This document shows, piece after piece, positions 1 to 40,348 of a DNA stretch of 40,348 nt; the stretch's first letter is position 1; each line of letters begins with the position of its first letter. Made by a program: the position numbers and the translations under genes. The stretch is from an uncultured Acidobacteriia bacterium. GTDB taxonomy: Bacteria > Acidobacteriota > Terriglobia > Bryobacterales > Bryobacteraceae. The stretch spans positions 1 through 40,348 of the forward strand of contig CAIRXZ010000006.1 of the NCBI GenBank assembly GCA_903882645.1, read 5' to 3'. The notes below the pieces were generated by a model. It made no database searches, had not been told where the DNA came from, and saw only the letters and a program-made list of their open reading frames with translations.

Positions 1-125
1 CCGCCAGCCAGCGGCCCAATATCGACGTAGATGCGGTCCAAACCATTGGCGGCCGGTGACGCACGGCGAAAAGTCCGAGAGCCCCGGCCGCCGCAACGAA
101 GTTTTCAACATGCCCATCCCCGTAG

Positions 126-145
126 GGGTCGGGCATGCCCGACCC
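126..145. repeat. 20-bp perfect palindrome, GGGCATGCCC-centred family, copy 1
   Basis: The sequence GGGTCGGGCATGCCCGACCC reads the same on both strands and is preceded by GTAGG. A second member at 10619-10638, preceded on its other strand by GTAGG, has C/G in place of T/A at the fourth base pair, so both stay perfectly palindromic. This marks a small dispersed repeat rather than chance symmetry. Confidence 0.6.
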
Positions 146-161
146 TGCGTGGGGCAATCTC

Positions 162-247
162 CAAGCCCGTAGTGTGCCCAGTGGGGCGGACCTCCTGGTC
201 TGCCTTCTTGCGTTACCCGCTCGACAATACCCTCAAGCCCGTAGTGT
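162..247. repeat. 14-bp direct repeat flanking the solitary REP-like unit
   Basis: CAAGCCCGTAGTGT occurs at 162-175 and again at 234-247, 72 bases apart, with the REP-like unit 181-209 between. It could be a remnant of duplication around an inserted repeat or part of a composite repeat. No gene lies here. Confidence 0.45.
181..209 (+). repeat. REP-like 29-bp unit, solitary copy
   Basis: This matches base for base the right arm of the inverted pair at 28060-28134 beside the RAYT gene, about 28 kb away. Each unit begins GTGG and folds by itself: arms GGCGGACC and GGTCTGCC pair, with one G-T wobble, around a four-base loop. A short 5' tetranucleotide followed by an imperfect hairpin is the usual build of REP sequences served by RAYT transposases. 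This copy has no transposase beside it. Confidence 0.75.
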
Positions 248-347
248 CATCGCCGCAACCCGCGGAATGTGGCGCTTCCGCCAGCGGCTGCCCATCGATG
301 AAGCCCATTCCCATTACTCGCGGCGCGATCTGTTAGAATCGGGAGCC

Positions 348-1343
348 ATGAAGCTCGCCGGCTTTTTGCTCGTTCTGGTTCTGCCCGCTTTCGGGCAGTA
401 TTCGGCCCGCAGGGACGACGATATCATTCGCCTGGAAGACGCCTCGCGGCAGACCGTCGTTTCGGTAACGCCGTCGCGCGGCAACAACGCTCTCTCGATG
501 AAGGTCAAAGGCAAGGAGGTGCTGGCGGGAATCCCGCCGGGGATGAGCGGCGTCCCCTTTCTGGCGCCCTGGGCCAACCGCCTGGACGAAACCGCGTTCT
601 TTGCCAACGGGAAGAAGTACACGTTCAACCTGGGCCTGGGCAACGTCCGTGGTCCGATTCCCAGCCATGGAATGCTGCTGAACGCCAGTCAATGGGAGGT
701 GATCGAGGCCAAGGCGGATCAAAACGCCGCCTGGGTGACCAGCCGGCTGGACTTCTACCGCTATCCCGACTGGATGGCCCAGTTTCCGTTCGCCCACACC
801 ATCGAGATGACGCACCGTTTGAAGGACGGGGCCCTCGAAGTCGCGGTCAAGCTCAACAACCTGAGCGCCGCGCCCATGCCCGTCTCCATCGGCTTCCACC
901 CGTTTTTCCAGGTTACCGATGCGCCGCGCGACGAGTGGACATTCCAGGTCGCCGCGCGCCTCCACTGGATCCAGAATCAGAACATACCCACAGGCGAGAC
1001 GGAACCGGTCGAGAAATTCCTGCCCATCAATCGCGGCGGGCCGCTCAAAGGACAGAAACTCGACGACGTCTTCAGCGACCTCATCCGCGACTCCGAGGGC
1101 AAGGCCGTCATGTGGCTCCAAGGGAGGAACGAGCGGGTCGAAGTCTCCTTCGGCCCGAACTACAAAGCCGCCGTGGTCTGGTTCCCCGCCGGACCCACGC
1201 AGAACTTCATCTGTTTCGAGCCTATGGCCGCCATCACCGACGCAATGAACCTGGCGCAGAAGGGCATCTACAAGGAGTTGCAGTCCATCCCGCCCGGCCA
1301 ATCGTGGCAGGAGAGTTTCTGGGTAAAGCCGGTGGGGTTCTGA
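348..1343 (+). CDS. Exported aldose 1-epimerase-like protein (mutarotase fold)
   Basis: A 331-residue protein of the galactose mutarotase/aldose 1-epimerase superfamily, which interconverts sugar anomers. The ATG at 348 was chosen because it opens a clear signal peptide (MKLAGFLLVLVLPAFGQ) and has GGGAG just upstream. The frame is open further upstream, but that part reads through repeats. Family landmarks: NRLD around residue 77, His107 in PSHGML, His184 in GFHPFF, and Glu291 in FEPMA, which match the two catalytic histidines and the catalytic glutamate. The signal peptide implies periplasmic or surface action, unlike cytoplasmic GalM. It stands alone, with no sugar operon beside it; substrate unknown. 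Confidence 0.82.
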   Translation: MKLAGFLLVLVLPAFGQYSARRDDDIIRLEDASRQTVVSVTPSRGNNALSMKVKGKEVLAGIPPGMSGVPFLAPWANRLDETAFFANGKKYTFNLGLGNVRGPIPSHGMLLNASQWEVIEAKADQNAAWVTSRLDFYRYPDWMAQFPFAHTIEMTHRLKDGALEVAVKLNNLSAAPMPVSIGFHPFFQVTDAPRDEWTFQVAARLHWIQNQNIPTGETEPVEKFLPINRGGPLKGQKLDDVFSDLIRDSEGKAVMWLQGRNERVEVSFGPNYKAAVVWFPAGPTQNFICFEPMAAITDAMNLAQKGIYKELQSIPPGQSWQESFWVKPVGF

Positions 1344-1503
1344 GCGGCTGAAGGCCGGACGCGGGAACACGCGGTCGTGAACCCGTTCACCGCCTCGGAC
1401 CTGGGCCGCGTGTGGCGAAACCGGCGCGATTATCCGGCGGAATTCGCTCGGCGGTTGTTCCGCTAGGGCCGCCGATCGTAGATAATGGAACAGAGGGCAA
1501 CCG

Positions 1504-1866
1504 ATGAGCTGCAAAACCGCCGTGCGCTACGTGGGCGATGTCGCGATCATAGACGTCTCCGGCCGCATCACCCTGGGGGAAGGTTCCGGGATGCTGCGTG
1601 AATTGATCAAGGACTTGGTGAAAGCGGGCGACAAAGACCTGCTCGTAAATCTCAACGAAGTCACCTACATGGATAGCTGCGGGCTGGGCGAACTGGTGGG
1701 GGCCTATGCCAGCGTCACCAACGCGGGCGGCGCGATCAAGCTGCTGAACCCGCAGGGCCGCGTCGCGGAAATTCTCAACGTGACCAAGCTGTACACCGTT
1801 TTCGAGACTTTCTCGGACGAGGCCGCGGCGGTGCGGAGCTTTCCCGCCCCGGCCGCCGGCGCCTGA
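1504..1866 (+). CDS. STAS-domain anti-sigma factor antagonist (SpoIIAA/RsbV type)
   Basis: A 120-residue protein that is essentially one STAS domain. In this family an anti-sigma kinase phosphorylates a serine of the antagonist, controlling release of a sigma factor or another partner. The phosphorylation motif is MDSCGLG with Ser58 as the likely target, followed by the typical amphipathic helix and the KLLNPQGRV...ILNVTKL segment. An AGAGG ribosome site precedes the ATG. The C-terminal Ala/Pro tail is short and disordered. No kinase or phosphatase gene is adjacent, so the partner must be encoded elsewhere. It converges on the phosphate operon across a palindromic repeat. Confidence 0.88.
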   Translation: MSCKTAVRYVGDVAIIDVSGRITLGEGSGMLRELIKDLVKAGDKDLLVNLNEVTYMDSCGLGELVGAYASVTNAGGAIKLLNPQGRVAEILNVTKLYTVFETFSDEAAAVRSFPAPAAGA

Positions 1867-1872
1867 TGGCCG

Positions 1873-1952
1873 TTGTGGCGCGGACTCTCAGTCTGCCGCG
1901 TCCCCGCTCCTGGGGACGCTTGGGTCGTCGCGGCAATGTGAGAGTCCTTGCC
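1873..1952. repeat. Double-hairpin palindromic repeat, family B copy 1, between convergent genes
   Basis: It starts GTGGCGCGGACTCTCAG and contains a 22-base hairpin at 1898-1919 (arms GCGTCCCC and GGGGACGC). GGACTCTCA at 1882-1890 pairs with TGAGAGTCC at 1939-1947, enclosing that hairpin in an outer stem. A related copy lies at 9274-9318. Between the copies the eighth stem pair changes from C-G to G-C, so pairing is kept. The element lies between the STAS gene and phoU, where it could also act as a bidirectional terminator, though no T-run follows. Confidence 0.7.
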
Positions 1953-1962
1953 ACGCAACCCG

Positions 1963-2634
1963 TCAGACGGCTTCGGCCTGCTCGGCGTGGTGTCTCACGT
2001 CCACGCCCCTCAGCAGGAAGACCACGTCTTCGGCGATGTTGGTGGCGTGGTCGCCGATGCGCTCCAGGTTTCGGGCCACGAAAATGAGATCCACCGCCGG
2101 CGGAACCAGGCCCGGATCGCGCTGCATCGCCTCAAGCATTTTCGCGTAGACCGCGTCGCGCAGGGCGTCGACTTCATCGTCCGAGACCAGCACGGACCGG
2201 GCCAACTCCTCGTCGCCGTTGACAAACGCTTCCAGGCACTTCAGAAGCATGGATTGGACCAGCGCCGCCATCTTGGGGACGATCTCCAGCGGCTGGCCGA
2301 GCGGATGGCGCATCAGCGAGATGGAGCGTTCGGCGATGTGTGCGGCAAGATCGCCCATGCGCTCGAGGTCGGTGTTGATCTTCAACGCCGACGTCAGGAA
2401 ACGCAGGTCGCGGGCCACCGGTTGGCCGAGGGCGAGCACGCTGGTCGCCAGGCCGTCGATCTCCATCTCCATCCGGTTGATGCGCGGCTCGTCGCGGATC
2501 ACCTGCTCGGCGATTTCCTTGTCCTGATCGGCCAGCGATTGGACGCTCCGGCGGATGGCGGCTTCCACCAGTCCGCCCATCTCCAGGAGCTTCCGGCCCA
2601 ACTCCTCCAACTCGACAGTGAAACGCCGCAACAC
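1963..2634 (-). CDS. phoU: Phosphate uptake regulator PhoU
   Basis: A 223-residue PhoU protein, which links the PstSCAB transporter to the PhoR/PhoB sensor system and represses the Pho response when phosphate is plentiful. Two tandem PhoU helical repeats are visible, with the conserved segments LERMGDLAAHIAE and LERIGDHATNIAEDV that carry the metal-binding acidic residues. The GTG at 2634 was chosen because AAAGGGG lies seven bases upstream and translation then begins VLRRFTVELEEL, the usual PhoU N-terminus. A TTG at 2670 is an alternative adding 12 residues. It is the last gene of the pst operon, 50 bases after pstB. Confidence 0.9.
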   Translation of the reverse strand: MLRRFTVELEELGRKLLEMGGLVEAAIRRSVQSLADQDKEIAEQVIRDEPRINRMEMEIDGLATSVLALGQPVARDLRFLTSALKINTDLERMGDLAAHIAERSISLMRHPLGQPLEIVPKMAALVQSMLLKCLEAFVNGDEELARSVLVSDDEVDALRDAVYAKMLEAMQRDPGLVPPAVDLIFVARNLERIGDHATNIAEDVVFLLRGVDVRHHAEQAEAV

Positions 2635-2684
2635 TCCTTTTCCCCTTTCCGTCTTCGGGCCAATCGTCAAACCGTTTCCAGCCC

Positions 2685-3524
<840 letters not shown>

Positions 3525-3532
3525 CGCTAAAC

Positions 3533-4384
3533 CTAACCGCGCGGAACGGATATTCCCCGCGCCAAAACGAAACGGGCCGAAATATTGGCGGCCAACACGA
3601 GCGCGATCAGCGCCAGGCCGGCCGCCCAGGCTTGACGATGCCAGTCGTCAAAGGGCGACATCGCGTGCGTGTAGATCATGACCGGCAGGGAGGCCGTCGG
3701 CTGGGTTATCCCTCCTCCCCAGTACTGATTGTTGAGGCTGGTGAAGAGGAGCGGCGCCGACTCCCCGGAGATGCGCGCGATGCCCAGGATCATGCCCGTC
3801 AGTATCCCTTTGCTGCCCGCGGGAACCACCACGGTCGCGATCGTCCTCCACTTGCTGGCGCCGAGAGCCAGCGCGCCTTCCCGAAGCGACTGGGGCACTT
3901 CCCGAAGAAACTGCTCGGTCTGCCGCGTGACGATGGGGATCAGCATGACGCTCAGCGCGACCGATCCTGCGATAGCGGAAAAGCCCTTCATGGCGACCAC
4001 CAGCAGGGACCACGCCAGCAGGCCGACGACGATGGATGGAATCCCGTTCAACAAGTCCGCCACAAACCGGACCGCCGAAGCGAAATGCCGGTCCTCGAAC
4101 TCGGAGAGATAGATGCCCGCCACAAACCCGATCGGGAGGCCGATCAGAGCAGCCATTCCCACGATTTCCAGGCTCCCGACGATGGCATTGGCCATGCCGC
4201 CGCCCAACTCTCCCGGAGAAAGCGGCAGCTTGGTGAAGAAGTTCCAGTCCAGCGAGGCGGCTCCGTTGTAGATGAGGCGTCCCAGGATCAGGAACAGCGC
4301 CGAAACGGTGAGCGCCGTAAAGACGCCGGTCAGCGTGAGCATCACGGCGTTGACGGACTTGCGCCAGATCAGCCGTTTGTTCAT
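3533..4384 (-). CDS. pstA: Phosphate ABC transporter permease PstA
   Basis: A 283-residue inner-membrane permease, partner of PstC in phosphate import. About six membrane segments are visible, beginning near residue 15. The cytoplasmic EAA loop appears as [27 protein letters not shown] and contacts PstB. The ATG overlaps the pstC stop by four bases (ATGA), so translation is probably coupled. AAAGGGA lies upstream of the start. Confidence 0.95.
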
Positions 4385-5337
4385 GCCCGTTTGGATCCCT
4401 TTCTGGTGGTGGCGACAATCATGAGGCGCGCCAGAGCGTTGATCAGGATGGTGAGGCAGAACAGAACCAAGCCAAGCTCCACCAGGGCGCCCCTGTAAAC
4501 CCCCGTCGCCTCGCTGAACTCATTCGCGATGACCGCGGCTATGGTGTAGCCTGGCGCGAGAAGCGAAGCACGAATGCTCGGAGAGTTTCCAATGACCATG
4601 GTGACCGCCATGGTCTCGCCCAACGCGCGGGCGAGACTCAGGAAGATCGCACCGAGGATGCCGAGCTTGGCGTGCGGCACAACCACCTGCCAGGTGCTCT
4701 CCCAGCGCGTCGCGCCCAAGGCGAGGGCCGCCTCGCGCTGCTCGCGCGGCACTGCCAGCAGCGCCTCGCGCGAGACCGAGATCACGAACGGTATGGTCAT
4801 GACCGAGAGAACCAGGGACGCGGTAAGGTAATCCAGGCCAAACACCACGCCCTTGAACAGCGGCAGGCGCCCGAAGTGACTCTTAAGAAACGGTTCGATG
4901 GTGGTGCGCATCAGCGGTACGAGCGCGAAGATCGCGAGCAGACCGTAGATGACGCTCGGGATCGCGGCCAGAAGCTCAATCAGAAAGGTCAGGGCGCTCG
5001 AAAGGCGGGCCGGCGCCAGCTCGGAAAGAAATATGGCGGCGCCAAGACCTAACGGCGTGGAGATGAGCAAGGCAAGAAACGACGTGACCACCGTCCCGTA
5101 GAGGAACGGCAGCGCCCCGAATTCCTCCGTGACCGGATTCCACTTGGAGGAGGTAAGGAATCCCCAGCCGAACTTGTGGCGGGCATCCGCGGAGCCCGCC
5201 CAAAGCTGGAGAATCAGTAGCAACGCCAGAACCAGGATGCTCGCGGCGAACGCCAGGGCGACCCAACGGGCGATCGCGTCGCCCGTTGGGGCGCCCCTGC
5301 CGGCCGCCGAAGGTCGTACCGCCGCTACCGTGCCCAT
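4381..5337 (-). CDS. pstC: Phosphate ABC transporter permease PstC
   Basis: The second membrane subunit of the phosphate transporter, about 318 residues with six predicted membrane segments. The EAA loop reads REAALALGATRWESTWQVVVP, and the PstC-type ALGETMAVTMVIGN follows. The start is uncertain: the ATG at 5337 is taken here, but a TTG at 5349 (adding MKDG) is in frame, and neither has a strong ribosome site. It lies 25 bases after pstS, across a small hairpin. Confidence 0.93.
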   Translation of the reverse strand: MGTVAAVRPSAAGRGAPTGDAIARWVALAFAASILVLALLLILQLWAGSADARHKFGWGFLTSSKWNPVTEEFGALPFLYGTVVTSFLALLISTPLGLGAAIFLSELAPARLSSALTFLIELLAAIPSVIYGLLAIFALVPLMRTTIEPFLKSHFGRLPLFKGVVFGLDYLTASLVLSVMTIPFVISVSREALLAVPREQREAALALGATRWESTWQVVVPHAKLGILGAIFLSLARALGETMAVTMVIGNSPSIRASLLAPGYTIAAVIANEFSEATGVYRGALVELGLVLFCLTILINALARLMIVATTRKGSKRA

Positions 5338-5349
5338 GCCATCTTTCAA

Positions 5350-5362
5350 CCGGGAAACCCGG
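5350..5362 (-). promoter_or_regulatory. Small hairpin between pstS and pstC
   Basis: CCGGGAAACCCGG forms a 5-bp stem directly after the pstS stop codon. In pst operons the binding protein is often made in excess of the permeases, and a hairpin here could stabilise the pstS message end or weaken pstC initiation. The stem is short, so this is only a suggestion. Confidence 0.25.
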
Positions 5363-6370
5363 CTATTGAATCGCCGCTAGCTGCTTCAACTCCATGGCCA
5401 CCACTTCCTTCGGAAGCGGAGCGTAGTACATGGCGGCGGCCTCTTTCTGGCCGTCGGCGAGCATCCACTGGAGAAAGCCCTTGATCGCCTTGCCCTTGGC
5501 CGCATCGGCGAACTTGCCGGGAATCAGGAGCCAGGTGAAGCTCGAGATCGGATAGGCGCCCTTCCCGGGAGCGTTGGTGATGGAAACGCGAAAGTCCGCC
5601 GGCATGTCCCTGGCGGCGCCGGCCGCGGCTTCACTCACCGAGGCCGTGCTGGCTGTGACGAAGGCCCCATCCGCATTCTTGACCGAGCCGTAAGCCATCT
5701 TGTTATTGGCTGCGTAGATCAGCTCGACATACCCGATGGCGTTGGGGGTCTGCTTCACCAACCCGGCCACGCCCTCGTTGCCGGCTCCGCCCAAACCTGC
5801 CGGCCAACTGACGGAAGTGCTGGCGCCTACCTTGCTCTTCCAGTCCGGGCTCACCTTGGACAGGTAATCGGTAAAGACAAACGTCGTGCCGCTGCCGTCC
5901 GAGCGATGTATCACGACGATTTCCGCGTTAGGAAACTTCACGCTGGCATTGTCTTTCATCAGCTTGGCATCGTTCCATTTGGTGATGGTCCCGAGGAAGA
6001 TGCCTGCCAGAGTTTCGGGGCTGAACTTGAGGGGCTGAGTGACGCCCGCAAGATTGTACGTCGGCACAACGCCGCCCAGGACCGTGGGAAAGTGAAAGGC
6101 CTTCACGGGCAGCGCCGCGATCTGGACGTCGGTCATGGGCATGTCCGACGCGCCGAAATCCACCGTTCCCGCGGTGAGCTGCGCGATGCCGAACCCCGAC
6201 CCTTTCGACTGGTAGTTGATGGCGATCACGGGATTCCTGGCGTGATACTCTTCGAACCACTTCGTATAGATCGGGTTCGGGAAAGTCGCGCCGGCGCCGT
6301 TGATGTGTTGCGCGGGGGCCATCGAAGCGCCCGCGAGCAAGCCCGCGAACACCGCTAATGATCTCTTCAT
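5363..6370 (-). CDS. pstS: Phosphate ABC transporter substrate-binding protein PstS
   Basis: A 335-residue periplasmic phosphate-binding protein that delivers phosphate to PstCA. It has a cleavable signal peptide (MKRSLAVFAGLLAGASMAPAQ) and then the family landmarks: GAGATFP at about 26, YQSKGSGFGI, DFGASDMPM and HRSDGSGTTFVFTDYL, which form the phosphate pocket. No lipobox cysteine is present, so it is soluble rather than lipid-anchored. GAGGAG lies 11 bases before the ATG, a rather long spacing. A weak PHO-box-like pair (TTGTAAC, CAGTGAG) lies upstream on the minus strand. It is preceded by the porin gene, 69 bases away. Confidence 0.96.
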   Translation of the reverse strand: MKRSLAVFAGLLAGASMAPAQHINGAGATFPNPIYTKWFEEYHARNPVIAINYQSKGSGFGIAQLTAGTVDFGASDMPMTDVQIAALPVKAFHFPTVLGGVVPTYNLAGVTQPLKFSPETLAGIFLGTITKWNDAKLMKDNASVKFPNAEIVVIHRSDGSGTTFVFTDYLSKVSPDWKSKVGASTSVSWPAGLGGAGNEGVAGLVKQTPNAIGYVELIYAANNKMAYGSVKNADGAFVTASTASVSEAAAGAARDMPADFRVSITNAPGKGAYPISSFTWLLIPGKFADAAKGKAIKGFLQWMLADGQKEAAAMYYAPLPKEVVAMELKQLAAIQ

Positions 6371-6439
6371 AATCTTATGATCTCCTCGATTTTCTCACTG
6401 GTTTGTTACAATTCCGTTAATTAAACCGGCCGGCGGGGC

Positions 6440-7912
6440 TTACTTGACGGGCGGCGCGGTTCCCGGGAGGGTGTAGCGCAAGTTCAGGAAAACAGTGCTG
6501 TTGTGCGCGCTCTTGCCGCCCACCGCCAAGTTGGCGACCCATGGATCGCGGTTGTAATACGCATATTGAGCCATGAACGACAAGGCGCCGTAACTGGCGT
6601 TCTTCCAGAACGTCCGGACCAGGCCAAAGGTTCCTTCCTGGATGTTGCGGTTCTGGCTGTTGGGAGATCCGGGGTAGCCGTAACCGACCAGCTTTCCGGC
6701 GGTGTCGATGGCCACGTTCCTGGCGAAGTAGGCGTCGCCGTAGTAGGCGTAGAGCAGCGTGTTAGGGCCGGCGTTGACCTCAAACCCGGTCACGGTGGAA
6801 ACGTCATGGATCGGGGAGAGGCTGCCGTCGCCGCGCACGATGAAATCCGGACCCGTGCCGAACAGGTAGCGGCCGGCGCCATCGCCATAGAAGTTGTTCG
6901 TGATGAAGTGGAAGTTCCTGGAGAGCGCGAAGTTCATGTTCAGCGCAACGCCCGCGCCCTGGCTGCTGAACTTGGTTCCGCTGACATTGGCGCCGGCGCC
7001 GGGGTTGAAGACCTTGAATTCCCGGAATAGGCCGATTAGTTCGATGTGCTGGGAGGTGCTGCCGGTCTTGGGGTCGAAGGCTAGTTTGGCGATTACGTCG
7101 GGCATCACGTTGGGCGTGTTGGTGGCTCCGAGGGCGCCGTTGTCCAACTGGCTCGCGTAGTTGGTCGAGAAGTTCCCAGTGGTGGGATAGGTGATGACGC
7201 CGCCGCCGCCCGAGCCGCCGATGTATTGATCGGCCTGTTCGAACGAGATGCCCGCGGCGACCGTGTCCGACGGGTGATAGACGAGGCGGAACTGGGGAAT
7301 GCGGCCCCAGGTCAGGCCAACGTTGTAATTCGTGTCGATGTCCTGCGAATAGAACAGATCGGCGGGCAACGGAGAGATCCCCTTGCGGCCGGGAGTGATC
7401 AAGCTCCAGGATTGCCCGCCCAGGACTTCCCACTTGTCTTTCTTGACGTCCACCCAGTACAGACGCATGCGGAACGTATTGCTGTTGCTGCTGACGGAGA
7501 CGTTGTTCCCGTTGTTGCCGAGGAAGTCCGACTCCCAGTAGCCCATCACATGGGCCCCTTTCACCGTGGCATCCACGCGGAAGCCGATGCGGGAGTTCTG
7601 CGGATTCAGGCGCTCCTCGGTGAGCCTGGCGGAAGCCGTGTTGTTGAAGGGGATGGACCCGAAGTTCGTTCCGATGCCGCTGCCGGCGGAGGCGCTACGG
7701 AACACGGAGGTGAAGTCCATGAACCCGAGGGGGGTAAAAGTCGCCTCGCCGAGCTTGAACTGCAACGGCGGCGGGGCCGGAGCGGCTTGCGGCGCGGCGG
7801 CCTGCGCCGCGGGGGCCGGCGCGGGGTCCGGGTCGGCCGCCCAGACCGCCCCGCTCACGGCGACGGCCAAGGTGGAGAACACGATACCTGCTCTTCTCGA
7901 TCGAATCATCAT
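6440..7912 (-). CDS. Outer-membrane porin, possibly phosphate-related
   Basis: A 490-residue exported beta-barrel protein. The start chosen (ATG ATG at 7912) opens a signal peptide ending near AVWAAD; GGAAAGGAA lies upstream. An Ala/Pro-rich linker (residues about 27-48) precedes the barrel. Segments such as NSRIGFRVDATVKGAHVMGYWESDFLG and LRLYWVDVKKDKWEVLGGQSW, with many aromatic-edged strands, are typical of trimeric porin-like acidobacterial proteins. The C-terminus ends in a strand (VFLNLRYTLPG) but not in Phe. Because pstS follows on the same strand and a PHO-box-like site lies upstream, a role in outer-membrane phosphate entry is inferred, not shown. Confidence 0.8.
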   Translation of the reverse strand: MMIRSRRAGIVFSTLAVAVSGAVWAADPDPAPAPAAQAAAPQAAPAPPPLQFKLGEATFTPLGFMDFTSVFRSASAGSGIGTNFGSIPFNNTASARLTEERLNPQNSRIGFRVDATVKGAHVMGYWESDFLGNNGNNVSVSSNSNTFRMRLYWVDVKKDKWEVLGGQSWSLITPGRKGISPLPADLFYSQDIDTNYNVGLTWGRIPQFRLVYHPSDTVAAGISFEQADQYIGGSGGGGVITYPTTGNFSTNYASQLDNGALGATNTPNVMPDVIAKLAFDPKTGSTSQHIELIGLFREFKVFNPGAGANVSGTKFSSQGAGVALNMNFALSRNFHFITNNFYGDGAGRYLFGTGPDFIVRGDGSLSPIHDVSTVTGFEVNAGPNTLLYAYYGDAYFARNVAIDTAGKLVGYGYPGSPNSQNRNIQEGTFGLVRTFWKNASYGALSFMAQYAYYNRDPWVANLAVGGKSAHNSTVFLNLRYTLPGTAPPVK

Positions 7913-8061
7913 CTGACGATGTTTCCTTTCCACAGCTCTTTCCGCGATGAAATCCGGCTTTGCGGCTCGCGCCGCTATTGCCCGGTTTGCCTCGGACAGG
8001 CAACCAGCCCGTTCCACCCGGAAGATGAATTGGGGGCTAAGACGTAGGTTAATGAAGATGT

Positions 8062-8079
8062 GTGAGAGGACGATGACAA
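8062..8079 (-). promoter_or_regulatory. Candidate PHO box upstream of the porin
   Basis: Read on the minus strand, TTGTCAT and CTCTCAC are separated by four bases. They match the CTGTCAT half-sites of a PhoB-type box at 6 and 5 of 7 positions with the usual 11-base phase. The site lies 150 bases upstream of the porin start and could govern porin plus pstSCAB-phoU. No phoB/phoR genes are in the window. Confidence 0.35.
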
Positions 8080-8123
8080 CCGAGTTAAGACTGGCTCACG
8101 AGGGCGGCGCTGGCGGGCAGTGG

Positions 8124-8181
8124 GGCAGGCCATCGTTTTCTGTGGCCTGCCAACGCAGACGGCGAAAAACGATCGTCTGCG
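8124..8181. repeat. Two tandem hairpins with mutually complementary loops
   Basis: Hairpin 1 pairs GGCAGGCCA (8124-8132) with TGGCCTGCC (8143-8151). Hairpin 2 pairs CGCAGACG (8154-8161) with CGTCTGCG (8174-8181). The loop of the first contains TCGTTTTC and that of the second GCGAAAAACGA, which are almost exact complements, so the loops could pair in RNA or DNA. Confidence 0.6.
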
Positions 8182-8189
8182 CCACACAA

Positions 8190-8225
8190 CGAAAAACCCG
8201 GCGGCGAGGTTCGCTCGCCGCCGGG
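8190..8225 (-). terminator. Rho-independent terminator, minus strand
   Basis: A perfect 12-bp GC stem (CCCGGCGGCGAG at 8197-8208 with its complement at 8214-8225) and a 5-base loop are followed on the minus strand by TTTTTCG. This is the clearest intrinsic terminator in the window. No protein gene on the minus strand ends here, which points to a small non-coding transcript starting near 8284. Confidence 0.65.
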
Positions 8226-8284
8226 CCGCGTCGTTCCAATTTGACCCTGTACTGGTAACTTCTTGGTCCCCTTCTCGTCGGGGC
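8190..8284 (-). ncRNA. Candidate small RNA, about 95 nt
   Basis: The transcript is inferred from an extended -10 element (TGATATACT, 8299-8291) and the strong terminator at 8190-8225. Within it, CCCC and GGGG could close a small stem near the 5' end, before a mostly unpaired stretch and the terminator stem. The only minus-strand frame through it (8306-8085) has no ribosome site and an unlikely composition. The RNA family is not recognised. Confidence 0.3.
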
Positions 8285-8290
8285 AACTCC

Positions 8291-8299
8291 AGTATATCA
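8291..8299 (-). promoter_or_regulatory. Extended -10 promoter candidate
   Basis: On the minus strand TG-A-TATACT matches an extended -10 box (TATACT is 5 of 6 to consensus). No good -35 is seen 17 bases upstream (ACGCAC), as is usual for extended -10 promoters. It would start the small RNA ending at the terminator 8190-8225. Confidence 0.35.
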
Positions 8300-8435
8300 G
8301 GCGCAAGGGCGCCGTGCGTTGCCGGGCTTGAAGAGCGGGTCGCCTACGGTAATGACCCTATCCGGACCTGAAAACATGGCAGTATGGTTGAAAGGAAGCG
8401 CAGGCAGGCGGCATCTCCCGGTTTGGAGGACGAGT

Positions 8436-9266
8436 ATGAAATCTGTCTTTGTACGCGTGTTGTTGGGATCGCTGGTTTGGACGGCATTCGCTCAAGATCC
8501 CTCCTCGAGGGGCGTGAATTTCTACTCGGTGGACCGCGAAATCCAACTCGGCCAAGAGGCGGCGGCTGACCTGGAGCGCACGCTACCGGCCGTCCATGAG
8601 CCGAAGCTGGACGCCTACATCGCTCAACTTGGCTCGGAGCTGGCGAAGTATGTCGGCCCTCAGTTCGTCTACACGTTCGCCGTGTACGACGACCGTCGAC
8701 CGCTGGCGATGCAGCCGGTGGCGATGGCGATGCCGGCGGATGCCTTCGGCATGCAGCCAGGGGAGCCCGTGGCCATCGCGGGCGGCCGCGTCCTGGTTCC
8801 GCTGGGTCTTCTGGCCGGCGCCCCGAACGAGGCGGTGTTCGCGTTCCAGTTGGCGCATGCGATGGCGCACATTGCGGCGCGCCACTCCACCAGACGGGCG
8901 TCCCGCCAGCAGTTGGTAGACGTGACCACCGCGGGATTGGAGGCTCAGAAGGCCGGCGCCGTGGGGCAAATGGCGCCAGCTTTGCAAGCGGAATCCCTGT
9001 CCCTCACCCGCCGGTTCGAACTTCAGGCTGACGGCGAGGCGGCCCGCATCATGGCCGGGGCGGGCTACAACCCCGAAGCGGCGATTCAGTACCTGGAAGG
9101 ACAATCGCCGGCCGCGCAAGCAGCCGCCGTTCTCTCAGCGCATCCCACCACCAGCCAGAGAGTGGAGACGATCCGATCCGCGTTGGGGAATCTGCCGGCG
9201 CGCGCCTATTCGGGAGGCGCCGGCGGGTTCGCCGAAGCCAAGGCCCTGGCCGCGAGCGTTCGGTAG
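8436..9266 (+). CDS. Exported M48-like metallopeptidase homologue lacking the catalytic glutamate
   Basis: A 276-residue protein with a signal peptide (MKSVFVRVLLGSLVWTAFAQ) and the layout of BepA/Oma1-type M48 peptidases: an ELG-like DREIQLGQEAA segment, a strand rich in VLVPLGLL, then the zinc motif region and ExxAD. The motif reads HAMAH (His141, Ala142, His145) where HExxH is expected, so both His ligands remain but the catalytic Glu is Ala (codon GCG at 8859-8861). The third ligand Glu195 in ELQAD is kept. It may bind metal without cutting peptide bonds, acting as a chaperone-like protein. GGAGGA five bases before the ATG fixes the start. Confidence 0.78.
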   Translation: MKSVFVRVLLGSLVWTAFAQDPSSRGVNFYSVDREIQLGQEAAADLERTLPAVHEPKLDAYIAQLGSELAKYVGPQFVYTFAVYDDRRPLAMQPVAMAMPADAFGMQPGEPVAIAGGRVLVPLGLLAGAPNEAVFAFQLAHAMAHIAARHSTRRASRQQLVDVTTAGLEAQKAGAVGQMAPALQAESLSLTRRFELQADGEAARIMAGAGYNPEAAIQYLEGQSPAAQAAAVLSAHPTTSQRVETIRSALGNLPARAYSGGAGGFAEAKALAASVR

Positions 9267-9273
9267 ATAGTTC

Positions 9274-9318
9274 GTGGCGCGGACTCTCAGTCCGCCGCGT
9301 CCCGACTCATCGGGACGC
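9274..9318. repeat. Double-hairpin palindromic repeat, family B copy 2
   Basis: It shares GTGGCGCGGACTCTCAGTC with the copy at 1873-1952, followed by a 22-base hairpin at 9297-9318 (arms GCGTCCCGA and TCGGGACGC). A first small hairpin is formed by CGGACT and AGTCCG. The stem differs from copy 1 at two positions, and both stay paired (C-G to G-C; G-T to A-T). The DUF1015 gene ends inside this hairpin. Confidence 0.72.
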
Positions 9319-10575
9319 GCTCTGGAGCACATCCGGCAGGCGGTAAATCGTCAACCCGGAGAGCAGTTTAGGATAGAAGTCCGTGGATTTCTGCGGCATC
9401 ACGCCGCCCGCGAACGAGATATCGGCAACCTGACGGACCGAAACCGGTTTCAAGAGGAAAGCGATCTGCGCGGCGCCGCGGCGGGCTTCCGCGACGGCCG
9501 CGTCGAGGCCGCGCGCGTAGCGCAGGTGCTTCTCGTCGCGCACGGCATCCTCGCCGATGCCCAGCGCTTTCCCGAGCAGGCGGTCATGCAGGACGCGGAC
9601 GTCCAAGTCGCCGGACGCGCCGCGCCGCTCGAGTAAGAAGAGGCGCTCGCCGATGGCGGCGCCGATCACGGAGGGTTCGGCGGAGGAGGTGGCCGGGCTG
9701 TCCCAGGCGTGCCGCAAGCGGTCGAGCGAATCGATCTCTTCGATCCTGAAATCGTCCGCGGCGCGGCGCAGGAATTCGTCCGGGAGACTTTCGGGCGGGA
9801 GGCCGCTCACGAGCCGGTGCGTGGCCAGGATCTTCAGCCCTGGCGAGTGCATGTTGACGAACGTCATCATGACCCGGTCGGCGCCGGCCAGGCCGGGGTT
9901 CTCGTCGCGGAACGCCAGCGCGGTTTCGTAGCGGTGGTGGCCATCGGCGATGAGAAGCCTCTTATCGGCCATGAGCCGCTCGACGGGGGCGGCATCGGCG
10001 ATCTTCCAGACCCGGTGGATGGCGCCGTACTCGTCCTCGACCTCGGCCAGCGGCGCGGAGGCGGCCGCCTCATCGAGCAGGGCATCCACGGCTCCGGCCG
10101 GGTCGGGGTACAGCAGGAAGAGCTGGCCGAAGTGCGCGTGGGTGTGGCGCAGCAACTTGAGGCGGTCTTTCTTGGGACCGGAGAGGGTCTGCTCATGGCG
10201 GAAGACCACGCTGGCGGAATAGTCCTCGACGGCGCCCAGGGCGATGAACCCCTTGCGGACCAGGCGTTCCCCGGTGTCCGGAACGGTGAACTCCTGGAAG
10301 TACGGAAACACGCCGGGCCGGGCGTCGCGCGCCAGGATGCCGGCCGAGATCCAGCCGTTCAGATACTGCGCGGCGCGAGTGTAGACGTTATCGGAGGCGG
10401 AGTCCGAAGGCAGGCGCTCGCCGAGGATCACACGCACCAGGTTGTGCGGGCTGAGCGAAAGATAACGGTCGCGCATGGAAAGGGAGATCTTGTCGTATGG
10501 CTGCGTGACGAGATTCCCCAGCGGGCCGGCGGCCGCGGAATACCGATATGGTTGGAACGGATAGATTCTGGCCAA
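9307..10575 (-). CDS. DUF1015 (COG4198) family protein
   Basis: A 422-residue cytoplasmic protein of the DUF1015 family, whose biochemical role is unknown. Landmarks are the N-terminal PFQPYRYS...VTQPYDKIS, the central LLIADGHHRYETALAFRDE (the most conserved segment of the family) and VMMTFVNMHSPGLKILATHRLV. The start is a TTG at 10575 without a clear ribosome site. The last three codons and the TGA stop lie inside the palindromic repeat at 9274-9318, so the natural C-terminus may have been replaced. It stands between convergent and co-oriented genes with no evident partners. Confidence 0.85.
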   Translation of the reverse strand: MARIYPFQPYRYSAAAGPLGNLVTQPYDKISLSMRDRYLSLSPHNLVRVILGERLPSDSASDNVYTRAAQYLNGWISAGILARDARPGVFPYFQEFTVPDTGERLVRKGFIALGAVEDYSASVVFRHEQTLSGPKKDRLKLLRHTHAHFGQLFLLYPDPAGAVDALLDEAAASAPLAEVEDEYGAIHRVWKIADAAPVERLMADKRLLIADGHHRYETALAFRDENPGLAGADRVMMTFVNMHSPGLKILATHRLVSGLPPESLPDEFLRRAADDFRIEEIDSLDRLRHAWDSPATSSAEPSVIGAAIGERLFLLERRGASGDLDVRVLHDRLLGKALGIGEDAVRDEKHLRYARGLDAAVAEARRGAAQIAFLLKPVSVRQVADISFAGGVMPQKSTDFYPKLLSGLTIYRLPDVLQSASR

Positions 10576-10618
10576 TAATCAAGATAGCAAAATAGCGTGG
10601 GGAGCAGCGGCGGAAAAA

Positions 10619-10638
10619 GGGCCGGGCATGCCCGGCCC
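10619..10638. repeat. 20-bp perfect palindrome, GGGCATGCCC-centred family, copy 2
   Basis: GGGCCGGGCATGCCCGGCCC is a full palindrome, related to 126-145 with one compensated base pair. It lies just beyond the stop of the TolC-family gene and could work as its 3' hairpin. On the minus strand it is followed by CTTTTTCC, so it may double as an intrinsic terminator. Confidence 0.55.
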
Positions 10639-10660
10639 CTACTCGGCAGGCGAGAGGCCA

Positions 10661-12667
10661 CTACCTCTGAACGGGGACCGCGACGGGAGCGGCGGCGGCG
10701 CTGGGGATGGCCGGGATGACATCCGGCTCGCGGCCGACGACGCCCTTCCTGGCATCGTCGATGCTGACGTTGTAGTCGTCCAGGACGCGGCCCAGGGCGT
10801 TATCCAGGTTGAGCCGTGCCTTGATGTAGTTGCTGAGGGCGGCGGACTCGCTCAGTTCGCGCGCCACGGTGGTCTGTTGCACCACCACCACGTCCAGGAT
10901 GGTCGCGGTGCCCAGCTCGTACTTGCGCCGGGTAGCCCGCTCGGTTTCTTCCTGGAGCCTGCGCGCCTCGACCGCGTTCTCCCACGCCGCGCGGGCCAGC
11001 GTCAGGGAGGTGCGGTTGTTGATCACGTTGATTTTGGTGTTGTTCTGAAGCTGCTTGTCCTGGATCTGGGATTGCCGGAACTGAAGCTCCTGCGTGATCA
11101 GGTCCGCCTGCGCGGAGCGGTTGCGAATCGGGACGGTGAAGGTGAAGCCGGCGCTGTAGTTTGGGAAGTTCCGCGAGAAGATCTGGTCAAGCACGGTACC
11201 GAAGCCGCCTAGAAAGAACTGGTTCACCCTTGTGGGATCGTGAGTACCGATGGAGTTGACCTGGCCGGCCTGGCCGCCGTTGGACGCGGCCACGCTGACC
11301 GACAGCGTCGGCAGCAGCGCGTCCTTCACGCCGAGCATGCTGATGCGCGTGTCCTCCATGCCGATGCGGCTCTGTTCCAGGTCGGGGCGATTGGCAAAGG
11401 CGTCGGCGATCAAATCCTGGATGGGCCGGACGGCCTCCTGCGCGGGCACGTCGAAATGGTCGGTGGGCACGATGCGAGCGGTGGCGATGGTCAGGTCGTC
11501 GATGCCGCTCCGGGTCAGCACGCCCTTGAGGATCATCTCCTGTTGGAGCACCACCGACTGGGCGTTCACGACGTCCTGCTGCGCGCCCTTCATCTCGGCC
11601 TCGGCCTGGATGATATCGATGGGGGCGATGGCGCCCAGCTCCGCGCGGCGCTTGTTGTCCTGGTAGAGGCTGGTATTCAGGTCCAAAGCCTGCTGGCGGA
11701 TTCTGAGGGCGTCATAATCGGTCACCAGGTCCCAGTAGAGGCTAACCACGTTGGCCACGGTGGCGATGGTCTGCTGCTTGAAGGTAAGGTCGGAAATGCG
11801 GACCTGGTTCTTGGCGACGCGGATCACACGGTTGTTGATGGAGGGCCGGAACCCCTTCAGCAGGTTCTGAGTGAGGCTGATCGACAGGCTGGCGTTGCTG
11901 CTCGGATTGAAATCGTTGGTAGGAGAGTTCTGCCAAAGGCCGGCGGTGCCGCTCATGGCCACCTGGGCGGTGGTGCCGGTCAGGAACGATTGCGATGCCC
12001 CGTAGTACCAGCTCTTATACGAACTGACCACGTAGTTGGTGCCGGTCACGAAAGAGCTGGTCTGCGGTGCGGTCTGGTGCGCCGCGGTCACTCCGGTCTG
12101 GAAAACCGGGTCGAGATTGGGAATCGACGATCCGGCCAACTGGACGTTCAATCCACTGAGAACGCCCTGCTGCGTCCCGCTGGAGCTGCTGGTCGCTCCC
12201 GCGCCAAGAGCGGAGGCCCCGGCGAGCACGCCGGAAGCCGAAGAGGGTCCGGACGAGACGCTGTTGGACACGTTGGTGAGCAACTGGCCGGCGCTGGCGC
12301 GGAGCAGGTTGGACTGCGCCTGCGGCAGGTTGAACCGGGCGTTTTCGATATCGAGGTTGTTTTCCAAGGCCAGCGCGATGGCGTCGCGCAAGGAAAGATA
12401 GATGGTTCCCGCACGCATCAGCCTGCCCAAGCGGGGGGAATCGGCCCAACCGACCTGCTGGACGGGGCGCGGCAAATAACTCCGCGAAAACCATGAAAGG
12501 AAGGGGCGATCATAGCCGTGGATGTCGGGCGACTGAGTGCTCACGGGGCCCCCGGCGGTCAATGGGACCCGGGGCATCTGGGCGCTCCACCGCGCCTCTT
12601 GCGCGAACCCAGGGAAGGCCATCAGAAAGCACAGCGCAATGGCTGCAAAGGACTTGGCGGTAGACAT
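10661..12667 (-). CDS. TolC-family outer-membrane channel protein
   Basis: A 668-residue outer-membrane efflux protein of the TolC/OEP family, which gives efflux pumps or type I secretion an exit duct. The ATG at 12667 opens a signal peptide (MSTAKSFAAIALCFLMAFPGFAQ). Two OEP repeats are visible: LRDAIALALENNLDIENAR near residue 105, and later SLSISLTQNLLKGF, LEQSRIGMEDTRISMLGVKDALLPTLSV and KYELGTATILDVVVVQQTTVAREL. A low-complexity Ser/Ala/Gly insert (about 145-185) enlarges it beyond the usual 420-500 residues. The C-terminus is Ala/Pro/Val-rich. No pump genes are adjacent. Confidence 0.9.
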   Translation of the reverse strand: MSTAKSFAAIALCFLMAFPGFAQEARWSAQMPRVPLTAGGPVSTQSPDIHGYDRPFLSWFSRSYLPRPVQQVGWADSPRLGRLMRAGTIYLSLRDAIALALENNLDIENARFNLPQAQSNLLRASAGQLLTNVSNSVSSGPSSASGVLAGASALGAGATSSSSGTQQGVLSGLNVQLAGSSIPNLDPVFQTGVTAAHQTAPQTSSFVTGTNYVVSSYKSWYYGASQSFLTGTTAQVAMSGTAGLWQNSPTNDFNPSSNASLSISLTQNLLKGFRPSINNRVIRVAKNQVRISDLTFKQQTIATVANVVSLYWDLVTDYDALRIRQQALDLNTSLYQDNKRRAELGAIAPIDIIQAEAEMKGAQQDVVNAQSVVLQQEMILKGVLTRSGIDDLTIATARIVPTDHFDVPAQEAVRPIQDLIADAFANRPDLEQSRIGMEDTRISMLGVKDALLPTLSVSVAASNGGQAGQVNSIGTHDPTRVNQFFLGGFGTVLDQIFSRNFPNYSAGFTFTVPIRNRSAQADLITQELQFRQSQIQDKQLQNNTKINVINNRTSLTLARAAWENAVEARRLQEETERATRRKYELGTATILDVVVVQQTTVARELSESAALSNYIKARLNLDNALGRVLDDYNVSIDDARKGVVGREPDVIPAIPSAAAAPVAVPVQR

Positions 12668-12909
12668 AAGCGGATAGAACCTCAAAAACCTATTATGACC
12701 GCACGGCAATAGCCAACGCACGCGCGGGCGCAACCTCTTCCTCCCGATATACGTGGAAAGCGGCGCGGGAGTTCGGGAATTGTCGAGAGTGTCCGGTTTT
12801 GGGACGCGCCGGGCGCCAATTCGGCATCAACAAAGGATGACGTTTGCGGCGGCCTGGTTTTAGCTTCCGCCATGGAAACCGCGCCGGCGATAGAGTAGTC
12901 CATAGGGAT

Positions 12910-13689
12910 ATGCGCGCGAGCCTGGTTGCAATCCTGGTTCTGGCGTTCACCGCCTGGGCGGCGAACGTCAGGCTTTACCTGAACGACGGAGGCTATCAAC
13001 TGGTCCGGGAATACCAAGTCCAGGCGGACCGGGTGCGCTTCTACAGCGTGGAGCGAAGCGAGTGGGAGGAGGTCCCGCTGGACCTGGTGGATCTGAAGCG
13101 CACCGAAGCGGAGGCCGCCAGCCGGAAGGCCGAATCGGAGAAAACGGCGCAGGCCCTCCGCGCCGAAGACAAGGTCGAGAGCGATCTCAGGAACGAGGCG
13201 TCGAGCATCCCGCAGGCGCCGGGAGTCTACTGGATCGAGGGCGGCAAGACCAAGGTTCTCAAGCAGGCCGAGACGACCCTCCGCACCGACAAAGCCCGGT
13301 CGATCCTGCAACGCATCTCGCCGCTTCCGACGACGTCGGGCAAGGGCACGGTCGAGATTGACGGCGCGCACTCGGCCAGCGTTTTCACCGACCAGGCGCC
13401 GGAGTTCTACATCCAGCTTTCCGAGACCGAACGTTTCGGATTCGCACGCCTGACCCCCAAGGGCACAGCGCGGATCGCCAGTTTTCTGGCGTTCGCGCCG
13501 GTCACCAAAGACGTGGAGCAGACCCCCGACATGATTCCCACGCTTCAGCTCCAGCTCGACGACGGCCTGTACAAGATCTGGCCCAAGGATCCCCTGGCCC
13601 CCGGCGAGTACGCGGTGGTGCAGTACAGCGGGAACAAAGTGGACATTCAGGTTTGGGATTTTGCAGTGAAACAAGGGCTTCGCCCTTGA
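12910..13689 (+). CDS. Exported protein of unknown function
   Basis: A 259-residue protein with a signal peptide (MRASLVAILVLAFTAWAANV) followed by a short strand-rich segment (RLYLNDGGYQLVREYQVQADRVRFYSVERSEWEEVP), a charged helical stretch rich in Glu/Ala/Lys (about 60-95) and a beta-rich domain to the end. I do not recognise the family. The first 50 residues resemble the exported SH3-like 'YLKDGxxxxV' modules seen in acidobacterial proteins. The last residues, QGLRP and stop, come from a palindromic repeat (13672-13790) found also at the end of the LysR gene, so the genuine C-terminus may be altered. Confidence 0.75.
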   Translation: MRASLVAILVLAFTAWAANVRLYLNDGGYQLVREYQVQADRVRFYSVERSEWEEVPLDLVDLKRTEAEAASRKAESEKTAQALRAEDKVESDLRNEASSIPQAPGVYWIEGGKTKVLKQAETTLRTDKARSILQRISPLPTTSGKGTVEIDGAHSASVFTDQAPEFYIQLSETERFGFARLTPKGTARIASFLAFAPVTKDVEQTPDMIPTLQLQLDDGLYKIWPKDPLAPGEYAVVQYSGNKVDIQVWDFAVKQGLRP

Positions 13690-13790
13690 AGTCCCTTCGG
13701 GACATGGGAGTCGGGAGTCAGGAGCCAGGAGTCCACTATGCCGCCGCGATTCTGTCTTCCGACTCCCGACTCCTGTCTTCCGGCTCCTAA
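13672..13790. repeat. Family C palindromic repeat, copy 1, between convergent gene ends
   Basis: It opens with CAAGGGCTTCGCCCTTG (7-bp stem) and a second small hairpin GTCCC...GGGAC. Then come GGAGTCGGGAGTC (13707-13719) and its inverted copy (13761-13773). The start supplies the last codons of the plus gene ending at 13689, and the other end touches the mqnC stop codon at 13787. A copy at 23882-23930 has ATCCC...GGGAT in the second hairpin, a paired change. Confidence 0.75.
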
Positions 13791-14818
13791 CTCAAAAAGT
13801 ACGTCCGGTATAACGTATCCCGCTGGCGGGGGGTGAAGCCGGCGTCGCGGATCATGCGGCGGAGCTCTTCCTCGGTGGCGCAGTTATGCGCGCCGGCGGC
13901 GGCAACCACGTTCTCCTCGATCATGATGCTGCCCACGTCGTTGGCGCCGAAACGCAGGCCCAACTGGCACGTCTTCAGGCCCTGGGTCACCCAGGACGCC
14001 TGCACATTCTCGAAGTTGGAGAGGTAGATGCGCGAGATCGCCAGCGTTTGCAGGTATTCCACGGCCGTGGCTTCTTCCTTCACGAAGCGCCCGAGCGAGG
14101 TATTCTCGTGCTGAAAGGTCCACGGGATGAAGGCCGTGAAACCGCCGGTTTCCTCCTGAAGGTTACGCACCAGCTCGAGGTGATTCATGCGCTGTTCGAT
14201 GGTTTCGCCGCAGCCGAACATCATGGTGGCGGTGGTGCGCATGCCCAACTGGTGGGCCGTGCGGTGTACGTCCACCCAATCCCGGGTGGAGCACTTCAGA
14301 CGGCTGATGCGATGGCGCACGGCGTCGTCGAGGATCTCGGCGCCGCCGCCGGGGATGGAGTCGAGCCCGGCGTCCATCAGGCGCCGGATGGTGTCCCGCA
14401 GGCTCACGCCGCCGACCTCGGCGATGTTGGCGACCTCGGGCGCGGACAGGCAGTGGAGGTGGATCGGGAAGCGCTGTTTGATGGCGCGAAACAGGTCCTC
14501 GTACCACTCGATCTTCAGATCGGGGTGCAGTCCGCCCTGCATCAACACGCCCGTGCCGCCAAGATCGATGGTCTCCCGGATTTTCTCGAAGACGGCCTCG
14601 CGCGGGAGGATGTAGCCCTCCGCGTCGCCCATGGGGCGATAGAAGGCGCAGAAGGTGCAGTACTCGGTGCAGAAGTTGGTGTAGTTGATGTTGCGGTCGA
14701 TGATGTAGGAGACGATGCCCTCCGGATGCCAGCGGCGGCGCACGGAATCGGCCTCCATGCCGATGCCGATGAGGTCGTCGGAGCGGAACAAGTCAAGGGC
14801 TTCTGCGCGAGCGATCAT
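13787..14818 (-). CDS. mqnC: Cyclic dehypoxanthinyl futalosine synthase MqnC (radical SAM)
   Basis: A 343-residue radical SAM enzyme that cyclises dehypoxanthine futalosine in the futalosine route to menaquinone. The [4Fe-4S] motif C-x3-C-x2-C is at Cys50, Cys54 and Cys57 (CTEYCTFC), preceded by SYIIDRNINYTNFC, which is characteristic of MqnC. Further landmarks are GGTGVLMQGGLHPDL, the HCLSAPEV segment, GLDSIPGGGAEIL and TTATMMFGCGET. The start ATG at 14818 has only a weak ribosome site; the frame is open upstream but crosses an inverted repeat. No other mqn gene is in the window. Confidence 0.95.
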   Translation of the reverse strand: MIARAEALDLFRSDDLIGIGMEADSVRRRWHPEGIVSYIIDRNINYTNFCTEYCTFCAFYRPMGDAEGYILPREAVFEKIRETIDLGGTGVLMQGGLHPDLKIEWYEDLFRAIKQRFPIHLHCLSAPEVANIAEVGGVSLRDTIRRLMDAGLDSIPGGGAEILDDAVRHRISRLKCSTRDWVDVHRTAHQLGMRTTATMMFGCGETIEQRMNHLELVRNLQEETGGFTAFIPWTFQHENTSLGRFVKEEATAVEYLQTLAISRIYLSNFENVQASWVTQGLKTCQLGLRFGANDVGSIMIEENVVAAAGAHNCATEEELRRMIRDAGFTPRQRDTLYRTYFLS

Positions 14819-14829
14819 GGACCAAGCTG

Positions 14830-14880
14830 TCAGCCATCGGCTTTCAGCTAAACCAGGTTTGGCTGACGGGTAATGGCTGA
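14830..14880. repeat. Inverted repeat between mqnC and the cupin gene
   Basis: TCAGCCAT (14830-14837) pairs with ATGGCTGA (14873-14880), and inside CAGCTAAACC (14845-14854) pairs, with one wobble, with GGTTTGGCTG (14856-14865). The whole can form a long interrupted hairpin directly upstream of mqnC. It may be another dispersed repeat type; no second copy was found in the window. Confidence 0.5.
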
Positions 14881-14942
14881 TGGCTGTCTTTAGTATAAAG
14901 ATAGCAGGGGGCGGGGCGAAGCCGCCCGCCGGGAAGGAGACC

Positions 14943-15269
14943 ATGGTGGAAAACTACACGCTCTATGCCGATCTGGAAGCGGAGGCGCAGATCCCCGAAA
15001 ACGGCATTCTCAGCCGCACGCTGCACAACGACGACAGCCTGAAGGTGGTGATCTTCGGCTTCGCGCCGGGCCAGGAACTATCCGCCCACACGGCGCCGAT
15101 GGCGGCCACGTTGTATATCGTACGCGGAGAGGCGCAGCTCACTTTGGGCGAGGAGGTACGGGAAGTAAAGGCGGGGTGTTACGTCCACATGACGCCCAAG
15201 CTGCAGCACGGAATCCTGGCGCGAACGCCGGTGGTGATGCTGCTCGAGATGCACAAACAGGCGCGGTAG
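14943..15269 (+). CDS. Small cupin-domain protein
   Basis: A 108-residue single-domain cupin. The double-stranded beta-helix is visible in LKVVIFGFAPGQELSAHTAPMAATLYIVRGEAQLTLGEEVREVKAGCYVHMTPKLQHGI. Likely metal ligands are His49 and His89; the usual second His and Glu of the first cupin motif are not evident, so binding may be incomplete. AAGGAG three bases before the ATG supports the start. Small cupins of this kind are sensors or isomerase-like enzymes of many pathways; none is suggested by the neighbours, mqnC (divergent) and a hypothetical gene (convergent). Confidence 0.82.
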   Translation: MVENYTLYADLEAEAQIPENGILSRTLHNDDSLKVVIFGFAPGQELSAHTAPMAATLYIVRGEAQLTLGEEVREVKAGCYVHMTPKLQHGILARTPVVMLLEMHKQAR

Positions 15270-15292
15270 AGCGGGGAGTGCCGAACCCGGGG

Positions 15293-15682
15293 CTATACGC
15301 CGACGCCGGCAAGCGCCGGTTGCATGGTCTGGGCGAACACATAGAAGCCGAACAGCGGCCTCGGCTCGCCCTTGCCCCAGCGGTTCGCCTGCCACCGCAC
15401 GCGCAGGTACTGGACGTCCGGATGCCCGGCGAGGTCGAGTACTATCTGGTAGACGCCGCAGTAGAACTTCTGGGGGAACGATGCCAACGGCCTGGCGCCC
15501 CAGTTGGCGCCGTCGGCCGAACCCCAAATCGATACGTCGATGCTTTCCTGTTCGACGATCCGGGTGATTCCCAAGGTGACGATCAGCGTTTCACCCGCGC
15601 GATCGCCGAGGCTGAAATCGGGCCCGGCGCCAGCTTCGCGGATGGTGGTCTCCGACAGTAAGAACTCGGGCAGCATGGGCAT
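15293..15682 (-). CDS. Hypothetical protein, predicted all-beta
   Basis: A 129-residue protein without signal peptide or membrane segment. It alternates hydrophobic residues strongly and contains LIVTLGITRIVEQESIDVSIWGSADGANWG and VQYLRVRWQANRWG, which suggest a beta-sandwich like carbohydrate-binding or discoidin-like modules. I do not recognise a named family. GGGAGG four bases before the ATG and regular codon use support a real gene. It converges on the cupin gene, 23 bases apart. Confidence 0.62.
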   Translation of the reverse strand: MPMLPEFLLSETTIREAGAGPDFSLGDRAGETLIVTLGITRIVEQESIDVSIWGSADGANWGARPLASFPQKFYCGVYQIVLDLAGHPDVQYLRVRWQANRWGKGEPRPLFGFYVFAQTMQPALAGVGV

Positions 15683-15932
15683 GTTTCCTCCCGCACCGCA
15701 GGCCTGCCTGGCGCTGGGCGCGCCGAGTTTACGGGCTAGACTCAGGGTCGCACATTTCCCGGAGAAACGGAAGCGGGATTCCTAGCCCCCACAGCCGGGC
15801 TGTGCGTAACGCAACCGAGCGCGCGAAGCTCGCGGCGCGGGCGGCCATCGTTCGCCTTGGCTCAACGGATGGTTCACGTATTCCGCATTGACGGGATCGT
15901 GTCGGGCGGTTAGCTTCAGGAGTGGAGTTGCT

Positions 15933-17366
15933 ATGACCGATCGACGATTCGATGAGCGGCGGAGAGCCAGCCGGCGGGAATTCGTCGCGCTGGCGGGCGG
16001 AGCGGCGGCGGCGGGGTGGTTGCCAAGAGTGGCGCAAGCGGTGGGTTGGGACGATGCGCGGGCGATCCTGGACCGCATCAAGGCGCCCGCGTTCCGGAAC
16101 CGGGAGTTCAGCGTCACCCGCTACGGCGCCGCAGCCGACGGCAAGACGGACTGCTCGAACGCCATAGCCCGCGCCATCGGCGAATGCAGCCAGGCGGGCG
16201 GGGGTCTGGTGACCTTCCCGGAGGGTGTCTGGCTCACCGGGCCGATTCACCTGAAGAGCAACGTCAACTTGCGCGTGCCCAAGGGCGCCACGGTCAAGTT
16301 CATCCCCGATCCGAAGCTCTACCTGCCGGTCGTGCGCACGCGGTGGGAAGGGACCGAGGTGTTGAACTACTCGCCCCTGGTTCACTCCGACGGCCAGGAG
16401 AACCTGGCGATCACCGGCGGGGGGACGCTGGACGGGAGCGCCGATTGCGAGCACTGGTGGCCGTGGAGCGGAACGGCGGCCTGCCGCCCGAAGCCGGGGG
16501 ATCCCAACGCGAGGGCGGCGCGCAAGACGCTGACCGATATGGGCGCCCAGGACGTTCCCGTGGAGAAGCGAGTGTTCGGCGAGGGGTTCTACCTGCGGCC
16601 ATCGTTCGTGCAACCCTCCCGCTCGAAGAACATTTTGATCGAAGACGTCACGATCGTCAACTCGCCCATGTGGGCGATCACGCCCTTGTACTGCGCGAAC
16701 GTCACGATCCGCCGGGTCAAGGTAGTGGGGCACGGCCCCAACACGGACGGGTGCGATCCGGACTCCTGTTCCGACGTGCTCATCGAAGACTGCTCGTTCG
16801 ACACCGGCGACGATTGCATCGCCATCAAGTCGGGCCGCAACCGCGATGGGCGCCGGGTGGCGATCCCCACCCAGAACGCGATCATCCGGCGGTGCCAGAT
16901 GAAGGACGGCCACGGCGGAATCACGATCGGCAGCGAAGTGTCCGGCGGCGTGCGCAACGTGTTCGTCGAGAACTGCCGGCTGGACAGCCCCAACCTCGAC
17001 CAGGCGCTGCGCTTCAAGACCAACGCCATGCGCGGCGGGACCATCGAGAACATCTACTTCCGCGATATCGCCGTCGGGCAGGTCTCGAACGCGGTGGTTC
17101 AGATCGATTGTCTGTACGAGGAAGGAGCGAACGGACCCGAGAAGCCGGTAGTCCGCAATATCGACATCCGGAACGTGACCTGCAAGAAGAGCCGGTATGC
17201 GTTGCAATTGCGGGGGCTCGATTCGTCGCCGATCCGCGATATCCGGCTGGCGGACTGCGACTTCGAAAACGCCGCCGAGCCCAGCGTTGTGGAAAACGTG
17301 ATCGGGCTTCAGTGCGCGAACGTGAAGATCAACGGGAAAGCGTTCGAGCCCAACGCGGCGCAGTAA
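15933..17366 (+). CDS. Exported polygalacturonase-like glycoside hydrolase, family GH28
   Basis: A 477-residue right-handed beta-helix enzyme that hydrolyses pectic galacturonan. The N-terminus has a twin-arginine-type signal (RRASRREFVALAGG, residues about 10-23). GH28 hallmarks are NTDGCDPD from residue 270, DTGDDC from 290 (Asp293/Asp294 as catalytic acids), GHGGITIGSE from 326 and the LRFKTN box, where the family usually has RIK. Two GGAG-like ribosome sites precede the ATG; a possible promoter (TTGACG at 15888, TAGCTT at 15911, 17-base gap) lies just upstream. The tagaturonate epimerase gene 700 bases downstream fits galacturonate catabolism. Confidence 0.92.
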   Translation: MTDRRFDERRRASRREFVALAGGAAAAGWLPRVAQAVGWDDARAILDRIKAPAFRNREFSVTRYGAAADGKTDCSNAIARAIGECSQAGGGLVTFPEGVWLTGPIHLKSNVNLRVPKGATVKFIPDPKLYLPVVRTRWEGTEVLNYSPLVHSDGQENLAITGGGTLDGSADCEHWWPWSGTAACRPKPGDPNARAARKTLTDMGAQDVPVEKRVFGEGFYLRPSFVQPSRSKNILIEDVTIVNSPMWAITPLYCANVTIRRVKVVGHGPNTDGCDPDSCSDVLIEDCSFDTGDDCIAIKSGRNRDGRRVAIPTQNAIIRRCQMKDGHGGITIGSEVSGGVRNVFVENCRLDSPNLDQALRFKTNAMRGGTIENIYFRDIAVGQVSNAVVQIDCLYEEGANGPEKPVVRNIDIRNVTCKKSRYALQLRGLDSSPIRDIRLADCDFENAAEPSVVENVIGLQCANVKINGKAFEPNAAQ

Positions 17367-17484
17367 GGGACCACGCAAGAGTGACTTCTGACCACCGGAC
17401 TTTGCGGCTCCGCGCACAGGCGCCTCTTCCCGGGATCGCCCGCCGCTAAGCCCAAGCCGAGAACCGGCTTTGGGGACTGTCGGG

Positions 17485-17507
17485 TATACTGTGGAGAGGA
17501 GTCCACA
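17485..17507 (+). promoter_or_regulatory. -10 box and operator-like inverted repeat of the toxin-antitoxin pair
   Basis: TATACT (17485-17490) is a good -10. TGTGGA (17490-17495) and TCCACA (17502-17507) form an inverted repeat around GAGGAG, which is the ribosome site of the antitoxin ATG at 17508. An operator covering both -10 and ribosome site fits autoregulation by a ribbon-helix-helix antitoxin. No good -35 is seen. Confidence 0.5.
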
Positions 17508-17741
17508 ATGGAGACCATACAGGTCGTTCTGGATACAAAGCTCCTGAGGGCGGCCAATAGCGCGGCGAAGCGACAAAAGGTGAATCGATCCGCGCTAATT
17601 CGCCAGGCTCTTCAGGAACACCTGAGGCGCCAGCACGGAATGGAACTCGAGGAGCGCGACCGGCGCGGATATCAGGCGCGACCGCAGCTCGTAGAAGAAT
17701 ATCGTCCGTGGGAGGAGGCCGCGGCTTGGCCAGAAGACTGA
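17508..17741 (+). CDS. Ribbon-helix-helix antitoxin (MazE/CopG type)
   Basis: A 77-residue antitoxin. Residues 1-45 form an RHH DNA-binding domain (ETIQVVLDTKLLRAANSAAKR...NRSALIRQALQEHLRR). The acidic, Trp/Pro-rich tail (EEYRPWEEAAAWPED) is the toxin-neutralising segment. It binds the downstream MazF-type toxin and probably represses its own promoter through the inverted repeat before the ATG. The gene overlaps the toxin start by 16 bases. It sits between the pectinase and the epimerase, a likely accessory insertion. Confidence 0.9.
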   Translation: METIQVVLDTKLLRAANSAAKRQKVNRSALIRQALQEHLRRQHGMELEERDRRGYQARPQLVEEYRPWEEAAAWPED

Positions 17742-18052
17742 ATCGCGGCGACGTTCACCTTTGCCGGTTCGCGCCTCCGGACAAGCAGCGGCCGGTCCTC
17801 ATCCTGACGCGCGACGGCGCAATCGGCCACCTTTCGACCGTAACAGTGGCGCCGATTAGCTCCACAGTCCGAGGAGTGCCGTCGGAGGTGATATTGGATG
17901 TTGACGACGGGATGAAGGGCCGGTGCGCGGTAAACCTGCACAATGCGGTAACGGTCTCCCAGGAACGTCTCGCCAACCGTGTCGCCAGCCTGAGTGACGA
18001 ACGGATGCACGAGGTTTGCGTAGCGATCCGGTTCTCACTTGGCTGCGGCTGA
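17726..18052 (+). CDS. MazF/PemK-family endoribonuclease toxin
   Basis: A 108-residue toxin expected to cleave mRNA at short sequence motifs. Family landmarks are LNRGDVHLCRF near residue 5, KQRPVLILTRD, the central VTVAPISSTVRGVPSEV (the PxT-type strand that holds the active site) and CAVNLHNAVTVSQERL. The start taken is TTG at 17726, with GGAGGAGG seven bases upstream inside the antitoxin gene; a GTG at 17708 has no such site. Overlap and order (antitoxin first) are typical of translational coupling. Confidence 0.9.
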   Translation: MARRLNRGDVHLCRFAPPDKQRPVLILTRDGAIGHLSTVTVAPISSTVRGVPSEVILDVDDGMKGRCAVNLHNAVTVSQERLANRVASLSDERMHEVCVAIRFSLGCG

Positions 18053-18061
18053 GCGTGGGTT

Positions 18062-19369
18062 CTACAGGAACAGCGGCCGGATGTGCCGTTCGAACAGGTT
18101 GCGGGTGACATTGCGGGAGACCGTTTCCTTCGAGCGGTCGAGCGCGTCCAGGTAGCGGACGCCCATCTTGGCCGCGGCCTTGTAGCCCACGTGCAACAAC
18201 TGCCGGAGGTGAGGGTTGAAGGCGGGGTTGGACTGGTCGTGGCGGAGCGCGGCGGCGTACTCGCCGGAGGTGAACTGGCGGACGCGGGCGGGCGAGGGCA
18301 GCCGGGCGGGGTCGATATCGATCACCGCGGCGTAGGGCGCGCACCATTCCTCGCGGTGCAGCCATGCCTCCGCATAGATCTCCTTGGCGATCTCCAGGCC
18401 TTTCCCGCCGGCTTCGGCCAGGCCGATCAACTCCTCCAGCCAGGTGGTGCCGGCGGTCTTGAGATGCACGCCGGCATCGAATGCGCGCAACGCGCGGCGG
18501 ATGGCGGGGTAGATCGAGAACTTGTCGCTGCCGGAATGGACGCTGAGCTTGAGCCCGGGCGGCAGGCCGTAGCGCCGGGCCGCGAAGGCCACAACCGCGA
18601 CATCGTCGTGGAATTCGCGCTCGAACCGGGCGATGTCGCCCACGTAATCCACGCCTTTGTTGAAGCGGCCGGTGAACTTGGGCGCGATGGTCTGCGCCGG
18701 GATGCCCTCTGAAGCGAGCGCCGCCAGAATGACGAGCAGTTGGGGCGCGGTCTGAGGCTCGGAGGTCTCGTCCATGGAGACCTCCGTGATGAAAGGCCTC
18801 CCGTTCCGGCGCACGGCGATGCGCCGGTAGATGCGCCCCGCTTCCCGGACCGCGGAGAGGTACCGGGCGGCGGCTTCCCCGGCCAGATCCCGGGACATTT
18901 CCAGCGGCTGTTCGAGTCCCGGGATGGACAGACATCCGTCCAGTTCGAGATGATCGCTCAGAAAGGCGTCCAACTCCGGGGCCGGAACGGGCCGGCCGAT
19001 GGCTTCGGCGACGTCGATGGTATAGAAATCGCAGGCGTCGATGAAGCGATCCACCGTGGAGAGGGTGATGTGGTCCGCGTCCACATGGTAGGGGAGCCGC
19101 CAGCGCGACTGGCGGATGGCCGCGTCGGCCGCGGATCGCACGGCGGAGGGCTCGGAAGCGACGATCCCGTGCTCGCGGTTGGACTTGTTCCAGACCGGGA
19201 TCACTTCGACGCCCAATTCCGCGGCCTTGAGGCAAGCTTCCAACTGCGCGGCCGCCTGCCGTCCAAACCGGTCGCCCATGCCGAGCGAGAGCTTGCCGAG
19301 GCCGGGCATGGCCCCCGGCGGCGCGACGGCGGCGCGGCTTCGATCTTCAGGCGACGTAGTCGGTTGCAT
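18062..19369 (-). CDS. uxaE: Tagaturonate epimerase-like protein UxaE
   Basis: A 435-residue protein resembling UxaE, which converts D-tagaturonate to D-fructuronate in galacturonate breakdown. Landmarks recalled for the family are LGMGDRFGRQ, VEVIPVWNKSNREH, YHVDADHITLSTVDRFIDACDFYTIDVAEAIG, APKFTGRFNKGVDY and LKLSVHSGSDKFSIYPA. The first 20 residues are variable; MPGLGKLSLG within them is an alternative start. It converges on the MazF gene 9 bases away. With the GH28 enzyme and a TonB receptor alongside, it points to a pectin utilisation locus. Confidence 0.8.
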   Translation of the reverse strand: MQPTTSPEDRSRAAVAPPGAMPGLGKLSLGMGDRFGRQAAAQLEACLKAAELGVEVIPVWNKSNREHGIVASEPSAVRSAADAAIRQSRWRLPYHVDADHITLSTVDRFIDACDFYTIDVAEAIGRPVPAPELDAFLSDHLELDGCLSIPGLEQPLEMSRDLAGEAAARYLSAVREAGRIYRRIAVRRNGRPFITEVSMDETSEPQTAPQLLVILAALASEGIPAQTIAPKFTGRFNKGVDYVGDIARFEREFHDDVAVVAFAARRYGLPPGLKLSVHSGSDKFSIYPAIRRALRAFDAGVHLKTAGTTWLEELIGLAEAGGKGLEIAKEIYAEAWLHREEWCAPYAAVIDIDPARLPSPARVRQFTSGEYAAALRHDQSNPAFNPHLRQLLHVGYKAAAKMGVRYLDALDRSKETVSRNVTRNLFERHIRPLFL

Positions 19370-19496
19370 GTGGAAGCTCGCTACGCCTTCGCGGCCGCAA
19401 AAGGCTCCCTAGAGGATGAACTTCACCCCGGCCGCACCCGGCGGGGAGACTCGACGACCACAGGCGGGCGCGATTGCGCCGGTCCCGCGGAAGCGC

Positions 19497-19524
19497 GGGG
19501 CAGGGCTCGCGGGAGCCCCGCCCC
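19497..19524 (-). terminator. GC-rich hairpin after the TonB receptor gene
   Basis: GGGGCAGGGCTC and GAGCCCCGCCCC pair with one mismatch around a GCGG loop, starting 6 bases after the receptor stop codon on the minus strand. No T-run follows, so it is either a weak terminator or a dispersed palindromic repeat that protects the mRNA end. Confidence 0.4.
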
Positions 19525-19530
19525 TCCCGC

Positions 19531-22500
19531 CTAGAAGTACGCCTTCACCGCCATCTGGATGTACCTCGGGGCGCTGAAGCTGGTGATTTGGCCGAGCGTC
19601 GTCGCGGAGCTAAGGCTGGTTCCGATGCCGCTCCAATTGCCGTGGTTCATGATGTTGAACATGTCGGACCGGAGCTCGAGCCTCCGCTGCTCATGCTCAC
19701 CCAATTGGAATTGCCGGCTGAAGGCTATGTCCAAATTGATCTGGCCGGGGCCATACATGGCGTTTCGCCCGAGATTGCCGAACTGGCCGCTGAAGACGGT
19801 GCAGCCGGCGTTCGAACCGGCGCATTGAAACGCGGCCGGGTTGAACCATTCGAGGGGAGTCTTGTGGACGGCATATGTCTGGTCCGGCAGGATCACGTTG
19901 GGGCGGTCCAGGCCCTGGCCGCTCAGGGAGATATCCTTGCCGTCGGTGATCTGTATGGGGTGGCCGGTGTTCAGGCCGAGGATCGGCGAGATCTGCCAGC
20001 CCTTGGTGAGCTGCTTGAGAGCCCCGCCGCCGACGCCGGAGCTGTAGGCCACCATCGAAAAACTGACGACCTGCCGGTGGTCATAGCCGCAAGGTCCGCG
20101 CTCTCCCGTTTTGCGGTTGGTAGGATTCTGGTAAATCGTGCCCGCCAGTTCTCCCGCGAAATCCCACGAGCTGGAGCAGTGGCTCCAGGTGTAGGTGGAC
20201 GCGAGCGCGAGGTTATGGGACATGCGGCGCTCCAACTTGAGCAGGAGGGCGTTGTACTCGGAGTTGGCGCCGTCGTCGCCCTGCTGGATATTGGCGTAGT
20301 ACTGGCCGTTCGCGACGTTGTTGAGATACGTCAGACGGCGGTTATTGGTGTTACTCGTGCTAGCGCCGGCGATGGAGCCGACCGCATAGTTAACGTCGGT
20401 AGAGCCCCAGATGTGCCTGCCGGCGCTGCCCAGATAATTGGCCGTCGCGAACCAATTGCTACCCAACTGGCGCTGATAACTGAGGTTCCGCTGCATGTAG
20501 TAAGTGACCCGCATGTTGGGCGGGACGCTGATGTAAGCGCCTTGCTTGGGGAATACCCCCCCGGCCGAGGTCCCTGGGAACGGATCGCCGTAGGAGCCGT
20601 TGGGCAACTGGTAAGCCGCGAACGGATTGGAAAACTGTCCGCTGGTCAGCGTAAGCGAAGAGACATAAGGCGCATTCGTAGTCCAGCGTTCGGGATAGAA
20701 AAGCTCGGTGGTATCGTTCATCAGGGCGAAGGACGCCCGGAAAGTCTGCTTGCCGTCCCCTTTGGGATCCCAAACCAACCCGAGCCTGGGCGAAAAGATG
20801 GCCCAGTGCGACGCCGTGAAAGCTTTGCCGTAGGGGTCCTGCGCGGCGTCGGTCGAGAAGATCAAACCGGCGGGAGCGTTCGTATACCTCGGGTCCGCGG
20901 TGTGCCAGCCCTGCGTAAACAGGGGCCAACTGAACTGGTTGCCGCGCCCATACTTGTCATAGGCCGGCACGGAGGGTTCCCAGCGAACCCCGACGTTTAC
21001 GCTGAAATGAGGCGTGGGGTGGTAGGCATCCTGAACGTAAGCGGCTATTACCGTTTGGCGCAGGTAGTCGGAGATCACATTACCGTCCGTCAGGTTGGAA
21101 AAGCGTCCGATCAGGAGGTCCGCCAGACCGTCGCCGGTCGTGGCGCCGCCGAAAGTGAACTGGCCGTTGGACTGCTGGTTGTTAAAGGAATTGAATTGAT
21201 CCTTGCGGCCATCGAAACCGAACGCGATCTGGTGCTTGCCGCGGATGAGAGTGAAATCGTCCGCCAACTGGTACGTGTTGATGTCGAAATTCGCAAAGGC
21301 GCAGGTGCCGCAGCCGACGTTGAATCCGCCGCCCGAGTAGCTGCTGACGGTGAGCTGCGTATAGTTCGGGACGTTGATGAACATGTTGACGCCCAAGTCC
21401 TTCGGGCTGAACAAGCTGGCGGCGGCCGACCGGTTGTCGCGGCGCCGGTCGAAGGTGGCGTGGAACGCGTTGACGGTCGCAGGGCTAAGCGTATACGTGT
21501 CGCCGATGGTCATCGTTTGCGAACGGTCCTGGTTGCCAGGGGTTCCCGTGGTCAGGGCGTTCTTGCCGTCGAACAACGAGAGGGCGGTGAAGTCATAAAG
21601 GTAGTAACGCCCGAAGAACGTCTGCTTATCGCTTACGTTGTAGTCGATGCGGCCGATCCACTGGTCGTCGGGGTTATTGGTGAGATAGCCGAAGTACTCT
21701 TTCCCGCAGGGGTCCGTGGAAACCGGGATGTACGCGGATGCGAGTTTGAAGCCGGCGGGATCGAATAAGGCCGGAGAGATCTTGTTGCCGGGATACGGGA
21801 CGCCGCTGGGATCCTTCAAGACTCTCGCCGAAGTGAGGCAACCGCCGTTGGCCTTGGAGGCATCGAGCACGCTGAAGTCGCCAGACAGCGCGGCCGCGGT
21901 GGGGGTGTAGGCTGTTTGGGTGAGCGGATCGCTGCGCTGCCGGGTTCCCTGATAGCCGGCGAAGAAGAACAGCTTGTCCTTCTTGATCCGGCCGCCCACC
22001 GTGCCGCCGAACTGGCTGCGCTTCACGGTATCGCGCGTCAGCGTTCCTTCCGTGCGGGCGTTGAGATCGCCATTGCGCAAAAACTCGAACAGATCGCCGT
22101 GCAGGGAGTTGGCTCCCGACTTGGTCACGATGTTGACGACGCCGCCGGGGTGCAGTCCGTATTGGGCGGGCAGCCCGCTGGTCTGCACGCCGAACTCCTG
22201 CACCGCGTCCGGAAACGGAATGGGCAGGTTCACGTTGCTGAAGGCGTCGTTATTATCGCCGCCATCCAGCAGGAAGTTCACGCCGTTGGCGGCGCCGCCG
22301 GCGACGGAATACTGGCCGGAACCGTTGGATCCCTGGATATTCTTGCTGCCCGTGAGGTCGCCGCCATTCAGGTTCATGTCGCTGGTGGCGATTCCCGAGA
22401 GGACCAGCAAGGACGCGGGATTGCGGCCATTGAGCGGTAGATCCACGATCCGTTGCTCCGCGACGACCTGGGATATCGAGGAGTCCTTGGTTTCCACCAT

Positions 22501-22869
22501 GCTGGCGCCGGCTTGCACCTCAACCGTCTCCGTCAGCGCGCCCACTTGCAACGCGATGTTCTGGGTGAGGTTTTCCGCCACCTGCAGCACGATGCCGGTC
22601 TGCACGTAGTCCTTGAAGCCCTTCGCCTGCGCCTCCAGGCGATACGGTCCGACGGGCAGGTTGGTGAGATTGTAGCGGCCCTCGGCATTCGTGACCGCGG
22701 TGTGGACGGTCCCTTTGAGGGTCTCCGTCGCTTTTACGGCCGCGCCCGGAACGGCGCTGCCGCTCTGATCGGTAACCGCGCCGCTGACGCTGCCGATGGC
22801 GACGGCTTGTCCAAAGAGCGCGGAGGCCGACAAAAGGACCAGCGCGAAAACTACTGCATAGCGAGACAT
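19531..22869 (-). CDS. TonB-dependent receptor, Oar type, with carboxypeptidase-regulatory domain
   Basis: A 1112-residue outer-membrane receptor. It has a signal peptide (residues 1-21), then a carboxypeptidase-regulatory-like beta domain (about 25-105, SGAVTDQSGSAVPGAAVKATET...GRYNLTNLPVGPYRLEAQAKGF), a plug (LPLNGRNPASLLVLSGI; GANSLHGDLFEFLRNGDLNAR) and a long 22-strand-type barrel. It ends in an aromatic strand (RYIQMAVKAYF) with C-terminal Phe. This architecture is abundant in Acidobacteriota and is thought to import oligosaccharides or similar compounds. AAGGAG six bases before the ATG fixes the start. The LysR gene is divergent, and pectin genes lie beyond the 3' end. Confidence 0.95.
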   Translation of the reverse strand: MSRYAVVFALVLLSASALFGQAVAIGSVSGAVTDQSGSAVPGAAVKATETLKGTVHTAVTNAEGRYNLTNLPVGPYRLEAQAKGFKDYVQTGIVLQVAENLTQNIALQVGALTETVEVQAGASMVETKDSSISQVVAEQRIVDLPLNGRNPASLLVLSGIATSDMNLNGGDLTGSKNIQGSNGSGQYSVAGGAANGVNFLLDGGDNNDAFSNVNLPIPFPDAVQEFGVQTSGLPAQYGLHPGGVVNIVTKSGANSLHGDLFEFLRNGDLNARTEGTLTRDTVKRSQFGGTVGGRIKKDKLFFFAGYQGTRQRSDPLTQTAYTPTAAALSGDFSVLDASKANGGCLTSARVLKDPSGVPYPGNKISPALFDPAGFKLASAYIPVSTDPCGKEYFGYLTNNPDDQWIGRIDYNVSDKQTFFGRYYLYDFTALSLFDGKNALTTGTPGNQDRSQTMTIGDTYTLSPATVNAFHATFDRRRDNRSAAASLFSPKDLGVNMFINVPNYTQLTVSSYSGGGFNVGCGTCAFANFDINTYQLADDFTLIRGKHQIAFGFDGRKDQFNSFNNQQSNGQFTFGGATTGDGLADLLIGRFSNLTDGNVISDYLRQTVIAAYVQDAYHPTPHFSVNVGVRWEPSVPAYDKYGRGNQFSWPLFTQGWHTADPRYTNAPAGLIFSTDAAQDPYGKAFTASHWAIFSPRLGLVWDPKGDGKQTFRASFALMNDTTELFYPERWTTNAPYVSSLTLTSGQFSNPFAAYQLPNGSYGDPFPGTSAGGVFPKQGAYISVPPNMRVTYYMQRNLSYQRQLGSNWFATANYLGSAGRHIWGSTDVNYAVGSIAGASTSNTNNRRLTYLNNVANGQYYANIQQGDDGANSEYNALLLKLERRMSHNLALASTYTWSHCSSSWDFAGELAGTIYQNPTNRKTGERGPCGYDHRQVVSFSMVAYSSGVGGGALKQLTKGWQISPILGLNTGHPIQITDGKDISLSGQGLDRPNVILPDQTYAVHKTPLEWFNPAAFQCAGSNAGCTVFSGQFGNLGRNAMYGPGQINLDIAFSRQFQLGEHEQRRLELRSDMFNIMNHGNWSGIGTSLSSATTLGQITSFSAPRYIQMAVKAYF

Positions 22870-22903
22870 ATAGTACTCCTTCGGAAGAATCCTTGTTACG
22901 CAA

Positions 22904-22932
22904 ATGGTAGGAGCGCGCCACGGGAGTGTCAA
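22904..22932 (-). promoter_or_regulatory. Sigma-70 promoter of the TonB receptor
   Basis: On the minus strand a perfect -35 TTGACA (22932-22927) and a -10 TACCAT (22909-22904) are exactly 17 bases apart. Transcription would start near 22897, about 28 bases before the ATG. The site lies in the divergent gap with the LysR gene, where that regulator would be expected to bind. Confidence 0.6.
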
Positions 22933-22990
22933 ACCCGAATATCGGAAGCCACCGTTTAGTAGAATTAAATGATCCGGGAGGCGCCGCGGT

Positions 22991-23899
22991 ATGGATGTCC
23001 GTCAACTCGAGTTGTTTTTGGCCGTCATGGAGTCGTCGGGAGTGACGCGGGCGGCGGAAAAGGTGTTCCTTTCGCCAGGGGCGGTCAGCGTCCAAATCCA
23101 CAGCCTGGCCGAAGAGCTTAAGACGGAGCTTTTTGTGCGCTCCGGCAAGCGGATCGTGCCCACGCCGCAGGCGTTCCGGCTGGCCGAGCACGCCCGCGGG
23201 GTGCTGGCGAAGATGCGCGCCATCCAGCAGGAGTTCGCCAACGACCCCGCCAAGGACGAGCGCCCGTTCCATTTCGCCAGCGGCGCCACCACGCTGATCC
23301 ACCGGCTGGGCGGGCCGCTCCGGCTGGTGCGCAAGAGGTACCCGCGGACCGAAATCACGGTCACGGTGGCCCCCACCGAGGAGATGGTCGCCGGCGTGCT
23401 CGACCGGCGCTTCGACCTGGCGCTGATCTCGCTGCCGTTTCCGGACGAGAATCTGCGCATCCTGCCGCTCTTCGAGGAGGAGCTGCTGGGCCTGCGCCAC
23501 GCGCCGGTCCCCGGGGCCGCCAACGCGATCGCCAGCCTGGCCCCCTCCGCTCTCCAGGGGGTTCCGTTCCTGCTCTATCCGAAGCGCAGCAACATGCGTT
23601 CCATCATCGACCGGTTCTTCGCCGAACTTGGGGTGGACCTGCGGGTGGTCATGGAGGCCGACGACACGGAGGTGATCAAGCGGCTGGTGGAATCCGGGTT
23701 CGGCTACTCGATTTTGCCGCGGTACGCGCTGCGCGGCCCGCACAGGTCCGTGCAGACGTTTCGCGTCGCGGGGCACAGGCTGGTGCGCAACCAAGCCCTT
23801 GCCATGCCGAAATCGGAACACCCGCGCGCGCTCACGGAATCGATCGCGAAACTCCTGCAAGCGGCTTTGACGCCCGCCGAGCAAGGGCTTCGCCCTTGA
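22991..23899 (+). CDS. LysR-family transcriptional regulator
   Basis: A 302-residue LysR regulator. The winged HTH is at residues 1-60 (MDVRQLELFLAVMESSGVTRAAEKVFLSPGAVSVQIHSLAEELKTELF), then a linker helix and the two-lobed effector domain (PFHFASGATTLIHRLGGPLR...FDLALISLPF...GFGYSILPRYAL). GGGAGG precedes the start. It is divergent from the TonB receptor, so it probably controls that gene in response to an imported compound. The last codons (QGLRP) and the stop come from the family C repeat at 23882-23930. Confidence 0.93.
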   Translation: MDVRQLELFLAVMESSGVTRAAEKVFLSPGAVSVQIHSLAEELKTELFVRSGKRIVPTPQAFRLAEHARGVLAKMRAIQQEFANDPAKDERPFHFASGATTLIHRLGGPLRLVRKRYPRTEITVTVAPTEEMVAGVLDRRFDLALISLPFPDENLRILPLFEEELLGLRHAPVPGAANAIASLAPSALQGVPFLLYPKRSNMRSIIDRFFAELGVDLRVVMEADDTEVIKRLVESGFGYSILPRYALRGPHRSVQTFRVAGHRLVRNQALAMPKSEHPRALTESIAKLLQAALTPAEQGLRP

Positions 23900-23930
23900 A
23901 ATCCCTTCGGGATTTGGGAGCCGGGAGTCG
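23882..23930 (+). repeat. Family C palindromic repeat, copy 2, at the LysR 3' end
   Basis: It begins CAAGGGCTTCGCCCTTG, identical to 13672-13688, then has an ATCCC/GGGAT hairpin where copy 1 has GTCCC/GGGAC, and continues with the GGGAG..CGGGAGTCGG purine stretch. It supplies the final five residues and stop of the LysR gene. Confidence 0.75.
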
Positions 23931-23987
23931 GAAGACAGAAGTCGGAATGTGGAGCGCGGCGATGCCAGCGGCCGGCGAAGTATCGCC

Positions 23988-24014
23988 GCAGGGTCGGACC
24001 TGTCCGGCCCCTGC
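23988..24014. repeat. Hairpin related to the GGGCATGCCC palindromes
   Basis: GCAGGGTCGGAC pairs almost fully with GTCCGGCCCCTGC. Its outer part resembles the GTAGGGG(T/C)CGGGC palindromes at 126-145 and 10619-10638, with a different centre. It lies upstream of the thioesterase gene. Membership of the same family is tentative. Confidence 0.4.
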
Positions 24015-24069
24015 CTGGCGGCGAATGCGCTCCCGGGACTGGTACATTGGAGCGAGAGGCCGGCAACGA

Positions 24070-24468
24070 ATGCACAAGATCGCAGTGGGCGCCAAAGGCG
24101 AAGCGAAACTCCTGGTCACCAGCGAGGTTTGCATCGGCTTCATGGGGGATGAGGGCGCGCGCGTGCTTTCCACGCCGCACATGATCGGCTTCATGGAGCG
24201 CACGTGCCGGGACGCTGTGCTGCCGATGCTCGAAGCCGGCTACGACACCCTCGGAACCAGAGTCGAGGTGGCCCACCTGGCGGCGGCGCCCATCGGCGCC
24301 GCGGTGACCTTTACCGCGGAGATCACCGGCTGCGCGAACCGGCGCGTGGAGTTCCGGATCGAGGCTTGGGACGAGGCCGGAAAGATCGGCGAAGGCTCGC
24401 ACGAGCGCGCCATCGTCAACGTGGCGCGTTTCGCCGCGCGCATGGCGGAGAAGAGACAGCGGAGTTGA
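24070..24468 (+). CDS. FlK-like hotdog thioesterase
   Basis: A 132-residue single hotdog-fold protein resembling fluoroacetyl-CoA thioesterase FlK and its many housekeeping relatives. The catalytic set seen in FlK (Thr42, Glu50, His76) is matched by Thr35 in LSTPHM, Glu43 in GFMERT and His69 in VEVAHLAAAPIG, with identical spacings of 8 and 26 residues. The strand GAAVTFTAEITGCANRRVEFRIEAWDEAGKIGEGSHERAIV completes the fold. The start ATG at 24070 has GAGAGG about 12 bases upstream. Real substrates are unknown; fluoroacetate itself is unlikely. It stands alone and converges on the HTH gene. Confidence 0.82.
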   Translation: MHKIAVGAKGEAKLLVTSEVCIGFMGDEGARVLSTPHMIGFMERTCRDAVLPMLEAGYDTLGTRVEVAHLAAAPIGAAVTFTAEITGCANRRVEFRIEAWDEAGKIGEGSHERAIVNVARFAARMAEKRQRS

Positions 24469-24471
24469 GCG

Positions 24472-24792
24472 TCAGACGGCGGTCGAAGCCGGCCGATACC
24501 CGCCGATGCCGCCCTTGCCATCGCGGCCCGGCGCGCCGGAATCGGCCTGGGACCTCGCGGCTTCACGGTAATAGGCCGCCAGGATCGCGCCCTCGTCGTA
24601 ATCGATGGCTCGGGCGTATTGGCGGATATAGCTGGTGCTATAAATTCCGCCGGGGAGTTTTTCGAACTGGCCGCATTCGATCGCTTCGAGCGAACGCAGG
24701 GTAATCTTCGTAGACTCCGCGATTTGCCGGAGAGAGATGCCCCGATTGCTGCGAATCGTTGCCAAGCCGAGGAAGCTATTGTCGCCGGTCAT
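24472..24792 (-). CDS. Helix-turn-helix regulator with RodZ-type HTH domain
   Basis: A 106-residue protein. Residues about 10-70 form an HTH_25-type (Xre-like) domain: LATIRSNRGISLRQIAESTKITLRSLEAIECGQFEKLPGGIYSTSYIRQYARAI, close to the cytoplasmic head of RodZ. The membrane and periplasmic parts of RodZ are absent; a Gly/Ser-rich tail follows. It has its own strong promoter with an inverted repeat over the -10, pointing to self-repression. It is divergent from pyrD, which it might also affect. Confidence 0.85.
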   Translation of the reverse strand: MTGDNSFLGLATIRSNRGISLRQIAESTKITLRSLEAIECGQFEKLPGGIYSTSYIRQYARAIDYDEGAILAAYYREAARSQADSGAPGRDGKGGIGGYRPASTAV

Positions 24793-24838
24793 CCGCTTGT
24801 CCCTTGCGCCCGGGCACGGAGAGCCGCGGACGGTCGCG

Positions 24839-24883
24839 GTGTATGGACCAATACACTATAACACTACTTTCGCCGTCTGTTAA
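24839..24883 (-). promoter_or_regulatory. Promoter with overlapping operator for the HTH gene
   Basis: On the minus strand TTAACA (24883-24878) and TATAGT (24860-24855) are 17 bases apart, each 5 of 6 to the sigma-70 consensus. GTGTAT and ATACAC (24839-24856, 6-base gap) form an inverted repeat overlapping the -10 end and the start point, a typical place for an autorepressor. The same gap also drives pyrD on the other strand. Confidence 0.6.
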
Positions 24884-24920
24884 ACTTTCTTCACATGGAC
24901 ATTCGCCGGCGGGAGTTCGT

Positions 24921-25844
24921 ATGAGCGCCGCGGACCCGTCTCTGGCCGTCTCGCTCTGCGGGATTTCGCTCCGCAACCCCGTGCTGGCGGCTTCGGGCAC
25001 GTTCGCCTACGGACTCGAGTTCGAGAAACTGGCGGACCTGGACGCGCTGGGCGGGCTGGTGGTGAAGGGCCTGTCGCGCGAGCCGATGGGGGGCAATCCG
25101 CCGCCGCGCGTCTACGAAACCACCGGCGGCATGATCAATTCCGTCGGCCTGCAGAACATCGGCGTGAGGGAGTTCGTGAAGCGGAAGCTGCCGGGCCTCG
25201 CGAAGCTCCGGACCGCAGTCTTCGCGAACATCTTCGGCGCCCGGACGGAAGACTACGTGGAAGTGGCGCGCGTTCTCGAAGACCACGAAGGCCTGGCCGG
25301 CTACGAGCTGAACGTCTCGTGTCCCAATACGAGTCACGGCGGCATTTACTTTTCGAGCGATCCGGCGCTGCTGGCGGAAGTGGTGTCGGCGGTGAAACGC
25401 GTGGCGCGGCGGCCCACCATGGTTAAGCTTTCGCCGAACGTGAGCGCCATCGAGCCGCTGGCGCGCGCGGCCGAGGAGAGCGGCGCGGACGCCCTCTCGC
25501 TGGTGAACACGTTCATCGCGCTGGCCATCGACCCGCGCACCCGCCGGCCGCGGATCGGCGCGGGCTTGGGCGGCCTCTCGGGGCCGGCCATCAAGCCCAT
25601 CGCGCTGCGCTTGGTATACCAGGCCGCGCGGGCGGTGAAGATACCGGTGGTCGGGCTGGGAGGAATCGCGACGGGCGTGGACGCAGCGGAATTCCTGATC
25701 GCCGGCGCCGCCGCGGTGCAAGTCGGGACGGCCACGTTCTGGGACCCGCGCGCCCCCGTGAAGATTGCGGAGGAACTGGCGGCCTTTCTGAAGCGCGAGA
25801 AGATCTCCGGCGTGTCGCAGTTAGTGGGAACGCTGGAGATGTAA
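24921..25844 (+). CDS. pyrD: Dihydroorotate dehydrogenase, class 1B catalytic subunit
   Basis: A 307-residue FMN enzyme that oxidises dihydroorotate to orotate in pyrimidine synthesis. Landmarks are NPVLAASGTFAYG at 19-31, the substrate loop GGMINSVGLQNIG, ELNVSCPNTSHGG with the class 1 catalytic Cys134, and the phosphate-binding VVGLGGIATGVDAAEFLIAGAAAVQVGTA. Cys rather than Ser as base, and the lack of a membrane helix, place it in class 1; similarity to the B type would call for a PyrK partner, which is not in the window. GGGAG five bases before the ATG fixes the start. Confidence 0.95.
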   Translation: MSAADPSLAVSLCGISLRNPVLAASGTFAYGLEFEKLADLDALGGLVVKGLSREPMGGNPPPRVYETTGGMINSVGLQNIGVREFVKRKLPGLAKLRTAVFANIFGARTEDYVEVARVLEDHEGLAGYELNVSCPNTSHGGIYFSSDPALLAEVVSAVKRVARRPTMVKLSPNVSAIEPLARAAEESGADALSLVNTFIALAIDPRTRRPRIGAGLGGLSGPAIKPIALRLVYQAARAVKIPVVGLGGIATGVDAAEFLIAGAAAVQVGTATFWDPRAPVKIAEELAAFLKREKISGVSQLVGTLEM

Positions 25845-25860
25845 CGGCCGGTATCCCCGT

Positions 25861-26448
25861 CTACTTCTCTTCCGTGAGCGCCTCCACTTTTCGGCGCTCG
25901 TCTCTCAGGTATCGCACGCCTGCTACGTCATTGAGCCACCAGATCGCGGCGCTTGCCAGCGACACGCAGGCAACCATCAGCCCAAAGGCGGCCACGCTGC
26001 CGGTTCGCACCAGGATGGCGACAGCGCTGAACAGGAAACCGATCCAGAACGGGAAGACATACCAATACTTCGCGCTCTTCAGTAACCGGATCTGGCGGTC
26101 GAACCGCTCCAGAAGCGCCTGCTGGTAGGTAAGGAGAGTCTGATCGGGAGCAGGCTTACGCGACATCTTCACGTAGCGCCAAAGGTAATAGACAACCCAC
26201 ACGCCGCAAGCCGCGAGCCACAGGTGAGCGGCGCGTTCGAGCGGAGTTCGATCGCGAGATGCCAGCCAGAGAAAGACGGCGGCGACGACTGCGCCGGCCA
26301 CGGTCTCGCGCAGATCTCTGTAGCGGATCGTGCGGTTGAAAACGCGCGTCGTCCGCTCTAATCGACGCAACAACTCGGCTGCGTGGGCGCCTTCGCTGCC
26401 GGAATCGGAATTCCAGAGGCGGCGCAGTTCATCTGACGGCGGCATCAT
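25861..26448 (-). CDS. Four-helix membrane protein coupled to an ECF sigma factor
   Basis: A 195-residue inner-membrane protein with hydrophobic segments at about 48-64, 72-91, 128-147 and 151-171. The soluble N-terminus (about 1-47) is helical and could bind a sigma factor; the zinc-binding HxxxCxxC of ZAS-type anti-sigma factors is absent. Its ATG overlaps the sigma gene stop by four bases (ATGA), so it is translated with it, and an anti-sigma role is inferred from that alone. The C-terminal residues are charged and probably cytoplasmic. Confidence 0.75.
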   Translation of the reverse strand: MMPPSDELRRLWNSDSGSEGAHAAELLRRLERTTRVFNRTIRYRDLRETVAGAVVAAVFLWLASRDRTPLERAAHLWLAACGVWVVYYLWRYVKMSRKPAPDQTLLTYQQALLERFDRQIRLLKSAKYWYVFPFWIGFLFSAVAILVRTGSVAAFGLMVACVSLASAAIWWLNDVAGVRYLRDERRKVEALTEEK

Positions 26449-26987
26449 TTGCAGACCTCCTTCTTTCGCACAGCCTCAGCCAAGCGAGCGCGAATTCTAG
26501 TCAAACGGGTGGCGATGGCGCTTTGTGAAAGGCCGGACACATGCTCGATTTCCTCGTAGTTCAAGCCCTCCAGGTGCAGTACGACGACTTGCCGGTCAAT
26601 ACCGGGCAATTCTCGAATCGCCGCCAGCATGGCGTCGCGCTTTTCGCGAAGCAGGAGCGCCTCGTCGGGGTGTCCGGCCGCGGCGAAACACTCGACCGCT
26701 TCCGCGATCGGCAGCTCACTGCGTTCGCGACGGCGGCGCGAGTACAGGGCTGACGCGGCGATGTTATGGGCGATGCGGTACAGCCAAGTTCGCTCGCTCG
26801 AATCGCCACGAAAACGTGGAATAGCCTGGCACAAACCGAGGACGATTTCCTGGAACAGGTCCTCACGGCGGGCGCCATCCACCTCGTAGGAGTTCACCAG
26901 CCGCCATAGCGCCGGTTCGTATTGCTCCATGAGTCTGGCCAGAGATGTCTGGGGCCTTTCCACGCCGGCTTGCGTCTCCGATGGCAT
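26445..26987 (-). CDS. ECF-family RNA polymerase sigma factor
   Basis: A 180-residue sigma-70 factor with regions 2 and 4 only. Region 2 includes EDLFQEIVLGLCQAIPRFRGDSSERTWLYRIAHNIAASALYSRRRRE. Region 4 includes IRELPGIDRQVVVLHLEGLNYEEIEHVSGLSQSAIATRLTRIRARL. The ATG at 26987 is preceded by a poor ribosome site, and an internal ATG at MEQYEPAL is an alternative. A GGAACC sequence, like an ECF -35, lies about 20 bases before the ATG inside a small palindrome; if used, the shorter start would be required. It forms an operon with the overlapping membrane protein. Confidence 0.92.
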   Translation of the reverse strand: MPSETQAGVERPQTSLARLMEQYEPALWRLVNSYEVDGARREDLFQEIVLGLCQAIPRFRGDSSERTWLYRIAHNIAASALYSRRRRERSELPIAEAVECFAAAGHPDEALLLREKRDAMLAAIRELPGIDRQVVVLHLEGLNYEEIEHVSGLSQSAIATRLTRIRARLAEAVRKKEVCK

Positions 26988-27148
26988 TCTAATAAGGCAG
27001 TCTCGGTTCCGCTCCGAACCTTGCAGGGTTTCCTCAGAGAATCACCGCACCGCCAGGTTCGAAGAAGAACAAAGACCGCGCGCCGCACGCCCGCCGCGGC
27101 GATGCAGACGCGCCAGAATACCGGCAGATGGAGGCCTGAGCGGAACTG

Positions 27149-27349
27149 TTACTTCTGTTTCTCTTCCAGGATGGCCTTCAGGCCGGCGATCTCGCGCTTC
27201 AACTTGCGCTCGCGGGCGACCATCGTCAGGACGTAAACCGCCAGGATGACCCAGGCGGCGGCGAGACCGTAGCTGAGGAACTCGTACTGGTGCTGGAGGA
27301 TTTCCTCCTGGGTGGCGAGCTGCGCTAGAAATACGACTTGTCCGGGCAT
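27149..27349 (-). CDS. ccmD: CcmD family protein
   Basis: A 66-residue protein with one membrane helix (about 27-46) and a highly charged C-terminal helix (VARERKLKREIAGLKAILEEKQK), as in CcmD, which helps release haem-loaded CcmE from the CcmABC complex. AAGGAG six bases before the ATG is a strong ribosome site. It is the last gene of the ccm operon, 10 bases after ccmC. Confidence 0.82.
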   Translation of the reverse strand: MPGQVVFLAQLATQEEILQHQYEFLSYGLAAAWVILAVYVLTMVARERKLKREIAGLKAILEEKQK

Positions 27350-27359
27350 GGGATTCTCC

Positions 27360-28034
27360 TTATAGGGCGTGCGCCGTCCGGCGCAGCGAATCGATCTCGC
27401 GCTGCGCGTCTTCCTGGCGCAGCCGCACGGCGGCGATGACTATGCCGAGCATCAGCATGGCCGCCATGTTCCACAGGAAGTGGCGCGTCCAGTCGGGCGG
27501 AAAGCTGCCGCCCGACCAGAAGACCGGAGACGGATGCTGCGTGCGCCACCACTTGATCGAGAAGATCACGATGGGCACGTCGATGAAGGCGAAGATCGAG
27601 AACACGGCGGCGAAGGTGGCGCGCTGGGTCGGCTCCTCGATGGCCTTGCGCAGCATCAGGTAGCCGGCGTAGAGCAGCCAACACACCAGCGCCGAGGTAA
27701 GCCGGGCGTCCCAGGTCCACCAAATGCCCCAAATCTCGCGGCCCCAGATGGAGCCGGTGACCAGGTTGGCCGCCAGGAACGCCAGCCCAACTTCGGTGGA
27801 GGCCACGGCCATGGCGTCGAACCTGAAATTCCTAGTGACCAGGAAACCCGCGCTCGCAAGGAACGCCACGCAAGCCGCGGTCATTGCGGCGATCGCCACG
27901 GGGACGTGGAAGAAGATGATCTTGAACACGACCCCCTGCTGCGTTTCTTCGGGTAAACCGGCGATGGTGATGGTGTTCCACGCCAGGATGACCAGCGCCG
28001 CGGCGCCGAGTATGTAAAGGACCTTTTCGCGCAT
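27360..28034 (-). CDS. ccmC: Haem handling protein CcmC
   Basis: A 224-residue six-helix membrane protein that loads haem onto CcmE with CcmAB. The tryptophan-rich motif appears as WGIWWTWDARLTSALVCWLLYAGYL, with flanking histidines. The start was placed at the ATG at 28034, with GGAG six bases upstream, giving MREKVLYILGAAAL; the longer open frame reads back into the palindromic repeat 28060-28088 and is not credible. It is separated from ccmB by the transposase insertion, so its expression relies on read-through or a new promoter. Confidence 0.93.
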   Translation of the reverse strand: MREKVLYILGAAALVILAWNTITIAGLPEETQQGVVFKIIFFHVPVAIAAMTAACVAFLASAGFLVTRNFRFDAMAVASTEVGLAFLAANLVTGSIWGREIWGIWWTWDARLTSALVCWLLYAGYLMLRKAIEEPTQRATFAAVFSIFAFIDVPIVIFSIKWWRTQHPSPVFWSGGSFPPDWTRHFLWNMAAMLMLGIVIAAVRLRQEDAQREIDSLRRTAHAL

Positions 28035-28059
28035 TAGATTCTCCAAGATTACTAAAACC

Positions 28060-28134
28060 AAGAAGGCAGACCAGGAGGTCCGCCCCACCCAAGCACGCCG
28101 GTTCAGTGGGGCGGACCTCCTGGTCTGCCTTCTT
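28060..28134. repeat. Inverted pair of REP-like units (BIME-like)
   Basis: The arms 28060-28088 and 28106-28134 are perfect 29-base inverted copies separated by 17 bases. The pair can form one 29-bp stem, or two separate hairpins as each unit is itself self-complementary. The transposase stop codon lies in the spacer, and the right arm encodes its last nine residues. Confidence 0.9.
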
Positions 28135-28684
28135 CATTCAGTTTGCACCCACCATAGGCGCTCGACCAGGGCCAATCTTCAGGCCGCTCCGTCAATCCGG
28201 CCGCCACCGGATTGAATTCTATGTATTGCACTATCTTTCCAAATTCCTTCTGATCGCGCACCCAGCGATCGAACGACTCATCCTGCCAGAAGGGTTCGCC
28301 TGTCCGTCCCAGGATCTCATTCGGCCGCTTCGCCGAGAACGTCTTGATGCTTTTCGTGATTTTGGGAAGCGCGGCATTCGGCTCGATCAAGATGTGAAGG
28401 TGATTTGCCATCAGTACCCAGGCATGGAGGCTGTACAAACGCAGAGATTCCTGGCCAAACTGCAGGGTCTCAATGACGCATTGCGCAACGCGTTCGTCTT
28501 TGAGCCAGGATGGGCCGGTGGCGGCCTTCGCTAATTCGCGGTCTATGGCCACGAACGCCTTTCCGGCGGGCAATTCAACCGGCGGGCGCAACGAACGCGG
28601 CAGTGAGCCGTGCAGACGCCACGTGACGAAGATCGCGGCGTGCTCGGGATGCCAATGCGGCAGGCGCCGTTCGTAATAAGCCAT
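28103..28684 (-). CDS. REP-associated tyrosine transposase (RAYT, IS200-like HUH)
   Basis: A 193-residue single-domain Y1 HUH nuclease/transposase. HUH is seen as MANHLHIL (His95, His97), followed by the FWQDESFDRWVR box (about 132-143) and YIEFNPVAAGL with Tyr154 as candidate nucleophile. The N-terminal AIFVTWRLHGSLP is typical of the family. RAYTs process REP hairpins as single-stranded DNA. The ATG has no good ribosome site. The C-terminal tail EGRPGGPPH is encoded by the adjacent REP unit. All key residues are intact, so activity is plausible. Confidence 0.92.
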   Translation of the reverse strand: MAYYERRLPHWHPEHAAIFVTWRLHGSLPRSLRPPVELPAGKAFVAIDRELAKAATGPSWLKDERVAQCVIETLQFGQESLRLYSLHAWVLMANHLHILIEPNAALPKITKSIKTFSAKRPNEILGRTGEPFWQDESFDRWVRDQKEFGKIVQYIEFNPVAAGLTERPEDWPWSSAYGGCKLNEEGRPGGPPH

Positions 28685-28699
28685 AACAAATTCAAAACC

Positions 28700-28728
28700 A
28701 AGAAGGCAGACCAGGAGGTCCGCCCCAC
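28700..28728 (-). repeat. REP-like unit upstream of the RAYT gene
   Basis: An exact 29-base copy of the unit, oriented with its GTGG foot towards ccmB, 16 bases before the transposase start codon and 19 bases after the ccmB stop. The flanking bases AAAACC at its other end match those beside 28060-28088. Confidence 0.88.
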
Positions 28729-28747
28729 CAAGGCAGGCGCTCGCCTG

Positions 28748-29428
28748 TCACCCCACCAGCACCGTCTCCACCAGGAACAGCGACACCGCCGTATACACCA
28801 CGTCGAAGCCGATCAACATTCTCAGCCAGCGCGCCGTCTCAGGCCCGATGGCGTTCCCGACAATCAATTCCATGGTCAATCGCATGGCCGCCATCAGCGC
28901 CGGCGTCAGGATCGGATAGGTCAGCATCGGGAGCATCACTTCGCGCAGCCGGATGTTGACGGTCAAAGCGCTGAAGACGGTTCCGATCACCGTCAATCCC
29001 CACGTTCCCAACGCCAGAACCAGCATCAGCTCGCCGAACCGGCTGGTCCAGCGCACATTGTAGAAAACGCCGAAGACCGGCAAAGAGACCAGCTCCACCG
29101 CCAGGACCAGCACATAGTTCGCCAGCGCCTTTCCCAGGAACAACGCGGCGCCGGAGATGGGCGCGGCCACCAGGGCGTCCAGGCAGTCGTTGGGCAACTC
29201 GCGGGCGAAGCTGCGGTTCAGGACCAGCGCGCCGGCAAAGGCGAAGACGATCCACAGCAGCCCGCCGGAGATAGCCTTCGTCGTGTCGGCCTCGGGGTCG
29301 AAGGCAAAGCTGAACAGCACCAGAATGACCACGGCGAAACCCAGGGACGCGTTGATGGCCTCCTTGGTGCGCACCTCGGCGCGCAGGTCCTTCATCATCA
29401 CGACCAGCGCCGCTCGAAAGAAGCCCAT
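28748..29428 (-). CDS. ccmB: Haem exporter membrane subunit CcmB
   Basis: A 226-residue membrane protein with about six helices, partner of the ATPase CcmA. Family landmarks are VVMMKDLRAEVRTKEAINASLGFAVVILVLFSFAFDP, LNRSFARELPNDCLDALVAAPISGAALFLGKALANYV and the central P-rich LREVMLPMLTYPILTPALMAAM. The ATG at 29428 overlaps the ccmA stop (TGATG), which defines the start. The RAYT unit begins 19 bases after its stop. Confidence 0.93.
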   Translation of the reverse strand: MGFFRAALVVMMKDLRAEVRTKEAINASLGFAVVILVLFSFAFDPEADTTKAISGGLLWIVFAFAGALVLNRSFARELPNDCLDALVAAPISGAALFLGKALANYVLVLAVELVSLPVFGVFYNVRWTSRFGELMLVLALGTWGLTVIGTVFSALTVNIRLREVMLPMLTYPILTPALMAAMRLTMELIVGNAIGPETARWLRMLIGFDVVYTAVSLFLVETVLVG

Positions 29429-30126
29429 CAGCCCTCGCCGTAGCGCGCGTAAACCAGCCCGGGGTCGGCCGCCATTTCCGCCGTACACGGGCCGTGAAAC
29501 GCCACCTTGCCGCGGACCAGCAGCGCGACGTGCGAGGCAAGCTCGAGAGCTTCCCTCAACTGGTGGGTCGACATTACGATGGTCTTGCCGCGGGCCAGGG
29601 CATCGCGGAGCAGGTGTTGCAGCACCGCGATGGCGCGGTCGTCGAGCGCGGTGAACGGCTCGTCCAGCAGGAGCACCGAGGGGTCGTGCAGAAAGGCGCG
29701 GGCCACCGCCAGGCGCTGGCGCATGCCGCGCGAAAACTCCCGCACCAGTCCGTCCCGCACGCGCTCGAGGCCCGTGCGCTCCAGCCATTCCAGAGCGCGG
29801 GCGCGCGGATCGGGCAGGCCGTAAAGCCGGGCGTAGAGCAACAGGTTCTCCAGAGCGGAAAGCTCGTCGTAGACCGAGATGCCGTGGCCGATGAAACCGA
29901 TCCGGCGGCGCGTTTCGGTCGCGCGGGGCTCGTTGCCGAAAATCAGGATCTTGCCGCGGCCCGGCCGGGAAAAGCCCGCGATGGCGCGCAGCAGCGTGGT
30001 CTTGCCGGCGCCGTTTCGCCCGATGAGCGCAAGGCAGGCGCCGGCATCGGCCTGAAGGTGGATGTCGCGCAGAGCGGGAAAGTCCCCGTAGAACTTCCAG
30101 ACGCCCTCAACCGCGACGGCGCTCAT
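29428..30126 (-). CDS. ccmA: Cytochrome c maturation ATPase CcmA
   Basis: A 232-residue ABC ATPase that drives release of holo-CcmE from CcmC/CcmD. Walker A is GRNGAGKTT near residue 36, the signature is FSRGMRQR near 132, Walker B is SVLLLDEPFTALD, and the switch His is in MSTHQL. The start overlaps the end of the preceding gene by 20 bases. It is translationally linked to ccmB. Confidence 0.93.
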   Translation of the reverse strand: MSAVAVEGVWKFYGDFPALRDIHLQADAGACLALIGRNGAGKTTLLRAIAGFSRPGRGKILIFGNEPRATETRRRIGFIGHGISVYDELSALENLLLYARLYGLPDPRARALEWLERTGLERVRDGLVREFSRGMRQRLAVARAFLHDPSVLLLDEPFTALDDRAIAVLQHLLRDALARGKTIVMSTHQLREALELASHVALLVRGKVAFHGPCTAEMAADPGLVYARYGEG

Positions 30127-31234
30127 TCGTCTCCTTGGGCGATTCCGAAGCGCGGTAGAGGATCGCGAAGCCCAGCGCCAGGATTGCCAGCGCGAATCCC
30201 AGGATCAGTGGGGCTTGGCCGAAGACGCGCGGCATGATCTCCTCAACCTGCGGGGCGCCATCGGACGCGGCGGCCGAATCCTCGGAAGGGCTTTCCCGCG
30301 CCGCCGCGGGAGCGCCGGTCAGCGCGATCTTGTAGGCGGCCGCGGTGAGCACATAAATGTGGGTCCGCGTTCGCGGTTCCACGCCCTTGTCGCTCAGGTT
30401 ATCGCCTGTCAGCGTTACGCCGTCCGGGGCGATCAGGTAAGTGGTTTCGTCACGGCTGACTATCTTGCCCTGGTACGGCTCGCCTTCGGTATAGGGCACG
30501 GCGTAGCTGAGGTCGATGCGCGTCTCGCCCGGCCTAATCGGAAAATCCACGCCAAAGACATCCGGCGCGGGACTCTTCAGCAGCGCGGCGCGGATGGGCA
30601 TTCCTTCCGGAGCGGTGGCGTTGACCTCCGCCTTTCCTTTGGCGGCGGCAGGCAGGTAGAAGCGCAGCGTGCCGCTCGCCGGGTCGTTCCACGCCGTCTT
30701 GCCGTCGTTATCGAGAAGGAAGGTTTCGTTTACCGCCATCTCGCCGCCGGAAGGCTGAAACAGGATCATGTGCTTGGCGACCTTGGCGCCGCCCGGCCGC
30801 TTGGACGAGTTGAAAACCTCGAGCGTGATTTGGGTAGTGGGGGATCCCGGCGGGAGTGCGTGGTTATAAGCGACGCCGTCGAAAGTGGTGCGGATCAGAC
30901 TCTGACCTTCGGGGTTCCGATTGATGATGAAATCGCCCCGCGCATCCGACTTGACCTGTTCGACGAGCTCCAGGCCATTCGCGAGCTTGTAGAAACCGAC
31001 CGTGGCGCCGGCTTGAGGCTTGCCGGTGGCGCCGTTCACGACCGTGCCGCTGACGGCGGCCATGGCCGGAGCGCAACAGAAGAGCAAAAGCAGAACGGGC
31101 TTCCGTGGAGTGGGCCTCCGGCCTGCCATGCCCGCTTTCTTGCGGGCATCTGCCAGCCACTGAGAGGATGCCGCCACGAATGGCGGCATGGCAAGCCGGA
31201 GGCTCGCTCCACAAAGCCCAAGTCTCCGCGTCAT
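30107..31234 (-). CDS. Exported carboxypeptidase-regulatory-like protein in the ccm operon
   Basis: A 375-residue protein anchored by a C-terminal helix (about 335-360, PLILGFALAILALGFAILYRA). The mature part begins AAVSGTVVNGATGKPQAGATVGFYKL, a carboxypeptidase-regulatory-like beta domain, followed by further beta-rich segments. The ATG at 31234 overlaps the upstream stop by four bases (ATGA), which favours it. Residues about 6-46 are encoded by a palindromic element (31097-31219); leaving them out would join MTRRL to a normal hydrophobic signal (VLLLLFCCAPAMA). A later ATG (MAGRRPTPRKPV) could serve instead. Role in cytochrome c assembly unknown. Confidence 0.8.
   Translation of the reverse strand: MTRRLGLCGASLRLAMPPFVAASSQWLADARKKAGMAGRRPTPRKPVLLLLFCCAPAMAAVSGTVVNGATGKPQAGATVGFYKLANGLELVEQVKSDARGDFIINRNPEGQSLIRTTFDGVAYNHALPPGSPTTQITLEVFNSSKRPGGAKVAKHMILFQPSGGEMAVNETFLLDNDGKTAWNDPASGTLRFYLPAAAKGKAEVNATAPEGMPIRAALLKSPAPDVFGVDFPIRPGETRIDLSYAVPYTEGEPYQGKIVSRDETTYLIAPDGVTLTGDNLSDKGVEPRTRTHIYVLTAAAYKIALTGAPAAARESPSEDSAAASDGAPQVEEIMPRVFGQAPLILGFALAILALGFAILYRASESPKETNERRRG
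31097..31219. repeat. Palindromic element in frame within a signal-peptide region
   Basis: GTGGAGTGGGCCTCCGGC (from 31105) pairs imperfectly with GCCGGAGGCTCGCTCCAC (ending 31212), and GGGCTT/AAGCCC extend the ends to 31097 and 31219. Inside lie two hairpins, GCCCGC/GCGGGC (31130-31146) and GCCGCCA/TGGCGGC (about 31170-31187). The length is 123 bases (41 codons), or 108 bases (36 codons) for the core; both keep frame. It recalls the in-frame palindromic elements known in Rickettsia. Confidence 0.75.
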
Positions 31235-31659
31235 GCCTGCACCGCCTTCATGGGCTTGCCGCATTCCCCGCAGAACTTGAGGTCTTTGTCGAACCGGGCG
31301 CCGCACGAAGGGCATACGAAGCCGCTTTCTTTCGGCTCGGCCGGCTTCGGCGGGGCCGGCTCAAGTTGCGGAACGAAGCCATTTTCGCCGATTTGGGCTT
31401 TCATGCGGTCCGCCTCCGCCAGCACGCCGGCCAGTTCCTTTTGCAGGTCCTTCTTGGTGTTTTGATAGTCCTGGTCCGACAGCTTGCCCAGACGGTATTC
31501 GAATTGGAGGTCGCGCAGGTTCTCATAGATGGCGGCTTTTCGCTCGTCCAGACGCTCAAACGGCGAGACGGGTTCAGGCGCGGGCAGGTCCTTGGCCCGA
31601 ACGCCCAGGACGAAGGCGATCGCGGCGATCACGAGAATGCAGGCGATGACGATGATCAA
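31231..31659 (-). CDS. Membrane-anchored coiled-coil/zinc-ribbon protein in the ccm operon
   Basis: A 142-residue protein with an N-terminal membrane helix (IIVIACILVIAAIAFVLGV), a charged helical segment (about 35-90; ERLDERKAAIYENLRDLQFEYRLGKLSDQDYQ, as in 'SHOCT/CcmI-like' regions) and a C-terminal zinc ribbon (CPSCG...CGECG, near 114-134). The start is TTG at 31659 with a distant GGAG. Its place between ccmH and ccmA and the DLQFEYRLGKLSD helix suggest it stands in for CcmI, which is otherwise missing; this is inference. Confidence 0.8.
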   Translation of the reverse strand: MIIVIACILVIAAIAFVLGVRAKDLPAPEPVSPFERLDERKAAIYENLRDLQFEYRLGKLSDQDYQNTKKDLQKELAGVLAEADRMKAQIGENGFVPQLEPAPPKPAEPKESGFVCPSCGARFDKDLKFCGECGKPMKAVQA

Positions 31660-31668
31660 AGGCAGGCA

Positions 31669-32136
31669 CTACTCCAGTTTTGCGAGATCCTTTTCGATCT
31701 GGTCTTTATACTTAGCCAGATTCGGGTCGTCGATTTCCATGGCGCCGATTTCAGCCACGGGCGCGGGCTTCCGGTACTTCCGGATGAAAAGCCAGATTAC
31801 CACCAGACCCAGGCCCACGCCGGCGTAAGGAACAATCCAGCCGAACGCATTGGGCGGGGCCAGATAGATCCCTTGGCCGTAATCGCGGATGAAGGCCTGA
31901 ACGATCTGGTCGTCGCTCATGCCCACGGCCTGCATGCGCGCGATGCGCTCCTTGGCGGGCTTGGAAAAGCCGCACTCCAGCATGCTGCACGTGGCCACCG
32001 AATCCTTGCAGCCGCACTGGCACATCAGGCGCGCGCCCACCCGCCGCACATCCAGACTGGGCTTCTCCGACGCGGTTTGCGCCAGAACGGCCGCCGCGGC
32101 CAGCAGCAGCCACAGGCTATTTCTGAACCGTCGCAT
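31669..32136 (-). CDS. ccmH: CcmH/CycL-like apocytochrome c reductase with unusual cysteine cluster
   Basis: A 155-residue protein with a signal peptide, a periplasmic CcmH helical domain (ERIARMQAVGMSDDQIVQAFIRDYGQGIYLAPP) and a membrane helix (about 98-116). The usual active site LRCxxC is replaced by LMCQCGCKDSVATCSMLEC with Cys39, 41, 43, 50 and 55. CcmH keeps apocytochrome cysteines reduced and presents them for haem attachment. The cysteine-rich form may use a different thiol relay or bind metal. It overlaps the end of ccmF by 20 bases. Confidence 0.88.
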   Translation of the reverse strand: MRRFRNSLWLLLAAAAVLAQTASEKPSLDVRRVGARLMCQCGCKDSVATCSMLECGFSKPAKERIARMQAVGMSDDQIVQAFIRDYGQGIYLAPPNAFGWIVPYAGVGLGLVVIWLFIRKYRKPAPVAEIGAMEIDDPNLAKYKDQIEKDLAKLE

Positions 32137-34129
32137 ACGAACTAGTGACCCTCAACACCTGCGTGCGGGCATACTGCATCCTGATTTTACTTGGGACGAG
32201 GCAGATCAGCGTGCCGCCGATAAGAACCAGGCCGCCCACCCAGACCCAGCTTACCAACGGGTTGACAAAAGCCTGGATGACGGCGCGCTGGTTGTCGTCC
32301 GACATGCCGCCGAAGTTCAGGTAAAGGTCCTCGTCGAGACGCTGGCGGATGCCCACCTCCGAGGTGCTCTGGCGGCTGGCCTTATAGAGCCGCTTCTCGG
32401 GCCGAAGAAGCCCGAGTTCCGAGCCGTTCTTGAACACGTCCAGGGTGGCGCGATCCCACAAGTAGTTTTCTTCTTCTCCGTGCTCCAGTTTGACCATTCG
32501 CAGGTCGTAGCGGCCGATCTTCAGCGAATCGCCGTTGTCCAGTTCCTTGACTTCACTCAGCTTGAAGGCCTGCCCCGTGAAGCCGATGAACATCAGCACG
32601 ATCCCCACGTGGACCAGATAGCCGCCGTAGCGCCGCGTATTGCGGTGCGTCAACTCGACCGCCGCGCGAGCGAGGTTCATGCCGTTCCTGGCGGCGATGG
32701 ACCTGGACCCCTTGTAGAACTCGACCAGCACGGTGAGAGCCACGAAGAGGCAGAAGCCGAACGAGATCAGCGCGTAGAAATGGCGGACGCCGGCGGCGAT
32801 CAGCGCGCCAACCAGGACCACGGCCGCGATGCCGGGCCACTGGAAATTGCGGCGCAGGCTGTCGACCGAAGTTCTGCGCCAGGAAAAAAGCGGACCAACG
32901 CCCGTGAGAAACAGCAGGAACAGTCCGATGGGAACCATCAGCCGGTTGTACCAGTCCGCGTCGAGCGAGATCTGGTCTCCCGAGACGGCGGCCGAAATCA
33001 CCGGAAACAGCGTGCCCCACAACACCGCGAAGCAGCTTGCCAGCAGGATCAGGTTGTTGAACAGGAAGCTGGATTCGCGCGAGACCACGCTTTCCAGTTG
33101 CGATTCGCTCTTGAGGTAGTCCAGGCGCTCCAGAATGAGGTACACGGTGGCGGCTATGCCCAGCGCCAGGAAGCCGACGAAGTACTTGCCGATCTCGGAG
33201 CGGGCGAACGCGTGTACCGACTGCACCACGCCCGAGCGCGTCAGGAAGGTGCCCAGGATGCACAGGAAGAAGGTGGCGGAAACCAGCACGATGTTCCAGA
33301 CCTTCATCATGCCCTTCTTTTCCTGCATCATGACCGAGTGCAGAAACGCCGTGCCGCTGATCCAGGGGAGCAGGGAAGCGTTCTCCACGGGGTCCCAACC
33401 CCAGTAGCCGCCCCATCCGAGAACGTGATAGGCCCAAGCCATGCCGAGCATGATGCCGGCGCTCTGGAAGAGCCAGGCGACCAGCGTCCAACGGCGGGTG
33501 GTATGGATCCAGCCATCGCCCGGTTGCCGCGTGATCAGCGAACCGACGGCGAAGGCGAAGGGAACCGAGAATCCGACGTAGCCCAGGTACAGCATGGGCG
33601 GATGGATCGCCATGGCGGGGTACTGCAGCAGCGGGCTGAGGCCGTTGCCGTCCGGCAGCGCCGTGATGCGCCCGTCCAGGGCAAACACCTTGAACGCGTT
33701 GGCGACGAAATTATTCAGGAGCAGGAAGAAGACCTGCACCGTCATCAGCACGCCCGTGACGTAGGGCATGAAATCGCGGCGCCTGCGGCGGTTGGTGAAT
33801 GCCGCCACCATGGAATACGTCGCCAGCAGCCAGCTCCACAGGAGCAGGGACCCTTCCTGTCCGCCCCACCAGGCGGCGAACTTATAGAGCATCGGCATGG
33901 AGCGATTGCTGTGCTCCCATACGTAGGCGAAGCGGAAATCGCCGGCCATCAGCGCGTGAACCAGGACGCCCGAAGCCACGGTTATGAGCGCCCAGACCGC
34001 GTAGACTCCGCGCCGACCGCTCACCACCAGGAAAGGTTTGCGCTTGATGCGGCCGGCGACCGAGGCCAGCGCGGCGTAAATCGCCACGCAGAAGGCCAGC
34101 AGGAGGGCCAGCGAACCCAGGTTTTCCAT
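32117..34129 (-). CDS. ccmF: Cytochrome c haem lyase CcmF
   Basis: A 670-residue membrane protein with about fifteen helices that, with CcmH, ligates haem from CcmE to apocytochrome c. The WWD motif WGGYWGWDPVENASLLPW is at residues 239-256, flanked by histidines (His176 in MAIHPPML, His235 in YHVLGW, His263 in FLHSVM). HVGIVLMFIGFTGQAF near residue 510 carries another conserved His. The C-terminal beta domain (about 520-630) precedes a last helix. It follows ccmE by 12 bases. Confidence 0.95.
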   Translation of the reverse strand: MENLGSLALLLAFCVAIYAALASVAGRIKRKPFLVVSGRRGVYAVWALITVASGVLVHALMAGDFRFAYVWEHSNRSMPMLYKFAAWWGGQEGSLLLWSWLLATYSMVAAFTNRRRRRDFMPYVTGVLMTVQVFFLLLNNFVANAFKVFALDGRITALPDGNGLSPLLQYPAMAIHPPMLYLGYVGFSVPFAFAVGSLITRQPGDGWIHTTRRWTLVAWLFQSAGIMLGMAWAYHVLGWGGYWGWDPVENASLLPWISGTAFLHSVMMQEKKGMMKVWNIVLVSATFFLCILGTFLTRSGVVQSVHAFARSEIGKYFVGFLALGIAATVYLILERLDYLKSESQLESVVSRESSFLFNNLILLASCFAVLWGTLFPVISAAVSGDQISLDADWYNRLMVPIGLFLLFLTGVGPLFSWRRTSVDSLRRNFQWPGIAAVVLVGALIAAGVRHFYALISFGFCLFVALTVLVEFYKGSRSIAARNGMNLARAAVELTHRNTRRYGGYLVHVGIVLMFIGFTGQAFKLSEVKELDNGDSLKIGRYDLRMVKLEHGEEENYLWDRATLDVFKNGSELGLLRPEKRLYKASRQSTSEVGIRQRLDEDLYLNFGGMSDDNQRAVIQAFVNPLVSWVWVGGLVLIGGTLICLVPSKIRMQYARTQVLRVTSSYATVQK

Positions 34130-34141
34130 AGATTCCCCGTA

Positions 34142-34585
34142 CTAAATGCTGCGCTTGCCGGTGTTGATGCTGGAAGGGGCCTGCCCGGGCATTTGGCCCG
34201 GTTTGGCTTCATATTTGGACGCGCACTTGGCTTGGATTTTGCCGGCCTGGAAGACGCCGTCCTTGTCGAGCCTGCCATCGGCAAGCGCCTGGGCGCCGTC
34301 GCGGAACGTGTCCGGAAGGGGATCGGAGCCGGTGTAGGCGACCTTCAGCCGCGTCTTGTCCTGCACGAGCACGAAATGCACCTGGCTGCCGGCGCGCTCG
34401 ATGGACCCGCTTTCGACATCGCCGCCGACGCGCAACCGCTTTCCGTAAGCCTGGTCCCCCATCCGGCCAAGCTCGGCGATGGTCTTGTAATATGTGGCGT
34501 TGGAATTCCCCCCAGCCACCGCCAAATACACCAGAGTCCCCAGAACCACCACGATAAGAGCGGCGAATTTGCCGTATTTTTTCAT
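34142..34585 (-). CDS. ccmE: Haem chaperone CcmE, CxxxY type
   Basis: A 147-residue periplasmic haem chaperone with an N-terminal anchor helix (about 7-24) and an OB-fold core (KRLRVGGDVESGSIERAGSQVHFVLVQDKTRLKVAYTGSDPLPDTFRDGAQALADGRLDKDGVFQAGKIQAKCASKY). Classical CcmE binds haem covalently through His in HxxxY; here the motif is Cys121-A-S-K-Tyr125, the CxxxY variant known from archaea and some deltaproteobacteria. AGAGGG five bases before the ATG and a TATAAT box upstream make this the first gene of the ccm operon. Confidence 0.92.
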   Translation of the reverse strand: MKKYGKFAALIVVVLGTLVYLAVAGGNSNATYYKTIAELGRMGDQAYGKRLRVGGDVESGSIERAGSQVHFVLVQDKTRLKVAYTGSDPLPDTFRDGAQALADGRLDKDGVFQAGKIQAKCASKYEAKPGQMPGQAPSSINTGKRSI

Positions 34586-34605
34586 CGCGTCCCTCTGAAA
34601 CCATC

Positions 34606-34611
34606 ATTATA
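34606..34611 (-). promoter_or_regulatory. -10 box of the ccm operon
   Basis: On the minus strand a perfect TATAAT lies 21 bases before the ccmE ATG, giving a leader of about 14 bases that contains the ribosome site. The -35 is poor (TCCACA at 17 bases), so an activator may be needed. A GGACCGGTCC palindrome lies just upstream. Confidence 0.45.
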
Positions 34612-34708
34612 TAACGGACCGGTCCCAATGTGGACTGAGACGGTCCTTTGGGGTTCCGGCGCACAGTTGCGTCCGGACCGGCCCTGCGTCAAACTGAGAG
34701 TGCCAACA

Positions 34709-35320
34709 ATGCCAGATTTCTGTACCTGCGGCGCGGCGCTCCCGCCGGACGCCCTGTTTTGCCACAAGTGCGGCAAGCCACAGCGGGAGATTGTGACGCC
34801 GGATACCCAGGCCGCCGAGGTTCCCGCGCCGGTGTTCGCGCAGGCTCCGCCGCCGGCGATGGATGAGGCGCGGCTGACGTTTCACGACCGCGCCGCGGTG
34901 CTCATCGCATTGCGCGTGGGGGTGGCCGCGACGATCCTGGTTCTGTTCCTTCCGTTTGTGAACTGGCTGGCGGCGGGGTTCTTCGCCGCCTTCTGGTACC
35001 AACGGAAGACCAGGCGCCTGCTGGACGTCTATGCGGGGGTGCACATGGGATGGATCACCGGCCTGGTGATGTTCCCCTTGGGGGCGCTGGCCTTGACGGT
35101 CACCGCGATTGTGGACCGGTGGGGATCCCTGTGGCTGGAACAGATCAAGAACACGCCCACCGCGGATCCGGCCATGCAGCGTCAGATGGTGCAGTTCTTC
35201 CAGAGCGGTCCGGGGATGGCGGTCGCGCTCCTGATGTGGCTGGGGTTCTGGTTCCTGCTGATAATCGGGCTCAGCATTGCGGGCGGCGCCCTGGGCGCCA
35301 AGGTGGCGGGCCGGCCATGA
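34709..35320 (+). CDS. Zinc-ribbon membrane protein
   Basis: A 203-residue protein. An N-terminal zinc ribbon (FCTCGAALPPDALFCHKCGK; Cys5, Cys7, Cys18, Cys21) has CxC in the first knuckle where CxxC is usual. A Pro/Ala linker leads to three hydrophobic segments at about 62-85, 108-133 and 170-197, the last Gly/Ala-rich. GAGAG lies about 8 bases before the ATG. Its stop overlaps the ATG of the following VWA gene by four bases, so the two are probably made together. Function unknown. Confidence 0.8.
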   Translation: MPDFCTCGAALPPDALFCHKCGKPQREIVTPDTQAAEVPAPVFAQAPPPAMDEARLTFHDRAAVLIALRVGVAATILVLFLPFVNWLAAGFFAAFWYQRKTRRLLDVYAGVHMGWITGLVMFPLGALALTVTAIVDRWGSLWLEQIKNTPTADPAMQRQMVQFFQSGPGMAVALLMWLGFWFLLIIGLSIAGGALGAKVAGRP

Positions 35321-38300
35321 GGCGATTCCCGGCAGCGTTGGCGGTCCTCGCTCCGGCCTTGTTTCTCCTCCCGCCTGCCCACGCGGATGTCATCCTGTTC
35401 CACGGCAAGGTGACGATGGCCGATGGCACGCCTCCGGTAAAACCCGCCGGCATCGAATACGCCTGCCCCGGCAGGCTGCGCCAAGTCGTGGCCATTACCG
35501 GCAAGACCGGCGCGTACGTCTGGAAATATCAAGGAACCGCTTTTGATTCGGCCTTGGCGGCCAACGACGTCTCAGCCGTGGCCGAGGTGGCCGCGGCATT
35601 CCTGAGCGACACGGCGGCCCTGTCGTTCGGCGGGGGGAATTCGTACGGAACCGGCTGCGTGCTCCGCGCGGCGCTTTCGGGCTTTGTATCCTCCACCGTC
35701 GATCTCTCGGATCACCAACTGACCAAGGATCCCCGACTGCCGGACTTGGTTCTCAAGCGTCCCTCGGCGAACGAGGGTCTGGAGATCGACAACGGTCCCA
35801 CCGTGCCGCGCGCGGCCCAGAAGGCCTGGGATCGCGGCCTGAAGGCGCTTCAGGCCCGCAATTGGGAACAGGCGGAAACGCAACTCCAGGCCGCGGTCGC
35901 GGCGTCGCCCAAGTTCGCGTTGGGGTGGAGCGCCCTGGCGCTGGCCTGCCGCAACCAGCGCAAGCCGAAAGAGGCGCGGGACGCCCTGGAGCGGGCGGTC
36001 GAATTGGACCCCAAGACGCTCTCGACGCGCTTCCGGCTGATGCGCGCACAGATGGACGCGAAGGATTGGCCGGCCGCCGGCGCCACCGCCGACGCTCTGA
36101 TCAAGGCGGACTCCAAGAAGCGTTACCAGCAGGCCCATCTCGATCGGGCGGTCATCCAGTTCCACCTGGATCGATTGGATCAGGCGATCGAGAACGCATC
36201 CGAGGCGGTACGCCTCGACACGACGCACGAACTTTCGCGGGCGGAGTATATCTTGGGACTGCTCCACGAAGCGAAGCGCGATTACGTTTCCGCGGCCGAA
36301 CACATGCGGAAGTATCTGGAGCTGGAACCGAAGGCGGGAGATGCGGACGCGGTGCGCGCGCGCATCGAGAACCTCGGCAAACCGGCCGCCACGGACATCG
36401 CCACGGCCTTGGACGCGTCGGACGCGCAGCTTGCGGTCGCCGGAGAGACCTGGGTTCCAGGAGGAATCAAGGCGCTGGCCGCCATGGCCGGCCTGAAGGA
36501 GACCGCTTCGTATTCCGATTTCTTTCAGGATTTCTGCCAGGCTATCGCGGCGCAAGCGTTTCCCGAAGACGGCAAGGTGATCCCGCAATATTACGCGAGC
36601 CTGCAAGCCTTCATGAGCGCCGTCGCGGAGCTGGCGGGGATGGGCGAGCACCGGGGCGACACGGCCCTGGTGACCCTGTCGCTGTCCGGCGACGAGCAGC
36701 GCAAGCGGACAGGACGGGTCCTGCAGTTGTTTGGCTGGAAGATGACCCAGGAGAATGGCGCCGACTTTGTCGAACCCGGCGACCAGCCGGTGGACGGCTT
36801 ACGGCAGCGGATTCCCTCGGCGCTCGGCATCGATGAAATCGCCATGAAACAGGCGCTCGAAGCGGGCCGCGGCTTCCAGTTCGAGGTGAAGTCCGAGAAT
36901 GCGCGATTGATCGGCGGGGCGGCTTGGGGATCGCTGCTCAAGGGCAACCCGGAGACGCCGGGCGGCCTGGCGGATGTCTTTACGCGGGACTCGCGCTTCG
37001 CCGAAGCCTACGCCGCGCTGAGTTCCATGGGCTCGGATGCGGCGGTTTCCGTGGTCGCCGGGGCCGGCTTGCAGGCTGTGGCCACCAGGTACTCGGACAT
37101 ACTGGGGCTTTACGCGGATGCATTCAGAGTGTCGGGCGGATCGGTCGTGACGCCGGGCGGCGCGCGGGCGGAGACTGCGTGGGCCAAGCTCGCGGGGGCC
37201 GATCCGCACGTCCCGCCCGCATTCTTCCGGGCGCTGCTCGACAAAGACCGGGGCGCCCTGCTCTCGTTCTACTACCTGCTATCGCGCGCGGACGCCGCCC
37301 GCCAGCGATTCTTCACCGTATCGCCCGCGCGCGCGGAACGCTTCTACGCCTGGTATCGGGATTCCGGAGACGTTCGGCTGGGCAGAATACGAAAAACGGG
37401 AGCCTGGCACGCCAGCTTCTTCCAGGATGTCCCGCTGGACGATGCCGGCCACGTGCGTTTTCCGGGCGGAAGGCGCGCGTGGACAGACTCCGCCGCGGCG
37501 GGCGACGATGTTCTCCCCGGCGTGGAATCGCTGGCGGCGCTCGTTCCCGTGGCGCGCATCGAGGAGCGGCGCAAGGCTCCGCTCGACGAGGAATCGGCCG
37601 CGCTGCTGGCCCGGCGCTATCCGGAGTGGCGGGCTTTGTTCCCGTATTTTGAGAAACTGCCGGGGTTGGGCAAGCGCGAATTCCAAGCGTTGGCGGCCTT
37701 CTCCGATGCGGCCGCCAAGTCGCCGCCGGCCTCGCGGAATCTCGTTTTAGGCCAGTGGCATTCCATTGTGGAATTGATCGTGCTGGCGTCTCAAGCCGGT
37801 TCGCTGGACGCGGCGGGAGGCGCCCAGTGGTTCCTGCGGGCGTGCGAAGGCCTTGCCGCCCGCGACTATTCCGCGAGAGCTTTGGGCACGCTGCGCGAGA
37901 TGGCGGGCGCCGCGGCAAACCTGGACGAAGCCCTGGCCTCCAATCTCCTGAAGCTGAGCGGGGAGCGGCGCGCCGCGTTCGAGCGCGTGAGAGAGTTGCA
38001 GCACGCCCCGCGCATCGATTCCCTGCCGGCCTCGCCCGACCCCGCCAAGACGCTGGCCGCACTGAGCGGCTTCGTATATGCGGTTCTGCTCGAACCCCGT
38101 TACCTGCTGGTTTTGGAAGACTCGGGGCTGGCCGAAAGGCACCAGTTCGTCCGGCAGTTGGACGCAGCCGATCTATTTCCGCCCTCGGAACTCGTCATAG
38201 GGGGCGGATCCTACTTCGCGGGCGGCTTCATGCGATTCGAAGAGGAGGCCCGGCGCCTGGCTGTCGCCGGCGAACCTGGGGAAACCGCACCGGACAACCT

Positions 38301-39180
38301 GGCCGCGGCGTCTCCGGTCGCCGGCGGCCCGCGGAATGCAGGCGGTCCGGTCGAAACGGAAGCGGCCCGCCAGCGTCCGGAGGCGTTCTTCCAGGCCAAT
38401 GCGCGCCTGGTGGAGGTTTACGCCACGGTGACCGATGGCAGGCGGTACGTCGACGAACTGGGCCGCGAGCAGTTCAGGGTGAGCGAGGGTGGAAAAGAGC
38501 TGCCCCTGACGGCTTTCGAGAATCGCGCCTCCGGCGTCTCCTGCGCGCTGCTGCTGGACACCACCGCCAGCATGCAGGCGGCGCTTCCGGCTTTGAAGAG
38601 CACGGCGCTGAAGCTGATCGGCGAGCTGCGGCCGATCGATTCGATGGCGGTCTACAGCTTCAGCGACACCGTGACTTTGTTGCAGCCCTTCACCACCGAC
38701 AAGAGCGCCGCCGGGCGCGCCGTGCTGCGCACGCAGGCGTTCGGGAAGACCGCGCTCTACGACGCTCTGGTTCGCGTGAACCGGGACTTGGCCGGCCGGG
38801 GCGGGAAGAAGGTGATCGTGGTATTCACGGACGGGGCCGACAACATGAGCGCGCTGACCGGCGAAACCGTCATCCGGCGCGCCAAGACGGCCGGCGTGCC
38901 GGTGTACACCATCGCGGAGGGCGATGCCGTGGAGGACCGGGACCTCGTGAAGCAGCTCGAAAGCGTGGGCAAGGCCACCGGCGGCGCATCGTTCACGATT
39001 CGCGCGCCATCGGAGATCCCCGCCGTGTTCGAGAGCGTGGCGCAGGACCTGATGCACGGCTACCTGCTGGCGTTCCAGCCGCCTCCGGGCGAGGACCACG
39101 GCTGGCGGACCCTCGAGGTCGTGCTGCGCTCGCCCAGAGGCCGCAAGGTGCGCGCCAGAGAAGGATACTACCCGGAATAG
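35317..39180 (+). CDS. Very large exported TPR and VWA-domain protein (acidobacterial VWFA-related)
   Basis: A 1287-residue exported protein. After a signal peptide (MRRFPAALAVLAPALFLLPPAHA) comes a short beta region, then TPR repeats (about 165-345; AQKAWDRGLKALQARNWEQAETQLQAAVAASPKFALGWSALALA begins them), a long helical part of unknown type (about 370-1010) and a C-terminal VWFA-related acidobacterial domain (about 1035-1287). That domain has the lead-in VEVYATVTDGRRYVDELGREQFRVSEGGKEL, a MIDAS DTTAS at 1081 and VVFTDGADN. A role in surface or periplasmic protein contacts is likely but unproven. It is coupled to the zinc-ribbon protein through ATGA. Confidence 0.88.
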   Translation: MRRFPAALAVLAPALFLLPPAHADVILFHGKVTMADGTPPVKPAGIEYACPGRLRQVVAITGKTGAYVWKYQGTAFDSALAANDVSAVAEVAAAFLSDTAALSFGGGNSYGTGCVLRAALSGFVSSTVDLSDHQLTKDPRLPDLVLKRPSANEGLEIDNGPTVPRAAQKAWDRGLKALQARNWEQAETQLQAAVAASPKFALGWSALALACRNQRKPKEARDALERAVELDPKTLSTRFRLMRAQMDAKDWPAAGATADALIKADSKKRYQQAHLDRAVIQFHLDRLDQAIENASEAVRLDTTHELSRAEYILGLLHEAKRDYVSAAEHMRKYLELEPKAGDADAVRARIENLGKPAATDIATALDASDAQLAVAGETWVPGGIKALAAMAGLKETASYSDFFQDFCQAIAAQAFPEDGKVIPQYYASLQAFMSAVAELAGMGEHRGDTALVTLSLSGDEQRKRTGRVLQLFGWKMTQENGADFVEPGDQPVDGLRQRIPSALGIDEIAMKQALEAGRGFQFEVKSENARLIGGAAWGSLLKGNPETPGGLADVFTRDSRFAEAYAALSSMGSDAAVSVVAGAGLQAVATRYSDILGLYADAFRVSGGSVVTPGGARAETAWAKLAGADPHVPPAFFRALLDKDRGALLSFYYLLSRADAARQRFFTVSPARAERFYAWYRDSGDVRLGRIRKTGAWHASFFQDVPLDDAGHVRFPGGRRAWTDSAAAGDDVLPGVESLAALVPVARIEERRKAPLDEESAALLARRYPEWRALFPYFEKLPGLGKREFQALAAFSDAAAKSPPASRNLVLGQWHSIVELIVLASQAGSLDAAGGAQWFLRACEGLAARDYSARALGTLREMAGAAANLDEALASNLLKLSGERRAAFERVRELQHAPRIDSLPASPDPAKTLAALSGFVYAVLLEPRYLLVLEDSGLAERHQFVRQLDAADLFPPSELVIGGGSYFAGGFMRFEEEARRLAVAGEPGETAPDNLAAASPVAGGPRNAGGPVETEAARQRPEAFFQANARLVEVYATVTDGRRYVDELGREQFRVSEGGKELPLTAFENRASGVSCALLLDTTASMQAALPALKSTALKLIGELRPIDSMAVYSFSDTVTLLQPFTTDKSAAGRAVLRTQAFGKTALYDALVRVNRDLAGRGGKKVIVVFTDGADNMSALTGETVIRRAKTAGVPVYTIAEGDAVEDRDLVKQLESVGKATGGASFTIRAPSEIPAVFESVAQDLMHGYLLAFQPPPGEDHGWRTLEVVLRSPRGRKVRAREGYYPE

Positions 39181-39196
39181 CCGCCAAACCACAGGC

Positions 39197-39219
39197 CCGT
39201 GACCGCACTGCGGTCACGG
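39197..39219. repeat. Perfect 10-bp hairpin after the VWA gene
   Basis: CCGTGACCGC and GCGGTCACGG pair around ACT, starting 16 bases after the VWA stop. No T-run follows, so it is either a weak terminator or another palindromic repeat. Two smaller hairpins (GCCTC/GAGGC and GCCGG/CCGGC) follow before 39300. Confidence 0.5.
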
Positions 39220-39358
39220 ACTTGTCGTCATCGAAATCATGTTGCGCACGTTTGCCTCTTGAGGCGAGCATGCCGGCGCTTCCGGCGGGCGTCAAGCGTC
39301 GAGCCAATTCTCACGCGCCCCGGATGGCGCCGTCTCAGTTCCCCATCGATCCGGTGGA

Positions 39359-40189
39359 TTATGGCTGCTTGCCGGCTCCTTGCGCCGGGGCTCCGGCCGT
39401 CTTGACCCCGCTCACCTTGTTGAACAGCCCGAGAAAGACCTTGTAGTCGAAACCGACGCTGAGGAAGGCTGCCCCATGCGGCGACGTTCGCGTGGGTGCG
39501 GAAGTTGCCGAAGTCATGTCGCCCACCTGGTACCCTTGCTGCAGGCTCTTTACCTGGCCGAGCTGAAATCCGCCTGCCAGGTCGATGCCAATCTTCGTCT
39601 CAAGATTCATGCCTACGAAGAAATTGATGGCGGAATCGGGCGTGGCCCCGATCAGGATCGCGGGCCTAAACACCGGCACGTGTCCGGGGAACATGTCCGC
39701 CGGGCCGGAAAGATAGTAGCTGAGGCCCACCAGGTAGTGCGTCTGAACGCCCGAATTGTTGGTCTGGACGATCTGCTTTTGCGTCGACTGGCTTCCGGAA
39801 GCGCTCGGGGCATCCTTCAGGTCGAAGCTCCGGTCCTTCAGAAAGCTTACGGCATAGCCGCCGATTAAGTTGGCATGATAGATCTTGTGAACAGTGAACC
39901 ACTTGTCGCAGATGTCCTTCCCCAGGTCCGTTGACTTACTCTGGTCGGACGGAGTCGATTGGTTACCGCCAGTTGGATTTGAAGCGCCGCCCTTTCCTCC
40001 TCCGGCTGCCGCTCCCGCTCCGGCTTTCGCCGCTGCTCCGCCCGCCGCTGCCGCGGCGCCGCCGGCGCCCGGCGCCGGCTGGTCCGGATTGATACCGCCT
40101 CCGGAAGCACCCTGGTTGTTCTGCGCGTTCCGGGTCTGGCTTGCGGCATCGGCCGCCTGGAAAGAGTAGGGAGTGAAACTCGACTTGAA
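39359..40189 (-). pseudogene. 3' part of an outer-membrane-type protein without a start codon
   Basis: An open frame of 276 codons with protein-like content: a Gly/Ala/Asn/Gln-rich linker, then DICDKWFTVHKIYHANLIGGYAVSFLKDRSF, THYLVGLSYYLSGPADMFPG, RPAILIGATPDSAINFFVGMNLETKIGIDLAGGFQLGQ and FLSVGFDYKVFLGLFNKVSG, alternating strands like an outer-membrane barrel. In frame upstream there is a TAG at 40190-40192 and no ATG, GTG or TTG in the first 150 codons, so the 5' end is missing or frameshifted. The 150 bases beyond are noticeably more AT-rich. A GTG at 39730 would give only the last 123 residues. Confidence 0.55.
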
Positions 40190-40348
40190 CTAAGCCTTAC
40201 GGCAGACGCTTCGCGTGGTATGCTTGACGCGGCAACTACAATGCGAACCCATCCCAAAGAGGCCTGCGTCGCACAATCGGCGCAGTTCGTATCACAAATC
40301 CGATTCAAAACACAATAAGCAATTTCCCTACCAAACGGCTCACTTCAC

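Follow-up and report, generated by a model that had tools for sequence, protein, structure and literature searches.

Introduction

What is a RAYT gene doing between ccmB and ccmC? In the window, i.e., the whole 40,348-nt stretch of DNA analysed here, positions 28054-28728 hold a RAYT gene on the minus strand together with three 29-nt repeat units, and ccmB, the RAYT gene, and ccmC share a single direction, all being on the minus strand. We read the locus as a REPtron, that is, a RAYT in its own outward pair of GTGG REPs with a third REP, lodged between ccmB and ccmC, and put the probability of this reading at roughly 0.87.

A RAYT cassette between ccmB and ccmC

The features concerned are the following:

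181..209, plus strand: fourth REP copy, with an exact 24-nt core at 181-204, then TTCTT
27148..27349, minus strand: short ORF where ccmD would be, from a crude gene call, with a function suggested by position alone
27360..28034, minus strand: ccmC, start codon at 28034 (PF01578, 107.3 bits; TIGR01191, 144.8 bits, below cut-off)
28060..28088, minus strand: REP3, a direct repeat of REP1
28089..28105, minus strand: 17-nt spacer, TGAACCGGCGTGCTTGG, between the feet of REP2 and REP3
28106..28134, plus strand: REP2, foot outward, on the downstream side of the RAYT gene and overlapping the 3' end of the ORF
28103..28684, minus strand: RAYT (TnpAREP), 193 aa, a Y1 HUH transposase (ORF, NF047646, PF01797, and motifs)
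28700..28728, minus strand: REP1, foot outward, on the upstream side of the RAYT gene and made up of GTGG, the hairpin, and TTCTT
28748..29431, minus strand: ccmB (PF03379, 128.5 bits)
29428..30126, minus strand: ccmA, the haem exporter ATPase (Pfam and NCBIfam)

The three units around the gene, with the sequence GTGGGGCGGACCTCCTGGTCTGCCTTCTT, are 100% identical or complementary to one another. REP1 and REP2 form an inverted pair with outward feet that brackets the RAYT gene over a span of 623 nt (28106-28728), and REP2 and REP3 form a feet-inward dimer, separated by the 17-nt spacer, on the 3' side of the RAYT. The likeness of REP3 and REP1 continues beyond the unit, to 28054 and 28694, respectively, and includes a 45-nt stretch that is 93% identical. 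The RAYT ORF crosses most of REP2 and takes its stop codon from the spacer beyond it, so about 10 C-terminal residues are encoded by the repeat. The spacer resembles those of the 2 other feet-inward pairs in the genome as well as the start of locus L001. An earlier reading made from the sequence only had proposed a REPtron with an intact HUH motif and tyrosine, three exact 29-nt units, a perfect inverted pair among them, and a further copy far off in the window, and motif and repeat comparison confirmed each of these elements, including 100% identity between 28106-28134 (plus) and 28700-28728 (minus).

The insertion is absent from relatives

A search for ccmC returned a match in 36 of 37 genomes, and 30 loci were examined, one of them being the window's own. 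When queried with the RAYT, none of the 29 relatives' ccmC loci was found to contain one. In all 20 relatives' loci with both genes, the gap between ccmB and ccmC, estimated from alignment ends, is approximately 4-92 nt, versus 714 nt here; ccmB was not recognised in 9 of the 29. The gap is 6 nt in genus mate G003, 63 nt in genus mate G001, and 4 nt in G004, which is of the same family. The three same-genus genomes are 81-95% complete, and none belongs to the same species. In the third genus mate, G002 (L050, on G002:C311), ccmC is found without ccmB upstream, a gene in the opposite direction being there instead, and this genome offers no ccmB-ccmC junction to compare.

In the window, the interval between ccmB and ccmC contains the cassette and nothing more. 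The frames of ccmA, ccmB, and ccmC are open and score above their Pfam family cut-offs, and the NCBIfam equivalog cut-off is passed by ccmA only (ccmB, 68 of 156 bits; ccmC, 145 of 186 bits). The empty sites in relatives point to a lineage-specific REPtron insertion, in line with the original proposal that the unit had entered between ccmB and ccmC, and among the genomes compared only the window's lineage carries the cassette there. The assembly is built from short reads and could contain an error at the repeats.

The RAYT protein

The predicted protein matches NF047646 at 80.0 bits, which only just meets the cut-off of 80 (80.5 bits in the genome search), and PF01797 at 25.7 bits (cut-off 23). 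NF047646 gives 79.5 bits for the RAYT at locus L106, a sister of the window RAYT, and 57-65 bits, under the cut-off, for two further RAYT lineages of the same genome, B and C. The HUH motif is present as HLH (His95/His97), the single catalytic tyrosine as Tyr154 within YIEFNP, an instance of YIxxNP, and W133 and Q134 lie between them. In the guide region, FWQDESFDRWVR, placed visually with the help of the motif and a phmmer alignment, W133, Q134, D139, R140, and R143 take the places of the guide-recognition residues W94, Q95, E/D100, H/R101, and R104 in E. coli numbering (PMC6006769). Among 99 relatives, the two HUH histidines are conserved at 99% and 99% and the tyrosine at 98%, and the guide W, Q, D, and R together with the HUH/Tyr residues at 94-99%.

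The best PDB match by sequence is 4er8, the E. coli RAYT bound to REP (E 5e-5). An AlphaFold2 model built from 35 sequences (pLDDT 85, pTM 0.81) likewise retrieved 4er8 at rank 1 in Foldseek (E 5.8e-8, TM 0.57/0.62), with the ISDra2 and IS608 transposases as the next structural matches. The nearest named RAYT relatives come from Bryobacterales and other Acidobacteriota, from which the host can be inferred to be acidobacterial, and a PHROGs scan gave a single weak match to an unnamed family. Subclass 2.4 (RAYT group 4) is defined by NH[IFV]H, WQ, YIxNNP, and a median HUH-to-Tyr spacing of 88 (PMC6006769); the window protein, with NHLH, WQ, YIEFNP, and a spacing of 57-59, falls outside it. In the motif table of the same source, it is nearer to subclass 2.7 ([ND]HVH, WQ, YI[LR][NQ]NP), without being identical.

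The REP-A unit is a dispersed family

Within the window, the 24-nt core has four matches with up to three mismatches allowed, all of them exact, and 0 in 100 shuffles. The window's own genome (5.27 Mb, 366 contigs) holds 137 copies of this repeat, here called REP-A, at no more than two mismatches (67 plus, 70 minus; 0 for a reversed-pattern control), and 146 if the fourth loop base may be C or T. The repeat is dispersed genome-wide, in agreement with the sequence-only reading. Among the 102 distinct copies with flanks from which the copy statistics were drawn, the foot is GTGG in 96, the hairpin loop is TCCC in 51 and TCCT in 49, and the fourth stem pair is G.T in all 102. As single-stranded DNA, the strand with GTGG folds into a 4-nt foot and an 8-pair stem at -7.7 kcal/mol, which 0 of 200 shuffles equalled, and the opposite strand folds at -5.4 kcal/mol with one A-C break. 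The wobble-containing hairpin behind a GTGG foot that had been noticed at the outset is found in most of these copies, and of the features that mark a REP, a GT[AG]G foot adjoining a hairpin and a high copy number are present. The edges of the unit are sharp: GTGG through TTCTT is conserved, with a 5' flank that is variable except for CA, so the beginning of conservation at the foot and its drop after TTCTT define the 29-nt unit.

Close pairs (within 250 nt, up to four mismatches) number 20, of which 12 are feet-outward, 5 direct, and 3 feet-inward, the feet-inward ones having a common spacer, TGAAC-Y-S-GCGTGC-Y-TG(G). As to the mainly extragenic placement that also marks REPs, 53 of 97 copies lie outside crude gene calls, compared with a non-coding share of 16%, and 44 lie inside (coding share 0.836); these are soft figures from a poor gene caller, which missed ccmB and stretched ccmC over REP3.

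Several copies show more than the unit itself. The REP at 181 is embedded in a longer dispersed sequence (window 161-209; also L015, L024, and L025), several copies carrying CAAGCCCGTAGTGTGCCCA before and TTCTTGCGTTMCCCGCTCG after the REP, and this flank cluster comprises 8 of the 102 copies. The feet-outward pairs L016, L204, L221, and L231 have a common inner sequence near TTCTTTCCGCGACGCAYGYTCGAG and may represent a single REPIN subfamily dispersed as a whole.

Three GTGG lineages in one genome

Besides the RAYT on C6, the window's genome encodes RAYTs on contigs C155, C223, and C296, which belong to two other clades in a quick tree. Each of them lies in an outward GTGG pair with a stem different from that of the window unit. 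REP-C, GTGGGGCAGGCGGTTTCGCCTGCC, is present in 108 copies, and REP-B, GTGGGGCAGCCAATCCTGGCTGCC, in 6, of which 4 are at the two REP-B RAYTs. The genome thus holds three GTGG REP/RAYT lineages with different hairpins, at 137, 108, and 6 copies. Across relatives, a RAYT was found at E <= 1e-15 in 21 of 61 genomes, the own genome counted.

The cassettes on C223 and C296 (L034 and L035) are 92% identical across 745 nt, and their likeness past the REPs is small, amounting to 16-17 nt on one side and about 43 weaker nt on the other. Between the two genes there are 24 synonymous and 9 non-synonymous substitutions (dS 0.20, dN 0.022, dN/dS ~0.11). In genome G023, a tandem pair of RAYT cassettes (L275, on G023:C159) is 94% identical across 680 nt, the copies being ~1.07 kb apart. 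Together, the duplicate and the tandem pair indicate that RAYTs in this group do get copied. The duplication of L034/L035, with just 6 REP copies in the genome, gives this RAYT an IS-like appearance.

Further Y1 loci were observed alongside these. Locus L286 (G002:C610) is a RAYT remnant lacking the HUH and WQ regions, with no REP-A found near it, and G002 still carries 35 REP-A-like copies. Locus L036 (G000:C316) encodes a Y1 protein with NHVH and YVVDDQ (ORF 1321-1860) between repeats at 1149-1316 and 1863-1892 that start GTCAGAGCCGCGACCGC; with motifs matched by eye to PMC6006769, it looks like a TnpAY1 of class 3 with a CnGA foot. Locus L031 (G000:C214) contains a RAYT-like ORF (1186-1953, minus strand; NF047646, 80.3 bits) flanked by inverted repeats with arms at 1160-1182 and 1953-1975, which contain GGGGACAG, a sequence consistent with the GGGGWSAS motif known from acidobacterial TIRtrons (PMC3733652).

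Foot and hairpin change across relatives

The window RAYT forms a clade with the RAYTs of G033, G023, and L106 (4 rows, SH-aLRT 97). Two of these three clade mates, at 59% and 68% identity, have flanking GTAG units, so that the GTGG foot which the sequence-only reading assigned to this family is not fixed even close to the window RAYT. The flanking unit of L106 and L078 is GTAGGACAGGCCTCCYGGCCTGTC, and the G033 RAYT gene has a GTAA variant upstream, for which no partner was found. Copies of the GTAGGACAGGCCTCCYGGCCTGTC unit number 226 in G033 and 98 in G023, and in both genomes its stem occurs with either GTAG or GTGG as the foot. Compared with the window unit, it has one or both bases replaced at pairs 2, 4, and 6 without loss of pairing, and the loop remains TCCY. 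Pair 6 has gone from A-T to G-C in 16 of the 35 copies in G002, 4 others being changed on one side or mismatched at that pair. Pair 1 of REP-C is C-G in 18 and A-T in 4 of the 100 copies listed, instead of G-C.

Stem and loop vary with RAYT clade. The state of the foot requires 11 changes on the tree, where 55 rows are labelled, whereas 200 shuffles required 12-22 (mean 17.8), which suggests a foot that is inherited but labile. These labels, assigned by an automated search for hairpins, are noisy (103 proteins: 35 G, 23 A, 11 mixed, 34 none), 9 of 112 loci having been dropped from the RAYT set for short matches along with 4 duplicate proteins. Among 32 G-foot and 23 A-foot RAYTs, a search for a residue that tracks GTAG versus GTGG turned up no convincing column in the guide region, the top columns being lineage markers in a comparison uncorrected for descent.

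The TTCTT tail also follows the RAYT-adjacent REP in G023 (L269) and G033 (L285), and few dispersed REPs there have it, which looks as though, in the window's lineage, the copy beside the RAYT had served as master.

The dinucleotide before the foot

CA stands directly 5' of the foot in 55 of the 102 REP-A copies and in 34 of 68 flank clusters, against a background of 5.5%, and CC does so once in 102. A GTGG foot on a Marinomonas REP was cut in vitro at CA and CC (PMC8266576), meaning that the flanking CA is one of the two sites reported for GTGG in that group 3 REPtron. In G023 and G033, CA precedes 1 of 16 and 2 of 19 copies and CT one in each, and in REP-C, CA precedes 0 of 12, the base just before the foot being G in all 12. 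These 35 sister-genome copies and 12 REP-C copies rule out CA as a general rule. With no CA or CT preference in the GTAG sisters or in REP-C, the guide reading is suggestive only, the CA flank fitting the published guide model for GTGG in part. Because CA agrees with the in vitro site, footprints in genomes could serve to test the guide model beyond enterobacteria and pseudomonads.

A wider picture, which we offer tentatively and hold to be rather doubtful, is an Acidobacteriota RAYT/REP radiation in which the third base of the foot flips between A and G along the RAYT tree, matched changes on the two sides of the stem remodel the hairpin, and, in the living genome, the dinucleotide at which cutting or insertion takes place is set by the foot (CA before GTGG). 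If true, this genome with its three GTGG systems would offer a natural setting in which to test transposase-guide co-evolution, and lineage B would be an IS-like RAYT copying itself and not its repeats.

Proposed mechanism and alternatives

Under the REPtron reading, the RAYT would bind the single-stranded GTGG hairpin and cut beside it via Tyr154, with a metal held by His95/His97, and would move REPs, REP pairs (REPINs), and occasionally its own gene through single-stranded DNA. The cassette would have settled between ccmB and ccmC with the same orientation as the operon genes, both of whose frames are still open. We infer binding, cleavage, transposition, and arrival by the cassette's own enzyme from what can be observed at the locus and in related genomes, i.e., the anatomy with its outward inverted pair around the RAYT, the dispersed copies and their sharp edges, the empty sites, the conserved catalytic and guide residues, the fold and its match to 4er8, the two further GTGG RAYT lineages, the compensated stem changes in G002, REP-C, and the GTAG sisters, and the 12 of 20 close pairs with feet outward.

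The alternative that survives best concerns the arrival: the cassette may have come by homologous recombination between REPs, or along with other DNA, its RAYT acting on REPs only or being domesticated. REP1 and REP3 are direct copies across 45 nt, which would fit recombination at a pre-existing REP, REPs are numerous in this genome, and RAYTs are mostly low-copy and diverged within genomes (Corneloup 2018, PMC6006769). However, no other DNA accompanies the cassette between ccmB and ccmC, the lineage B cassette occurs twice in the genome with ends close to its REPs, and G023 has its tandem pair. We regard this route as unlikely, though a serious competitor.

A role of the hairpins as operon terminators or mRNA stabilisers, with the RAYT nearby by coincidence, is improbable. 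As RNA, REP2, the spacer, and REP3 fold at -75 kcal/mol (z -10.8), so that a perfect 29-bp stem with a T-rich tail precedes ccmC, and REP1 and REP3 are two of the four terminator-like matches in 27900-28900 (shuffles average 1.0); promoter-like sites in the same interval number 0 (shuffles 0.6). Against this stand the exact dispersed copies in both orientations and the variation of stem and loop by RAYT clade. A side effect of the hairpins on the transcript is compatible with the REPtron reading. As for the operon escaping harm, which the sequence-only reading supposed, its frames are open but ccmC now has this RNA stem in front of it. An ordinary IS200/IS605 element (TnpAIS200) would share the Y1 HUH fold, as the ISDra2 and IS608 matches illustrate, but is very improbable given no match of the window protein to the IS200 family (NF033573) at E <= 0.001 (26 bits versus 55 for the sister L106), the NF047646 score at cut-off, NHLH and YIxxNP motifs that differ from those of IS200 (PMC6006769), and more than 100 dispersed solo hairpins.

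Comparison with known systems

Elements of this kind are known, and a GTGG foot has been reported before from other bacteria. Earlier work describes RAYTs flanked by inverted REPs whose heads are GTAG or GTGG, with co-evolving stems and copies in the hundreds, the GTGG variant being listed for P. putida, P. fluorescens, and Stenotrophomonas (Nunvar 2010, PMC2817692); the canonical foot is given as GT[AG]G (Corneloup 2018, PMC6006769), and most GTAG-20 elements of O. terrae have GTGG (Di Nocera 2013, PMC3733652). With such feet in print and GTAG repeats at sister RAYTs, the novelty of the GTGG foot fails. As to the host, none of the open-licence texts consulted names a GT[AG]G REPtron for Acidobacteriota.

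The window element is like the GT[AG]G REPtrons (PMC2817692, PMC6006769) in its HUH-Y1 domain and W-Q...D/E..R guide region, in the inverted REPs around the gene, in having at least 100 dispersed copies, and in a RAYT-specific REP family. It differs in its acidobacterial host, a phylum in which the text of those two papers names class 3 with a CnGA foot only (Solibacter, with ~600 hairpins; Corneloup 2018), in having two other GTGG lineages beside it, and in a gene whose 3' end runs through a REP, an arrangement known as '3'ov' (PMC3733652). The E. coli TnpAREP structure 4er8, the best match in both fold and sequence, is 19% identical across the structural alignment, and unlike its REP, the window REP has a perfect stem with no bulge, save for the one G.T pair. 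As in the REPINs of Pseudomonas fluorescens SBW25 (PMC3116915), inverted REP pairs occur as a dispersed unit, but here solo REPs predominate among the copies examined and the close pairs include inward and direct ones. The TIRYTs and TIRtrons named in Acidobacteria (Koribacter etc.; Di Nocera 2013, PMC3733652) likewise place a Y1 transposase between terminal inverted repeats, and lineage B behaves nearly like them, whereas the window element carries GTGG feet and its REP family is abundant. With it, canonical GT[AG]G REPtrons reach a phylum for which the texts consulted name other Y1 types, TIRYT and class 3; several REP/RAYT systems share the one genome, and relatives have the site empty.
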